Assembly: GCA_017987115.1 (NCBI GenBank)
Contig: JAGNUG010000011.1
Coordinates: 1 to 55,474 of the forward strand
Reading direction: 5' to 3'
Length of the DNA stretch: 55,474 nucleotides
DNA from: Flavobacteriales bacterium
GTDB lineage: Bacteria; Bacteroidota; Bacteroidia; Flavobacteriales_F; PHOS-HE28
The position numbers were made by a program, and so were the translations under genes. Shown one piece after another: positions 1 to 55,474 of the stretch (positions within the stretch are counted from its first letter, which is position 1; the number at the start of each line of letters is the position of its first letter). Under the pieces are notes generated by a model that was not told the DNA's origin, ran no database searches, and saw only the letters and a list, made by a program, of their open reading frames with translations.

Positions 1-3000
1 TTGGATCCCACGAATGTTTGTCCGCCATCAATGCTGTATTGAAATGGACCCATACCCGAACTGGTATGGATGGTAATTGCACCATCGTTAGCAGTGGCAG
101 AAGTTGTGCAGTATACGTTTACGGTTGCCGTGATCGTACATCCCGTTCCATCAGGACAGAACACTTCATGTGCTTCATGACCAAAGTCACCATCATGTGT
201 TACAATGGTCTCACCTGATGAATTGATCACGAGAATAGCATAAGGATTTCCTGCCGTGGCAAAAATTCCATCTCCCCACGAATCGTAAACGTATAGAGAG
301 TAGCAAGAACCGTAGTCCAAACAGATCTCTTCGGTAAACGTTTGATTGCCACCATAAACACCGCCACTGGCAACAAGTTCATTCGCTCCTTCGTCAACTA
401 CTTCCCAAGTGGTTTCGTTTGGATATTGATCTGCATGAATGATCAATGTGACAAGGTCATGATCCGTATTCAGCGAAGTAGATGTGGATGCCGAATTATT
501 GGTTCCATCTCCATCCACTTGGTTGTTCACATTCAACAGGTTCAGTGTTATGGTATTCATGATCGTCGGAAGCCCGTCATCCGTGGTTATCGCTACGGAG
601 GCCTGCTCTTCGAATGGTATATCCACGGTTGCAGAAATAACGTCAACGACGATCCCATTAACGACTACCTGGATCTGCGCATCGGTGATGGTGGTCTCGC
701 CATGATTCGTAATGATCGCATCCACTACTACCTCATCATTACACGCAACCGTTAGGTCACCAATTGAAAGTCCACCGTCCAATGGATGAACCTTGCTTAC
801 CACAACGGTCAACGTATCGTTGTTGCCAAATTCATCGTCCACATCGCTCACAATGCATGTAATGGTATAGGCGCCAATGGCTCCAAGGTCCTGGGGTACG
901 GTAAATTGAAAGTCAGCGTCACTGAAAGGTTCGATCGTGCTGTTGATCGTTATGGTTTCCATCAATTGACCATCCACTACCAGCGCGATATCAAAATCGC
1001 TCATGGCGTTAAGACCGTGGTTGGCAATGGTTGCTGTTACAAGCTCGTTGCTTCCTAAGCTGGAAGAAGACTGCGGAGCAACAATTGCTGTAACGGCCAG
1101 ATCATTATTGGCCGTAATATCCGCCCAGAATGAAACCCAAGGTCTTGCTTGTTTGATCACCAATTGTTCTTCTGCCGTTACCTTATACTCGATATCCATT
1201 CCAAAACCTTCTGCACCTACAACGTTATACAGTATGGCAAATTGATCATGAATAACAGTAAGGAAGTCTCTCATTTGGTCGAGGTACACTTGGTCCATTA
1301 CCAGCTCTCCAGCGTTGACCAAGTTGGATAATCTTAGAACGAGGTAACCGCCCCCTTGCGTAGGGTTCTGATACAAGAGGATCTCCTCTGGCACCGCGTT
1401 CGGTTCAGGGTTGGTGATCAATGATTCTCCTACCTGGGTATTCAGATAATAGGTGCCCTCCGTACCGTATATGGGATCGATACTAATGCCTACGCCATTG
1501 GATTGTTCCTCTTCGAAATTGGGGTGGCACAGCACGCCCATGGCTGCTACGAAGTGATCTACACGATAGAAATCCCGTTCCTCATAGGCTCTGAAATTCC
1601 ACATGCTGGCATACACCTGTTTTATGGATTTGGAGATATGCCCTTCATCCACATGTTGGGTCTTTGACGTGTATAGGCCCGCACCACTGAAACCGGGTAG
1701 ATCTTCATTATTCGTACTTGAGCGGCATCGAACAGGAGTACCCACTGGAAAAGCATCATGCATCACCTGCAGCTCGTCCATCATCCATTGCGGCATGGGC
1801 GCATCCTCAATGGCATCTCGAAGATCATTCAACCGATCAATGCGAAAATTGATGTCATTCTGAAAAACAGGATTATCGATCATGACCTGCACCTCCTGGT
1901 AAAAATCATTGAACTGCATGAATTCATCATAGTAGTAGAACGGAATTCCAAAACCATCGGGTATGGTTCCGCTGGGAAACCCGAATGTCCGCATGGTGGC
2001 AACGTTGGCACACTTTGCCCCAAAGGCGGTGGACATTCCAAAATCAATAGCATCCAAGGGCAGGATATCCGTGATACTGAGGTCCCGTATTGGAATTTGT
2101 GGTTCTGTTGGCCTTAGATCTTCATACCAGGCATTCACTTCTGCTAATGTGGCTGCCCGTAGTTGAAAGGTCTCGTTCTCTACTTTGTAATAGATGTAGT
2201 TTCCTAACAAATTCGCAATGGAATCGATCGATAAGGGGTCTGCGATATACGCATTGGGAACATCATCCTGAATGGCTCTTAGGTTAACGTGCGACAAGGG
2301 CGTTTGCACAACGGAAGTGATGATCCCACCTACTCTGGGCAATGACTTCGGTAAAGCGTCGTAGAGCACGATATCCCTTGATCCCGGGGTTTCATTCAGA
2401 TCTTCCATGTGCTTGAAGAAGCCATATCCTTCAGCTTCATGGAACGGTATGTAATTGATATCCGCGAAAACATCGGATTCCAGAACAACATCGAACCTGG
2501 AACCTACAAAACCAGCAGCATAGTTATTGAGGTGATTGGTTTCATCGGCCTGTCCAATGAAGTGGTTCATGTTATTTTGTAGAAAAGGCATATTTGCCGC
2601 CAATAGCTCATAGGTCCGTTGGGTGGCCGCAAAGTTGTATGCATCTCCAAAAGTGAAGTTGAATGAATAACTGCCAATAACACCATTCGGAGTGATGTCG
2701 TTCGCATTGAAAACGATCTCCCCGGAGCTATCATCGCCGGATACGGTTGCACCAATGGCATTGAAAAAGGCTGCGTGGATGGTGTACGTATTGCTATTGA
2801 TGAAATAGATCTTCGGTTCAGGAGTATCCCTATCCAGTATGCCGAACTTAACGTACAGTTGCCCATCCAAGAACGGTGCCCAACTGACATTATTTATAGC
2901 GGCCAGGTCCAGAAAGGTCTGAGCGTCCGGAATGGATGTTGCTCCATCCACAAATGCAACTGGAGATGCAAAGTTGAGGGGAGCATCAGTAGGCATGTTA

Positions 3001-3332
3001 TTGAACTCCGTAACATCATCCATGCCATCACCATCTGCATCATCGGGTGCTGAAATAGCATGTTCTGTTATGGTATAATTGGCCAATGGATAAGCTCCTG
3101 ATGGTTCAGAGATCACCATGGTTCCATTAACACCCATCGTCATTGAAGCGATCCAATTGAACGTAGGACTATGCTGTGCATGCAGCATATAGTATTTGTC
3201 CGCCTGGGCTTGTATGGAAAGCTGCGCTTGACCATTACTGTTTACAGAGTAATTGTCAATGGGCACCTGAGCAGAACAAAAGCTGGAAGCAACTAGTATG
3301 CAGCCAAGTGGTGAACTAATTCTCTTGATCAT
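1..3332 (-). CDS. Secreted PEP/pyruvate-binding-domain protein with CARDB-like and SprB-like modules (partial, C-terminus off window)
   Basis: An uninterrupted frame of about 1110 codons runs from an ATG at 3332 to the window edge without a stop, so the C-terminus is missing. The N-terminus is a signal peptide ending SSFCSAQ. Residues ~330-355 carry a PLSHVNLRA segment around His348, which resembles a phosphohistidine mobile domain. Residues ~430-720 resemble the ATP-grasp PEP/pyruvate-binding domain of PEP synthase and PPDK: RCRSSTNNEDLPGFSG around Arg537, and KQARPW near its end. Two CARDB/Ig-like domains follow (~740-930), then a domain with the motif SWGDGI, then a start of SprB-like repeat (GPFQYSIDGGQTF) at the edge. 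Secretion is inferred from the signal peptide. A PEP-synthase-type domain outside the cytoplasm is odd, since ATP is scarce there, so it may bind rather than catalyse. The order (His domain before ATP-grasp) also differs from PEP synthase. It probably ends in a T9SS domain beyond the window. Confidence 0.85.
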   Translation of the reverse strand, partial: MIKRISSPLGCILVASSFCSAQVPIDNYSVNSNGQAQLSIQAQADKYYMLHAQHSPTFNWIASMTMGVNGTMVISEPSGAYPLANYTITEHAISAPDDADGDGMDDVTEFNNMPTDAPLNFASPVAFVDGATSIPDAQTFLDLAAINNVSWAPFLDGQLYVKFGILDRDTPEPKIYFINSNTYTIHAAFFNAIGATVSGDDSSGEIVFNANDITPNGVIGSYSFNFTFGDAYNFAATQRTYELLAANMPFLQNNMNHFIGQADETNHLNNYAAGFVGSRFDVVLESDVFADINYIPFHEAEGYGFFKHMEDLNETPGSRDIVLYDALPKSLPRVGGIITSVVQTPLSHVNLRAIQDDVPNAYIADPLSIDSIANLLGNYIYYKVENETFQLRAATLAEVNAWYEDLRPTEPQIPIRDLSITDILPLDAIDFGMSTAFGAKCANVATMRTFGFPSGTIPDGFGIPFYYYDEFMQFNDFYQEVQVMIDNPVFQNDINFRIDRLNDLRDAIEDAPMPQWMMDELQVMHDAFPVGTPVRCRSSTNNEDLPGFSGAGLYTSKTQHVDEGHISKSIKQVYASMWNFRAYEERDFYRVDHFVAAMGVLCHPNFEEEQSNGVGISIDPIYGTEGTYYLNTQVGESLITNPEPNAVPEEILLYQNPTQGGGYLVLRLSNLVNAGELVMDQVYLDQMRDFLTVIHDQFAILYNVVGAEGFGMDIEYKVTAEEQLVIKQARPWVSFWADITANNDLAVTAIVAPQSSSSLGSNELVTATIANHGLNAMSDFDIALVVDGQLMETITINSTIEPFSDADFQFTVPQDLGAIGAYTITCIVSDVDDEFGNNDTLTVVVSKVHPLDGGLSIGDLTVACNDEVVVDAIITNHGETTITDAQIQVVVNGIVVDVISATVDIPFEEQASVAITTDDGLPTIMNTITLNLLNVNNQVDGDGTNNSASTSTSLNTDHDLVTLIIHADQYPNETTWEVVDEGANELVASGGVYGGNQTFTEEICLDYGSCYSLYVYDSWGDGIFATAGNPYAILVINSSGETIVTHDGDFGHEAHEVFCPDGTGCTITATVNVYCTTSATANDGAITIHTSSGMGPFQYSIDGGQTFVGS

Positions 3333-3537
3333 TGCAAAAGGCTTTATTGGAACAGTCAATGGAATTTAAAGATAACAATGTTCGGCTTTTGACCAGCACG
3401 ATCAAGAGCTGTACATACCACGACGTTCCAGTAAGCCAAGTAGACGTCTGGGCTATACGTCAAGCGCATTCTCTAAAAAGGAGCCGTGCTTGTACTGGTA
3501 GAGAAGGGGTGGGGGGGCGCTCCGTTGTTGTTGACTT

Positions 3538-3665
3538 GGTAACGGTTTCGGGCTTTGCGTTGGTGGGCTTTTGAAACCGAAAACTGTCTGCCAGCACCAA
3601 CGTTTATTAATTGCTCAAATGTTCTATTAGCACTATCTGCCCACTAACGCAAAACCCGTGTTACC
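3538..3665 (-). repeat. attC-like inverted repeat A (end of cassette array)
   Basis: Imperfect inverted repeat with arms 3538-3568 and 3639-3665 and a ~70 nt spacer. The outer ends are GGTAAC and GTTACC. The inner arm TTTGCGTTGGTGGGC pairs with GCCCACTAACGCAAA. It begins 22 nt after the stop of the Cys-rich gene at 3688, the usual place for attC. The right outer end (GTTACCAGCAGTTAT) is partly complementary to the start of the same cassette near 4949. The core boxes fit RYYYAAC/GTTRRRY only loosely. The rest of the gap (3333-3537) shows no gene; a G-run lies at 3507-3517. Confidence 0.55.
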
Positions 3666-3687
3666 AGCAGTTATTTTTTCTTTCGTC

Positions 3688-4437
3688 TTAGTCGCCACCA
3701 CAACCTCCTCCGCAACCGCTACAACCACTACAGCCCGAACTACTACACCCTGTGCAACCGCTGTCCCACGAGCTACAACCATAACAACCACCACCTCCGT
3801 CATCGTCTTTGTATTTACGATTCATTTCAGCGAGTATTTCAGAGTCAATTTGTTTAAGAAGTGAGAAGTCAATGTTTTTTAGGATAAAAATATTTCCCCC
3901 AATAGTGTTTAATATTTGTAATGCTTTCTCTTTGTCCGAAGTAATTATCGGTGGCAATTCTTTTTCTAATTGTGCAATTTCTGTTTTAATTTTATTTCGG
4001 AGTTCTAATCCGTCCTGTGTTATTGAAAAACCACCAAAAACTGTCTGAAAAATGTTTTTAGTAAAATAATGATTGATATTAGTTGACTGTCTGACAGCGG
4101 AAATATACTTGGATTCACTTTTCGAATTTTGAAATCCCATTCGGATTAAGTGCTGAAATAATATTTTAATTGAACTGCTTTTTTGATACGGTGAAAGGTA
4201 AACTATCTCGTGTTCGAGCGGTCTGTATTTAAGAAAATTCTTTCCCCTAATAACATACTTGTAATAGCGAACTTTGTCGCGGCTACTACTTGATTGTTTT
4301 GAAATCGTTGTAATTTCTATGACTTGTTTTAACAACAAGTCCATAAAAGTAGTTTTTAGCAACTCTTTTAAGTCAGCCTTATCGTCTTCAAGCATTAGAA
4401 GCGTCTCAGCGGGTAAAAATTTCGAGAGATGCTTCAT
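3688..4437 (-). CDS. TIGR04222-like protein with Gly/Cys-rich C-terminal tail
   Basis: 249-residue protein with no signal peptide. The first ~205 residues are soluble, mixed helical and rich in Lys, Ile and Ser. The last ~38 residues are a low-complexity tail of Gly, Ser and eight Cys (pattern CxxC, GC repeats), preceded by DDDGGGG. A Gly/Cys-rich end like this is typical of the TIGR04222 family, but those proteins usually have membrane helices and none is evident here, so the family call is tentative. The start overlaps the stop of the upstream gene by 4 nt (ATGA), so the two are translationally coupled. Together they form one cassette between attC-like repeats. The DNA is AT-rich compared with the flanking core genes, which suggests transfer. 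The Cys tail could bind metal or form disulfides; this is not shown. Confidence 0.75.
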   Translation of the reverse strand: MKHLSKFLPAETLLMLEDDKADLKELLKTTFMDLLLKQVIEITTISKQSSSSRDKVRYYKYVIRGKNFLKYRPLEHEIVYLSPYQKSSSIKILFQHLIRMGFQNSKSESKYISAVRQSTNINHYFTKNIFQTVFGGFSITQDGLELRNKIKTEIAQLEKELPPIITSDKEKALQILNTIGGNIFILKNIDFSLLKQIDSEILAEMNRKYKDDDGGGGCYGCSSWDSGCTGCSSSGCSGCSGCGGGCGGD

Positions 4438-4931
4438 GACTTAAACATTGATGGCTTTTTAATAATCCAATTCCTGTCAAGATTTACACGCTGAAAATTC
4501 ACTTCACCAAATCTTATTTCTTTTGGTGGCCAAATGTCGTCAGGAGCATTGCGTTCAAATAGGGTTTTATATAGTTGTAGGGTTTTTTCATAAAGGTCGT
4601 TGTATTTGTCGCCTTCTGCTTTACCTCCTTTTGTCGGTCCGTGATGTATTTGTTTGTCGATTGTGTTTTTACAAAAGTCAACCCAGTAAGATTGTGTGTA
4701 GAGAAGATGTAAATGCCAAACTTGGTCAACTTGGTCGGATGGTGTTAAGGAGTGGTCGGCAATGCAAAGCATAAAAATAAATTTCTTGTATTCGTGGACT
4801 GCTCGAATTGAATACTCTATTGTCCAGCCATTTTCTCGAGCAAGTCGGTTGGTAAAAGTCAACGAAGAAGTCGGCTCGTCAAGCTCGAAATCTTTGATTT
4901 TGTCCCAAAGTGTCTGTTGGTCTGTTGTCAT
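4434..4931 (-). CDS. Glycine-rich-domain-protein-like (GRDP/DUF1399-like) protein
   Basis: 165-residue soluble protein. The central motif VDQVWHLHLLYTQSYW, followed by IHHGPTKGG and later DIWPP, matches the conserved core of the plant/bacterial glycine-rich domain-containing protein family (GRDP, formerly DUF1399). The N-terminus (WDKIKDFELD) also fits. The biochemical function of the family is unknown. It is the first gene of a two-gene cassette: its stop overlaps the next start by 4 nt, and a 104-nt attC-like sequence lies immediately upstream. The pairing with a Cys-tailed TIGR04222-like partner suggests the two act together. The DNA is AT-rich, unlike the core genes in this window. Confidence 0.8.
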   Translation of the reverse strand: MTTDQQTLWDKIKDFELDEPTSSLTFTNRLARENGWTIEYSIRAVHEYKKFIFMLCIADHSLTPSDQVDQVWHLHLLYTQSYWVDFCKNTIDKQIHHGPTKGGKAEGDKYNDLYEKTLQLYKTLFERNAPDDIWPPKEIRFGEVNFQRVNLDRNWIIKKPSMFKS

Positions 4932-4942
4932 TTTATAATTGC

Positions 4943-5060
4943 TACCAACTAGTCGGTTGTAACTATAATAGGGTTTATTTCCGGACTTGGTTTGTGCTTG
5001 GAGTGGCTTCTAGTTCACTAGTGGGGCATGTAAAGCCCAATAGCGTTTTATAACAACCGG
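4943..5060 (-). repeat. attC-like inverted repeat B, copy 1 of a dispersed 104-nt repeat
   Basis: The segment 4947-5050 aligns without gaps to 11719-11822 with 99 of 104 identical bases, and the first 60 are identical. Internally it is an imperfect inverted repeat: CGGTTGTAACTATAAT (4954-4969) against GCGTTTTATAACAACCG (5043-5059). Both copies lie just upstream (minus strand) of a cassette gene start. Repetition of near-identical recombination sites among unrelated genes is typical of integron cassettes. The boxes match the attC consensus only in their AAC/GTT cores. Confidence 0.6.
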
Positions 5061-5092
5061 CCCACCAAGATAGATACTTCACCGGTTCATAC

Positions 5093-5139
5093 GCACCCCC
5101 TGAACGCACCCCGCCCCGGCCTTTGTGGGACCGGGGCGG
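5093..5139. repeat. GC-rich tandem copy and 9-bp perfect hairpin
   Basis: ACGCACCCC occurs twice about 13 nt apart (around 5092-5112), followed by a perfect stem CCGCCCCGG (5111-5119) / CCGGGGCGG (5131-5139) with an 11-nt loop. There is no T-run on either side, so it is not a standard terminator. It may be a stem of the degraded group II intron that ends at 5436. No gene is seen between 5061 and 5321. Confidence 0.45.
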
Positions 5140-5321
5140 ATGCTAGTGAAGAAGAAGTTGCGTGGTCGCTTATGCGGCGCGGCCACTTACCACATCGCTC
5201 GCGGGACCTTCCCCGATACGACCGAGGGCGGTTAAACGGAACGAGTAGAACTAGCCCGGTACCAGATCCGTAATGCGGGTACGAAGCCATGTGCATTCAC
5301 TACCAGAACGTAGCTCCAGAC

Positions 5322-5436
5322 CTCAACGAACCGCTGTCTACGAGACCCGCTTGGTTTACCCAGAGCGAAGCCGAAGGGTACAGTGGTGTGAGATGCGCAT
5401 CCCGTCGCTATTCAGCGGCGGGGCCGCCTACTCGAT
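5322..5436 (+). ncRNA. Group II intron 3' remnant (domains V and VI)
   Basis: The sequence matches what I recall of Bacteroidota group II intron ends. GAACCGCTGTCTACGAGACC and ACAGTGGTGTGAG give a domain V base stem: ACCGCTGT (5330-5337) pairs with ACAGTGGT (5380-5387). A domain VI hairpin follows, CCCGTCGC (5401-5408) with GCGGCGGG (5415-5422), and then CCTACTCGAT as the 3' splice end. The domain V apex is expanded by a REP-like palindrome (TACCC...GGGTA, 5357-5380). No reverse-transcriptase ORF is present and no GTGYG 5' end could be placed, so this is a truncated or ORF-less copy. It lies antisense to the cassette genes, the orientation known for attC-targeting group IIC introns, though I cannot assign a class. 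Confidence 0.6.
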
Positions 5437-5448
5437 AATGGGCAGTTT

Positions 5449-5838
5449 TTATTGTGGTATTTGTTCTACCAAAATTTCGTTTCCTGATCTGTCAAAGTAT
5501 GTACAAGTCATTTTCTCCATACAGATCTCCCATTTTTCTATCCCTGTTTCAGCACACATTTTAATAAATGTAAGATAGTCAGTTTTCCCTTGTTGATGGG
5601 CTAATAATTCTGCTTTGAATTCTTCCGTTTTTGGACTTTTAGCAATTACCAACGTTTCATATTTGGCAGGTACGGTTGCTGTATATTCTTTTCCACTGTG
5701 ATAGTTGATATGTCCATCGGTTACATAAGCTTCATAGTGCGTAACACCAATGGCCTTAATTTCTTTGATGTAAGATGGGAAGTCTGCACCTGATCTTACT
5801 TTGCCGTGAGCTGTTTTGATCTGTTCTACTGTAAACAT
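5449..5838 (-). CDS. DUF1398 family protein
   Basis: 129-residue cytoplasmic protein that fits the DUF1398 (YbcV-like) family over its full length: it starts FTVEQIKTAHGKVRSGADFP, continues GVTHYEAYVTDGHINYH, then GIEKWEICMEKMTCTYFD near the end. The start is the only good ATG. Family members are stand-alone proteins of about 130 residues with no known activity. No attC-like repeat flanks this gene directly. A group II intron end lies 12 nt beyond its stop, which may have replaced the site. A weak promoter-like box (CATCTTTG, minus strand) is at 5885-5892. AT-rich, like the other small genes nearby. Confidence 0.85.
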   Translation of the reverse strand: MFTVEQIKTAHGKVRSGADFPSYIKEIKAIGVTHYEAYVTDGHINYHSGKEYTATVPAKYETLVIAKSPKTEEFKAELLAHQQGKTDYLTFIKMCAETGIEKWEICMEKMTCTYFDRSGNEILVEQIPQ

Positions 5839-5972
5839 TGTTGCTTTGTTAAAATGTTATTGATCGTTTGTTTCGATTTCAATGCAAAGATGCGATGTAA
5901 GCTTCCCCTGTTTTCGGTCAGATCATCAATACCCAACACAACCTCGGCAAACTAATACGCCATCCAATTTCA

Positions 5973-7763
5973 CTACTCCTTCACCAATCTCACAACGGCA
6001 TCCGGCCAGTTAGCGAGCCGAACGAAGTAGAGACCCGCGGGCAGTGAGGCAATGTTGATCTGGCTTGTTTGTTTGGCGGTTTGCTCAAGCAGCAGTCGGC
6101 CTGTGTAGTCGTGGATCTGGATCAATCCATGTACTTGTTCTGCGCTGAACTCAAGCGTGATCTGATCAGCCGCGGGGTTGGGGAAGAGACGAAATGGTTG
6201 ATCATCCATTTGGTTGTTATTTTCATGCAAGCCTACCGTACAGCCAATGTGGATGAGTTCAGAAAAGGTGGTATCGAACGGACAGCCGAACTGCGGGTCC
6301 GTAATACTGCCTTGATAGATCCCAGGCTCCGTGATCCAGAGGGTATCTTCATTCGTAGCCGCGGGCAAGAGCATTCCATTCTGGTACCAATGGATGATCT
6401 CCGTGCCGGGAAAGACGCCGCTGTAATGGTGTACTTCCAATGCAACAGGATCTGTTGTACAGGTATCGCCTAGTAATTCATAGTAATACCCCATGGGCAG
6501 GGGAGCGGTCGAATAGTCCCCCGATATTTCCGCACAACCATTCACGGTGGTCAACACAGCGATCCAGCCGTTGCTATCGGGCGCGTACTGCGCCGCACCG
6601 ATTAGAATGGAGTCCGTGGCATTGGGTATCGGAATGCATCCCGCGTACCATTGGTACGCATCTGCAGGCTGTGTCCGTAGGGTATCGAACGCTATGCAAT
6701 TCCAGCCTGGATCGTTGTACACGGTTGGGGTATGGTCGCACAACTGGAACGTGGTGTCCGCCACATCGGTGTGCAGCCCATACGGGTCGCAGGTGGTAAC
6801 GGTGAGTTGCACGGTATAGGTACCGTTGCTGGCATACGTGTGCAGCACGCTTTGAATAGAGTCCGTAGTGCCATCGCCCAGGTCCCAGTGGTAGTCCTGG
6901 ATCTGCGCGTCTGGATTCATGCAGGACATTTGCATCTCCGTTTCGCCCGCACCCTTCGTTACCTTCATGCGTGCTACAGGTGGTTTCGTATAATCCCATG
7001 TGTCCAGTTGATCGAAGACGATGGTTTTCGCGGCCGTACGAATGGTGGCCGCTGTGGTCGGGTCCAGACCAGCATCCAAGGTGATCAGCGTGGGATCCTT
7101 CTTGAAGATGGATGCATAGAATGTACAGGCAGCTGCATAGGTGCCTGCTAGCGTGGGATGGCTGCCATCCGCAACGTAGAGACCGATGGTCGGATGATGC
7201 TGCCTCAAGTAGCGCCATACCACGGATACGGGAGCTACTTCCCCGCTCATGACATCCGTAATATCCAGGTAGCTGTTCATCAACGTGGTGTCCATGCCTT
7301 CATAGGTGCACATAACGGGAAAGAAGAAGCAATTGTCGGAGCTATCCCCATTCTCCCGGCCCCAGGTCATGTAGGGCATCACCATAGCGCAAGGGTTGTA
7401 TTGTTTAATGAGGGATCGCAAGCCCACTGCACCACTTTCAAAAACGCCGGATTGCGTGATGGGTTCTTGACTTTGTCCTTGCAGGACCACAAAGTCCCAA
7501 TTGCCGGCCATGATCTTGTTCAAGCTGGTCGGATCTACTGTATGGTCGATAAGCCGAAAACCGCCAGGGGTATTGCTATCGAACACCAAGGTGTCGCCTG
7601 CGGAGAGGGCCACATCATGCACGAGCTGCGGCAGGTTATTGCTGGCCGTATAGCTATTGCCTATGAAGAGCACTGCATAGCGTTCCTGACCAAGCGCAGG
7701 AGAGGAGAGGAGCAGCGCCAATGCGAATAGCGCAACTATTGGAAAAGAGAAATGGGCTTTCAT
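5973..7763 (-). CDS. Secreted SGNH-hydrolase-like protein with PKD domain and T9SS sorting domain
   Basis: 596-residue exoprotein. The signal peptide ends PALGQ at residue 26. Residues ~28-240 look like an SGNH/DUF4886-type hydrolase: block I GNSYT with candidate nucleophile Ser37, an LQGQSQEP segment, and block V DGSHPT carrying the Asp/His pair. A PKD domain (DYHWDLGDGTTDS) covers ~265-345, followed by Ig-like regions. The last ~75 residues are a type A T9SS sorting domain (RLFPNPAADQ ... GLYFVRL). It is probably exported through the outer membrane and acts on an acyl or carbohydrate ester; the substrate is unknown. The gene has core-like base composition and interrupts the run of AT-rich cassettes. 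The 188 nt upstream, back to the attC-like repeat at 7952, shows nothing recognisable. Confidence 0.85.
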   Translation of the reverse strand: MKAHFSFPIVALFALALLLSSPALGQERYAVLFIGNSYTASNNLPQLVHDVALSAGDTLVFDSNTPGGFRLIDHTVDPTSLNKIMAGNWDFVVLQGQSQEPITQSGVFESGAVGLRSLIKQYNPCAMVMPYMTWGRENGDSSDNCFFFPVMCTYEGMDTTLMNSYLDITDVMSGEVAPVSVVWRYLRQHHPTIGLYVADGSHPTLAGTYAAACTFYASIFKKDPTLITLDAGLDPTTAATIRTAAKTIVFDQLDTWDYTKPPVARMKVTKGAGETEMQMSCMNPDAQIQDYHWDLGDGTTDSIQSVLHTYASNGTYTVQLTVTTCDPYGLHTDVADTTFQLCDHTPTVYNDPGWNCIAFDTLRTQPADAYQWYAGCIPIPNATDSILIGAAQYAPDSNGWIAVLTTVNGCAEISGDYSTAPLPMGYYYELLGDTCTTDPVALEVHHYSGVFPGTEIIHWYQNGMLLPAATNEDTLWITEPGIYQGSITDPQFGCPFDTTFSELIHIGCTVGLHENNNQMDDQPFRLFPNPAADQITLEFSAEQVHGLIQIHDYTGRLLLEQTAKQTSQINIASLPAGLYFVRLANWPDAVVRLVKE

Positions 7764-7951
7764 TGTGATCTGTCAGTATGCGGTCCGTGCCAACGCACGA
7801 ACGAGTGCATGTAGATAGGAAGACGTGAATTACCGACCGTTCGTTGTTTGAGCGAAGGGTGTTGTCCTTTACTGGGGAGCGTAGGATCTACTAGGTTCGT
7901 CTCTTTTCCCCTTATTCCGCAGTACAGTAGTGTAATATTTGGTGTGCCTTT

Positions 7952-8030
7952 CTTCAACGGTCTGGCTATGAAACGAAGCTTGGCCTTGCTGGTGGGTTTG
8001 CGCGGCTTTGTTTCATAGATGGTGTTAGAG
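7952..8030 (-). repeat. attC-like inverted repeat C
   Basis: A compact 79-nt inverted repeat. The left arm starts CTTCAAC (7952-7958) and contains CTATGAAACGAAGC. The right arm contains GCTTTGTTTCATAG and ends GTTAGAG (8024-8030), giving 13 of 14 pairs in the inner stem. It starts 5 nt after the stop of the 109-aa lipoprotein gene. Its GTTAGAG end is exactly complementary to CTCTAAC at 8373-8379, the other end of the same cassette, as expected for integron cassettes that circularise. Confidence 0.65.
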
Positions 8031-8035
8031 CAAGT

Positions 8036-8365
8036 TTATTTCTTCTCGAGGTAAATCGTATCAATTCCAAACGTGGCCAACGTAGTTTTATGAGTTATAT
8101 AATCAGGATGCATGAAGAACAATGTAATATCATCACATCCTCCGGCAATACCCATTATGTCAAACGTCCCATCGCTGTTAGTGAATGATTTTCGATTAAA
8201 CGGATTGTCTAGGCCCACTGTGTCTGTTTTGCCAATCGAGACGTTGCTTATAGGGCTCAAAGTTCTGGCATCAAGCACAAATCCCTTCACTTCATATTGG
8301 CAATCACAGCCCAGGAATATGCACAGTACACCAATTGCAATCAGGTGTGGATAAGGTCGGTTCAT
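8036..8365 (-). CDS. Small lipoprotein with carboxypeptidase-regulatory-like fold (cassette gene)
   Basis: 109 residues. The N-terminus is a lipoprotein signal (CIFLGCDC), so the mature protein is probably lipid-anchored. The rest, YEVKGFVLDARTLSPISNVSI ... NSDGTFDIMGI ... TLFFMHPDYITHKTT, follows the pattern of a single CarboxypepD_reg-like or SusC-plug-like beta-sandwich domain, known for surface and outer-membrane proteins in Bacteroidota. The 5' leader is only about 8 nt between the attC-like box and the ATG, and the stop is 5 nt before the next repeat, so the gene fills its cassette almost exactly. The role is unknown; such proteins may modulate cell-surface binding. Confidence 0.75.
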   Translation of the reverse strand: MNRPYPHLIAIGVLCIFLGCDCQYEVKGFVLDARTLSPISNVSIGKTDTVGLDNPFNRKSFTNSDGTFDIMGIAGGCDDITLFFMHPDYITHKTTLATFGIDTIYLEKK

Positions 8366-8372
8366 TTATTTA

Positions 8373-8494
8373 CTCTAACGAGCCTGCGCATGCCGCAGGC
8401 CGCCTTATGTGATCTTCTTCTTGGACGAAGTTATCATGCTTCAACGGGAGTTGGCAACAGGATGAGGGCGGCTTTTGGCAAGAGCATGTTAGCG
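8373..8494 (-). repeat. attC-like inverted repeat D
   Basis: 122-nt inverted repeat with outer ends CTCTAAC (8373-8379) and GTTAGCG (8488-8494). Interior complementarity includes GGCCGCCTTAT against ATGAGGGCGGC. The stop codon of the downstream-coordinate gene (TAA at 8489-8491 on the minus strand) lies inside the box, a classic arrangement in integron cassettes. GTTAGCGGTATTTC matches the complement of the same cassette's other end at 9006-9020. Confidence 0.6.
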
Positions 8495-8998
8495 GTATTT
8501 CTTCGTTTTTCTGAGTTGTGTATATGCCTCTTTAGAGATGGTTATTCTGTACATACTAAAAGTCAAATTATCATTTAAGGCGAGCTTTACTATGCTGTAA
8601 GATACTTGACGAGGAGGGCCGAACAATACACTCTTCCATTTATCATTCACAGAATAATAGGTCGTATCGTTATGTTTTCTCCAGTTTCTTCTTTTGCTGT
8701 TGAGGAAGAGTCTTAAGGAAGACTCGTAGCAAGACTGACAAGAGGAATTGTAAGTAATACTATCACACATATCATACTCCTTGTTTATAAAATATTCTAA
8801 ACTGGTGCATTTATCTTGATTAAATAGGGCTGTAACTGACACTGAATCAGTGATTATCTGTTTTTCTGCAATGTGAAGAGTGTCAAACCCAAGTTCCAGA
8901 AGACTTGATATTAATAGTCCTTTAGAGTAGCTCAGATAATCCTGACTGAAGACACTGCCAAAAATCAGAAGATGAATTATGGTTATATATATCCTCAT
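8489..8998 (-). CDS. Hypothetical secreted cassette protein
   Basis: 169 residues from the ATG at 8998, chosen because it gives a clean signal peptide (MRIYITIIHLLIFGSVFSQ) and because codons further upstream fall inside an attC-like repeat. The mature part has four clustered cysteines (CDSITYNSSCQSCYESSL), suggesting disulfides or a metal site in an exported protein. I recognise no family. The TAA stop is embedded in the attC-like box at 8488-8494. AT-rich and Ser/Thr/Tyr-rich compared with the core genes. Confidence 0.7.
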   Translation of the reverse strand: MRIYITIIHLLIFGSVFSQDYLSYSKGLLISSLLELGFDTLHIAEKQIITDSVSVTALFNQDKCTSLEYFINKEYDMCDSITYNSSCQSCYESSLRLFLNSKRRNWRKHNDTTYYSVNDKWKSVLFGPPRQVSYSIVKLALNDNLTFSMYRITISKEAYTQLRKTKKYR

Positions 8999-9013
8999 CC
9001 GTTTTGAAATTAT

Positions 9014-9142
9014 CGCTAACGTTTCGCAGCTAAACGCCGGCAGGTTTTCCGGGACCAGCCTCGAAGCTCCGATCATTCAAGTTTACCACTTCTCTTTCGA
9101 TTGAAGAACTGAGTGCCTGCTGGCGTTTAGGTGCTGTTATGC
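9014..9142 (-). repeat. attC-like inverted repeat E
   Basis: 129-nt inverted repeat. Left arm CGCTAAC ... GCAGCTAAACGCCGGCAGG (to 9044); right arm CCTGCTGGCGTTTAGGTGC ... GTTATGC (9116-9142). 17 of 19 bases pair in the inner stem. It starts 9 nt after the stop of the 214-aa gene. Its right edge GTTATGCGCTATAT (9136-9149) is the perfect 14-nt complement of ATATAGCGCATAAC at 9809-9822, the opposite end of that cassette. Confidence 0.7.
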
Positions 9143-9151
9143 GCTATATCT

Positions 9152-9796
9152 TTACTTCTCCCTAATCTGTTTATTCTCACTCGTTACCACACCGTCAACG
9201 TCCGTTAAATCAAGGTACTTCTTATTGACAGCAATCATGAGGAAATGATCACCAGCTTCGAATGCATTCCTCTTAAGATTGTCAAGACTGTATTTTTCGC
9301 TTGGCCAACCATCCTCGGTGTCGAATAAGTCTGTTGCAGACACTTCGTAACCAAGTGTTCCTATAATGAAATCAAACTTATCGAAGAGATTATGTAAAAA
9401 CTCTTTGAAGACTGGAAAGTCTGTTTCTGTTATCCCTCTCTGGTTCCATTCAGGAGCATCCAACTCTGAGCCGAAGAGCCAGAAGTTTATTTGAACGAGG
9501 GTTGACGATATTTGCTCAAGCGCTAGAATTGATTTTCTATTGCCATCGGTGTTTATATATACAGGTATTTGGGTTGAATGATATCTAACTGATTGCGGGT
9601 CATGTTCGTTATCAAGATACCCGATGCAAAATTTCTCTATTTTCTCACTAATCTGGGCTTCAGATAGAGCAATCGTTACTGTGGGTTTAACCGATTTAAT
9701 TCTAGAAAGCACAGCATTAATAACAGTTTGTCGGCCAGTTTCAAGTGGTAACAAAAAACTGATCTCTAAAAAGGGTCCTCCTTGCAACCAAGTCAT
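9152..9796 (-). CDS. Hypothetical cassette protein
   Basis: 214 residues, no signal peptide or membrane helix, acidic, predicted soluble. It opens MTWLQGGPFLEISFLLP and contains WPSEKYSLDNLKRNAF and a C-terminal LTDVDGVVTSE. I do not recognise a family. The pattern of short strands with a mid-protein FDKFDFIIGTLGYEVSA could fit an immunity- or effector-associated unknown, but that is a guess. It sits tightly between two attC-like repeats: 19 nt from the upstream box to the ATG, 9 nt from the stop to the next repeat. AT-rich. Confidence 0.65.
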   Translation of the reverse strand: MTWLQGGPFLEISFLLPLETGRQTVINAVLSRIKSVKPTVTIALSEAQISEKIEKFCIGYLDNEHDPQSVRYHSTQIPVYINTDGNRKSILALEQISSTLVQINFWLFGSELDAPEWNQRGITETDFPVFKEFLHNLFDKFDFIIGTLGYEVSATDLFDTEDGWPSEKYSLDNLKRNAFEAGDHFLMIAVNKKYLDLTDVDGVVTSENKQIREK

Positions 9797-9815
9797 TTAT
9801 TTGATTCTATATAGC

Positions 9816-9899
9816 GCATAACGGATAAGGGTTGAAGCATTGTGCTTTGCGCGAGGGATTATGTGTGTCTGGGCGCATTGCTGCAACCCGACGTTAGGT
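9816..9899 (-). repeat. attC-like inverted repeat F
   Basis: 84-nt inverted repeat, ends GCATAAC (9816-9822) and GTTAGGT (9893-9899). GTTAGGT is an exact match to the attC core GTTRRRY. The inner stem pairs GGGTTGAAGCA with TGCTGCAACCC, with further GCGC pairing. The GTTAGGTGC edge plus TCGCG (9893-9908) is repeated in inverted form at 11014-11029, the other end of the cassette, with 14 of 16 positions complementary. Confidence 0.7.
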
Positions 9900-9920
9900 G
9901 CAGTCGCGTCTTCCGCATTT

Positions 9921-9968
9921 GGCCGCGAATTGCACCAATGCCCCGGATTGGTGCAGTTGAACGCGGCC
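9921..9968. repeat. Strong composite hairpin between attC-like site and cassette gene
   Basis: Two nested perfect stems: GGCCGCG (9921-9927) with CGCGGCC (9962-9968), and TGCACCAAT (9931-9939) with ATTGGTGCA (9947-9955) around a 7-nt loop. Just after it, 9970-9985 is the perfect 16-nt reverse complement of 10964-10979 on the far side of the gene. The 171-nt gap here is longer than in the other cassettes, and these structures fill it. Confidence 0.6.
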
Positions 9969-10070
9969 TCAGAAACCGGCCCGGATGTTCGCATTGGCTC
10001 TCTCCCAGTTAGGCGCAGTGGTTTCCATTGCACTCCTTGGTTCGGGGTCCATGTACTGCTCATATCGGCC

Positions 10071-10910
10071 CTAATCACTTTTAACTGGACGGTCGAATGT
10101 CAAGGTGCCGGGACCAATTGGAACGCCAACCATTTGTCCATTGCGATGGAAAACCGTATAACGGCTAATGCGTCGAGTATCGAAGGCCGGACAGTAGTAT
10201 ATCATCTGATAGTGCATGATGATGGATCGTTCGCCATTATGGGGAACTCTGTGCAAATCGTTCCATGGAAAGTTCTCCCGCATTTCCGATCTCGGCATAA
10301 TCAAATTTGGATTATCGCCATTGGAGAATCGACCGCCGGGTGTAATAAGAATGCTTGCCATTCTCGTATCACTAAACACTGGTTCAAAAGCGTCATCTTG
10401 GCTCTCAACGAACTGGGGCTGTTGCGCCCAACTTTCAATGATTACGGCGCTCTTTCCTATGTTGATATAGGTATAGAGCGGGTGCATTCCCATAAATGGG
10501 ACTAGTTCGGATCTAGTGCAGGCCATGATTCCTCGTTCATTGTCGATATAGGCGTCAACGCTTCGCTTGGTTTCGTAAATGGCTTTGTTAGAAGACACTA
10601 CCGCATGCGTGAAAGCCTTTCTGTTGAAGTACAGCGTGACTCCGAGAAGTGCCAATGTACCAAGGGCCATAACCCATTGCGCGTAGAGATCTCGCTTGGC
10701 ATAAGAGAGTCCAATCTCATTGTAATAATTGGCAGCGTCATTGGGGTCAGTTTTGTGATCGGGTTGAATCACTTGCTGACCTTCGTAGCAGGTGAATGGA
10801 CAAAGCCCAAGGACCACAATGGCAAATACTAGGCACACTGCGAAAGCGCGTTCACCGTTGGTCCATCCTTTGAACATGCAGCCAATCCAACTGATCAATT
10901 TCTTCATCAA
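10071..10910 (-). CDS. Hypothetical membrane-anchored cassette protein
   Basis: 279 residues. Two hydrophobic helices near the N-terminus (about residues 22-40 and 79-98), a short extracytoplasmic loop between them and a ~180-residue soluble C-terminal domain. This two-TM-plus-domain layout is common in integron-cassette hypothetical proteins annotated only as membrane proteins; I cannot name a family. The C-terminal domain contains YIDNERGIMACTRSEL and ends RPVKSD. Base composition is closer to the core genome than in the neighbouring cassettes, and the flanks carry an extra 16-bp inverted repeat, so it may have a different origin. Confidence 0.7.
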   Translation of the reverse strand: MMKKLISWIGCMFKGWTNGERAFAVCLVFAIVVLGLCPFTCYEGQQVIQPDHKTDPNDAANYYNEIGLSYAKRDLYAQWVMALGTLALLGVTLYFNRKAFTHAVVSSNKAIYETKRSVDAYIDNERGIMACTRSELVPFMGMHPLYTYINIGKSAVIIESWAQQPQFVESQDDAFEPVFSDTRMASILITPGGRFSNGDNPNLIMPRSEMRENFPWNDLHRVPHNGERSIIMHYQMIYYCPAFDTRRISRYTVFHRNGQMVGVPIGPGTLTFDRPVKSD

Positions 10911-11022
10911 CCTTTTCTTTCGGTTCTACGGGTGCATTGGCTGCCGCCTTTTCTGGGTTCTCTTCCGGGCCGGTTTCTGTTTTCAGTGCGTTGGCTATTG
11001 GCGTTGGCGTATTCGCGATGGC

Positions 11023-11151
11023 ACCTAACGTTTTGCATATGGCTTGTGGCGGTTTCGAAGCACTTCCTTTTCAACCGAGAAAGAACTTGGCTACAGAGCT
11101 AAAACCTTGCTGGTAGACGCTTACCCGCCATAAGCTATATGCTGTGTTGGC
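11023..11151 (-). repeat. attC-like inverted repeat G
   Basis: 129-nt inverted repeat, outer boxes ACCTAAC (11023-11029; exact RYYYAAC) and GTTGGCA (11145-11151). The inner stem pairs GCATATGGCTTGTGGCGG (11035-11052) with CCGCCATAAGCTATATGC (11124-11141) at 16 of 18 positions. It begins 5 nt after the stop of the following-coordinate gene. The 110 nt between this box and the 10910 start is leader without a clear promoter. Confidence 0.7.
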
Positions 11152-11156
11152 ACCAG

Positions 11157-11693
11157 TTATTTTATTTTCAAGGAGTTCATAATTTCTTTAGCGGTTGGCG
11201 TCCATTCGTCAATACTCTTTTTAGTACAATTGAAAGTGCAAAGAAGCAATTTGCCGTCCAAGTCAGTAAAGAACATTAAGTTATAAATTTCGGTATCTAT
11301 CGCTGGAGTAACTAATTCTAGATAGCCAACTTCTTTTCCGTTAATAGTCTTGATACCACTGTCTTTCCATTCAGCTGACGGGTATAGGTTTTTAAAAGTA
11401 TTAACGAAGTTGTCTTTATATGCGGGAATTAATTGTTGACTAGCTTGATTTTGGGTCAGGTTCAACGCTACGTTAATTCCGCCTGATTCGTTGGAGTAAA
11501 CCAAAGTTGGTCTTCTCTCTGAAGGATACTTCAGTTTCATTATTTCTTCAGACATAATATCGAAGTCCTTTGGTATTTTAAGCTCTACTTTATCATTTAG
11601 TAGCGACTTAGTTTCTAGGTCAATAGTTACAGTAAATGCAGTCGTTAATATGATGGTTAATACTGTCAATCCGATTGTTTTGATTCTATTCAT
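11157..11693 (-). CDS. Secreted PsbP/DUF1795-like protein (cassette gene)
   Basis: 178 residues. The signal peptide is MNRIKTIGLTVLTIILTTAF. The mature part, VELKIPKDFDIMSEE ... KYPSERRPTLVYSNES ... GGINVALN ... GKEVGYLELVTPAIDTEIYN, follows the single-domain alpha/beta layout of PsbP-like/DUF1795 proteins. The family function is unknown outside photosystems. It is preceded by copy 2 of the 104-nt repeat and its stop is 5 nt from repeat G. AT-rich, consistent with acquisition as a mobile cassette. Confidence 0.75.
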   Translation of the reverse strand: MNRIKTIGLTVLTIILTTAFTVTIDLETKSLLNDKVELKIPKDFDIMSEEIMKLKYPSERRPTLVYSNESGGINVALNLTQNQASQQLIPAYKDNFVNTFKNLYPSAEWKDSGIKTINGKEVGYLELVTPAIDTEIYNLMFFTDLDGKLLLCTFNCTKKSIDEWTPTAKEIMNSLKIK

Positions 11694-11714
11694 AGTTTCT
11701 GTTTTCTTAATTGG

Positions 11715-11823
11715 TGCTAACTAGTCGGTTGTAACTATAATAGGGTTTATTTCCGGACTTGGTTTGTGCTTGGAGTGGTTTCTATTTCACTCTTGGGGCA
11801 TGTACAGCCCAATAGCGTTTTAC
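11715..11823 (-). repeat. attC-like repeat B, copy 2 (99/104 identical to 4947-5050)
   Basis: Same 104-nt sequence as at 4947-5050, with five substitutions and no indels. The left edge TGCTAAC is complementary in part to GTTGGCA at 11145, the other end of the PsbP-like cassette. The right edge GTTTTAC contains the TAA stop of the small ORF at 11820-12041. Confidence 0.6.
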
Positions 11824-12041
11824 AGGTCCAAGTCTTCCAATGGGCTTGGAATGTTGCCAAGTGCTTTTGTGCTGACATGAATGTAGTTCTCGGTGATCCA
11901 GGATTTGAATATAGCTCCGTTCGGCAGTTCACGCAGCACTAACTGACTATTTATTTGCTGGCTACACTCTTTCTGCTTCATCATCCGATCAACAACGCCG
12001 AGATATGGGGATCGCACATAGTCCTGACAAGGTTCTTTCAA
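11820..12041 (-). CDS. Small cassette ORF or remnant
   Basis: A short frame of up to 73 codons from a TTG at 12041. The first ATG is at 11984 and would give 54 residues (MMKQKECSQQ ... LEDLDL). Its TAA stop falls inside the attC-like box, as in the 8489 gene, which is the main reason to list it. No family is recognised and no clear attC-like repeat lies beyond it, so this may be the decayed last cassette at the array edge. Apart from this ORF and the repeat, the gap 11694-12073 holds nothing I can identify. Confidence 0.3.
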   Translation of the reverse strand: MKEPCQDYVRSPYLGVVDRMMKQKECSQQINSQLVLRELPNGAIFKSWITENYIHVSTKALGNIPSPLEDLDL

Positions 12042-12073
12042 CGCGTTGAACTACGAAACACTATTTTTCGAGC

Positions 12074-12238
12074 ATGTTCATCACCAAGAACCTCACTCCA
12101 CGTAGCCTGCTCGTTTTTACAGTTGGCCATTTAATATGGCTCACGCTCTGGGCAAAAGCGGTAACCGTGCTGTATCAGTGGGTGGGGGACAAGTGGGTGC
12201 CGATCCCGTGGCTCCCCATATCCGTGAGGAGTACTTAG
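12074..12238 (+). pseudogene. Bestrophin-family channel, N-terminal remnant
   Basis: A 54-codon frame reads MFITKNLTPRSLLVFTVG, a hydrophobic helix, then VPIPWLPISVRST and a TAG stop. This resembles the start of bacterial bestrophin-like chloride channels (about 300 residues), where FIAIPWLPISxxGTAVAF leads into the second helix. The rest of the protein is absent: the carbonic anhydrase gene begins 25 nt later. I read it as a truncated remnant left by a deletion. It could instead be a small membrane peptide gene. Confidence 0.45.
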
Positions 12239-12263
12239 GTAGAACGCAAATAACAACGAGAAC

Positions 12264-12914
12264 ATGGAATTTTACAAGCAGGTATTCGAGAACAACAAAA
12301 AGTGGATCAAGGAGAAGGAGGCCACCGACAAGGACTTCTTCAAGCATTTGGCAGAAGGGCAGAGCCCGGAGATCCTCTATATCGGTTGCAGCGACAGCAG
12401 GGCCACTGCCGAAGATCTTATGGGTGCCCAACCGGGCCAGGTATTCGTTCATAGGAACATTGCCAATGTAGTTGGTTCGGCGGACCTGAATTCATTGAGC
12501 GTTATTGAATATGCGGTCGGCCATTTGAAGGTAAAGCACGTAGTGGTCTGCGGACATTATTACTGCGGTGGGGTAAAGGCCGCCATGCAGGCGCAGGATC
12601 TCGGTATTCTTAATCCCTGGCTCAGGTATATCCGCGATGTCTATCGGATCCATAGAAAGGAATTGGATGCAATTGCCGACGATGATCTGCGGTATCGTCG
12701 GTTGGTGGAGTTGAACGTAGAAGAACAATGCATCAATGTGATCAAGACCGCGGTTGTACAAAAGGAATATCTGAATAACGGCAGCCCTACTGTGCATGGT
12801 TGGGTCTTTGATGTACGCTCAGGAGAATTGATCGACCTGAAGATCGATTTTGAGCAGAAAATGAAGGACATTCGGGAGATCTACGATCTGGGTGCTGTGG
12901 CGAAGAAAGCCTAG
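12264..12914 (+). CDS. can: Beta-class carbonic anhydrase
   Basis: 216 residues, the normal length of a cytoplasmic beta-carbonic anhydrase, which interconverts CO2 and bicarbonate. Zinc ligands are visible: Cys42 in GCSDSR, His98 and Cys101 in CGHYYCGG, with Asp44/Arg46 forming the catalytic dyad. The conserved HRNIAN and EYAVGHLKVKHVVVCGH segments are present. The start is the ATG giving MEFYKQVFENNKKW, a usual beginning for this clade. It sits downstream of a bestrophin-like remnant; bestrophins conduct anions, so the ancestral pairing may have linked bicarbonate transport and carbonic anhydrase (inference). Confidence 0.95.
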   Translation: MEFYKQVFENNKKWIKEKEATDKDFFKHLAEGQSPEILYIGCSDSRATAEDLMGAQPGQVFVHRNIANVVGSADLNSLSVIEYAVGHLKVKHVVVCGHYYCGGVKAAMQAQDLGILNPWLRYIRDVYRIHRKELDAIADDDLRYRRLVELNVEEQCINVIKTAVVQKEYLNNGSPTVHGWVFDVRSGELIDLKIDFEQKMKDIREIYDLGAVAKKA

Positions 12915-12942
12915 AATGAAACGCGCCGTACATTCGTAATGT

Positions 12943-13887
12943 ATGCTGAATGTTAGCCATATCAGGAACATGCTTCAATGCATTGTGGTAGGTGCGCTTT
13001 TACCATGGCCTACCGCTTCAGCACAGATACCGGATTACTTTGAGGATGCTCAGCTCTGGCGCTATGATCTGAGTAACAGTGATGGTACGTGTGCCTTCTA
13101 TGAAGAGAATACAATTTATGTTGCGCAGGACACGCTTCTGAACGGGTATCAATTCAAGCGGATCGGCATAAGAGGGAGGTCTTGGCAGAACAGCATATGG
13201 GGTGGGCAAGGCCCTTGTTCGTCCGGGGTAACCTATTTCGATAGAACGTTCTGTTTCCTGCGACAATCTGCCGATAGCATTTTCATAGAGCAAGGTGAAA
13301 TGGTAAATGACGGTCTACTTGTTTCGTACAACTTATATGTTGGTGATACGGTGAACCATAGCGATGGCACTTCGGAAGTAGTTCATCACGTTGATACGCT
13401 GCAACTGAACGGTAAACTAAGGCGCGTATTCAGTTTTGATGAACTAGACCAGCACTATCTGATCGAGGGTTTAGTGAATCGTCATTCCGGCCAAACCCAA
13501 CCCATCTTCTTGGATCTGGTCGGGTTGAATATTGGTCCGCAGCATGTCATCTGTTTTGCAGAGAATGATTCGACCGTTTGGGTAGACCCCTATGTTACAA
13601 CAACCGAATGTGACTACCTGATCAACCTTGGTGTTGCGGTCAATAGTGCATCCTTCGTGTCGCCGGAACTATTTCCGAATCCGGCAAGTACTGAACTACA
13701 TGTTGTCGTTAATGGTTCCGGAGGATATTCCACTGTGCTGTATGATCTACTGGGCGCTCAGGTATTGAATAAAAGGAATAGCAGCTTGATCGATATCAAG
13801 CATCTATCAAAAGGATCATATGTGGTCGAGATCCGTCAGGATGGCGTGGATCGGCCTTATAGACAACAGGTGATCATTGCGCGCTGA
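12943..13887 (+). CDS. T9SS-sorted secreted protein of unknown function (paralogue of 29701 gene)
   Basis: 314 residues. An N-terminal signal sequence (ALLPWPTASAQ) is followed by a ~200-residue domain with TIYVAQDTLLNGYQFKRI, repeated FLRQSADSIFIEQ-type strands and VGDTV, then a C-terminal type A sorting domain (LFPNPASTELHV ... LSKGSYVVEI) for export by T9SS. The middle domain has the same order of motifs (DTxLNGxxY, VGDSI/VGDTV, a RRVF/KRFVVDSLE-type strand, IEGIG/IEGLV) as the protein encoded at 29701-30621, so these are paralogues with an unnamed domain. It is convergent with the outer-membrane gene; the stops are close and flanked by a TGATCG/CGATCA stem. Confidence 0.8.
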   Translation: MLNVSHIRNMLQCIVVGALLPWPTASAQIPDYFEDAQLWRYDLSNSDGTCAFYEENTIYVAQDTLLNGYQFKRIGIRGRSWQNSIWGGQGPCSSGVTYFDRTFCFLRQSADSIFIEQGEMVNDGLLVSYNLYVGDTVNHSDGTSEVVHHVDTLQLNGKLRRVFSFDELDQHYLIEGLVNRHSGQTQPIFLDLVGLNIGPQHVICFAENDSTVWVDPYVTTTECDYLINLGVAVNSASFVSPELFPNPASTELHVVVNGSGGYSTVLYDLLGAQVLNKRNSSLIDIKHLSKGSYVVEIRQDGVDRPYRQQVIIAR

Positions 13888-13904
13888 TCGAGAGGGCCCA
13901 GCGA

Positions 13905-14633
13905 TCAGAACAACAGACCCACTTTGAGGTTCAGGGGCAAGTTGGGGGTAGTATAGCGCCCTCTATCGATCGTGGCTATGGAGGGGACCTCATCAACACC
14001 CTGAACAATGGTATGCCCAAGGTTGGTGCGTTCAAAATGTTGAACGGTCTTGAACTTGAGTCCTACACCAACTCCAAGGTCCAGGACCACTTTTCCGAGA
14101 TTTGCTTGTATGCCGATCTTGGTATTGACCGTGACCATTTGCTTTTCGATCCGGTAACTATCCGAGTAGACTTCATAGTATGTGGAATCATCGGCATACA
14201 GATAGCCATCCGGGTATGGGCTGAATTCATCCGTTCTCCGAATGGTGATCTGGTGTTGCACCAGGTCCAGTGAAACGTACGGCCGGAATTTTCTGGACAC
14301 GATGAAGAAATACTTCTGCTCAAGTGCCAGCCGCACCCCGGTGTACCTATCATGACCGGTTAATTTCAACGGGTCGGCCAACAGCGCTGCAGAGACCTGT
14401 GTGGACCAACGGGAATAAACACGTTCATAGCTGATCTCGAATCCTGGATTGAACGGATCCAACACACGGATCGGTGAGAATTTCACCTGGTTCACAAAGG
14501 CAGGACCATCCGGCAATGAATGTGCATTGGGCATGGGCGCCGGAACAGAATCAAGAACGTATTGCGCCGCAGCTCGAGGTGCTGAGAACAGCGCCAAGAG
14601 CATGACAACACTAATTCTCGAACACACTTTCAT
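13905..14633 (-). CDS. Outer-membrane beta-barrel protein
   Basis: 242 residues. A signal peptide (VVMLLALFSAPRAAAQ) is followed by alternating amphipathic strands (FRPYVSLDLVQ, NTKIGIQANLGKVVLDLGVGVGLKF) and an aromatic C-terminal residue (KVGLLF). This is typical of small outer-membrane beta-barrel proteins of Bacteroidota (DUF3575-like). The ligand is unknown. It starts 3 nt after the stop of the HAD-like gene, so the two are probably cotranscribed. Confidence 0.75.
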   Translation of the reverse strand: MKVCSRISVVMLLALFSAPRAAAQYVLDSVPAPMPNAHSLPDGPAFVNQVKFSPIRVLDPFNPGFEISYERVYSRWSTQVSAALLADPLKLTGHDRYTGVRLALEQKYFFIVSRKFRPYVSLDLVQHQITIRRTDEFSPYPDGYLYADDSTYYEVYSDSYRIEKQMVTVNTKIGIQANLGKVVLDLGVGVGLKFKTVQHFERTNLGHTIVQGVDEVPSIATIDRGRYTTPNLPLNLKVGLLF

Positions 14634-14636
14634 TGT

Positions 14637-15071
14637 TCAGTGCTCCTTGAACACTTCGATCACCTCTTCTTTCTCCACAAGCTCGGTGAACTTTCCATTG
14701 TAGCGTGTTGCGCGTACAATGTGGTTATCGATCCAGTGGTAGTTGCCGCCGCGCGGCTTGCCAAAAAGAATGCCGTGGTATTTGAACCCGTGCTTATCCA
14801 ACCACGCTGTTGTAACCGCTCTGTGTTCTTCCAAGCGTGAAGTAAAGAAGGTGATGATATGGCCTTCGTCATACCATTTATTGCATGTTTCCAACGCTCC
14901 CTCGAACAATTCTGCCGTTACCATACGTTCGGGTTCTTCATTCGGGATATCCTCACTGACCGTACCATCGATATCGATCATGAAGTTCTTTTTTCCTTCG
15001 GGAAGGGCAGGGCTGGCTTTTTTCCCGTTGATCAATACCTCTTTCAATTCTTTGGTCATCTGGATCTTCAA
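14637..15071 (-). CDS. HAD-like phosphatase domain protein
   Basis: 144 residues, cytoplasmic. HAD motif I is FMIDIDGTVSED (nucleophile Asp and acid/base Asp of DxDGT), motif II is ITFFTSR, and later GGNYHWIDNH supplies acidic residues. Bacteroidota homologues are often labelled phosphoheptose isomerase, but the motifs indicate a small HAD hydrolase of the LNS2/5'-nucleotidase type; the substrate is unknown. The start could also be the ATG four codons later (MTKELKEV). First gene of a two-gene operon with the outer-membrane protein. A bidirectional hairpin terminator upstream separates it from the lysyl-oxidase gene. Confidence 0.8.
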   Translation of the reverse strand: MKIQMTKELKEVLINGKKASPALPEGKKNFMIDIDGTVSEDIPNEEPERMVTAELFEGALETCNKWYDEGHIITFFTSRLEEHRAVTTAWLDKHGFKYHGILFGKPRGGNYHWIDNHIVRATRYNGKFTELVEKEEVIEVFKEH

Positions 15072-15113
15072 TGCGTGGAATACAAAGGTCGTTCATATCT
15101 CGCACGTCACATA

Positions 15114-15151
15114 AAAATGGCCGCATCGACGTTGATCGACGCGGCCATTTT
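15114..15151 (-). terminator. Bidirectional rho-independent terminator
   Basis: Perfect 11-bp stem AAAATGGCCGC / GCGGCCATTTT with additional internal pairing (TCGAC with its inverted copy). T-rich tails on both strands. It lies 21 nt past the stop of the lysyl-oxidase gene. Confidence 0.8.
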
Positions 15152-15171
15152 AAGTATTAAAACATGAACAG

Positions 15172-18100
15172 TTATGGCAATTGCTGCAATACCGTGTTGG
15201 TAGGTACTACACCGCCAATATTCTCCAGGATCAGATCACGGTCATTCGGTGCACCGGTGTATTTCACGACGCCGCTCATATCGGTATCCTCCAAATAATA
15301 ACCAGCAATGGAATTGGTCGGTACAATTCCGCCGATGATCCCAAGGATCGGGTCGCGGTCATTATTCGAACCAGTGTATTTAAGGACACCGTCCTTAATG
15401 GAATTACCGCTCCAAAGCATTGATCTGTTGTCTTTCGTCATCCGGGCGTTCGTACCCCAAGTGAGTGTCGAGGAGCTTCTGAAGTCAACAACCACAGGCG
15501 TTGCGGACAATGCCACAGAGTTCAAGGTCATAACACCGAGATGATTCCTATGTCGGATCGATACTTGGTAATTTCCATCCGGAACCTGCAGCTGCACAGC
15601 AGATGTGCCATTTTTGTTCACTACATCCCCATCGCGCTGCAACAAGGCGCTTACCGTGGCGATGACGGCATATGGTACTGTAGTGGATCGTACTTCCACC
15701 ATTACCCAATCCACAATTGCATTATTACCGGTAACAGCCAGTACACCGCTACTGGTCTGTTCCCCGCCACCACCGTTCACGTGGGTGAAACCTAGCGCAG
15801 TGTAGGGCTCGGTCAATGGTATCAACGATGCCGAACGAAGGTTGTCATTCATCAACTGTGTAGCGACATTGTACGGGCCAGCCAACCAGATCTTCGGGTT
15901 AATGGTCACTGTGTTCGGAGTAACTGCACATGAACCGGTTATCGTAGTAAGCACGTTATTGCCTTGTTCGTTCACAATGTCCGTAATGTTGGCGATACAA
16001 ATGTTCAGGTCGTTGAGGTTGAGGTACGTGATCCGGCATAGCGGAACATACTCCGTGTTCTTCGCCATTGAGCTATCGATGTATGATAGCCCTATGACTT
16101 TGGTTCCACCCAGCGATGTTTCCATGGCAATATCACCGATCAGACTTGGCACAAGGTTCTGAACGCTTTGGATCGTGAGACCGCTCATTTCGAACTCATA
16201 GCCCATAACGCGGTTATTGGGGTTGCGGATCATGATATCCACGGTTCTTGCGATCGGGTCCACAGCGCCAAGTTGAAGGTCCACGTTGACGCCGGTATCC
16301 GTCCAGCCGCGCGGGAAATCGCACCAAGGGTGGTAATGCAGTACGTGTCCGGTCTGGTCGTGAATGTCCTGCTGATTGTAGCAATTTGCCATCAATGCGG
16401 CATCCATGACCGTGATCACATTATCACCGTTCAGGTCGTTACAAGCAGTTGGTGAAATATCATTTCCCAAAATGGCCTGGACATATTCTTGCGCATCAGG
16501 CTGGGTCTGGTTGCCATCTGCATTCAGATCACCCATTTTGGCAGTGCCGTTGCATGCACCGGTACAGTCGAATCGTGCATCGCCGTAAGGTTGACCTAGG
16601 CAGTCCGTATAAGCAGGACAATCATTGATCAACGTGAAGGACGGTTCGTTCTGCGCATTGCGGGTAAGGTCGATACAGACCTGTGCGAAATTGTTGGAAT
16701 AATCGAGTTCATGCCGTCCCAAAGCATCGGGTGTACGGAGCCAATTCGTTCGTAGAACAAGTGTGTACTGTCCAGCAGGCACATCAGTAATATCGATCCA
16801 ATTGCATGTAGTGCCCGAACCATAGATATCGTAACAGCCCTTGCTGATACCCATGTTGCTACAACCGTACTGCCCTGTGAAGCCAGGGTTGCAACCCACA
16901 TCGATCACACAGAAGCCGTTCTTGAAACCAACTGGGATCGTATTTCCACTCGCGTCGAACAACACATAATCAGCGTAACCCGCGTAATGCGCGTGGCCAT
17001 GGCAATTGTCGAAACTGAAGGACGAAGGATGCGTTGTAGGATTACCGATGTAGTAATCCGTAGTGCCAATGTTCTCGATACGTGTTGTAAAGCGCAGAAC
17101 ATTCCGCGTACCAAGACCTTTGGTGCAACCTTCCACAGGTGCGCATTGATCGGTGATGTTGACCGTGCTCAAGTAAATACTGCTCGCTAATGCGCTGGTA
17201 CTCATTATCAGGTCTGGCCCATCTGTACATTCCGGACTTCCGGGAGCAATACAGCACGTACCACAATCCACCGTGGCCAGCGGGTCATAATTGCAGGAAC
17301 CTGGATCCATGCAACCAATTACAGGACCGTTGTAGATGATCGAAAAAGTGACCTGACCACCACAATCTCCGTCATTATCTCCAACCCGAAGATGATGCAC
17401 TACGCCAGCAGGCATATTTGCGTTGACGACTGCTTGCAGGCCGCACCCACCTTCATTGTCATCTCCGAATGTCGCACCTTCAATGCCATCGCTCAACACG
17501 ATCTGATTGCAGGCCATATCATAAAGCCAAAGGCGCGTATCACAGGAATTGCTCACACAGGTTGAGATCGTATAGGACCCGGGTTGTGGAGGTGTGAAGT
17601 CATACCAAGCCTCAATGCTGGGTGTGGTTACCGTTGCCAGCGTTACCGGAAAGGTTGTTCCTACAGGAGCTAAGGTCAAGGGGAGCGGTGATGTACATGA
17701 AAAACCTGGAGGGCAATTGAATGTAGTCTCTTCAAATGACCCGAATACTCCTCCAGCGAGCACCAACGTCTGATCGGAATAGAGCCAATACCCACCATAA
17801 CCATAGCTATTGTGGTAGATACCATCGCCTGCGGTATCATTGATCCGGAAGACCAAGCACGCATCGGAAGGCACACAAAGCGTGGTGCCATTGGAAGTGC
17901 CACTTGCCAGCGTCAGGTTGGTTGCACCGTCCTTCAATGTCCATGACGTTTCTTGTGGATAGTTGTCCTTTACGATATCGATCCGTATACGACTTTGTCC
18001 TGCGGGGCAAGAATAATCGCATGAGTTGTTGTTGATGTTTACACTTGCGTTGTAGTTGTTCGCAGTTGTTTCACTACATCCTACAACCGGAACCAAGCTT

Positions 18101-18684
18101 CCAACGAACACATCGTCGATAGCAATGTCGCTGGTTTCACCACTTCCGGTCACTGCACGAAAAATCAAACGTGTGTTGATCAAGTTTCCGTAGCTCGAAA
18201 GGTTGATCCAACCTTGTTTCCAATAAAGGCCCTGGTCGCCACTGGTACTCCAGACATTTGATACAACGGCACCATTCAGGTTCAGATCAACATGAAGCGA
18301 ACCCGATTGTGCTCCACGCATGTGGTACCAGAAGGTTACATAGGGAGAGGTGACACCAGAAAGTTGATAGCAAGGAGATGTCAGAAGAGCTGTCTTATTC
18401 GGCGTATTTCCACCTCCTGAGGTCTCAACGTACATGTAGGTTCCCGATGTGCTATTGGACGTATGGTCACCGATCGGGCCGGTATTGGCCGTAGGCGTTC
18501 CATTTTTATCCACCCACCAATCGAGATCATCCGCGCCGGTATTTATCCAATTATTCTCCAGGGTGCCAGGCGAACCTGCCGTAAAGTTGGTAAATGATTC
18601 GTTGGAGGGGAATGAGGTTACGCACTGAGCAAAGAGAGTACTTGCGGCGCAGCACGCGCCGATCAAGGCAGAAGATCTGAACAT
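15172..18684 (-). CDS. Giant secreted lysyl-oxidase-domain protein with MAM-like, dockerin-like and cohesin-like modules
   Basis: 1170 residues from the ATG at 18684, which gives a signal peptide (MFRSSALIGACCAASTLFAQ). Residues ~20-165 are a MAM/concanavalin-like domain. Residues ~490-680 match lysyl oxidase: FDNCHGHAHYAGYADYVLFD contains the copper-binding His cluster, GFKNGFCVID supplies the Lys and CNWIDITDVPAGQY the Tyr that form the quinone cofactor in animal enzymes. Residues ~716-766 look like a dockerin (GDLNADGN ... LNGDNVITVMDA), then ~795-910 a cohesin-like region. The last ~240 residues are a module shared with the 42996 gene, with two EF-hand-like loops ending in VPTNTVLQQLP. 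It probably oxidises Lys side chains or amines in the extracellular matrix. No ordinary T9SS domain is seen. Confidence 0.85.
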   Translation of the reverse strand: MFRSSALIGACCAASTLFAQCVTSFPSNESFTNFTAGSPGTLENNWINTGADDLDWWVDKNGTPTANTGPIGDHTSNSTSGTYMYVETSGGGNTPNKTALLTSPCYQLSGVTSPYVTFWYHMRGAQSGSLHVDLNLNGAVVSNVWSTSGDQGLYWKQGWINLSSYGNLINTRLIFRAVTGSGETSDIAIDDVFVGSLVPVVGCSETTANNYNASVNINNNSCDYSCPAGQSRIRIDIVKDNYPQETSWTLKDGATNLTLASGTSNGTTLCVPSDACLVFRINDTAGDGIYHNSYGYGGYWLYSDQTLVLAGGVFGSFEETTFNCPPGFSCTSPLPLTLAPVGTTFPVTLATVTTPSIEAWYDFTPPQPGSYTISTCVSNSCDTRLWLYDMACNQIVLSDGIEGATFGDDNEGGCGLQAVVNANMPAGVVHHLRVGDNDGDCGGQVTFSIIYNGPVIGCMDPGSCNYDPLATVDCGTCCIAPGSPECTDGPDLIMSTSALASSIYLSTVNITDQCAPVEGCTKGLGTRNVLRFTTRIENIGTTDYYIGNPTTHPSSFSFDNCHGHAHYAGYADYVLFDASGNTIPVGFKNGFCVIDVGCNPGFTGQYGCSNMGISKGCYDIYGSGTTCNWIDITDVPAGQYTLVLRTNWLRTPDALGRHELDYSNNFAQVCIDLTRNAQNEPSFTLINDCPAYTDCLGQPYGDARFDCTGACNGTAKMGDLNADGNQTQPDAQEYVQAILGNDISPTACNDLNGDNVITVMDAALMANCYNQQDIHDQTGHVLHYHPWCDFPRGWTDTGVNVDLQLGAVDPIARTVDIMIRNPNNRVMGYEFEMSGLTIQSVQNLVPSLIGDIAMETSLGGTKVIGLSYIDSSMAKNTEYVPLCRITYLNLNDLNICIANITDIVNEQGNNVLTTITGSCAVTPNTVTINPKIWLAGPYNVATQLMNDNLRSASLIPLTEPYTALGFTHVNGGGGEQTSSGVLAVTGNNAIVDWVMVEVRSTTVPYAVIATVSALLQRDGDVVNKNGTSAVQLQVPDGNYQVSIRHRNHLGVMTLNSVALSATPVVVDFRSSSTLTWGTNARMTKDNRSMLWSGNSIKDGVLKYTGSNNDRDPILGIIGGIVPTNSIAGYYLEDTDMSGVVKYTGAPNDRDLILENIGGVVPTNTVLQQLP

Positions 18685-18722
18685 TGTAGAGCTGGTTTGA
18701 TCGCTCAAGATACCGCATATTT

Positions 18723-18738
18723 CCATACCTACGTATGG
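18723..18738. promoter_or_regulatory. Palindromic candidate operator between divergent genes
   Basis: Perfect dyad CCATAC-CTAC-GTATGG in the 119-nt spacer between the divergent lysyl-oxidase-like gene and fabI. It lies about 17 nt upstream of the fabI promoter TTG box. No regulator is identified. Confidence 0.4.
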
Positions 18739-18754
18739 ATCAACTTAAAGACCA

Positions 18755-18783
18755 TTGAAAAGCCTTTCATCCTTCTATCTTCG
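18755..18783 (+). promoter_or_regulatory. Bacteroidota-type promoter for fabI
   Basis: TTG at 18755-18757, an 18-nt spacer and TATCTTCG at 18776-18783 (7 of 8 to TAnnTTTG), 20 nt before the fabI start. Confidence 0.6.
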
Positions 18784-18803
18784 CCCCTACAGAAACAGTT
18801 ACT

Positions 18804-19616
18804 ATGGCACACGGACTTTTAAAGGGTAAACGGGGCATCATTTCAGGAGCATTGAATGATCAAAGCATTGCGTGGAAAGTTGCCCAACTGGCACATGCGG
18901 AAGGTGCTGAGATCGTACTAACCAATGCGCCTGTGGCAATGCGCATGGGCGAGATCAACCAATTGGCCGGAGAAATTGGTGCATCGATCATTCCTGCGGA
19001 TGCTACGAATGATACTGATCTTGAGAAGCTCTTCGCCGGAGCGCAGGAGAAACTAGGAGGTCCAATGGACTTTGTGCTACATAGCATTGGTATGAGTCCG
19101 AACGTCCGCAAAGGCCGTACATATGACGATCTGAATTACGAGTGGTACAAGCAAACCCTTGACATAAGTGCAATGAGCCTACATCGCATGTTGCAAGCTG
19201 CGAATAAAGGGAACGCATTGGCCGATGGGAGCTCCGTTGTTGCCTTGACGTATATAGCAGCTCAGCGGGTATTCCCTGATTATGGCGATATGGCCGATGC
19301 CAAAGCCCTATTGGAAAGTATAGCGCGCAGCTGGGGTTACCGATTAGGAAAATCAAAGAAGATCCGGGTGAACACTGTGAGCCAAAGCCCGACCATGACA
19401 ACTGCAGGATCAGGCATCAAGGGATTCGACGGTTTCTTTGGTTTCGCAGAGGAAATGAGCCCGTTGGGCAACGCACCCGCTGAAGATTGTGCAAATTATT
19501 GCATAACACTATTCAGCGACCTGACGAAGTATGTAACGATGCAGAATCTTTACCACGACGGCGGGTTCAGTAGCACCGGCGTTACAGTAGGAGTTATGGA
19601 GAAGTTCATGAAGTAA
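18804..19616 (+). CDS. fabI: Enoyl-[acyl-carrier-protein] reductase (NADH)
   Basis: 270 residues, the normal FabI length. It reduces enoyl-ACP in the last step of each fatty-acid elongation cycle in the cytoplasm. An SDR fold is visible: the FabI-type nucleotide-binding start KGKRGIISGALNDQSIAWKVA, VLHSIGM in place of NNAG, and the catalytic pair in LTYIAAQRVFPDYGDMADAK (Tyr then six residues and Lys). C-terminal SPLGNAPAEDCANYCITLFSD is typical. It has its own promoter-like sequence just upstream. Confidence 0.95.
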   Translation: MAHGLLKGKRGIISGALNDQSIAWKVAQLAHAEGAEIVLTNAPVAMRMGEINQLAGEIGASIIPADATNDTDLEKLFAGAQEKLGGPMDFVLHSIGMSPNVRKGRTYDDLNYEWYKQTLDISAMSLHRMLQAANKGNALADGSSVVALTYIAAQRVFPDYGDMADAKALLESIARSWGYRLGKSKKIRVNTVSQSPTMTTAGSGIKGFDGFFGFAEEMSPLGNAPAEDCANYCITLFSDLTKYVTMQNLYHDGGFSSTGVTVGVMEKFMK

Positions 19617-19674
19617 TGGCCCGCTCCGAATGCCGGATCCTGTGGTTAACAAAGATGGTCAGGTTCGAAGTATC

Positions 19675-21837
19675 ATGATCCGATCCAGTCATATCTGGTT
19701 TGTTAGCGTTCTGTTCCTATTGAGCGGAACTATCTGCGCGCAGGGTGGAAAAGGGTTCTTGAAGGAAGGTGATGCATTCCGCGAACAGAACGAATTGAGC
19801 AAGGCAGTTGAGCGCTATAGCCTTGCTATTGATGTTGATCCGCAATACATAAAGGCCTATTTGGCACGGGCTGAAGTATTTCAGCAAATGGGCCGGCCGG
19901 CGGATGGAGCGTTGGACCTGCATAAGGCGGCTGACCTGGAACGTGGCGACGCGGATCTTGCGGTACGTGCGGCACAGGCCTATTTGACAGTTGACAGTCC
20001 TTTGATCGCGCGCGAATTCCTGGACCGTGCATTGGAAGTGGATAGAAAACACATGGAAGCCGTGCAGACCATGGTACGGGTTTGTTTGGCATTGAATGAT
20101 GTGGATGCAGCTGCTAACGCTGCTGACAAAGCGTTGGGAATGAAAGCCACTACTGACACGTATTACCTCCACGGCTTGGCGCGCATGGCGGTGCACGATT
20201 ACGCTACGGCTGAGACCGACTTTGATAAAGTGATCTCGTGGAATCATCTTTATGAACCCGCTTATGTCGCATTGAGCGAAACACAACTGAAATTGTATGA
20301 TCGATACAGCGGCCTTACGATGCAAATGCGTGCATTGGAAAAAGCGATCGAGAAATGTGGAACCGCGTTGGAGTTGAACCCGCGTAGTACGGATGCGTTA
20401 TTCACACGCAGCAAAGCATTTGCACTGCAAAAGGATTATGCAAGAGCGATCGATGACATTAGCAGATGCATAGCCTTGGAACGGACCGATAAAGCAGTGT
20501 ATCATCAGCGTGCAACCTACTATCATGGTTTTGGGCAACATCAGAATGCGGTGAACGACCTGAACAAGATCCTGCTTGATGACCCGAATGATGTTCCGGA
20601 GTTGTTGTTGCGCGCTGAATGCAAGGAAGCCAATCTGGATATGAATGGAGCCTTAAAGGACCTGGATGCTGCTGCCAAGGTGATGGATACAGCAGGTACA
20701 TGGCCTGCGGAACAGCGCACTGATATTGAAACTCGCCGAACGCGGATAGCTGCCGCGATATTTGAAATGGAACGAGAAAGTGATGCTCCGGATATTACGG
20801 TGATCGAACCCTACAGAAAGGGAGACATTGCCCAGGTAAGCGCGGCCTTGGACCATGTGAAGGTGAGCGGGCACGTGCGAGATAGAAGCCTATTGAAAAG
20901 CATAACCGTCAATGGTCTGATGGCAGATTTCACGAAGGATGACAAGGATCCTGAATTCGTGATCAGTGTGCCGTTATCCAACGATGAAAAGACCATTACC
21001 GTTCAAGCAGTTGATGTTTACGACAACTTGAAGACCGAGGATATCACAGTGGAGCGTTCAGAAGGCATCGCACCTAGCATCGTGCTCACATCGCCTGCAA
21101 CCAGTGGTGATCGTACCATCATGCTTGAAGCCGGTAAGAATGAGTTGTTCATCGAAGGTACTGTGACCGATGCCAGTTTGATCCGTTTGGTGGCTGTGAA
21201 TGGTGTGAATGCCAGTTACGCCCCTGATCAATTGGATCCTGAATTCAGTATAAAGGTTGAACTGGATGCGAAAGAGCGTTTTACAGTGCGCGCGGAAGAC
21301 CAGTATGGTAATGCAGCGGAAGCTAACTATACGATCGTTCGGAAAGCCGCACCTGTGGTAATTGCGAAGCCACCAAAGCCTGATCCCAATACAACGGCAA
21401 GAACCGGCAGCACAGGGGTTACTTGGATCATTGCGATCGAGAATACGAATTATAAGGACTTTCCTGCGCTGCAAGGAACGGCATCTGATATTGCCAAGAT
21501 GAATAAGGCGTTTGCGAACTATTCAGCTCAAAAGACCATTACCAAGAAGAACCTGAGCAAAGAACAATTGGAGCGCTTCTTCAACATTGAATTGCGTGAC
21601 CTGGTCCGAGTTAACAAGGTGAATACCGTGCTGGTCTGGTATAGCGGTCACGGACGAACCGTAGGCGGCAAGGCCTACTGGGTACCCGTAGATGCGAAAA
21701 ATGATGATATTTATTCCTACTTCAACTACGGATCATTGAAGAGATTGATGCAGAATTACAGTGAGACCGTGACCAATACGCTCGTCGTAAGTGATGCAGC
21801 TGGATCGGATCCGTCCTTCTACGAATTGACCAGATGA
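19675..21837 (+). CDS. TPR and caspase-like (C14) protein lacking the catalytic Cys
   Basis: 720 residues from the ATG at 19675, which gives a signal peptide ending GTICAQ; an ATG 45 nt upstream is possible. Residues ~20-370 are TPR repeats (KAVERYSLAIDVDPQYIKAYLARAEV). Two Ig-like strand-rich regions follow (~395-570). Residues ~585-720 are a caspase/metacaspase domain (WIIAIENTNYKDFPALQGTASDI) with the catalytic His659 in WYSGHGR. The usual DACxSG motif is DAAGSD here, so the Cys is replaced by Ala709, and the protein stops 11 residues later although homologues continue. It is probably a pseudo-protease used for binding. The stop overlaps an ATG of the cyclase frame by 4 nt, pointing to coupled expression. 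Confidence 0.85.
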   Translation: MIRSSHIWFVSVLFLLSGTICAQGGKGFLKEGDAFREQNELSKAVERYSLAIDVDPQYIKAYLARAEVFQQMGRPADGALDLHKAADLERGDADLAVRAAQAYLTVDSPLIAREFLDRALEVDRKHMEAVQTMVRVCLALNDVDAAANAADKALGMKATTDTYYLHGLARMAVHDYATAETDFDKVISWNHLYEPAYVALSETQLKLYDRYSGLTMQMRALEKAIEKCGTALELNPRSTDALFTRSKAFALQKDYARAIDDISRCIALERTDKAVYHQRATYYHGFGQHQNAVNDLNKILLDDPNDVPELLLRAECKEANLDMNGALKDLDAAAKVMDTAGTWPAEQRTDIETRRTRIAAAIFEMERESDAPDITVIEPYRKGDIAQVSAALDHVKVSGHVRDRSLLKSITVNGLMADFTKDDKDPEFVISVPLSNDEKTITVQAVDVYDNLKTEDITVERSEGIAPSIVLTSPATSGDRTIMLEAGKNELFIEGTVTDASLIRLVAVNGVNASYAPDQLDPEFSIKVELDAKERFTVRAEDQYGNAAEANYTIVRKAAPVVIAKPPKPDPNTTARTGSTGVTWIIAIENTNYKDFPALQGTASDIAKMNKAFANYSAQKTITKKNLSKEQLERFFNIELRDLVRVNKVNTVLVWYSGHGRTVGGKAYWVPVDAKNDDIYSYFNYGSLKRLMQNYSETVTNTLVVSDAAGSDPSFYELTR

Positions 21838-21881
21838 GCAAGCAGACGGCAGGAAGCGTATTTTGCCAGTCTCTTCACCTA

Positions 21882-24800
21882 ATGATCATACGATATTCCC
21901 TTCTTGTTTCATTTCTCCTACTGGCCTTTAGTGGCAAAGCACAGCGCTACTTTTTTGAGAATGTTGGCGTGCAACAAGGGCTGCCAGCGTCCAAGGTATA
22001 TGCAATCGTAGAGGACAGAGCCGGAAAGATCTGGATCGGTGATGAAGCTGGTATCTCCAGATACAATGGAAACTCGGTTACGAGTTTTGGCACCACTGAA
22101 GGTGTATCACAGAATGGGGTTCGCGCATTGTACATGGATACGCAAGGCAGGATCTGGGCAGGTCACTTAGGAGGTGGACTAACCGTTGTTCAAGGGAATA
22201 CGTTTCATAAGATCGCACTATCCGGAACTGATATCGAGAGCGATATAACCGGAATCACAGAGGATGCATCGGGCGCTATCTGGGTGTGTACGTTCGGCCA
22301 AGGGGCGTTCCGGTTCCCTAAAACTTCTGATCTGAGCGGAATAGAAGCCGAAACATTCAGTGCCAATGATGGAATACCGAACAAACTCACGTCCATTTTA
22401 CGCTTGAAGAATGGCACGATCTGTTTTACGGATGCATCAGGAAGTATTAGTAGCTATAACTCCGGTAAGAAGAAGTTCGAGCCATTCCCGGTCAAGGGGT
22501 TGCCCAATGGTCAACGTGTCACCACGATCTTTGAGGACAGCCAAGAAAGCTTATGGATCGGAACCAATTTTGGTGGTGTATTCCAATACGATCCACAGAA
22601 TAATACGACCATGACCTACGACATTGCGAACGGGTTGCCGAGCAATTTCGTTTTCAGCATCGCTGAGGGGGAGAAAGGGAATATTTGGATCGGGACCTGG
22701 GATGGCGGCATCGCCAGGATCGAGGAAAGTGGTGTGCGAATTTTCAACCCCAATAACGGGCTGCATGGAAATGCGATCCGCTGTATGGTACGCGATCATG
22801 AGGGAAATATGCTTATCGGTACCAACGAGAACGGCTTGGATATATTCAAAGGTGAACGGTTCATTAGTTTCAATGAAGCTGATGGATTGATCGAGCCGCA
22901 GGTGTGGGCGATAATGGAGGACGACCAGGGTAGGCTATGGTTGGGAACCAACGGGGGTATCAGTATTCTGGATCCCACCGGAAAAAGCACTGCGCGAGTG
23001 AAGAATTTAACGATGCAACAAGGAGATCTCACTAGCAATGAAGTTCGTGATCTGGTACAGGATAGGAGGGGCAATGTGTGGATCGGAACGGAGAACGGAG
23101 GTCTCTTCGAATTTGATCCGCGCACGTTCAAGTTCCGCTATGACCTGGAGATCAGTGGAAACATTCCAGGGAACCAAGTAACCGCATTGGCGTTGGGTGA
23201 AGGAAATGAACTTTGGGTCGGTACCGTTAATGGGTTGATCCGTTATACGCCCGGCACCATACCCATAACCATCAATACGAATGATGGTCTAGCAGGAGGA
23301 CAAGTGACCAGTATCTATAGAGATCCACAAGGAATATTTTGGGTTGGTAGTGTATTGAAGGGCATCACCCGGATCGAGAATGGAACGGCAAAAGCGGTGG
23401 TTATTGATCGCTCGTTCACGGCAACGTGTTTCATTCAGGATAAAGAAGGCCGTTTGTGGGTCGGCACAGAAGGGCAGGGCGTTCTTGTATTGAAGGACGG
23501 CGTGTTGAAAGCCGAATACACAACTGAGCGCGGACTGCTTTCGAATTCCATACGTTCCTTGAACATCGACAATGAAGGACACGTTTGGATCGGGAGCAAT
23601 CGTGGACTTAACAAATGGCGTCCGAAAGCGGATGGCTTCATTTCTTACACGGAACGAGCGGGTTTCACCGGCATCGAGGCCAAACCCAATTCCACCTACT
23701 TAGCACGTGATGGATCGTTATGGTTCGGAACCGCAAATGGCGCAACCAAGGTCGCATCGGTAAAAGCACTTGACAAATTGCCTCCGCCGATTACCACTAT
23801 TGATGGGCTTCAGGTCAATTTGGAGAAACACGCCTTGGAAGAAGATCCAAGTTTGGATCACACACAACGCAGTATACGGTTTGATTACAGCAGTGTATCG
23901 CTCACTGATCCAGCTGCGGTCATGTATCAGTACAGGTTAGATGGACTCGAAGACGATTGGCAGCCACCTACGTCGGAAACCTCCATTCACTATCCGGCAT
24001 TACCGCCGGGTTCGTATACGTTCCAGGTAAAGGCAATGAATCGTTCCGGTACGTGGAGCGATCCACCGGCAGAATATCCATTCACCATTTTACCTCCATG
24101 GTATAAGTCATGGTGGTTCTATTCGTTGGTCGCGTTGGTGCTGGCGATCGGATTGTTCAGTTATATCAAAGTGCGGGAACGCCAACTGAAACAGCGCAAT
24201 GCAATTCTTGAGCAAAGGGTCACGGAGCGCACTGCGGAAGTTGTCGCTCAGAGCAAGGAGATCGATGGACAGAAAGTTCGGATCGAGGAATTGCTGCTCA
24301 ATATTCTTCCCAAGGAGATCAGTGAGGAACTGAAGGAAAAGGGAAAGGCTACCGCTCGTCGTCATGAACACGTATCCGTCATGTTCACGGATATGAAAGG
24401 GTTTACGAAAGCTGCGGAGAATATGACACCGGAGCAATTGGTGAACGAGCTGGACGAGTGCTTTATCCAGTTCGATGCGATCGTTGGGCGTTACGGGATA
24501 GAGAAGATAAAGACCATTGGAGATAGCTACATGTGTGCGTGTGGGGTACCCGTTGCGGACGAGCACCACGCTTGGAAGAGCGCACTTGCCGCGTTGGAGG
24601 TGCGCACACTAATGGCCAAATGGAGAACCGAACGTGAATCAAAAGGCCTTGTCCCGTGGTTGCTCAGGATCGGGATCCACAGTGGCCCTCTTGTTGCTGG
24701 GGTCGTTGGTAAGAGAAAATTCGCATACGATATCTGGGGCGACACGGTGAACACTGCAAGTCGCATGGAAAGTAGCGGTGAGATCGGCGAGGTGAACATC

Positions 24801-24992
24801 AGTGAAACGACCTATCACTTGATAAAGGATCGCTTTGAATGTGACCATCGTGGTGCTATTGAAGCCAAGAACAAAGGCAAGATCGACATGTATTTCGTGC
24901 GTCGAATAAAACCGGAGTACAGCGTCAATGGTTCCGGAAGCGAACCGAATGATCGATTTCTTGAAGAAATGGGACTGCTGGTCGAGGCCTGA
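21882..24992 (+). CDS. Propeller sensor adenylate cyclase (class III)
   Basis: 1036 residues from the ATG at 21882, which gives a signal peptide (MIIRYSLLVSFLLLAFSGKAQ). The upstream ATG at 21834, overlapping the preceding stop, would add 16 residues. Residues ~22-640 contain about twelve Reg_prop beta-propeller repeats (GKIWIGDEAGISRYNG type), then a Y_Y_Y domain, a membrane helix (~750-770), a coiled coil, and a class III nucleotide cyclase domain (~828-1000). Metal-binding Asp residues are in MFTDMKGF and TIGDSYM. EKIKTIGD (Lys) and YDIWGD (Asp) point to adenylate rather than guanylate. The layout is that of a hybrid two-component periplasmic sensor with the kinase replaced by cAMP synthesis. 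Confidence 0.9.
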   Translation: MIIRYSLLVSFLLLAFSGKAQRYFFENVGVQQGLPASKVYAIVEDRAGKIWIGDEAGISRYNGNSVTSFGTTEGVSQNGVRALYMDTQGRIWAGHLGGGLTVVQGNTFHKIALSGTDIESDITGITEDASGAIWVCTFGQGAFRFPKTSDLSGIEAETFSANDGIPNKLTSILRLKNGTICFTDASGSISSYNSGKKKFEPFPVKGLPNGQRVTTIFEDSQESLWIGTNFGGVFQYDPQNNTTMTYDIANGLPSNFVFSIAEGEKGNIWIGTWDGGIARIEESGVRIFNPNNGLHGNAIRCMVRDHEGNMLIGTNENGLDIFKGERFISFNEADGLIEPQVWAIMEDDQGRLWLGTNGGISILDPTGKSTARVKNLTMQQGDLTSNEVRDLVQDRRGNVWIGTENGGLFEFDPRTFKFRYDLEISGNIPGNQVTALALGEGNELWVGTVNGLIRYTPGTIPITINTNDGLAGGQVTSIYRDPQGIFWVGSVLKGITRIENGTAKAVVIDRSFTATCFIQDKEGRLWVGTEGQGVLVLKDGVLKAEYTTERGLLSNSIRSLNIDNEGHVWIGSNRGLNKWRPKADGFISYTERAGFTGIEAKPNSTYLARDGSLWFGTANGATKVASVKALDKLPPPITTIDGLQVNLEKHALEEDPSLDHTQRSIRFDYSSVSLTDPAAVMYQYRLDGLEDDWQPPTSETSIHYPALPPGSYTFQVKAMNRSGTWSDPPAEYPFTILPPWYKSWWFYSLVALVLAIGLFSYIKVRERQLKQRNAILEQRVTERTAEVVAQSKEIDGQKVRIEELLLNILPKEISEELKEKGKATARRHEHVSVMFTDMKGFTKAAENMTPEQLVNELDECFIQFDAIVGRYGIEKIKTIGDSYMCACGVPVADEHHAWKSALAALEVRTLMAKWRTERESKGLVPWLLRIGIHSGPLVAGVVGKRKFAYDIWGDTVNTASRMESSGEIGEVNISETTYHLIKDRFECDHRGAIEAKNKGKIDMYFVRRIKPEYSVNGSGSEPNDRFLEEMGLLVEA

Positions 24993-25009
24993 TCAACAGA
25001 AGAACTGGA

Positions 25010-25642
25010 TCAGCCCTTAGCGCTTAACAGCACCCGCAGCTCAGCGATCATCATAGCGGTAGCTCCCCAAACGGCATGTCCTTGTAATTCGAAATAAGGT
25101 ACCTGTACGTTACCACCCATGATCTGGATGAACTGCTCTCTATGCTTGATGATATCGGGTAGCAGAATATGATCCAATGGACATTCGATCAGCGAGGCCA
25201 CCTCACGCGGATCTGGCAACAACGGTCCAATTTCCTGCGTGAAACCAACGAAAGGCGTCACCATTAGCCTGCTGGGCGGAATATAAACAGGCGTCAGTTG
25301 GCCCAGTATTTCAATCGTCGCTCCGGCTCCCGTTTCTTCATGGAACTCGCGCAGCGCAGTGGCTTGTAACGAATCGTCCCTTTCCTCCATCTTCCCACCG
25401 GGGAAGGAGATCTGTCCGCTATGCACACCTTCATATTTCGGGCGCTCCATCAGCATGATGTGCGGAACATTGTAACGCGGATAGATCAATGCGAGGACTG
25501 CACTTTCTCGTGGTGGTGGATCCAACAGCCGAGCCTTCTCAATATCCAAACGTTTGTATCCGGATAATTCCAAGAATTCATCATGTCCGGGAAGGTCATT
25601 GGTCAGACCGGATCGTAAACGAGCGTAGATCTCGTCCATCAT
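25010..25642 (-). CDS. NUDIX hydrolase, CoA pyrophosphatase-like
   Basis: 210 residues. The NUDIX box GGKMEERDDSLQATALREFHEETG is complete (written here as the conserved G-x5-E-x7-RExxEE-x-G pattern), with the upstream HSGQISFPGGK typical of the CoA-diphosphatase (NudL/PCD1) clade. It would cleave CoA and derivatives to 3',5'-ADP and phosphopantetheine. The start overlaps the stop of the lipoprotein gene by one base (TAATG). Last gene of the long minus-strand run; it converges on the cyclase gene, with a CTGATC/GATCAG stem between the stops. Confidence 0.85.
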   Translation of the reverse strand: MMDEIYARLRSGLTNDLPGHDEFLELSGYKRLDIEKARLLDPPPRESAVLALIYPRYNVPHIMLMERPKYEGVHSGQISFPGGKMEERDDSLQATALREFHEETGAGATIEILGQLTPVYIPPSRLMVTPFVGFTQEIGPLLPDPREVASLIECPLDHILLPDIIKHREQFIQIMGGNVQVPYFELQGHAVWGATAMMIAELRVLLSAKG

Positions 25643-26139
25643 TAAGACCCCAATTCGCGCAAAAGGTCAGCGGCCTGCTGTTGGTAAGTGTGGTTACGCT
25701 CTGCGATCTTCTTGGCACCGATCCTCGCGCGATCCAACTGATCGCTGCAAACCCAACAGACCACGGTATACCATTCTGCTTCATCTCTGTATTGACCGAG
25801 ATTGCCGTTCTCAACGTGATCCAAAGCAAGTTCCGCATCGTAGGGCTTGTTCAATGCCAAATAGCTACATGCCAAGTACAATTGCGCCGATCGATCATTG
25901 TTGCTTTTTCTCACGAACGCTTTCAGACTCTCAACGGCACCAGTGTAGTCCTTTGAGTTGTATGCTGCCATTCCTTCAAAGAATAGAGCATTATACCGGT
26001 TGGGGATACGGTTCGGATTCAGATCCGGATAGGGTGTGAATATGCGCTGGCAAAGGTCACCTTCCACTGTTGGTGTCGCACAACTCCAAAAACCTAGGAA
26101 CAATGTGGTGAGAAATAAAAAGGGGATCGATCTCTTCAT
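25642..26139 (-). CDS. TPR-like lipoprotein
   Basis: 165 residues from the ATG at 26139, chosen because it gives a lipoprotein signal (FLTTLFLGFWSC). An ORF upstream extension of 21 residues overlaps the signal peptidase gene and is unlikely. The mature part has two to three TPR-type helix pairs (YNALFFEGMAAYNSKDYTGAVESL, AQLYLACSYLALNKPYDAELAL). Probably an inner- or outer-membrane-anchored scaffold; the partner is unknown. Translationally coupled to the NUDIX gene (1-nt overlap). Confidence 0.8.
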   Translation of the reverse strand: MKRSIPFLFLTTLFLGFWSCATPTVEGDLCQRIFTPYPDLNPNRIPNRYNALFFEGMAAYNSKDYTGAVESLKAFVRKSNNDRSAQLYLACSYLALNKPYDAELALDHVENGNLGQYRDEAEWYTVVCWVCSDQLDRARIGAKKIAERNHTYQQQAADLLRELGS

Positions 26140-26179
26140 GCTTGGCAAAAATACCCCGTGGATCCAATCAGGTGCTACC

Positions 26180-27058
26180 TTATTTCGATCCGGATGCGCC
26201 ATTGCTCATAATGACCGGTCCACCAACCCCGATAACATGATCAGCAGGAAGAAATCCCCAGTAGCGGGAATCCGAGCTATTGTGCCTTGCATCTCCTAGA
26301 ACGAAGTAGTGATCACGTTCAACAACATAGGTGGTCAATGGCTTGCCGTCCAATAATAATGTGCTACCATCAGTGGATAATTCATGCCCTTCGTATTTGC
26401 TGATCAGGCGGTCATAGAGCGGTAAATTGTCAATAGTGATGCTGATCGTATCGCCCTTCCCCGGGATCTTTAGCGGGCCGTACTCATCGGAATTCCAACT
26501 GAAGCGAGGATTGAACGGGAAAATGTGACGCGGAGATCCGCTGGCATTGCTCATTGGTTCAACATTAACCACATCCGGGTGTTCCAGAACTTCCTTAGCC
26601 AATACAGTGTTCAACGGGACCTCAATGAACATCCGACCGTGTTGCACCGATCCCTGCTCGAGGCCCAAGTAATCCAACAAGGCATCAGGCGAACGCCCTT
26701 CTTTCAAGCGTACCAGGTAACTGAATGTTCCTGTGGATGGAAATTCTTCCTCTGTTCCGTTAATGGATGATCGACCTTTTCGGATCATGACAATATCCCC
26801 CGGAATTCCGACGACACGCTTCACAAGTAGCGGCCTGTTGCTCTTGGTCAGGTCATCGCGTAAAGGATCACGAAACACAACTATGTCGTTCCGCTCAATA
26901 CCAGTCCATAAAGGCCAGCGCCATACCATGAGCAGATCACCCGGTTTCAACGTAGCGAACATGCTTGTGCTTTGTACAGTAACCCATCGCAGCACGAAAA
27001 AGTGAATTAGGACGAGTGCTATGAACGCGTGGAATAGTGCACGCAACCAAGGGTTCAA
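26180..27058 (-). CDS. lepB: Signal peptidase I (second paralogue)
   Basis: 292 residues, S26 family. One N-terminal membrane helix (residues ~8-24), catalytic Ser32 in VQSTSMFATL, general-base Lys80 in LLVKRVVGIPGD, and the conserved GDARHNSSDSRYWGFLP near the end. It removes signal peptides at the outer face of the inner membrane. A ~100-residue insertion lies between the IPGD and C-terminal boxes, a Bacteroidota feature also present in the adjacent paralogue. The two lepB genes are 121 nt apart on the same strand, so this is a local duplication with divergence. Confidence 0.9.
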   Translation of the reverse strand: MNPWLRALFHAFIALVLIHFFVLRWVTVQSTSMFATLKPGDLLMVWRWPLWTGIERNDIVVFRDPLRDDLTKSNRPLLVKRVVGIPGDIVMIRKGRSSINGTEEEFPSTGTFSYLVRLKEGRSPDALLDYLGLEQGSVQHGRMFIEVPLNTVLAKEVLEHPDVVNVEPMSNASGSPRHIFPFNPRFSWNSDEYGPLKIPGKGDTISITIDNLPLYDRLISKYEGHELSTDGSTLLLDGKPLTTYVVERDHYFVLGDARHNSSDSRYWGFLPADHVIGVGGPVIMSNGASGSK

Positions 27059-27179
27059 GGCTAACCAGCGCTTGTAGAATGAACGCGTTATTGGAGTTTG
27101 ATTATCGATGATCGGAGTTTGCCATCAACGGAATTCGGGGCCTGATCGACCCAGGATCAAAACTATGACAACGAACGAC

Positions 27180-28736
27180 CTACTTCACCAGCGTGAACAG
27201 GCGTTTCCAACGGATACCCGTGTACGGATCCTTTGTGAACCAGACCAGTACCGCCTTACCAACAACATGGTCATGCGGTACATAGCCCCAGAAACGGGCA
27301 TCTTGTGAGCGGTGGCGGTTATCGCCCATGAGCCAGAAATAATCCTGCTTGAAGGTGTAGCTGGTCGCAGGTGAACCATTGATGTAGATCGTGCCATTCT
27401 TCACTTCCAGGTCATTGCCCTCATACAGGTCAATGATCCGCTTGTATAACGGAAGCACCTTCAGGTCCAATTGCACCGTAGCTCCTTCTTCAGGAATATA
27501 GATCGGACCGAAATTATCCTCGCTCCAGTCGTATTGCGGATCATTCGGGAAGTAGGGTAGGACATGTCCGGAGCCGGTATAGCCTTTCGGATGGTTCTGT
27601 CGGGTCAGTGGTCCGAAGAATGCGTTTCCATCCAGTAACGGCAGCTGATCCTTTGTGAGTGCGATATTGATCACACCCCGGGTCGGTGTGCCTGATAGAT
27701 CGCCCATGGAAATGTCGTATTGCTCCTTCAACATTTTTTCACCACGATCATTGATGTTCGCTTTCAATTCAGCATCATAACCGAACTGCGCTTGGTCGTA
27801 GAAACTCTCTTTTACACCGTTGATGTAAACGTAACCATCCCTGACTTCCAGCGAATCGCCTGCAATACCTACACAGCGTTTGATATAGTTCTCGCGCTTA
27901 TCGATCGGCCTTACAAGAATGTCGCCCATGGGCGTTTGCACCTGTCGATCGCCGACCATATTGGGCAATCGGAAATTCGGGTTGTGTATTTTCTCCCGGC
28001 CATTATCTCGCACAAGCTGGTAGTAGCTCTGGTTCTGAAAATTTGCAACGACCGTATCTCCCTCCGGGAAGTTGAATACCAACGCATCACCGCGCTGCGG
28101 AGAGCCGAAACCCGGTAACCTCCGATATGGTTGAGTGAACCAATTCACGAAAGAGGGCGTGCTTGCCGTTAGTGGCATGGTATGATGGGTGAACGGGAAC
28201 GTCATTGGTGTGATCGGCATCCGCGGACCATAACTCAATTTACTCACGAACAAATAATCGCCTACCAACAGGCTTTTCTCCATGGAAGGGGTCGGAATGG
28301 TGAACGCTTCGAAGGTGTAGGTGCGGAACACGGTGGCAACGATCACGGCGAACAGAATGGCATCGCCCCATTGGCCCAGCATTCCTCGTTTACGATCCGC
28401 TACAGGGATAGGACCTAAATATTTCTTATCACTGAAAACCAACTGCGGGATCTTCACCCAGGGCAAGAAGGTCATGATGACGTGATCCTTGAAATCGCGT
28501 TCACCGAGAACAATGGAAATGTTCACGTTCATGATGATGAACATCAGCAAATTCACTCCTGGTACAATGAACAGGAAGACCCACCACCACGGCTTGCCGC
28601 AGATCTGGAGCCATACAATAATGTTGTAAACCGGCACGAATGCTGCCCAGGCAGGCTTACCCGCTTTCTGGAACAATTTCCAAAGACAGGCCAATACAAC
28701 TGCGAAATAGGAGAAGAGAAAAATGTAGGGGATCAT
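27180..28736 (-). CDS. lepB: Signal peptidase I with N-terminal membrane domain
   Basis: 518 residues, much longer than E. coli LepB (324). Residues 1-100 carry three hydrophobic segments (YIFLFSYFAVVLACLW, FVPVYNIIVWL, WWVFLFIVPGVNLLMFII) of the DUF5684 type, then another helix at ~125-140 leads into the S26 domain. Catalytic Ser151 is in IPTPSM, Lys286 in NYIKRCVGIAGD, and the last box is GDNRHRSQDARFWGYVP. A long insertion (~330-440) separates the boxes. Gene order after dapB matches other Bacteroidota. A 12-nt palindrome AGGATCGATCCT lies upstream at 28776-28787. Confidence 0.92.
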   Translation of the reverse strand: MIPYIFLFSYFAVVLACLWKLFQKAGKPAWAAFVPVYNIIVWLQICGKPWWWVFLFIVPGVNLLMFIIMNVNISIVLGERDFKDHVIMTFLPWVKIPQLVFSDKKYLGPIPVADRKRGMLGQWGDAILFAVIVATVFRTYTFEAFTIPTPSMEKSLLVGDYLFVSKLSYGPRMPITPMTFPFTHHTMPLTASTPSFVNWFTQPYRRLPGFGSPQRGDALVFNFPEGDTVVANFQNQSYYQLVRDNGREKIHNPNFRLPNMVGDRQVQTPMGDILVRPIDKRENYIKRCVGIAGDSLEVRDGYVYINGVKESFYDQAQFGYDAELKANINDRGEKMLKEQYDISMGDLSGTPTRGVINIALTKDQLPLLDGNAFFGPLTRQNHPKGYTGSGHVLPYFPNDPQYDWSEDNFGPIYIPEEGATVQLDLKVLPLYKRIIDLYEGNDLEVKNGTIYINGSPATSYTFKQDYFWLMGDNRHRSQDARFWGYVPHDHVVGKAVLVWFTKDPYTGIRWKRLFTLVK

Positions 28737-28864
28737 AGCTGATGGCGAGTGGTCGAATAGCCCATTAAGGAATAGAGGATCGATCCTTTATGTAAATGGT
28801 TCAGGTCACGAATATCCGGAGTTTCAAATGGATAGCGTTGCAAATAACGGACAGCGAACGCAAG

Positions 28865-29638
28865 TCAGGCTTGATCGAGCACGTCATCCATGTTAAAAAA
28901 GCCTTGTTTTCCTACAAGCCATTCAGCCGCTATGACCGCACCCATAGCAAAACCACTACGATCAAAAGCTTCATGCGAGATCACGATCCGGTCGTTCCCA
29001 CTGGTCCAACTCACAGCATGTTTGCCGGTTACTTCACCTTTACGTTCACTATGAATGGGCACTGGTTTGGCTTTTTGGACATTGGGATCTGGTTTATGAT
29101 CTTCGGCATTGTTAGAGGGCGCGAGATCTCGCGCCCCTACAATGCCTTCTTTTAATTCAAACCCGGAATAGGCCTTCGTTTTCAGGTCGATGTCCCGCGC
29201 CAATGTGATCGCCGTTCCGCTAGGAGCATCCAATTTGTGGATGTGGTGGATCTCGTCGATATGGGTAGCATATTCCGGCCTGTTGTCCATCAACCCGGCC
29301 AACATGCGATTGACCCGAAAGAAAAGATTCACGCCGATGCTGAAGTTACTCGCCCAAAGCAGCGAACCCTTCTTATCTCCGACATGCTTACGAACAGTAT
29401 TCATTTGATCATACCAACCCGTGGTGCCTACCACAACAGGCACACCGTGTTCAAGGCATAGATCCATGTTGGCCAATGTCTTGTCCGGTGTACTGAACTC
29501 AATGGCAACATCAGCACCAGTGGGCGCAGTACCCGCATTAGCGCCGGTGACGCGCAGCACAACTTCATGACCGCGTCCAACCGCAACCTCTTCTATGGCT
29601 TTACCCATTTTGCCATAACCGTAAAGGGCGATCTTCAT
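28865..29638 (-). CDS. dapB: 4-hydroxy-tetrahydrodipicolinate reductase
   Basis: 257 residues from the ATG at 29638 (MKIALYGYGKMG, the NAD(P)-binding glycine motif); a longer frame exists but gives no conserved residues. It makes tetrahydrodipicolinate for lysine and peptidoglycan. The substrate and catalytic segment IDEIHHIHKLDAPSGTA is intact (His pair, Lys and the DAPSGTA loop), and the C-terminal GFALGAVxAAEW-type motif is present (GFAMGAVIAAEWL). Between ELKE and NNAED is an extra ~12-residue stretch encoded by a palindromic repeat (29107-29144). This falls in a variable loop, so activity is probably kept. Confidence 0.93.
   Translation of the reverse strand: MKIALYGYGKMGKAIEEVAVGRGHEVVLRVTGANAGTAPTGADVAIEFSTPDKTLANMDLCLEHGVPVVVGTTGWYDQMNTVRKHVGDKKGSLLWASNFSIGVNLFFRVNRMLAGLMDNRPEYATHIDEIHHIHKLDAPSGTAITLARDIDLKTKAYSGFELKEGIVGARDLAPSNNAEDHKPDPNVQKAKPVPIHSERKGEVTGKHAVSWTSGNDRIVISHEAFDRSGFAMGAVIAAEWLVGKQGFFNMDDVLDQA
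29107..29144. repeat. REP/MITE-like palindrome inside dapB
   Basis: A 38-nt near-perfect inverted repeat: CATTGTTAGA, a 20-bp perfect core (GGGCGCGAGA and its complement, 29117-29136), then CCTACAATG. Short GC-rich palindromes flanked by TTGTAG/CTACAA are common as dispersed repeats. It is in frame with dapB and encodes part of GIVGARDLAPSNN. Confidence 0.7.
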
Positions 29639-29700
29639 TGGAGTTTCCAGTGTGAAATTCGTGTGATCGCCGAAGGTAGTGGGAACTCCGGTTTCATAGT

Positions 29701-30621
29701 TCAATCCTCGATACGTACAACCTTGTCGAACCCTATGGCGCGATCATCCAAGGACCAAAGACGAATAAAATAGGTGCCTACCGTGAGGTCAGAAAGATCG
29801 GCATTATTCCCAATGCCTTCGAGGCGCTTTTTTCCAATGGCATCAAACACCTCGTAGCGAAGAATCGCCTCACCGAAATGTACAGAATTGGACGTAGGAT
29901 TCGGAAAAAGAACGAAGTCATTTTTCATATGGTTGGCAGTAATTCCGGTGATCGACGCACAAATACCTTCTCCATATACGGGAGTACCGTTCTCCTTGAC
30001 ACATTCCAACGATAGGAAGTGCGATAATCCGAATTGTACGTCCAGAGGGTGAAATGGACCTGAAGACCCTCCTATTCCCTCAATTATTGATCGTGTTCCA
30101 ACGAAGTCTTCCAACGAATCAACAACGAATCGCTTTCGGTAACTACCATTAATATCGACCGAATCGATCAAGATCACGTTAGCCCATCCAGGGTAGTCTG
30201 AAACGGGTGCATTAGGAAAGCTACTTGGATAAGGTATTGAATCGCCAACTTCTACGTTGAAGTCATAGATCAAATATTCTTCAATCGGTTCGATAAGTAC
30301 ATAGACGCGTTTATCCTGTTCTCGAACAAAATGTGCAATACCGTTCGCATACGATGAGTTATTACAGTTCATGGATAAAATGGAAGATTGAGAATAGCGC
30401 TCCTGCCGCCTGATCACTTGATACGATTGACCATTGAGGATCGTATCACCACCAATAAAGTAAGTATCGGTATAGATGTCTTCGCACTGAGCGTCCACGG
30501 TGCCTCGAAACATGGTTGTCCATTGCCGGCTTGGTTCCCCAAAGAGCGGAACGAATGCCTGAGCGAAGCCATCTGTTACATACAAAATGATCGCAAGTGA
30601 AAGAAGCACAGCACTACGCAT
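29701..30621 (-). CDS. T9SS-sorted secreted protein of unknown function
   Basis: 306 residues from the ATG at 30621, which gives MRSAVLLSLAIILYVTDGFAQ as signal peptide; a longer frame upstream overlaps the DUF5683 gene. The body contains DTILNGQSYQVIRRQE, VEVGDSIPYP and RFVVDSLEDFVGTRSIIEGIG, paralogous to the 12943 protein. The C-terminus is a type A T9SS sorting domain (LFPNPTSNSVHFG ... LTVGTYFIRLW). It lies between DUF5683 and dapB, genes that usually adjoin in related genomes, so it looks like a later insertion into the block. Confidence 0.8.
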   Translation of the reverse strand: MRSAVLLSLAIILYVTDGFAQAFVPLFGEPSRQWTTMFRGTVDAQCEDIYTDTYFIGGDTILNGQSYQVIRRQERYSQSSILSMNCNNSSYANGIAHFVREQDKRVYVLIEPIEEYLIYDFNVEVGDSIPYPSSFPNAPVSDYPGWANVILIDSVDINGSYRKRFVVDSLEDFVGTRSIIEGIGGSSGPFHPLDVQFGLSHFLSLECVKENGTPVYGEGICASITGITANHMKNDFVLFPNPTSNSVHFGEAILRYEVFDAIGKKRLEGIGNNADLSDLTVGTYFIRLWSLDDRAIGFDKVVRIED

Positions 30622-30649
30622 GACCAGAAGTTTAGTACAAGGTAAGCAA

Positions 30650-31294
30650 CTACCGGAACGCAAACCCCACACTAACCCCCACAGCACCTTGAGACAAAGC
30701 GGGTAGGGAAGGACCTAGTTCCATGCTCAGGTCCGGGCTTACATCGAAACGCACGAAATGCGCATCAACGCTGGCATCGATGATGTTCAATGCATAAACA
30801 GCCCCAATTGCGATATAGCTCAGATCACGCCAACGGCGATAGGTATCCACTACGTTCAGGACCTGGCCAGCGCTCACGGAGCCATTGAATTCATCAATGG
30901 TCGTCGGGTCATTGTCCACAATAGCGATGTATGCATCCTTGTACCGACGATATTGCTTGGTGTTCTCCGCAATGAAATACGCACTCACACCCAGACCGGC
31001 CCAGACGATGGGTGCTTTCCAGTACTTGCGGTTGTATATCTGGCCGGCCCCAGGAACTAAAGCACTTAAGATCGAGGCTTTTTTGGGTGAATGTCGTTCT
31101 TGCCACGTAAGCGAATCTTTCGGCATGCTCGTTATCTCGGCAACGACCTTTTCATCGGCGAAGGGTTCTACCGTTCTCAACTGCGTATCCGCACTGTCCG
31201 CGATCAGTTCCACGCCAACGCTATCGACCTGCGCAAAAATCGGGGTCGCGAAGACCACCAATGCAATAAGAGCGAATATGATCAGACGAAACAC
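30650..31294 (-). CDS. DUF5683 outer-surface protein
   Basis: 214 residues from a GTG start (no other start precedes the signal peptide RLIIFALIALVVFATPIFAQ). The family core HSPKKASILSALVPGAGQIYNRKYWKAPIVWAGLG is present, followed by two membrane segments. DUF5683 is a Bacteroidota protein regularly encoded next to parAB and dapB; its function is unknown, but its position suggests a role in the cell envelope linked to chromosome partition or division. It begins 50 nt after the parB stop. Confidence 0.85.
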   Translation of the reverse strand: MFRLIIFALIALVVFATPIFAQVDSVGVELIADSADTQLRTVEPFADEKVVAEITSMPKDSLTWQERHSPKKASILSALVPGAGQIYNRKYWKAPIVWAGLGVSAYFIAENTKQYRRYKDAYIAIVDNDPTTIDEFNGSVSAGQVLNVVDTYRRWRDLSYIAIGAVYALNIIDASVDAHFVRFDVSPDLSMELGPSLPALSQGAVGVSVGFAFR

Positions 31295-31344
31295 GGCACA
31301 AAGATCGGACTAATGGAACGAAAGCCGATCAGTGGAAATTGCGA

Positions 31345-32220
31345 TCAACCTTGCACGACACGGAGGATCCTGCGGAGTTCGTCGTCGTTCTTGAATGTGA
31401 TCTCGATCTTGCCCTTACCCTCGTTGTTCTGTTTCACCACAACACGGCTACCGATAAGGTCTGCCAGCTGTTTGCTCAATTCCTTGTTCGGTCGAGCAGC
31501 GGTACCGGAACCTTTCTTCGCTCCGGAATTGCGTGCAAGCTCTTCGACCTGTCGTACGCTAAGCTGACTTTCGATGATCCGATTGAACAGGTCCACTTGT
31601 TTCACCGGATCATGGATCGCGATGAGTGCGCGCGCATGGCCCATACCAATGCTGCGTTGGCGCAGACCCAGCTGAACCTCTGGCGGAAGCTTTAACAACC
31701 GGAGATAGTTGGTTACTGTTGCCCGGTCCTTACCAACCTTTTCGCTCAATTGTTCATGCGTAAGGTTCACTTCATCCACCAACCGCTGGAAACTAATGGC
31801 AACCTCAATGGCATCCAGTTCTTCACGCTGGATATTCTCCACCAACGCCATCTCCAACATGGCTTCGTCATTGGCCACACGAATATATGCTGGCACTTCG
31901 ATCAGACCGGCCAATTGCGAGGCGCGGAAACGACGCTCGCCACTGATCAACTGATATCGATCATACCCGAGTTTACGAAGCGTAACAGGCTGTATTACGC
32001 CCAATTCGCGAATGCTCTGGGCAAGTTCGGAAAGCGCTTCATCACTGAAATGCGTACGCGGTTGGAACGGATTCGGTTCAATATGCTCGATCAGGATCGA
32101 TCCGATCGGGCCAGCACTGCGCGGTGCAGCACCAACATTGGAAATAGGAGAACTTGCAATATCCGTGGAGGGATCCTCCAAAAGCGCACTTAATCCGCGG
32201 CCGAGACTTTTCTTTTTCAT
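31345..32220 (-). CDS. parB: Chromosome-partitioning protein ParB
   Basis: 291 residues. The N-terminal ParB/Srx domain has IEPNPFQPR and the CTP-binding SGERRFRASQLAG box (residues ~80-95), then a helix-turn-helix region (LTHEQLSEKVGKDRATVTNYLRLL) and a C-terminal dimerisation domain rich in Lys and Glu. It loads on parS and spreads near the origin. The start overlaps the parA stop by 4 nt (ATGA). No parS-like 16-mer (TGTTTCACGTGAAACA type) was noticed in this window. Confidence 0.95.
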   Translation of the reverse strand: MKKKSLGRGLSALLEDPSTDIASSPISNVGAAPRSAGPIGSILIEHIEPNPFQPRTHFSDEALSELAQSIRELGVIQPVTLRKLGYDRYQLISGERRFRASQLAGLIEVPAYIRVANDEAMLEMALVENIQREELDAIEVAISFQRLVDEVNLTHEQLSEKVGKDRATVTNYLRLLKLPPEVQLGLRQRSIGMGHARALIAIHDPVKQVDLFNRIIESQLSVRQVEELARNSGAKKGSGTAARPNKELSKQLADLIGSRVVVKQNNEGKGKIEITFKNDDELRRILRVVQG

Positions 32221-33038
32221 GATCCCACTTCTTCCTCAACTGCTAACGTCCGCTCCTCATTCGGTATCCGGGTAAGGCTGTTCTTCTGAAGAACCTCACG
32301 TGCCAAATTCAAATAATTCACGGCACCCTTACTGCTTGCATCATGCATAATGATCGTTTGGCCATGGCTTGGAGCCTCACCCAGCGCAACATTGCGGTGG
32401 ATCACCGTATCGAACACCAACTGCTGGAAATGGGTTTTCACTTCGTCAACAACTTGGTTCGCCAGACGTAGGCGGCTATCGTACATCGTAAGCAACATGC
32501 CTTCGATCACCAATTCCGGATTCAAGCGCTGTTGTACGATCTTGATGGTGTTCAACAATTTGCCAAGACCTTCCAATGCAAAATACTCGCACTGTACGGG
32601 AACGATCACGCTGTCGCTCGCCGTTAGACTGTTCACCGTTACCAAGCCGAGGGATGGGGAGCAATCGATGATGATGAAATCGTAAAGCTCCCGTAAAGGT
32701 TCCAGAACGGCTTTCAACTGTTGTTCACGGTCGCGCATATCGATCATCTCGATCTCAGCACCGACCAGATCAATGTGTCCGGGCAGTATATCCAAATTCG
32801 GGTTATCCGTATTCAGGATCACATCCGTCGCTGGAATGTTGTTCACAATGCATTCATAGATGCTTGCTTTCACAGTGCGCGGATCATATCCAACACCGCT
32901 GGTAGCGTTCGCTTGCGGGTCTGCATCCACCAACAGCGTTCTGCGTTCCAGCACACCCAAACAGGCAGCCATGTTGATCGCAGTCGTGGTTTTCCCAACG
33001 CCGCCTTTCTGATTTACGATTGATATGATCTTCGCCAT
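32217..33038 (-). CDS. parA: Chromosome-partitioning ATPase ParA
   Basis: 273 residues from the ATG at 33038 (MAKIISIVNQKGGVGKTT); a 37-codon upstream extension has no similarity and is discarded. It has the deviant Walker A KGGVGKTT, a DADPQANAT motif, and DFIIIDCSPSLGLVTVN. It is a Soj-type ATPase that partitions ParB-parS complexes on the nucleoid. A promoter-like TAATCTTG lies about 54 nt upstream (33092-33099, minus strand). Confidence 0.96.
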   Translation of the reverse strand: MAKIISIVNQKGGVGKTTTAINMAACLGVLERRTLLVDADPQANATSGVGYDPRTVKASIYECIVNNIPATDVILNTDNPNLDILPGHIDLVGAEIEMIDMRDREQQLKAVLEPLRELYDFIIIDCSPSLGLVTVNSLTASDSVIVPVQCEYFALEGLGKLLNTIKIVQQRLNPELVIEGMLLTMYDSRLRLANQVVDEVKTHFQQLVFDTVIHRNVALGEAPSHGQTIIMHDASSKGAVNYLNLAREVLQKNSLTRIPNEERTLAVEEEVGS

Positions 33039-33397
33039 GTGTGAGCTTTTTCTTTGATGATTAAACGTTGGCCCAACGCTTAAGAACGGCGCAAGATTAC
33101 CGCCCATCGTCCGTACTTCGTAATCCACATGCCGTGTACTTTTGAACATTCTGACGGTGAACTGGAAATTCGCCGTTCACTAACTCCCTGATGTGCTAAG
33201 CAGGTACTATCGTCGCATTGACGAAAATGGGCTGTTGAAAGATCTTTCGGGGATGCATGGCGGATCGGACCACGAAGACACGGGACATGACTTCAAGTGT
33301 CGATGGTGTGCGATTTTCGTAAGGATCGTGGGAACAAAAAGGAGGTTCATCTCTACGAGCGGAACGTTCCATGAATAGCAGAATTCCTAAGTTCCGC
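33039..33397 (-). other. Intergenic spacer upstream of parA
   Basis: About 360 nt between the kup stop and the parA start. A TAATCTTG box (7 of 8 to TAnnTTTG, minus strand) at 33092-33099 is a possible parA promoter, but no TTG box lies at the right distance. A GTGAAC/GTTCAC stem with a 12-nt loop is near 33155-33180. Open frames here lack start context and family similarity, so I see no gene. Confidence 0.5.
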
Positions 33398-35392
33398 TTA
33401 ATCCTCCGGTTTCGAGGTCGGTATATCTGACTTCGGTCGTATGCGATGCAACGGAACTTTCTTTTGTTCTCCAAGGATCAAAGGAACATATTCCACTACG
33501 GTATCTGTTTGGTCCAGACCGAAGGCACTCTGATCGGAAAGCGTGAACCGTTTCAGGAAGAAGTAAGCATCCAAGAGGAGTTCATCCTTTACGGCGAGTT
33601 CATTCTCTACGGAGAGAAAACGTTCCATAAGTACATATCGGATGTCAGCAGCGAAGTCGTGCTTCTTCATGGATTCATACTTGCTGCGGAAGTCGATCTC
33701 ATTGTTCTCCACCATTTCCTGGATCACTCGTTTGAACAGGAAATTCATGCGAGGTTGAATTCGGAAACCAAGATCGAAGTCCACACGGATCACCTTATCA
33801 TGCGCGAGCTCTGTTACGCGGTAATTCATGGTGAACGGTTCATCGGTCCAGTTCACATGCAGGAACCAGTAAATATCCGCACGTTTTGGTCTTCGGCGAA
33901 GGATGGAATCGAGGATCTTGCGCTCTACGTTGCGAGGACTGTTGGCCTTGGTAAGAAAGACCAAGTGTGTTGCGAATTTCGGTATTTCCTTATCGCGACT
34001 AAGGTCATTGATGGCCGGGAAATAGTCGTACAAATAGCGGAAATCCAAATAACGGTTCGTGATCCGGCGTGCACGATACCACATTATCATCATCAACAAC
34101 AAGCCAACAACAACCAATAGGAACGACCATCGCCCTTGGAGTTTCACACTATTCGAGATAAAGAACGCCAGTTCCAAAGCAGCAAAGATCGAGAGTGTGC
34201 CTACCACGGAGAACAATGTCCACTTACGTACGAATCGAAGCCATAGGAACATCAAACTGGTTGTCATTCCCATAGCCACAATAATGAACAAGCCATAGAT
34301 GGCTTCCATCTGTTCACTTTCGCGGAATGCGAGCATGATGCCGACGCAACCTGCCCAAAGGATCAGGTTCACACTGGGTATGTAGATCTGTCCGCGCACA
34401 TCACTTGGGAATTTTATGCGAACACGCGGCCAGAAATTCATGGTAATGGCTTCACTGATCAAGGTGAAGGACCCAGTGATCACTGCTTGGCTGGCAATGA
34501 TCGTGGCAAGCGCAGAAATAATGATACCGGTCAAGAGGAACCATCCGGGCATCACGCCATAGAAAGGGTTCTTCCCATCCAGAACATCCGATCCGCTGTG
34601 CAGGATCCATGCACCTTGGCCCATATAATTAAGGACCAGAGCAGTCTTTACGAAGATCCAGCTCATTCTCACGTTGCTCAGACCCACGTGGCCCAGGTCA
34701 TTGTACAACGCTTCCGCACCAGTTGTGCACAACACTACAGCTCCTAAAAGCCAAAAACCTTGCGGGTAATTCACCAAGAGATCATAGGCGTATTTAGGGT
34801 TGATGCATTTCAATACTTCAGGATACTGGCCCACTTGGATCGCCCCAAGAATAAAGAGCATACCGAACCAGACCAACATCATTGGTCCGAAGACCGTACC
34901 CACCACTTTGGTACCGAATCGTTGTATGAGGAACAATGCCGAAATGATAGCGATCACGATCGTAACAGTAAGATCACCTCCGGGAACGATCACGTTTTCC
35001 AGACCCGGTACACCGCCTAAACCTTCTATCGCCGAGCTAACGGAAATGGGTGGTGTGATAATACCGTCAGCCAAAAGGCAGGCGGCTCCGATGGTCGCAG
35101 GAATGTAGACCGTTCGCGCATAGCGGCGAACGAGCGCATACAGTGAGAAAATGCCGCCCTCACCGTGGTTATCCGCACGTAGTGTAAGGATGATGTACTT
35201 GAGGGTCGTTTGGATCGTCAATGCCCAGAACACACACGATACACCACCTAGCACCAATTGTTCGGTTATGGGTCGGTCGCCGACAATGGCCTTCATAACA
35301 TACAAGGGCGATGTACCTATGTCACCATAAATGATACCCAATGTGACCAACATCCCGGCCGCACTGAGCTTCTTGCTCATATCATGCCCCAT
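33398..35392 (-). CDS. kup: KUP-family potassium uptake protein
   Basis: 664 residues. About twelve membrane helices in the first ~450, beginning TLGIIYGDIGTSPLYVMKAI, the KUP signature, with GGEGGIFSLYALV-type segment DNHGEGGIFSLYALVRR and GWFLLTGIIISALATIIASQAVITG. A ~200-residue cytoplasmic C-terminal domain follows. It imports K+ with protons. Two starts are possible four codons apart (MGHDMSKK). Single gene, 183 nt after the DUF3276 gene on the same strand. Confidence 0.94.
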   Translation of the reverse strand: MGHDMSKKLSAAGMLVTLGIIYGDIGTSPLYVMKAIVGDRPITEQLVLGGVSCVFWALTIQTTLKYIILTLRADNHGEGGIFSLYALVRRYARTVYIPATIGAACLLADGIITPPISVSSAIEGLGGVPGLENVIVPGGDLTVTIVIAIISALFLIQRFGTKVVGTVFGPMMLVWFGMLFILGAIQVGQYPEVLKCINPKYAYDLLVNYPQGFWLLGAVVLCTTGAEALYNDLGHVGLSNVRMSWIFVKTALVLNYMGQGAWILHSGSDVLDGKNPFYGVMPGWFLLTGIIISALATIIASQAVITGSFTLISEAITMNFWPRVRIKFPSDVRGQIYIPSVNLILWAGCVGIMLAFRESEQMEAIYGLFIIVAMGMTTSLMFLWLRFVRKWTLFSVVGTLSIFAALELAFFISNSVKLQGRWSFLLVVVGLLLMMIMWYRARRITNRYLDFRYLYDYFPAINDLSRDKEIPKFATHLVFLTKANSPRNVERKILDSILRRRPKRADIYWFLHVNWTDEPFTMNYRVTELAHDKVIRVDFDLGFRIQPRMNFLFKRVIQEMVENNEIDFRSKYESMKKHDFAADIRYVLMERFLSVENELAVKDELLLDAYFFLKRFTLSDQSAFGLDQTDTVVEYVPLILGEQKKVPLHRIRPKSDIPTSKPED

Positions 35393-35575
35393 TGAACGTG
35401 GATGTTGTTGTAGCAGAGATCCGTATCACGCTACGACCAAGCGGATAGGGTGTATTTGCGGACCGATCTGTATAGAAGAATTCCACGGGAAGGTTCCGCT
35501 CAAAGCGCAACGGGAGGCGAAATTAGTTTGAATGTATAGAACCGGATCAGATAAATGATCGACGCCGTTATGGCA

Positions 35576-35962
35576 TCATTCCTCCGACTTTCCATCCAGG
35601 TCCTCGAACTGTACGTCCGTGAACGGGTTCTTGGGCGCATTCTCGTCTATCGGTCCTTCACCACTGGATAGACCAATATCCTCTTCAACATGCTTATTGT
35701 GCCGCTCTCTGCGCGGTCCATGCAACCGATCGATCTCGTCAAGTGCATCATGCATGCCATCAACGAATTTGTCGAAGTCCTCCTTATAGAGAAATATCTT
35801 GTGTTTGTCATAGGTGGCCGAACCATCTTCGTTCGTATGCTTCTTGCTCTCCGTAATGGTGAGAAAAAGGTCACCACCACGAGTGCTTTTCACATCAAAG
35901 AAATAGGTTCGTTTTCCTGCTCTTACAGCTTTGGAATACACATCCTCACGATCGTCCGACAT
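35576..35962 (-). CDS. DUF3276 PUR-alpha-like nucleic-acid-binding protein
   Basis: 128 residues. SKAVRAGKRTYFFDVKSTRGGDLFLTITESKK ... HKIFLYKEDFDKFVDGM is the Pur-alpha-like repeat of the DUF3276 family found in Bacteroidota and spirochaetes, which binds single-stranded DNA or RNA. The acidic C-terminal ~40 residues are disordered. A near-ideal promoter precedes it. Together with cold-shock-type roles known for PUR proteins, a housekeeping regulator is likely. Confidence 0.92.
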   Translation of the reverse strand: MSDDREDVYSKAVRAGKRTYFFDVKSTRGGDLFLTITESKKHTNEDGSATYDKHKIFLYKEDFDKFVDGMHDALDEIDRLHGPRRERHNKHVEEDIGLSSGEGPIDENAPKNPFTDVQFEDLDGKSEE

Positions 35963-35999
35963 AGTTGTATCTTGGCTTTAGGCTGGTAGCGTCGAATAC

Positions 36000-36029
36000 C
36001 AAATATAGAATTGCTGGCCGAAAGCGCAA
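36000..36029 (-). promoter_or_regulatory. Promoter of the DUF3276 gene
   Basis: On the minus strand: TTG (36029-36027), 19-nt spacer, TATATTTG (36007-36000), an exact fit to the Bacteroidota TTG / TAnnTTTG pattern. It lies 37 nt upstream of the start codon. Confidence 0.75.
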
Positions 36030-36050
36030 GTTTTGAGCTTGTGCAACGCA

Positions 36051-37952
36051 TCATTCAACCTCACGTGCTTCCTCCAACAATTGCTCCTCGTACAACTCAG
36101 CGTACAGCCCGTTCTGCTTCAACAACTCATCGTGTGTACCTCTTTCGGCAACACGACCGGACTCCAATACGAGGATCTGATCAGCAGCTTTCACAGCACT
36201 GATCCTATGACTGATGATCACCGTTGTACGTCCTTTCATGATCGTGCGGAGCGCATTCAGGATCGCTTCCTCGGTTTCCGTATCAACTGCACTCAGTGCG
36301 TCATCAAATATCAGGATACGAGGATTTCCAATGATCGCTCTGGCGATGCTCAAACGTTGCTTCTGACCACCGCTCAAGGTGATACCGCGTTCACCAAGCA
36401 AAGTGTCATAGCCTTTTGGAAAATCGATGATATTGTGATGCACATTGGCATCTTTCGCAGCCTGTTCAATTCGTTCTTGAAGCTTGGCCTTTTCAGCAGA
36501 ACCATTTACGCTGTCCAAACTGAAGGCAATGTTGTTCCGAATGGTATCACTGAAAAGGAAAACATCCTGCGGAACGAACCCAAGTTGGTTACGAAGCCGC
36601 TCCAATTTGATCCGTTTGATCGGGACATTATCGATCAGGATCTCGCCAGAGGATGGATCATAGGACCTGCCGATCAGATCAGCGAGCGTGCTTTTGCCAC
36701 TACCTGTATGACCAACAATTGCCAGTGAACCGCCTACGGGTATATGAAAGGAAACGCTATCCAACGCCCTGATGTTGGTAATAGGATAAGTGAATGAGAC
36801 ATTCTTGAACGTTATCGCTCCTTTCAGATCATGAAGTTCATCGGATCCGTCCAGAATTGCTGGTTCGGTATCCAGGAACTCATTGATCCGTTCCATACTC
36901 GCGCTGGCTTGTTGGACCAAGGATGTGACCCAGCCTACGGAAGCAAATGGCCACGTTAGCATATTCACATAGATCACGAATTCGGCGATATTCCCGATGC
37001 TAACGGAACCATCGCCACCGATCACCTTCATTCCGCCAACGTAGATCGTAAGTACGGTGCTAAGGCCGATCAAGAAGAGTATGGCCGGCATGAACAGTGC
37101 TTCTATCCTGGCCTGCTCCAAACTACGCTTGCGATAGTCGGCTGCGGCTTCGGCGAACCGATCAGTTGCCATTGGTTCTTTGCTGTATGCTTTCAGCACC
37201 CGTATACCACTGAAGCTTTCCTGTGCCAATGTGCTCAACCTGCTCTGTTGTTTCTGCACGGCCATGCTTCGCTTATTTATGATATCGCTGACGTAATAGA
37301 TCACGATGGACATGATCGGCAACGGAGCTAAGGTCCAAAGCGTCATTTCCACATTCACCGAAAGCATCCGCCCCACGCACAAAGCAAATAGCACGATCAG
37401 CCCCGCGGTGTACATCACGGCTGGCCCTAGGTACATCCGAACTTTACCAACATCCTCACTGATGCGGTTCATTAGGTCACCGGTACTGTTCCGCTTGTAA
37501 AAAGCACGGTCCAAGTGTTGATAATGCGTGTAAATGGTGTTCTTCAGATCATATTCGATCAATCGGCTAACTACGATGATCATCTGACGCATCAGAAAAA
37601 GAAACACGCCCCTTATCAGCGCAAAGGCCAGATAGAGTAATGCCAATAAGCCTGCAGCCCAAACGATAGTCAACTTGATCGTATCGTTGTCGCTGAGCTG
37701 CTGTAAACGACCTTCCAGGTCAACACCGGTCCAACCGACCCAAAGCTGTAAAGTGGCAGGAACATCCAAATGACGCTCAGGAACCGGTAGGTCCATTTGC
37801 TTCACGGCTGTTGCGATCAGATCCACGGCTTCCCGCACAACTTGTGGTGAGTAGACCGCGAACCAATTACTGAGCACTACGAACACCAAGCCCAACAGCA
37901 TATGCCATCGGTATTTAGCGAAGTAAGGGTTCAGCTTAAGGAGCGGTCGCAT
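36051..37952 (-). CDS. ABC exporter, fused permease and ATPase
   Basis: 633 residues from the ATG at 37952 (MRPLLKLNPYFAKYRWHM); an upstream 44-codon extension lacks similarity. Six helices cover ~20-330, then a nucleotide-binding domain: Walker A GHTGSGKST, Q-loop LGFVPQD, signature LSGGQKQRLS, Walker B ILIFDDALSAVD, H-loop ISHRIS. Family: MdlB/YheI-like type IV exporter, forming dimers. The residue after the Walker B Asp is Asp rather than the catalytic Glu, as in degenerate sites of heterodimers, and no partner gene is adjacent. The exported compound is unknown. Confidence 0.92.
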   Translation of the reverse strand: MRPLLKLNPYFAKYRWHMLLGLVFVVLSNWFAVYSPQVVREAVDLIATAVKQMDLPVPERHLDVPATLQLWVGWTGVDLEGRLQQLSDNDTIKLTIVWAAGLLALLYLAFALIRGVFLFLMRQMIIVVSRLIEYDLKNTIYTHYQHLDRAFYKRNSTGDLMNRISEDVGKVRMYLGPAVMYTAGLIVLFALCVGRMLSVNVEMTLWTLAPLPIMSIVIYYVSDIINKRSMAVQKQQSRLSTLAQESFSGIRVLKAYSKEPMATDRFAEAAADYRKRSLEQARIEALFMPAILFLIGLSTVLTIYVGGMKVIGGDGSVSIGNIAEFVIYVNMLTWPFASVGWVTSLVQQASASMERINEFLDTEPAILDGSDELHDLKGAITFKNVSFTYPITNIRALDSVSFHIPVGGSLAIVGHTGSGKSTLADLIGRSYDPSSGEILIDNVPIKRIKLERLRNQLGFVPQDVFLFSDTIRNNIAFSLDSVNGSAEKAKLQERIEQAAKDANVHHNIIDFPKGYDTLLGERGITLSGGQKQRLSIARAIIGNPRILIFDDALSAVDTETEEAILNALRTIMKGRTTVIISHRISAVKAADQILVLESGRVAERGTHDELLKQNGLYAELYEEQLLEEAREVE

Positions 37953-38154
37953 TTGGCGGTTAGAACTTACTAGATTTGCCCCGCTTATTTGCGGCGTCAT
38001 TAATGGACGGGCCAAAGGTAGGCAGCGTGAGCAAGGTGGATCTGAACGTGGAGCTTTGAATTGATGGATTTCTGTTGAGATCATTATTCATTGAACCTAA
38101 CTTGAGGTACATCGATCGATAAACTGGAACCAACAACTCATAACCGAGCGCCAC

Positions 38155-39261
38155 ATGTCCTTGGTAACACACAATATCCCAGCAACGCAAGACGACCTTG
38201 TACTCGGTCGCATGGAAAGGCACGACCACGAGGAGGTCCTGTTCTGTTATGACCGCCCGACCGGATTACGAGCAATGATCGCCATTCACGACACCACATT
38301 GGGCCCAGCTCTAGGGGGCACGCGAATGTGGTCCTACGCCACAGAGGCCGATGCGTTGAACGACGTACTTCGTTTGAGTCGGGGCATGACATACAAGGCT
38401 TCATTGGCCGGCCTTGATCTAGGTGGTGGCAAGGCGGTGATCATTGGCGATTCACGAAAAGACAAAACGGAGGCTATGTTCCGGCGTTTTGGACAATTCG
38501 TTGACAGTTTGAACGGGCGCTATATCACCGCGGAGGATGTTGGAATGTCGACAGCGGAAATGGTCAACATTCGTAAACAGACCAAGCATGTAGTTGGTTT
38601 ACCGGAAGAAATAGGCGGTAGCGGAGATCCTAGTCCGGTCACTGCGTACGGTGTTTTCTGTGGCATGCGAGCAGCAGCCAGAACGGCCTATGGTTCGGAT
38701 GATCTGAAAGGTCGAAAAGTTGCGGTGCAAGGTGCCGGTAACGTTGGTCACGGCCTCGTAGGTCTGTTGGTGAAGGACGGCGCAACCGTATACATCACGG
38801 ATATACATGACGATAAGTTGGCAGCTTTCAAATCGGAGTTTCCGAGCATAAACGTGGTAAAGCCGGATGAGATCTATGACCTGGACATGGACATTTATTC
38901 ACCATGCGCGCTGGGTGCTACAGTGAATGACGAGACGTTGAACCGTTTGAAGTGCAGCGTTATTGCAGGTGCTGCCAATAACCAATTGGCAGACGAGAAC
39001 ATCCATGGAAAAGCGGTAATGGAGAAGGGCATTCTTTATGCACCGGATTTCTTGATCAATTCGGGTGGTATAATCAATTGCGCATGGGAAATACAAGGGT
39101 ATAACCGGACAGCTGCATTGAAACAGACCGAAGGCATCTATGACACTGCAATGCGTATATTCAAGACCAGCAGCGATCTGAAGATCCCGACATACCTCGC
39201 AGCCAATAAGGCTGCAGAGGACCGTATCACCAATATGCGCAAAGCCGGTATTCGGTTCTAG
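38155..39261 (+). CDS. Leucine/Glu/Phe/Val dehydrogenase
   Basis: 368 residues, the size of leucine dehydrogenase. It would deaminate branched-chain amino acids with NAD+. Seen: GPALGGTRMW (substrate loop), Lys in GLDLGGGKAVIIGD (catalytic), AEDVGMS, and the Rossmann GAGNVGHG. The C-terminal PDFLINSGGIINCAWE matches the family. It precedes nusB by 10 nt and is probably cotranscribed. Called leucine dehydrogenase by overall resemblance; phenylalanine or valine dehydrogenase cannot be excluded. Confidence 0.9.
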   Translation: MSLVTHNIPATQDDLVLGRMERHDHEEVLFCYDRPTGLRAMIAIHDTTLGPALGGTRMWSYATEADALNDVLRLSRGMTYKASLAGLDLGGGKAVIIGDSRKDKTEAMFRRFGQFVDSLNGRYITAEDVGMSTAEMVNIRKQTKHVVGLPEEIGGSGDPSPVTAYGVFCGMRAAARTAYGSDDLKGRKVAVQGAGNVGHGLVGLLVKDGATVYITDIHDDKLAAFKSEFPSINVVKPDEIYDLDMDIYSPCALGATVNDETLNRLKCSVIAGAANNQLADENIHGKAVMEKGILYAPDFLINSGGIINCAWEIQGYNRTAALKQTEGIYDTAMRIFKTSSDLKIPTYLAANKAAEDRITNMRKAGIRF

Positions 39262-39271
39262 CCAAAACTCC

Positions 39272-40222
39272 ATGCTGAACCGTCGTTTTTTACGCATTAA
39301 GGTATACCAAGCGCTCTATGGCTTTTGGCAGGCTGATGGCGCCAGTGCGGCCCGTAACGAAAAGGAATTGTTCAACGGTATCGACCGTACGTATGATCTT
39401 TTTCTATCGCTCTTACTCGTTTTCGGGGAGCTGCGCCATGTTGCTGAACTGCGCATGACGGAACAGCAGAAAAAACATCTACCGACCAAAGATGACCTCA
39501 AACCCGACCGTCGGTTCGTGGATGATCGACTTGTGAAGCTATTTTCGGATAGCAATGTGCTGCGATTGGAAGCTGAAAAGCGAAGGATCAGTTGGGTAGG
39601 GAACCACGAACTCTTCACACGGATGTGGCGGGAGATCAAGGCCAGTTCAGAGTATCAAGGCTATATGGCGGATACTGCGCCGGACTTCGTGAAGAGTCAA
39701 AAATACTTGGTACGGATGTTCACTGATCATGTTGCGAACAACGAGGCATTGCAAGATGTTTTCGAAGGACGTAGCATTTATTGGTTGGAGGATCTGGATC
39801 TAGCATCAACAATGGTTAAACGATTGTTGGAGCAGATGCGAGAGACGGATGCCAGTGATCTTGCAATGGCAGACATCGTGCGGAACACGAAGGAGGAAGG
39901 AGAGTTCGTGACAACACTATTCCGGAAATCGATCGAATTCCAGGAAGAACACGAAAAAGCGATCGCTGAGCATGCCAGCAATTGGGAGACGGATCGCATC
40001 GCTTACAGCGATATGATCCTCATGCAAATGGCGCTTTCGGAGGTGCGTGTTTTCGATCAGATACCGATAAAGGTCACATTGAACGAGTACATAGAGATCG
40101 CCAAAGCCTACAGTACGCCGAAGAGCAAGAATTTCATCAACGGGGTTCTGGATAAGATCTTCATCGAAATGAAGGGTAAGGGCATGATCCATAAAGTGGG
40201 TCGCGGACTTTTGGAAAGTTGA
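39272..40222 (+). CDS. nusB: Transcription antitermination factor NusB (long Bacteroidota form)
   Basis: 316 residues, over twice the length of E. coli NusB (139). It starts MLNRRFLRIKVYQALYGFWQ and ends with the NusB fold DRIAYSDMILMQMALSEVRVFDQIPIKVTLNEYIEIAKAYSTPKSKNFINGVLDKI in the last ~90 residues; the middle is a Bacteroidota-specific helical insertion. It binds boxA RNA with S10 during rRNA transcription. First gene of the run nusB, DUF1573, yajC, coaE. Confidence 0.93.
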   Translation: MLNRRFLRIKVYQALYGFWQADGASAARNEKELFNGIDRTYDLFLSLLLVFGELRHVAELRMTEQQKKHLPTKDDLKPDRRFVDDRLVKLFSDSNVLRLEAEKRRISWVGNHELFTRMWREIKASSEYQGYMADTAPDFVKSQKYLVRMFTDHVANNEALQDVFEGRSIYWLEDLDLASTMVKRLLEQMRETDASDLAMADIVRNTKEEGEFVTTLFRKSIEFQEEHEKAIAEHASNWETDRIAYSDMILMQMALSEVRVFDQIPIKVTLNEYIEIAKAYSTPKSKNFINGVLDKIFIEMKGKGMIHKVGRGLLES

Positions 40223-40240
40223 ATTTGATCCACAGTGAGA

Positions 40241-40759
40241 ATGAAAGTCTTAAGCAGCAGATCACATAGCCTATCGCTCATTGGATGTGTATCGGTCATC
40301 GTCTTGATGTTGATCGGTTGCCGCATAACGGACCACACGGAGAACGATGGGCAGGTAACATCCGAAGCGCTGAATTTCCCTAGTTCAGGATATGAGGATA
40401 TTGACCCGGCTGATCTCCCAAAATTCTCCTTCGACTCCACCACGATCGACATGGGGCAAGTGATCCAGGGCGCCAAGGTCAACAAACAGTACACCTTTGA
40501 GAATACAGGAGGCAACGCTGTGGTCATCACGGACGTGCGCGGATCGTGCGGGTGTACGGTAGCCAAGAACTGGCCTCGGAACCCGATTCCACCAGGTGAG
40601 CGCGGTACGATCGAAGTCAGTTTCGATAGTGAGGGTCGTAGTGGACGCCAGAATAAGACCGTTACCGTAGTTGCGAACACCAGTCCACCAAGCACGGTAC
40701 TTTTGCTCACTGGCGAAGTACTCGGTCCCCCGAATGTTGGATCGGAAGAAGTTGAGTGA
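40241..40759 (+). CDS. DUF1573 lipoprotein
   Basis: 172 residues from the ATG at 40241 (a GTG two codons earlier is possible). Lipoprotein signal VIVLMLIGC. The single DUF1573 domain has FDSTTIDMGQVIQGAKVNKQYTFENTGG and the SCGCTVAKNWPRNPIPPGERG core with the family Cys pair. It is usual next to nusB and yajC in this phylum; the function is unknown. Starts 18 nt after nusB. Confidence 0.9.
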   Translation: MKVLSSRSHSLSLIGCVSVIVLMLIGCRITDHTENDGQVTSEALNFPSSGYEDIDPADLPKFSFDSTTIDMGQVIQGAKVNKQYTFENTGGNAVVITDVRGSCGCTVAKNWPRNPIPPGERGTIEVSFDSEGRSGRQNKTVTVVANTSPPSTVLLLTGEVLGPPNVGSEEVE

Positions 40760-40799
40760 AGCAGCCAAAGCGTGAGAACCAAAAAGCAATAACCAGAAC

Positions 40800-41123
40800 A
40801 TGAATCTTAGTATACTCCTACAAGCAGAAACGGAACAGAACCCGATGTCATTCTGGATCATGATGGGCCTTCTGATGGTGGTCTTTTATTTTTTCATGAT
40901 CCGCCCACAGCAGAAGAAAGCAAAGGATGCCAAGAAATTCAGGGAATCATTGGCGAAAGGGAGCAAGGTGGTGACCATTGGTGGCATCCACGGTAAAGTT
41001 GTTGAGGTAAATGACACGACCATCCTTTTGGAAGTGGATGGTAACGTGAAGCTGCGGTTCGAGAAAAGCGCCATTGCTTCGGATAATACGCAGCAGTTGA
41101 ATGAAACCACTGCGAAAGGTTAG
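40800..41123 (+). CDS. yajC: Preprotein translocase subunit YajC
   Basis: 107 residues. A single helix (MSFWIMMGLLMVVFYFFMI, about residues 18-37) is followed by RPQQKKAKDAKKF and GSKVVTIGGIHGKVVEV, the YajC signature. It forms part of SecDF-YajC at the inner membrane. It follows the DUF1573 gene by 40 nt. Confidence 0.95.
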   Translation: MNLSILLQAETEQNPMSFWIMMGLLMVVFYFFMIRPQQKKAKDAKKFRESLAKGSKVVTIGGIHGKVVEVNDTTILLEVDGNVKLRFEKSAIASDNTQQLNETTAKG

Positions 41124-41210
41124 GTATTGGCCCGCGATCGGTTTACAGATATCATTGAAGTGCTTGCTCAATTAACTCGAGTGCTTTAAGGTTGACCCTA
41201 GACCCACGCA

Positions 41211-41798
41211 ATGCGAACGATCGGCATAACAGGTGGTATAGGAAGTGGAAAGAGCACCGTTTGTAAGGTCTTTAGTGTGCTAGGAATTCCGGTATTCGAG
41301 GCTGATTCAGCAGGAAAAGTGTTGCTCAATACCGATCCAGGTCTACGCCAAGCTGTGATCGATCGGTTCGGAGTAGAGATCTACAAGAAGGGTGCATTGG
41401 ACCGCAGTGCCTTGGCAACCCTGGTTTTTGCCGACCCCGAAGCACTTAAGGACCTCAATGCAATGGTTCATCCTGCGGTCCGAAAGGCATTTGCTGAATG
41501 GGCTACAAGACAACACGCACCTTATGTGATCATGGAAGCCGCCCTGTTAGCTGAAACAGGAGGGTATAAATACTTGGATGAGGTCATTCTCGTAAGCGCA
41601 CCAAAAGATCTACGGATCAAACGAACCATGGCACGTGATGGAGTGGGAGAGGAGGCTGTACTGGCTCGAATGAGGAACCAAGCAACTGAAGATCAACGTA
41701 AATCGATAGCCGAACATGTGATCCTGAATGACGACTCTGTTCTGGTGATACCACAGGTGCTTGCTTTGCACGAAGTCCTTCTTCAAGCTTCGTCATGA
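41211..41798 (+). CDS. coaE: Dephospho-CoA kinase
   Basis: 195 residues. P-loop GITGGIGSGKSTVCKVF at the N-terminus, FEADSAGK (conserved Asp), LNAMVHPAVRK and EAALLAETGGYK. It phosphorylates dephospho-CoA in the last step of CoA synthesis. Last four nucleotides overlap the start of the small membrane protein (ATGA). Confidence 0.95.
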   Translation: MRTIGITGGIGSGKSTVCKVFSVLGIPVFEADSAGKVLLNTDPGLRQAVIDRFGVEIYKKGALDRSALATLVFADPEALKDLNAMVHPAVRKAFAEWATRQHAPYVIMEAALLAETGGYKYLDEVILVSAPKDLRIKRTMARDGVGEEAVLARMRNQATEDQRKSIAEHVILNDDSVLVIPQVLALHEVLLQASS

Positions 41799-42082
41799 TG
41801 AAACAAGTCGCAAAGGACCTTCCACTTAGCATGGTCACGCTGGTTTTTGGGGCGCTATCGGTCCCATTGGCTTTTGCGCGACACCTTGTGTCATTGGCTT
41901 TTGTGATAGGCGTATTAGCGATCCTTTTCGCATTGTGGGGTAAGCAAAAGCACTTCAAGCATTTTTTGCTTTACACACCGGCAAGTCTGCGTAGAAGTAG
42001 GCTAGGTTACCGGCTTGCTATTGCGGGTACGCTGTGCTCCGTGATCATGTGGATATTGTGGGCACGCAACGTATTATTTTAG
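41795..42082 (+). CDS. Small membrane protein
   Basis: 95 residues, with three hydrophobic segments (~10-25, 30-46, 72-90) and a basic loop (KQKHFKHFLLYTPASLRRSRLGYR). Resembles DUF4190-type small membrane proteins only in layout; no family is assigned. Its 4-nt overlap with coaE makes it a translationally coupled last gene. Convergent with the exonuclease gene, 5 nt between stops. Confidence 0.7.
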   Translation: MMKQVAKDLPLSMVTLVFGALSVPLAFARHLVSLAFVIGVLAILFALWGKQKHFKHFLLYTPASLRRSRLGYRLAIAGTLCSVIMWILWARNVLF

Positions 42083-42087
42083 GGTCG

Positions 42088-42648
42088 TTACGCTCTTAGC
42101 GCGTGCTTCCAAGGAACTACACCGTCAAGGATAGCCTCGGCACCGAAACGGTCCATCAAATTCAGAAGCAGTCCGGCGGTAGCCTCGGCATCAAGCAGAG
42201 CGCGGTGCGAAACGGTGAATGGCACTCCCAAATGCCTACAAACGTTACCAAGGTTATAGCGATCCAGATTAGGGATCAGTCTTCGCGTAAGTCGCTCAGT
42301 GCAAAGGGTAGGGCGCTCGAAGGTGAGGCCGGTACGTGCGAATTCATGCGTTAATGCGGTCATATCGAAACGCACGTTGTGCGCAACGATGATCCGATCC
42401 TGTGTCAATGTTTCCAACGTACGTACGATGTCAACGAAAGGTGGCGCGTCCACAAGCATGCTGGATCCGATCCCGGTCAGCTTGGTCACGAACGGAGAGA
42501 TCAGTGAACGAGGATCCACCAAAGAATCCCAGCGAAGACGCTCCTGAGTTCCATCGTGCGCTAGTACGGCAACTTCCATCACACGGCCTTCAGTGGGATT
42601 ACCACTGGTAGTTTCAACATCAAGAACCGCGAACCGAAGTCTTTGCAT
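42088..42648 (-). CDS. DEDDh 3'-5' exonuclease (DnaQ-like)
   Basis: 186 residues from the ATG at 42648 (MQRLRFAVLDVETT); an ATG 27 codons earlier is possible. Exo I has DVETT (Asp, Glu), Exo II VAHNVRFDMTAL (Asp), Exo III HRALLDAEAT (His and Asp), so all DEDDh residues are present. The single-domain size points to DnaQ/RNase T-like nuclease, acting on DNA or RNA 3' ends. Whether it is the replicative proofreading subunit cannot be told. Confidence 0.88.
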   Translation of the reverse strand: MQRLRFAVLDVETTSGNPTEGRVMEVAVLAHDGTQERLRWDSLVDPRSLISPFVTKLTGIGSSMLVDAPPFVDIVRTLETLTQDRIIVAHNVRFDMTALTHEFARTGLTFERPTLCTERLTRRLIPNLDRYNLGNVCRHLGVPFTVSHRALLDAEATAGLLLNLMDRFGAEAILDGVVPWKHALRA

Positions 42649-42995
42649 AGCGGCTTCATACGAAGAAGTAGGTACGGAGGTTCGCTTCACCAATACAGGT
42701 GCTGAATAGCGGAGGTCGGCGATCGGCATTGATGTAAATAGATCGAAGCGTTCGGTATGCGGATCTGGAGGACATTTTGATCCGGCGGACAAATATGAAC
42801 ATCTCTTTGTTAAGATCCGAATTCTGGGTGATGATTTCACGATCCGCATATGACAACTGGCCATTCAGGACCGAACATCGAAGTGTTCCATAATTGGTTC
42901 TTGTGGCTTAGGAACAATAGACTTCATAACATTAGACTGTACTTCGCTGCTTCAATTCCTTAATATTTGCACGAATTTTCAAAAACCAGTACCAA

Positions 42996-45900
42996 TTGAA
43001 CATGATGAAATACGTTAGCCTATTGGTGGGCTTAATGCTTGTTTTCCCCTCCTTGGCGCAGAAAAGAGTTGACCTCCATAACGCGGTAGTCGTCCCGATG
43101 ACCTTTCACGGTGAAACCCAAGCATACAGAGACTGGGATCCTCGTCAGGAGTTCGTGAATACCATAGTGCGGAATCATGATGGAGTACTTGTTGAGCACG
43201 AAGAGTTGGAGAACAAGGGACTACACCAAAAGACCAACCCGAATGCATTGCCCCAAGGTCTTGATCCTGTTCTACAGAGTAGAAATGGAGCGAAGACCAA
43301 TGATGAACGTGCGCTTGACCTTTCCATCAATGGAATGACCAATACAGGTGTAAGCCCAGCTGATCCGTGTCTGGACGTTGGTCCGAACCACGTTATTCAA
43401 ATGATCAATGGTGGTTCAGGCGCTTATTTCCAGATCTTCAATAAATCCGGAACATCCTTGGGTGCTCGGGTGTATTACGACAATTTCTTCAGTACACCAG
43501 GTGGTCTTGGAGACCCGGTCGTATTGTATGATGAATTAGCAGACCGGTGGTTGATGAGTGAATTCGGTAGCAGCGGGAACCACCTTTACGTGGCGGTATC
43601 CACAACTCCGGATCCAACTGGCACTTGGTATTCATATGATTTTACTACTCCGAATTTCCCGGATTATCCAAAGTATAGTGTTTGGAATGGTATGTATATG
43701 GTCACCAGTAATGAGGGCACGGGTTGTCCTATCTATGCCCTGGATCGCACTAAAATGTTGGCGGGCAATGCAACAGCAACCTCTCAACGGTTTACCACAC
43801 CTGACTATGGCTCAATTGGTTTTCAAGCAACCACACCGATCACATTTGACGGCGCTACAGCTCCTCCTGCCGGTGCGCCCGCAATGTTGATGCGAATGGC
43901 CGATGATGGCTGGTCCGGTGCAAGCACCGATCGCTTGGAGATCTGGACCCTGACCGTTGATTTCAATACACCCGCTAATTCAGTGCTTTCGAATCCGACC
44001 TACCTGAACGTTTCCCCATTCGATACGGACCTCTGTGGGTATACATCATTTTCATGCATAGACCAGCCTGGATCCAATACGAACCTTGATCCCTTGCGTG
44101 AAGTGATCATGAACCGCGCACAGTACCGCAATTTCGGCACCCACGAATCCATTGTTTGCAACCACGTAACTGATGTGAACGGGAACGATCGTGCGGGCGT
44201 GCGTTGGTATGAATTGCGCCGTGTTGGTGGCGCCACCCAACCATGGTCCATATATCAGGAAGGCACCTATTCGCCAAATAGCGATAGCCGTTGGATGGCC
44301 GCTATCAGCATGAACAGTTCCGGTGATATTGGCCTCGCTTATAGCGTATCCAGTTCCACCACGTATCCATCGTTGCGCTACACGGGCAGAAATGCAAGTG
44401 ACCCGCTTGGTCAGATGACCGTTGCCGAAACGAGCATCATTACAGGTACCAGCCCCAATAGCTCCAACCGTTGGGGAGACTACTTCTCTTTGGACACCGA
44501 CCCGGTTGATGGAAGCTTTTGGGGTACAGGATGCTATAATACGGCAACTGCATGGGGCACACGGATCTATCGGTTTTCCATCCCATCCTCGCTATGTACT
44601 CCGGCAACTGCTGCGGCAACTCCTAATTGTATTAGCACCACTCAGTTCGAAGTGAATGTGAACCTCACGGCGTTAGGTGATGCCAATTCCGTGAACATTC
44701 AAATTGACAGTGATGGCGTGGGAGGAAATACTCCGGTAACCGTGGCAACGACGAGTTCTACAGGAGCTTTCGGCCCTTACGGACCATATGCGAGCGGATC
44801 TCCGGTGATCGTATATGTGCGCCACGATCAATATGCGGAATGCGACATAACGCTAAGTAATGTGGTAGGTGATTGCAATTCTCCAGGAGCGGGATGTCAA
44901 TTCAGTAGTACCGCAACCACGGCCATTGTGGACAACAGCACGGTTACGAATACCATTGTTGTTCCCTCGCAAGGAGGAGCTACGATCAGCGACCTGAACG
45001 TTTACGTAGATCTCACGCACACCTACACTGCTGATCTTCGTGTAACGCTGGCATCGCCTACTGGTACAACGGTTGATCTCATTGCAAGTGGAAAATGTGG
45101 TAATAGCGATGATATGACCGCAGAATTCGACGACACAGGTGTTGATGGAGCAGTAGGAGCTACGTGTCCGATGGCCGCACTGTTCGTTATTCCGGAGAAT
45201 GCGCTGAGCGGATTCAACGGTGAGGTGATCCAAGGCACTTGGACATTGAGCATTCAGGATGTGGCAACGCAGGATCAAGGAACCTTGAATAACTGGTGCC
45301 TGATCCCTACCTTGAATAGCGCATCAGGTGTGCAACTTGCGATAAACGTGTTTTTGGAAGGACCTTATAATGCCGGTTCCGGCTTTATGAATGATGACAT
45401 TCGCGCTGCGAGCATTCTGCCATTGACGGAGCCTTATTCCCCTGGATACCCGTTCATTGGAGGTGGCGGCGAAACGATCTCTGCATCGGTCAGGAACGTT
45501 ACAGGGACCAATGCGATCGTTGATTGGGTCGTGGTAGAACTCCGTAGCGCCGGTAATAGTAGTACGATAGTTGCCAGCAGGGCAGCACTCGTGCAGCGCG
45601 ATGGCGATGTGGTGGATCTGGATGGAACTTCAGATTTGACCATGAACGTTGCGGCTGGAACCTATTTCGTAGCATTAAGACACCGTAATCACCTAGGGGT
45701 AATGGCCACACCGGCTAGTGTATTGTCCAGTACACCTACAACCGTTGACTTTACGAATTCAGCAACGAGTGTTTATGGTACTGAAGCACGCAAAAGCGTG
45801 GGCGGTAAAGCGGTCTTATGGGCCGGGGACGTGACATTCAACGGTGTATTGCAGTACACGAATACCGGAAATGATCGCGACAGGATCCTTTTGGAGATCG

Positions 45901-46061
45901 GAGGAACCGTGCCGACAAATACAGTGGCAGGGTATGCGCCGGAGGATGTAAACATGAACGGCGAGATACGCTACACCGGAACGAACAACGATCGTGATAT
46001 CATTCTTGAGAATATTGGTGGGGTTGTCCCTACGAATACGAGAACGGAACAGCTACCATAG
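42996..46061 (+). CDS. Giant secreted protein with proprotein-convertase P-domain and shared C-terminal module
   Basis: 1021 residues. Signal peptide MMKYVSLLVGLMLVFPSLAQ. Residues ~100-590 form an uncharacterised, strand-rich domain with VSPADPCLDVGPNHVIQM and RWMAAISMN, probably a beta-propeller. Residues ~633-768 are a P/Homo B domain (DLNVYVDLTHTYTADLRVTLASP, NNWCLIP). The last ~240 residues match the C-terminal module of the lysyl-oxidase protein (RHRNHLGVM, VQRDGDVV) and end with two EF-hand-like loops and VPTNTRTEQLP. A terminator follows. The P-domain without a subtilase domain suggests binding rather than proteolysis. Confidence 0.85.
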   Translation: MNMMKYVSLLVGLMLVFPSLAQKRVDLHNAVVVPMTFHGETQAYRDWDPRQEFVNTIVRNHDGVLVEHEELENKGLHQKTNPNALPQGLDPVLQSRNGAKTNDERALDLSINGMTNTGVSPADPCLDVGPNHVIQMINGGSGAYFQIFNKSGTSLGARVYYDNFFSTPGGLGDPVVLYDELADRWLMSEFGSSGNHLYVAVSTTPDPTGTWYSYDFTTPNFPDYPKYSVWNGMYMVTSNEGTGCPIYALDRTKMLAGNATATSQRFTTPDYGSIGFQATTPITFDGATAPPAGAPAMLMRMADDGWSGASTDRLEIWTLTVDFNTPANSVLSNPTYLNVSPFDTDLCGYTSFSCIDQPGSNTNLDPLREVIMNRAQYRNFGTHESIVCNHVTDVNGNDRAGVRWYELRRVGGATQPWSIYQEGTYSPNSDSRWMAAISMNSSGDIGLAYSVSSSTTYPSLRYTGRNASDPLGQMTVAETSIITGTSPNSSNRWGDYFSLDTDPVDGSFWGTGCYNTATAWGTRIYRFSIPSSLCTPATAAATPNCISTTQFEVNVNLTALGDANSVNIQIDSDGVGGNTPVTVATTSSTGAFGPYGPYASGSPVIVYVRHDQYAECDITLSNVVGDCNSPGAGCQFSSTATTAIVDNSTVTNTIVVPSQGGATISDLNVYVDLTHTYTADLRVTLASPTGTTVDLIASGKCGNSDDMTAEFDDTGVDGAVGATCPMAALFVIPENALSGFNGEVIQGTWTLSIQDVATQDQGTLNNWCLIPTLNSASGVQLAINVFLEGPYNAGSGFMNDDIRAASILPLTEPYSPGYPFIGGGGETISASVRNVTGTNAIVDWVVVELRSAGNSSTIVASRAALVQRDGDVVDLDGTSDLTMNVAAGTYFVALRHRNHLGVMATPASVLSSTPTTVDFTNSATSVYGTEARKSVGGKAVLWAGDVTFNGVLQYTNTGNDRDRILLEIGGTVPTNTVAGYAPEDVNMNGEIRYTGTNNDRDIILENIGGVVPTNTRTEQLP

Positions 46062-46101
46062 TTCGTAGATCACTTGTCATAGTTGAATATGACAACTTGC
46101 G

Positions 46102-46129
46102 CAGGGGCTCCGAAAGGTGCCCCTGTTTT
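46102..46129 (+). terminator. Rho-independent terminator
   Basis: CAGGGGC (46102-46108) pairs perfectly with GCCCCTG (46119-46125) around a 10-nt loop, followed by TTTTC. It lies 41 nt after the stop of the giant secreted protein. Confidence 0.8.
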
Positions 46130-46207
46130 CGTTCAACCATTTTCGATAGACCCTTACTGAATGTGAAATGGTATTGGTTTGAATAGAACCACGAACTTCG
46201 CCTCCTT

Positions 46208-46756
46208 ATGAAATTCGTTTACCGCTTCTTCTTTCAAACGGTTTTCGGGTGGAAGATCGAGGATCACCGCCCTGCGGAATTGCCGCGATACATTGTGGTA
46301 GTGGCACCGCACACCAGCAACTGGGATTTTTGGGTCGGTGTTTGTGTCCGAAGCTTGGCCAATATGAAGGATGTGAAATACCTGGCCAAGGCATCACTCT
46401 TTAAGCCACCACTTGGGTGGTTCTTCAGAGCTATGGGTGGTTATCCGGTGAATCGTTCGAAAAGCGCATATCTGGTGGATAGCATTGTTGCAATGTTCAA
46501 AAGTGGTGAGATAACGAAGATCACCATCACCCCGGAAGGAACGCGCAAGTATCAACCCGATTGGAAAACGGGGTTTCATCGCATAGCAACAGCAGCTAAC
46601 GTACCAATTATCCTTTGTACATTCGATTATGCACAGAAACTAGCGATCCTTTCCGAACCGTTCCCGTTGACGGATGACGTTGCAAGTGATATTGAACGTA
46701 TGAAGGACTGGTTCCGGCCGCATAAAGGCAAGAACCCGGAGAATGGCATCAGGTGA
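46208..46756 (+). CDS. Lysophospholipid acyltransferase (PlsC-like)
   Basis: 182 residues. Acyltransferase motif I is HTSNWD (His35, Asp40), motif II RAMGGYPVNRS and motif III ITPEGTR. It transfers an acyl group to a lysophospholipid or glycerol-phosphate intermediate at the inner membrane. Shorter than E. coli PlsC (245) but similar to other small members of the family. The stop overlaps a frame of the next gene by 4 nt, but the start I prefer there is 60 nt later. Confidence 0.88.
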   Translation: MKFVYRFFFQTVFGWKIEDHRPAELPRYIVVVAPHTSNWDFWVGVCVRSLANMKDVKYLAKASLFKPPLGWFFRAMGGYPVNRSKSAYLVDSIVAMFKSGEITKITITPEGTRKYQPDWKTGFHRIATAANVPIILCTFDYAQKLAILSEPFPLTDDVASDIERMKDWFRPHKGKNPENGIR

Positions 46757-46812
46757 ACCGGGATCGATCGGTACGAACATTGCTAATAGCCTGCAACATT
46801 ACTAACCTGAAC

Positions 46813-47337
46813 ATGTACAAACATCTTCTTATAGCTTGTCTGATGATCTCAACCGGTCATCTCTTTGCGCAGAATTTCCCGGCCCTGACCGGTGAAACAG
46901 CGGATGGGGTCTCGATCACACTCCCAAAGTCGGATGCGAAACCGTTTACGATCATAGGGTTGGCCTATAGCCAAAAAGCATCACCGGTAATGGAGGGTTG
47001 GTACGAACCAGCATACTTGCGGTTCATAGCGAAATATGGCCTATTGGCTGGTGCTTACGATGCCGATATTTTCTTCGTACCGCTATTTGTAGGCGCGAAT
47101 AAGTCGGCATATGATGCTGTTTTGAAGAACTTTCGCGAAAGTGCCGATCCAGAGATCGTAGATCACGTGCTCTTTTCCAAAGATGACATTGAACCGCTAA
47201 GCGCTGCTCTTGATCTTAAGAACAAGGGTATTCCATACTTCTTCGTATTGGACGGAAACGGTAAGATCATTCATCGCACCCAGGGCGAATTCACTGAGGA
47301 TAAGCTGGAAGCCATGGAGGATGTAATGCTGGAATAA
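46813..47337 (+). CDS. Exported thioredoxin-fold protein without CxxC (ATP10-like)
   Basis: 174 residues from the ATG at 46813, which gives the signal MYKHLLIACLMISTGHLFAQ; the frame is open from 46753. NFPALTGETADGVSITLPKS and GIPYFFVLDGNGKIIHRTQGEF are thioredoxin-fold core strands, but the redox CxxC is missing. This is the pattern of ATP10/AhpC-like chaperones in Bacteroidota. It may assist an envelope protein; the partner is unknown. Confidence 0.75.
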   Translation: MYKHLLIACLMISTGHLFAQNFPALTGETADGVSITLPKSDAKPFTIIGLAYSQKASPVMEGWYEPAYLRFIAKYGLLAGAYDADIFFVPLFVGANKSAYDAVLKNFRESADPEIVDHVLFSKDDIEPLSAALDLKNKGIPYFFVLDGNGKIIHRTQGEFTEDKLEAMEDVMLE

Positions 47338-47415
47338 GCCTCAACGCTACAACTGAATACCTTGATCCAAACAGAATGGAACACAACCTTACATTTACAC
47401 CCCGAAAACAACTCA

Positions 47416-48096
47416 ATGACCATGCTTTCGACCATAGCAATTGCCCTGATGGGTCTTTCATTAACATCATGTGGTACCGCTTCAAAAGAGAACGGTAATA
47501 CCCTTGTTGCATCACAAACCGAACTAAACCAAGATAAACCCGTGGAAAATTCAGAAGGGCTTTTTGCCAACATCAAGACCAATAAGGGTCTCATCGTTAT
47601 TAAGCTTGAATTCGAGAAAGCACCTATGACGGTGGCTAACTTCGTAGGTCTGGCAGAAGGAAAAGTGAAGAACACCGCTAAAGGAGAAGGTGTTCCGTAC
47701 TATGATGGTTTGAAATTCCACCGGGTGATCCCTGATTTCATGATCCAAGGTGGTGATCCGAACGGAACTGGGTCAGGTGGTCCTGGCTACGCATTTGCTG
47801 ATGAGATCCACCCGGATCTGAAGCACACACGTGGCGGAACATTGAGCATGGCCAATGCTGGTCCGGCTACCAATGGAAGTCAATTCTTCATTACCCATAA
47901 AGCAACGGATTGGTTGGATGGAAAGCACGCGGTATTCGGTTATGTTACCGAAGGAATGGATGTAGTGAACGCCATTGCCGGTAATGACGTAATGGAATCC
48001 GTTACCATCGTTCGCAAAGGCAAAGCTGCTGAGGCATTCGATGTGATGGCAGTTCTGGACGCGAACAAGGACAAGTTCGGCCCTAGCCGTCGCTAG
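47416..48096 (+). CDS. Cyclophilin-type peptidyl-prolyl isomerase lipoprotein
   Basis: 226 residues from the ATG at 47416 (lipoprotein signal MGLSLTSCG); an earlier TTG start in frame would add 18 residues. The cyclophilin core has [30 protein letters not shown] and HAVFGYV, with the active-site Arg in FHRV and Phe/Gln/Met residues. It speeds proline isomerisation, most likely periplasmic and membrane-anchored. A strong terminator follows. Confidence 0.92.
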
Positions 48097-48115
48097 TTCA
48101 AGTTTTCATGAATTG

Positions 48116-48153
48116 AAAAGCGGCAGGTCATCGAAAGATGGTCTGCCGCTTTT
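48116..48153. terminator. Bidirectional terminator between PPIase and helicase genes
   Basis: Perfect 11-bp stem AAAAGCGGCAG / CTGCCGCTTTT, extended by an inner CATC/GATG pairing, with A/T tracts on both sides. It can serve both converging genes. Confidence 0.85.
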
Positions 48154-48188
48154 GGTTCATACCAGGAACGAATAGGTGTCCGATCCGA

Positions 48189-49427
48189 CTATCGCCGTCT
48201 GTTGCCACCACCACCATTACGGCCTTTACCGCGTCCATTGCTGCGTCCTTTACCACTGTCTACCCGGGTTCTTGGGTCGTAAGCGGGACCTTTAGCAATG
48301 CCTTCCGGGATGGGCATTTTTGCCACTTCATAGCCGATCAACCCTTCAATGCGGCCGAATTCCCGCATTTGCTTCTCATTCACGAACGTGATCGCCTGGC
48401 CCTTTTTTGAAGCACGCGCAGTACGACCTACGCGATGCACATAATCCTCCGGGTCGCGGGGTACATCGTAATTGATGACCATGTCAATATCATCAATGTC
48501 AATACCGCGACTGACGACATCCGTTGCAACGAGTATCCTAAGTTTCCGATTGCGGAAGTCCAGCATTACATTTTCGCGTTCCTCCTGACCAAGATCACTA
48601 TGCATTTCCGCAGCATTGAATCCCTTCTTCTTCAGATGCCGAGCGAGGTTGCGTACTTCGACCTTTCGCCCGGCAAAGACCACGATGGTGGTGCCTTCAC
48701 TGGTGTTGAGCACATGTTCCAGGATCTGTGCCTTTTGCATATCAAAGATCACATATGCCTCTTGTTTCACACCTTCTGCGGGTTTGCTCAGGGAGATCGA
48801 GATCTCCACCGGATCATGCAGAACCTGCTTGCTCAGCTCACGGATCGCAGGAGCCATGGTCGCGCTGAACATCAGTGTTTGCCGATCTTTGGGTATGAAG
48901 GTGATGATCTTCCGGATATCATCCACGAAACCCATATCCATCATGCGATCCGCTTCATCCATGATCAGGAACTCAAGTCCCTTCAACGGCACATATCCCA
49001 AATTCAAATGGCTGAGGAGCTTACCGGGTGTTGCCACTACGACTTCCACACCGCTGGTCAACGCAAGCTTTTGTTGATCGAAGGTAGACCCATCACTACC
49101 ACCATAAACCGGCACGGAAGTGACCGGTGTGAAATACGCAATAGCCTGTAATTGCTGATCGATCTGCAAGGCAAGCTCGCGAGTTGGTACGACAATAAGC
49201 CCACGGATGGAACCTTCCACCTTCGGCTTGTAACTGGTTATCACATCGATCAATGGCAATAAGAACGCAGCTGTTTTACCGGTCCCGGTCTGCGCACAGG
49301 CGATCAGATCGCGTCCATCCAACGCCGCCGGTATGGCCTGCTCCTGAATGGGAGTAGGCTGCTTGATGTTCATATGATCGAGACCGTTGATCAGGTCCTC
49401 ACTAAGTCCGAGCTTTCGAAAATCCAT
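48189..49427 (-). CDS. DEAD-box RNA helicase
   Basis: 412 residues. Q motif IKQPTPIQEQAIP, motif I AQTGTGKT, Ia PTRELA, II MDEADRM, III SAT, V ATDVVSRGIDI and VI HRVGRTARA. The C-tail is short, basic and Gly-rich (GRGKGRNGGGGNRRR), as in RhlE-like helicases. It unwinds RNA, probably in ribosome assembly or RNA decay. A TATCTTCG promoter-like box lies ~50 nt upstream, the same box as for fabI. Confidence 0.95.
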   Translation of the reverse strand: MDFRKLGLSEDLINGLDHMNIKQPTPIQEQAIPAALDGRDLIACAQTGTGKTAAFLLPLIDVITSYKPKVEGSIRGLIVVPTRELALQIDQQLQAIAYFTPVTSVPVYGGSDGSTFDQQKLALTSGVEVVVATPGKLLSHLNLGYVPLKGLEFLIMDEADRMMDMGFVDDIRKIITFIPKDRQTLMFSATMAPAIRELSKQVLHDPVEISISLSKPAEGVKQEAYVIFDMQKAQILEHVLNTSEGTTIVVFAGRKVEVRNLARHLKKKGFNAAEMHSDLGQEERENVMLDFRNRKLRILVATDVVSRGIDIDDIDMVINYDVPRDPEDYVHRVGRTARASKKGQAITFVNEKQMREFGRIEGLIGYEVAKMPIPEGIAKGPAYDPRTRVDSGKGRSNGRGKGRNGGGGNRRR

Positions 49428-49475
49428 AGGTATGCCGCAAAAAGGGTAAATGGAATTAGGCGGCTATTCAAGGCG

Positions 49476-49483
49476 CGAAGATA
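49476..49483 (-). promoter_or_regulatory. Promoter-like box of the helicase gene
   Basis: TATCTTCG on the minus strand, identical to the box of the fabI promoter and 7 of 8 to TAnnTTTG. A TTG box at the usual distance is not evident. Confidence 0.4.
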
Positions 49484-49589
49484 GGTGGCGCTGTCCCAGC
49501 ATGTGGTGGGGTAGTTAATGGGTAACAAGCACCTTCCCCATACGTCGACCCAATACCAACAATTGCATGATCGTCCTAAGTTTGAGGCC

Positions 49590-50327
49590 ATGGCGGTGAA
49601 GGTTGAAGTTTGTGCTACGAGTTATAGTGAGGCAATGGCTGCCGTTCAACTGGGATGCGACAGTGTTGAGTTATGCTCTTGGCTTGCCTGTGGTGGGTTG
49701 ACACCGAGTTCCGGTTTTGTGGATACCGTCCGAAGTACCTTGGACATAGCTGTTCGGGTTCTGGTGAGACCAACGCCGGAAGGATTTGTATTTGCTCCTC
49801 CAGAAGCAAATACATTGCTCGTGGACTGCGAGGTATTCGGTGGTGGGGCATTGGATATTGTCACAGGCGCGCTGACCAGCGAAGGAATCATGGACACGCA
49901 ACTCATGCAAGCAGTACAACGCTCTGCACCCGAAAGCCGGATCACCTTTCACCGCGCCATTGATCGTGCTAGTGATCCAATACGACTAGCAGAACAATGC
50001 GTGGAGCTCGATATCCATCGCATTCTTACATCTGGCGGTGCATTTCAGGCAATTGATGGGGTCGATGTGATCAAAGCCATCATGAATGCTACGAATGGGA
50101 ACTGCGAAATTGCCTTGGCGGCTGGGATCAACGGCCAGAATGTGGTCGAATTAGTGGAGCGGACCGGTGCACAAGAAGTTCATTTCTCGGCGCAAAAAAA
50201 AGTTGACCTTCGATCTGAAGGAGTTGCATTATCAAGTCTAGGCGGCAAAGATCAGTTCGGAACAGGCCCGGACGTGGCCAAGATCGAAGGTGTGCTGAAT
50301 GCTTTAGTAAAAGCGGGATTGCGATGA
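49590..50327 (+). CDS. cutC: CutC family protein
   Basis: 245 residues from the ATG at 49590 (MAVKVEVCATSYSEAMAA); a 24-codon extension is not conserved. The TIM-barrel signatures VELCSWLACGGLTPSSG, VLVRPTPEGF, ITFHRAIDRASDP, RILTSGG and EVHFSA match CutC, long described as copper homeostasis protein, though its activity is uncertain. In Bacteroidota it is often beside a beta-mannosidase or GH2 gene; here the stop overlaps the next start by 4 nt, so the two are coupled, hinting at a carbohydrate-related role. Confidence 0.9.
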   Translation: MAVKVEVCATSYSEAMAAVQLGCDSVELCSWLACGGLTPSSGFVDTVRSTLDIAVRVLVRPTPEGFVFAPPEANTLLVDCEVFGGGALDIVTGALTSEGIMDTQLMQAVQRSAPESRITFHRAIDRASDPIRLAEQCVELDIHRILTSGGAFQAIDGVDVIKAIMNATNGNCEIALAAGINGQNVVELVERTGAQEVHFSAQKKVDLRSEGVALSSLGGKDQFGTGPDVAKIEGVLNALVKAGLR

Positions 50328-52324
50328 AGTGGTTGTTGGTGATCAGTTGTTGGTTGTCTACGGCGCTTGCTGGGGCTCAAGAGGTGCATATCCCGTTGCA
50401 CGATGGTTGGAGTTTTTGCCAAGTTGGAAAAGAGCAATGGTATCCAGCTGAAGTGCCCGGTGTTGTGCATACCGATCTACTTCGCAACGGACTTATCCCA
50501 GATCCGTATTTGAACAGCAACGTTGATAGCGTGCAGTGGATAGAGAATGAAGCGTGGATCTACAAGCGCACCATCATCGCTTCCGATACCCTATTAAAAC
50601 ACGGCCATCTCGACCTCGTCTTCAAAGGCTTGGACACCTTCGCGGAGGTCTACCTGAACGATACTCTGCTGTTCAAGGCTGACAACATGTTCCGGACCTG
50701 GGAGTGGCCTGTGAAAGAACTGCTTCGGAAAGGTGAGAATGAATTGAAAGTGATCTTTCGCAGCCCGATCAAGGAAGGCGCGAAGTTGCGCGATGCGTAT
50801 GGCATCCAATTGCCACATGACAATGATCCGACCGGCGTGAGTCCATACATCCGCAAAGCGGCCTACCAATTTGGCTGGGATTTTTGCCCTCGATTGGTGA
50901 CTAGTGGTATCTGGAAGGGGGTGGAGTTGCATGGCTGGGATCATGCTTGGATAGGCACCGTAACGGTTGAACAGGATACAGGTTCACCCTCGGAAGTGTG
51001 GAACCTCCAGACCTTTTTCCATTCAGGTAGTGACGCAAAGGTCCAACGAGGTTTGAGGTACAAAGTATTCGTGAATGATGTCCTTGAAATAAACAGAAAG
51101 GCATTCTTTGAACGCGGTTGTTGGGGCCACCCGAAGAACAAGGTCCGCGCCCTTCGCAACACAGTGATCGAACCTTGGTTCCCTGATGGATACGGGAAGC
51201 AACCTGTATATCGGTTACGCGTTGAACTTTGGCGAAAGGGAATGCTGTTGGACACCTATCATGCATCAATAGCAAACCGAAAGGTCGAACTCGACCAACA
51301 AAAAGATAGCATCGGCATAGCTTTCACGTTTCGAATAAACGGTATCACTGTATTCGCCAAAGGCTGTAACTTGATACCTCCGGATATGTTCCCATCGCGC
51401 ATTACCGATAGTACGTGGGTCTCTCTTGTTGGTCAAATGCAGGCTGCCAATATGAACATGGTCCGTGTCTGGTCCGGAGGGGTCTATCCACCAGAGGCCT
51501 TCTATTCAGCGTGCGATACAGCTGGCATCATGGTATGGCAGGACTACATGTTCGGTAACATGGTACCAGGAAATAAAGAGTTCTTGGATAACGCAATGGA
51601 CGAGATCGACGAGATCCAGCTGCGTACTTTGGACCATCCATGCCTAGTAACCTATTGCGGCAACAACGAGTTGGAAGTTGCATGGATCAATTGGGGCTGG
51701 CAGGATCGTTATTCATTGCACGGTCCGGATTCGATCAAAGTTGAACGAGCGAATAACTACTTTTTTGAGCAAAGTATCCAGAATGTCTCAAGCGATCTAA
51801 ACTACACCCCAACCTCACCACTAAGCAACTGGGGCAATGCCAAAGGACTTACCGAAGGTGACCTCCACTACTGGGGCGTGTGGCACGGCGACAGCGCATT
51901 CTCCTCGTTCAAGAACAATGTGGGCCGCTTTGTAAGTGAATACGGTTTTCAGAGTTATCCCGATAGTACGTTGTTAGCCAACTACATCGATCCAAAAGAA
52001 ATATACCTCGGCAGCCCGGCTGTTCAACACCTGCAGCGCAGCTACAAGACGGATAAACCCATTTGGGAGGCTATTGAACGCGAACTAGGGGAGGAGCGGC
52101 CGACCACGCTTGGAGGGTTCATCGAAGCCAACCAGCGCGTTCAAGCCAAAGCATATGGTATGGCCATTGAAGCTCACATGTCTGCACAGCCACATTGCAT
52201 GGGAACTCTTCTTTGGCAGCTGAACGATTGCTGGCCCGGCCCAAGCTGGAGCATTATCGACTATGAAGGGCGGCCAAAGCCAGCATATCAGGTTGTGCGT
52301 TCCCTCTATTTGAAGGAACCTTAG
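50324..52324 (+). CDS. Beta-mannosidase-like GH2 glycosidase (short form)
   Basis: 666 residues. Signal peptide WLLVISCWLSTALAGAQ. Sugar-binding domain (~22-190), Ig-like domain, then a TIM barrel with acid/base Glu449 in CGNNELEVAW and nucleophile Glu539 in VSEYGFQSYP, as in beta-mannosidases. The typical protein has ~820-870 residues, with C-terminal Ig-like domains after the barrel; here it ends soon after LWQLNDCWPGPSWS, so these are missing. All catalytic residues remain. The start follows directly on cutC. Confidence 0.9.
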   Translation: MKWLLVISCWLSTALAGAQEVHIPLHDGWSFCQVGKEQWYPAEVPGVVHTDLLRNGLIPDPYLNSNVDSVQWIENEAWIYKRTIIASDTLLKHGHLDLVFKGLDTFAEVYLNDTLLFKADNMFRTWEWPVKELLRKGENELKVIFRSPIKEGAKLRDAYGIQLPHDNDPTGVSPYIRKAAYQFGWDFCPRLVTSGIWKGVELHGWDHAWIGTVTVEQDTGSPSEVWNLQTFFHSGSDAKVQRGLRYKVFVNDVLEINRKAFFERGCWGHPKNKVRALRNTVIEPWFPDGYGKQPVYRLRVELWRKGMLLDTYHASIANRKVELDQQKDSIGIAFTFRINGITVFAKGCNLIPPDMFPSRITDSTWVSLVGQMQAANMNMVRVWSGGVYPPEAFYSACDTAGIMVWQDYMFGNMVPGNKEFLDNAMDEIDEIQLRTLDHPCLVTYCGNNELEVAWINWGWQDRYSLHGPDSIKVERANNYFFEQSIQNVSSDLNYTPTSPLSNWGNAKGLTEGDLHYWGVWHGDSAFSSFKNNVGRFVSEYGFQSYPDSTLLANYIDPKEIYLGSPAVQHLQRSYKTDKPIWEAIERELGEERPTTLGGFIEANQRVQAKAYGMAIEAHMSAQPHCMGTLLWQLNDCWPGPSWSIIDYEGRPKPAYQVVRSLYLKEP

Positions 52325-52460
52325 TTCGGCTGATATGCGCTTGGACATGCACTATTGGGATCCAATCCGCTCCGGAATGATAAGTTCATAGTGCCGTGCG
52401 CGATTTGGATCTTATGATCGCCTATTTTTACGCCCCAACAACTCACAAACCTGTACTCGT

Positions 52461-55400
52461 ATGACACGAACTAGACGCAACATGATCTCATTGTTATTCG
52501 CAGCAATTGGATTGGTTGGACAAGCCTTTGGACAAGGCGATTGCTTGAATGAAGATCAGTATCCAGCTAATGTTATTACACCAAATGCGAATGGTACTGT
52601 TACTGTTATTGCTACATGCAGCTTTCAAATAGAGCATTCGGTAATTGCTGGAATGGTCACTGGCGGTAATTATCAATTCGTTGCTGATGGCACTACGTAC
52701 ATCACCCTACGTTCCGGAGCTTTTGACGGCCCTGTTCTAGCACAAGGTACAACGCCACTGGATGTAACTGCCGTAACGAATGATACGATCTACGCGCATT
52801 GGAATGTTGACGATCAGTGTGCTACTGCATCCAATTGCATCAACACTTCCGTGCAGCGTATTCTGAATTGCGAAATTCCTGAAGTTACCGTTAGTTATAC
52901 TGAAGATTGTATAGCAGGAACATTCACGATCGTATTGGATATTACATCTACCGGCGATGGTAGCGTCGTTGATATCGTTTACGATGATGCGGGTAATGTG
53001 CAGACCATGAACGGAGTAGGCACAGGTATCACCACGTTAGGACCTTTCACGAACGGCTCGCTACCAACAGTTATGGTGCAGCATGAAAGTGACCCGGATT
53101 GCAATATCGACCTTGGTGGGCTAGCTCCTTTCACTGAATGCGCAATTGATATCGTTTGCGGGGCACCTGCCATACCCCAGAACTATTGCTATGCGGATAA
53201 TGATGATGTGAACTGGACGTATTCAGGCAATGGCGGTGGATCCGTAGTGCTTACGTTCCAGAGTGGAACGATCGAGAGTAGTTTTAATGATAGATTGTCC
53301 ATTTATGACGGGTTCGATGCAACCGGACAAGTACTATTCGATCACACGGCCACAGGTACATTCGACTTGACCGGGTTGACTGTAATTTCAACAACTGGTT
53401 CCATTCATATGGCGCTTTTGTCCAGTTCGTTCACGAGTTGTGCGACCGGAAGTTTCGGAATAGAGGAGTGGAATTGGACCGTTGTCTGCTTGAACTGTGA
53501 GATTCCTCAAGCAACTGCTACCGTTACAGATGACTGTCCGAATAACTCCTTCAGTATTGCTGTGGATGTTATCAGTACAGGAGATGCAAGCACTGTGGAT
53601 CTGGAGTATATCGTCAATGGCGGAGCACCACAAACCACAGCTGGCGTAGGCACGGGTGTAACGAACCTAGGCCCATTCACGGTAGGTGACAATGTTAATG
53701 TCTCTGTGAACCACGCTAACGATGCGAACTGTAACTTGGATCTTGGATCGTTCACTGATCTGAACACGTGCCCGCTGATCATTGCTTGTGGCGAACCCGA
53801 AACAGTGGAAACATACTGTTATGTAGCAAGTGATTCACAGTTCTGGTTCTATCAAGCAAACGGTGCAGGTACGTTGCGTTTACGATTCAACCAAGGCACC
53901 ATCGAGAGCAACACTTACGACGACCTCATTATCTATGATGGCCCGGACAATACGGCACCCGTGTTATTCATGCATGGCAATGTAACTTCGAATTTAGGCC
54001 CTGTTGGAAGTGGAGTACTTAGCCCGAACTTGCCCTACTATGGTGTCGAAGTTTATGCTTCAGGAAACAGTCTTTATATGGAAATGTCCTCAGATCCATC
54101 GGTCCAGTGCAATGGTTCAACGACCTATGACTCTTGGGAATGGGAAGTTGTTTGCCTCGATTGCACGATCCCTAACGTAAGTTTTTCTGCAGCAGATGAT
54201 TGTGTCAACTCGCAATTCAGCGTACCTGTTGTTGTAACGAGCACTGGTGATGCTCCCACGGTGACCATCAATTATACCGTGAATGGTGGAGCGGTACAAA
54301 CCGTGACCGGTGTTGGAGTGGGAACTGAATCCATTGGACCGTTCAACTTCAGCGATACAGTAAACGTTATTGTTGCGCATGGTACGAATTCACTTTGTGA
54401 CATTGAACTGGGAGACATCACGGATACCGGAACTTGTCCCGTACTCATCGATTGTGGCTCAGAATTAGGAGATGCACTTTGCTATGCGAACAATACGGAT
54501 ACGCGGTACTACTATGATGGAACTGGAACCTTGCCATTGGCGATCTTCTTTGACTCAGGGACCGTATTTGCAGGAGATCTTGTGAACATCTACGACGGTG
54601 GAGATATAAATGCTCCATTACTCTACAGTGGCAACAATGGAACCGATATGACCGGATTCTTTGTGAATTCAACGAATCCTGAGAATCGTTTAACATTGCA
54701 GATAATCGCCAACGGGTTCACGGACTGTGCTGGTGCTGGAATTCAAGACCCACCGACCTGGCGTGTATTCTGTTTGGATTGTGTTCCACCGATCGCCACG
54801 TTCGATCTGGTCCAGGATTGCATCAATTTCCAATATGTTATGGAAGTTACTGTTACCACCATGGGTACCGATACATCCATTGATGTGACCAACACCGGAG
54901 GTGCTCCAGGAGTTACCATCACTGCACCCGGGACGTACACAGTAGGTCCATTTGTTTCAGGTAATCCAGTTGAAGTGGTACTTGTCAACGAAATGAACGA
55001 CCTGTGCAACGTATCAAGTGGTGTTCGTGTGAACCCTGTATGCCCAATTCCTGTTTGTGGCTCCACCGTATTGGATGAAACGTACTGTTATGTGGCCAGT
55101 GATTCCATGGCTTGGGCTTACGAACTACCAACCGCTGGCACATTGCGTTTGACCTTTGTTCGTGGAACCATTGAATCCAATACGTATGATAACCTGATCA
55201 TTTATGACGGTACGGACAATACGGCTCCGGTCCTGTTCATGCACGGAAATGCAACGGCGAACCTAGGTCCGGATGGCAGTGCAATCGCAAGTATAGAGCC
55301 TTATGAAACCATCGATGTTACAGCCACTGGATCGAACCTCTACATGGAAATGTCCTCTGACCCTTCCGTACAGTGTGATGGTAGCACCACGTATGATCCA

Positions 55401-55474
55401 TGGGAGTGGCAGGTCTTTTGCGAAGGATGCGTTCCTCCAGGGGTGAGCTATAACCTGCTTACGGATTGCTTCTC
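52461..55474 (+). CDS. Secreted repeat protein with CUB-like and Ig-like tandem units (partial, C-terminus off window)
   Basis: An open frame of about 1004 codons from the ATG at 52461 to the right edge without a stop. Signal peptide MISLLFAAIGLVGQAFGQ. The body is a series of ~210-residue repeats. Each has a CUB-like part (QGTIESNTYDDLIIYDGPDN and later SLYMEMSSDPSVQC) and an Ig-like part starting with a Cys-x-I/V-P motif, near 52875, 53499, 54165, 54781 and 55429. Units carry conserved Cys and glycine-rich turns. Probably a T9SS substrate forming an adhesive surface fibre; the sorting domain would be beyond the window. Confidence 0.85.
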   Translation, partial: MTRTRRNMISLLFAAIGLVGQAFGQGDCLNEDQYPANVITPNANGTVTVIATCSFQIEHSVIAGMVTGGNYQFVADGTTYITLRSGAFDGPVLAQGTTPLDVTAVTNDTIYAHWNVDDQCATASNCINTSVQRILNCEIPEVTVSYTEDCIAGTFTIVLDITSTGDGSVVDIVYDDAGNVQTMNGVGTGITTLGPFTNGSLPTVMVQHESDPDCNIDLGGLAPFTECAIDIVCGAPAIPQNYCYADNDDVNWTYSGNGGGSVVLTFQSGTIESSFNDRLSIYDGFDATGQVLFDHTATGTFDLTGLTVISTTGSIHMALLSSSFTSCATGSFGIEEWNWTVVCLNCEIPQATATVTDDCPNNSFSIAVDVISTGDASTVDLEYIVNGGAPQTTAGVGTGVTNLGPFTVGDNVNVSVNHANDANCNLDLGSFTDLNTCPLIIACGEPETVETYCYVASDSQFWFYQANGAGTLRLRFNQGTIESNTYDDLIIYDGPDNTAPVLFMHGNVTSNLGPVGSGVLSPNLPYYGVEVYASGNSLYMEMSSDPSVQCNGSTTYDSWEWEVVCLDCTIPNVSFSAADDCVNSQFSVPVVVTSTGDAPTVTINYTVNGGAVQTVTGVGVGTESIGPFNFSDTVNVIVAHGTNSLCDIELGDITDTGTCPVLIDCGSELGDALCYANNTDTRYYYDGTGTLPLAIFFDSGTVFAGDLVNIYDGGDINAPLLYSGNNGTDMTGFFVNSTNPENRLTLQIIANGFTDCAGAGIQDPPTWRVFCLDCVPPIATFDLVQDCINFQYVMEVTVTTMGTDTSIDVTNTGGAPGVTITAPGTYTVGPFVSGNPVEVVLVNEMNDLCNVSSGVRVNPVCPIPVCGSTVLDETYCYVASDSMAWAYELPTAGTLRLTFVRGTIESNTYDNLIIYDGTDNTAPVLFMHGNATANLGPDGSAIASIEPYETIDVTATGSNLYMEMSSDPSVQCDGSTTYDPWEWQVFCEGCVPPGVSYNLLTDCF

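Follow-up and report, generated by a model that had tools for sequence, protein, structure and literature searches.

A gene for a caspase-like protein that lacks the catalytic cysteine lies directly upstream of a gene for a predicted sensor cyclase in an uncultured member of the Flavobacteriales, which raises the question of whether such a protein is a product of decay or a conserved component and, if the latter, what it does beside the sensor. The two genes lie in a 55,474-nucleotide stretch of DNA (the window; contig JAGNUG010000011.1 of assembly GCA_017987115.1), part of a 3.73-Mb assembly of 202 contigs that is about 96% complete. In the collection searched, the order to which this genome belongs consists of one genus of 45 genomes of uncultured Flavobacteriales. 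Relatives outside the genus were sought across the class in 395 genomes, a sample of a larger group. The genomes used are mostly metagenome assemblies.

Anatomy of the caspase-like protein and its sensor neighbor

The caspase-like gene (19675..21837, forward strand, as are all features of the pair) is predicted to encode an exported protein with TPR, Ig-like, and p20 parts. The ATG at 19675 is a likelier start than position 19630, where a longer open reading frame begins, given the signal peptide MIRSSHIWFVSVLFLLSGTICA predicted by eye from the sequence at 19675..19740. The peptide is followed by a TPR region (19747..20754), which matches Pfam TPR families and is helical in the AF2 model; by two Ig-like domains of the Glucodextran_B type (20806..21363; PF09136, E = 1.6e-11, in two stretches), which the model renders as beta strands; and by a caspase p20 pseudo-domain without a p10 (21421..21834). 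The match of the protein to Peptidase_C14 (PF00656; E = 4.4e-10, 40.1 bits against a cut-off of 21.4) spans positions 5 to 128 of the 233 in the profile, i.e., the p20 half only. The first-pass annotation had described a histidine kept in YSGHGR, DAAGSD in place of the catalytic DACxSG, and a stop 11 residues farther on, and all three proved correct when the sequence was reread. The histidine of the former dyad is His674 (21649..21651; absent from some relatives), the site of the catalytic cysteine is Ala724 (21799..21801), and the protein stops 11 residues past that position at a TGA codon following SFYELTR (21835..21837). The accompanying view that the protease is dead likewise agrees with the sequence, in which the cysteine is replaced and the p10 half is gone.

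By its profile match, the protein has the p20 fold of Peptidase C14, but the His-Cys dyad is broken (Cys to Ala), and there is no p10 after the p20 as in bacterial type I metacaspases. Judged by its sequence, it falls within the published definition of a pseudo-orthocaspase (PMC6426788), namely, a p20 without a p10 and with at least one dyad residue substituted. In that study (Front Plant Sci 2019), 858 of 9,994 bacterial orthocaspases were pseudo-forms, including 10 of 1,078 in Bacteroidetes, and those described were mainly Tyr-Ser variants from Alphaproteobacteria and Cyanobacteria. The window protein resembles them in its p20 fold, missing p10, and substituted dyad but differs in its Cys-to-Ala replacement, in the loss of p10 from a p10-bearing ancestor, and in its fixed linkage to a sensor cyclase.

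In a full-length AF2 model, computed from 7 sequences only, the TPR region was good and the Ig-like domains were fair, with most of the p20 below a pLDDT of 60; the p20 modeled alone reached 58.5. Foldseek returned no match at E < 0.001 with this weak p20 model. VIA placed caspase large subunits near the top of its results with a Z score of about 6, which is weakly supportive because they tied with other alpha/beta folds. A sequence search of the PDB gave the MALT1 paracaspase as the sole match, at an E value of about 0.003.

The downstream gene (21882..24992, with an alternative start at 21834) encodes Reg_prop, Y_Y_Y, and Guanylate_cyc domains. The Reg_prop propeller, presumed to be periplasmic, occupies approximately 21945..23903 (PF07494, E = 5.9e-65) and is followed by the Y_Y_Y domain (23907..24092; PF07495, E = 3.4e-16), a transmembrane helix picked out by eye in the sequence (SWWFYSLVALVLAIGLFSYIKV, 24108..24173), and a class III cyclase catalytic domain (24354..24899; PF00211, E = 1.9e-54). 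The first-pass annotation had also remarked that the caspase stop overlaps a possible sensor start. The ATGA is indeed present at 21834, but the signal peptide of the sensor starts at the ATG at 21882 (+44 nt), and the overlap is not a conserved feature, since relatives place the sensor start anywhere between −4 and about +70 nt relative to the caspase stop.

Six catalytic or adenine-specifying residues, placed by alignment to AC9, are intact in the window sensor (first codon base: D 24390, K 24510, D 24522, D 24729, N 24750, and R 24762) and invariant in all genus sequences that reach those positions. By the established roles of these positions in class III cyclases, they comprise both metal-binding Asp residues, the adenine-selecting Lys and Asp, and the transition-state Asn and Arg; from this residue set, the output domain is predicted to be a class III adenylate cyclase, a homodimer of which would carry two complete sites. 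The sensor also matches the PycC profile (E = 8.7e-17), as is expected of any class III cyclase, and its residues point to adenine. Its flanking genes encode the pseudo-caspase and a NUDIX protein, and no cNMP-gated effector of the kind found beside the pyrimidine cyclases of Pycsar anti-phage systems was seen adjacent to it.

Two other genes of the window are recorded here as separate observations. A large secreted protein with MAM and lysyl oxidase domains (PF01186, E = 4.5e-30), unusual in bacteria, is encoded at 15172-18726 on the reverse strand, and its gene is kept beside fabI and the pseudo-caspase gene in several genus members. At 42996-46061 (forward strand) lies the gene for a 1021-aa protein whose sole Pfam match at E < 1e-6 is a proprotein convertase P-domain.

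Conservation and ancestry of the truncated p20

Homologs of the pseudo-caspase were found with a whole-length profile in 42 of the 45 genus genomes, and the C-terminal half was matched in 41. The cysteine loss and the truncation are conserved: all 39 genomes with a contig reaching the C terminus, the window's included, lack the cysteine and have an identical end point, typically SFYELTR followed by the early stop. The cysteine position holds Ala in nearly all genus members, Ser in one (L057), and Val in one. The dyad histidine is gone in three (L025, L026, and L032), and a few members have Lys or Asn instead of the Asp preceding the cysteine position. The p20 is nevertheless the best-conserved domain of the protein, with a mean pairwise identity within the genus of 73%, compared to 59% for the TPR region and 57% and 54% for the Ig-like domains. 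In close genus pairs, the dN/dS of the p20 is mostly lower than that of the TPR region, at 0.018 for L049/L050 and 0.08 to 0.19 for most others, and it rises to about 0.5 at most between more distant members, although these values are rough because dS is probably underestimated through codon bias. Since the active site drifts while the p20 is conserved, the domain has been kept and the active site has not.

Full-length relatives were found in about ten families of the class. In an active-site alignment, 32 of 39 relatives from outside the genus keep GHG and DAC and reach a common C terminus; two of these were compared to the caspase profile and matched positions 3 to 223 of 233. In the sister order (f33), each of the 23 relatives whose end is complete is full length. 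One genome of that order also carries a second caspase copy interrupted by stops (TGA and TAG; G436:C27:13552-14424), likely a pseudogene. The other 7 of the 39 relatives are dead, and none is truncated. They include an f27 paralog (L178 and L181) that is full length with Cys replaced by Thr (DATETG), the first copy, beside a SpoIIE sensor, being intact. In an f3 group (L180, L182, and L185 to L187), both His and Cys are altered (SGQAQ/DAADxG and more divergent forms); these proteins are full length, have no sensor neighbor, and from their sequences appear to be an independent pseudo-caspase lineage. Together, the dead forms of the genus, f27, and f3 indicate that pseudo-forms arose at least three times in the family.

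Truncated forms were absent from the 32 intact and 7 dead class relatives and from the 23 complete-ended relatives in the sister order, and among the genomes searched, p10 loss is exclusive to the window's genus. The p10 region has not been displaced downstream, where the sensor gene begins within −4 to about +70 nt of the caspase stop. Relatives with an intact cysteine and a longer C terminus, which the first-pass annotation regarded as potential evidence of a local frameshift or decay, do exist, but all of them lie outside the genus. With the altered form fixed and conserved throughout the genus, they represent the ancestral state and not local decay in the window.

Linkage to the sensor and exchange of its output domain

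The sensor-cyclase gene is directly downstream of the pseudo-caspase gene in 28/28 genus loci examined. The sensor-cyclase ortholog is missing as well from G019 and G028, two near-complete genomes that have no pseudo-caspase: their best sensor matches have 38 to 44% identity over partial length, compared to 54 to 64% over the full length for orthologs, and neither gene is present at the syntenic site, which fabI and the NUDIX gene bound. This double absence may reflect a single loss because the two genomes look closely related. Both genes are also missing from a third, less complete genome (G025). In the two near-complete pair-less genomes, the fabI-NUDIX interval encodes a secreted protein of 282 aa whose C-terminal tail is T9SS-like (L219, 7680-8528; L220, 5450-6298).

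Outside the genus, 19 of the 32 intact relatives are located immediately upstream of a membrane sensor with Reg_prop and Y_Y_Y domains that ends in a SpoIIE phosphatase. These pairs occur in seven families (f6, f20, f27, f29, f33, f41, and f44), and in two further intact relatives (f18 and f33), the neighboring propeller is cut by the contig end. A cyclase-type sensor neighbor was found for none of the 32. No sensor neighbor accompanies the intact relatives of f3 and f62 or that of one f33 genome; thus, the caspase protein can work without the sensor. No published name was found for the caspase and SpoIIE-sensor pair identified in this analysis. It shares with the window pair a homologous TPR/Ig-like caspase protein, a homologous sensor half, and the gene order but differs in possessing the active-site cysteine and p10 and in having a SpoIIE phosphatase output instead of a cyclase. 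The coupling of pseudo-caspase and cyclase put forward in the first-pass annotation is upheld, as an evolutionary tie between the genes, by the constant linkage, the co-absence in two near-complete genomes, and the ancestry shared with intact caspase-SpoIIE pairs; the signaling scaffold that it also suggested would be a putative one.

In a tree of the propeller and Y_Y_Y regions, the genus sensor groups with the caspase-linked SpoIIE sensors of f33 (100/99), within the caspase-linked set (99/99) and apart from the unlinked propeller cyclases and kinases of the genus. The caspase tree agrees, uniting the genus with f33 and f62 (96/92) on a long genus stem (1.47 changes per column). Full-length caspase-linked SpoIIE sensors scored 263 to 563 bits (at least 355 in all but one), compared to 224 to 259 bits for unlinked propeller cyclases. 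The linker and cyclase domain resemble those of other genus cyclases, with 48 to 55% identity in the catalytic domain. The sensor thus shares the propeller ancestry of the caspase-linked lineage but carries Guanylate_cyc in place of its SpoIIE output. Because its propeller half falls among the caspase-linked SpoIIE sensors and not with the other propeller cyclases of the genus, the output domain was exchanged; with an inherited sensor half and a new, genus-like cyclase half, the protein is best described as chimeric. Wholesale replacement by another propeller cyclase of the genus is ruled out by the propeller tree and the bit scores. No intermediate was found that would place cysteine loss, p10 loss, and cyclase swap in order.

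The sensor half is the one found in the Reg_prop and Y_Y_Y (two-component-regulator-propeller) sensors of Bacteroidota, other genus copies of which end in a histidine kinase or a cyclase; what distinguishes the window lineage is its genetic tie to a caspase-like partner. Similarly, the cyclase has the full catalytic and adenine-selecting set of class III adenylate cyclases and shares about half of its residues with other genus cyclases, but it differs in its attachment to a propeller that descends from a SpoIIE sensor.

A proposed role and its alternatives

We propose that the ancestral pair comprised, as in other Bacteroidia, an intact caspase and a propeller sensor with a SpoIIE-type phosphatase and that, in the ancestor of the genus, the protease lost its cysteine and p10 and the sensor traded its phosphatase for a cyclase. 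The first gene would now yield an exported TPR/Ig-like protein whose p20, fixed in a proteolytically dead state, has no p10 after it, and the second would yield a sensor in which a single membrane helix joins the periplasmic propeller and Y_Y_Y domain to an adenylate cyclase in the cytoplasm. The pseudo-caspase would most likely be a periplasmic subunit of the propeller that binds or regulates without proteolysis, and it would set the cAMP output, which cNMP-binding proteins in the cytoplasm would read. The window genome encodes five cNMP-binding proteins, along with five domains each of the class III cyclase and SpoIIE types.

We assign a probability of roughly 0.6 to the reading of the periplasmic pseudo-caspase as a non-proteolytic regulator of a transmembrane adenylate cyclase within an ancient signaling pair. 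Anatomy, conservation, linkage, co-absence, the domain swap, and the intact cyclase residues support it; the export of the protein, its direct contact with the sensor, the signal received, and the direction in which control runs are what we infer for the pair. The intact relatives that do without a sensor neighbor count against this reading, as do the weak AF2 model of the p20 and the fact that adjacent genes can share expression without contact between their products. The more specific proposal, that an ancient caspase and phosphatase-sensor pathway was rewired so that a p20-only pseudo-enzyme directly regulates the cyclase and the output passed from SpoIIE to cAMP, stands at about even odds. 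No support was found for the stress or death control through cAMP suggested in the first-pass annotation.

The pseudo-caspase could instead be a structural or ligand-binding envelope protein, in which the TPR and Ig-like domains matter most, that is coexpressed with the sensor without touching it while the cyclase responds to a signal of its own. Those domains are generic binding modules, and a sensor neighbor is missing beside some of the relatives, intact and dead alike. However, the p20 is more conserved than the TPR and Ig-like parts, the linkage extends across seven families and every genus locus examined, and two genomes lack the pair as a whole, so that we consider this explanation unlikely, if still a serious competitor. 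Residual enzyme activity, through another nucleophile or a p10-like partner that completes the domain in trans, could draw on the His and nearby Ser of some relatives and on the Ser at the cysteine position of L057. It is very improbable given the Ala in nearly all members and Val in one, the loss of His and of the Asp before the cysteine position in several, and the lack of a further C14 domain in the genome.

Dead caspase domains in animals can act as decoys or dominant-negative regulators of active caspases. Animal pseudo-caspases such as c-FLIP keep a dead caspase domain for signaling; c-FLIP retains its p10 and regulates a caspase, whereas the window protein has no p10 and belongs to a genome without an active caspase. 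Because no second Peptidase_C14 domain was found in the window genome (about 96% complete), a decoy of a sibling caspase was rejected, and a c-FLIP-like role is more improbable still. A local frameshift, decay, or assembly error at 21790-21837 was dismissed as next to impossible despite the longer intact relatives outside the genus, as 39 separate assemblies, some with just 1 to 9 contigs, have the same end and an open frame and the protein is strongly conserved to its last residues, which also settles the doubt about read quality raised in the first-pass annotation.

None of the open-licence papers searched combined metacaspase, adenylate cyclase, and propeller. Nor was the p10-bearing ancestry, the bare p20 ending just past the lost cysteine, or the pairing with a swapped-output sensor found in those papers. 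Pseudo-caspases are already known; the truncated, cyclase-paired form is new. To our knowledge, few pathway partners of bacterial caspase relatives have been identified, and the gene pair, in its intact and dead forms, names a propeller sensor as a caspase partner. The genus and its relatives provide a natural experiment in which the same partnership joins an intact caspase to a phosphatase or a dead caspase to a cyclase. The pair thereby makes testable the idea that the bacterial caspase fold may serve as a protein-binding signaling module and not only as a protease.
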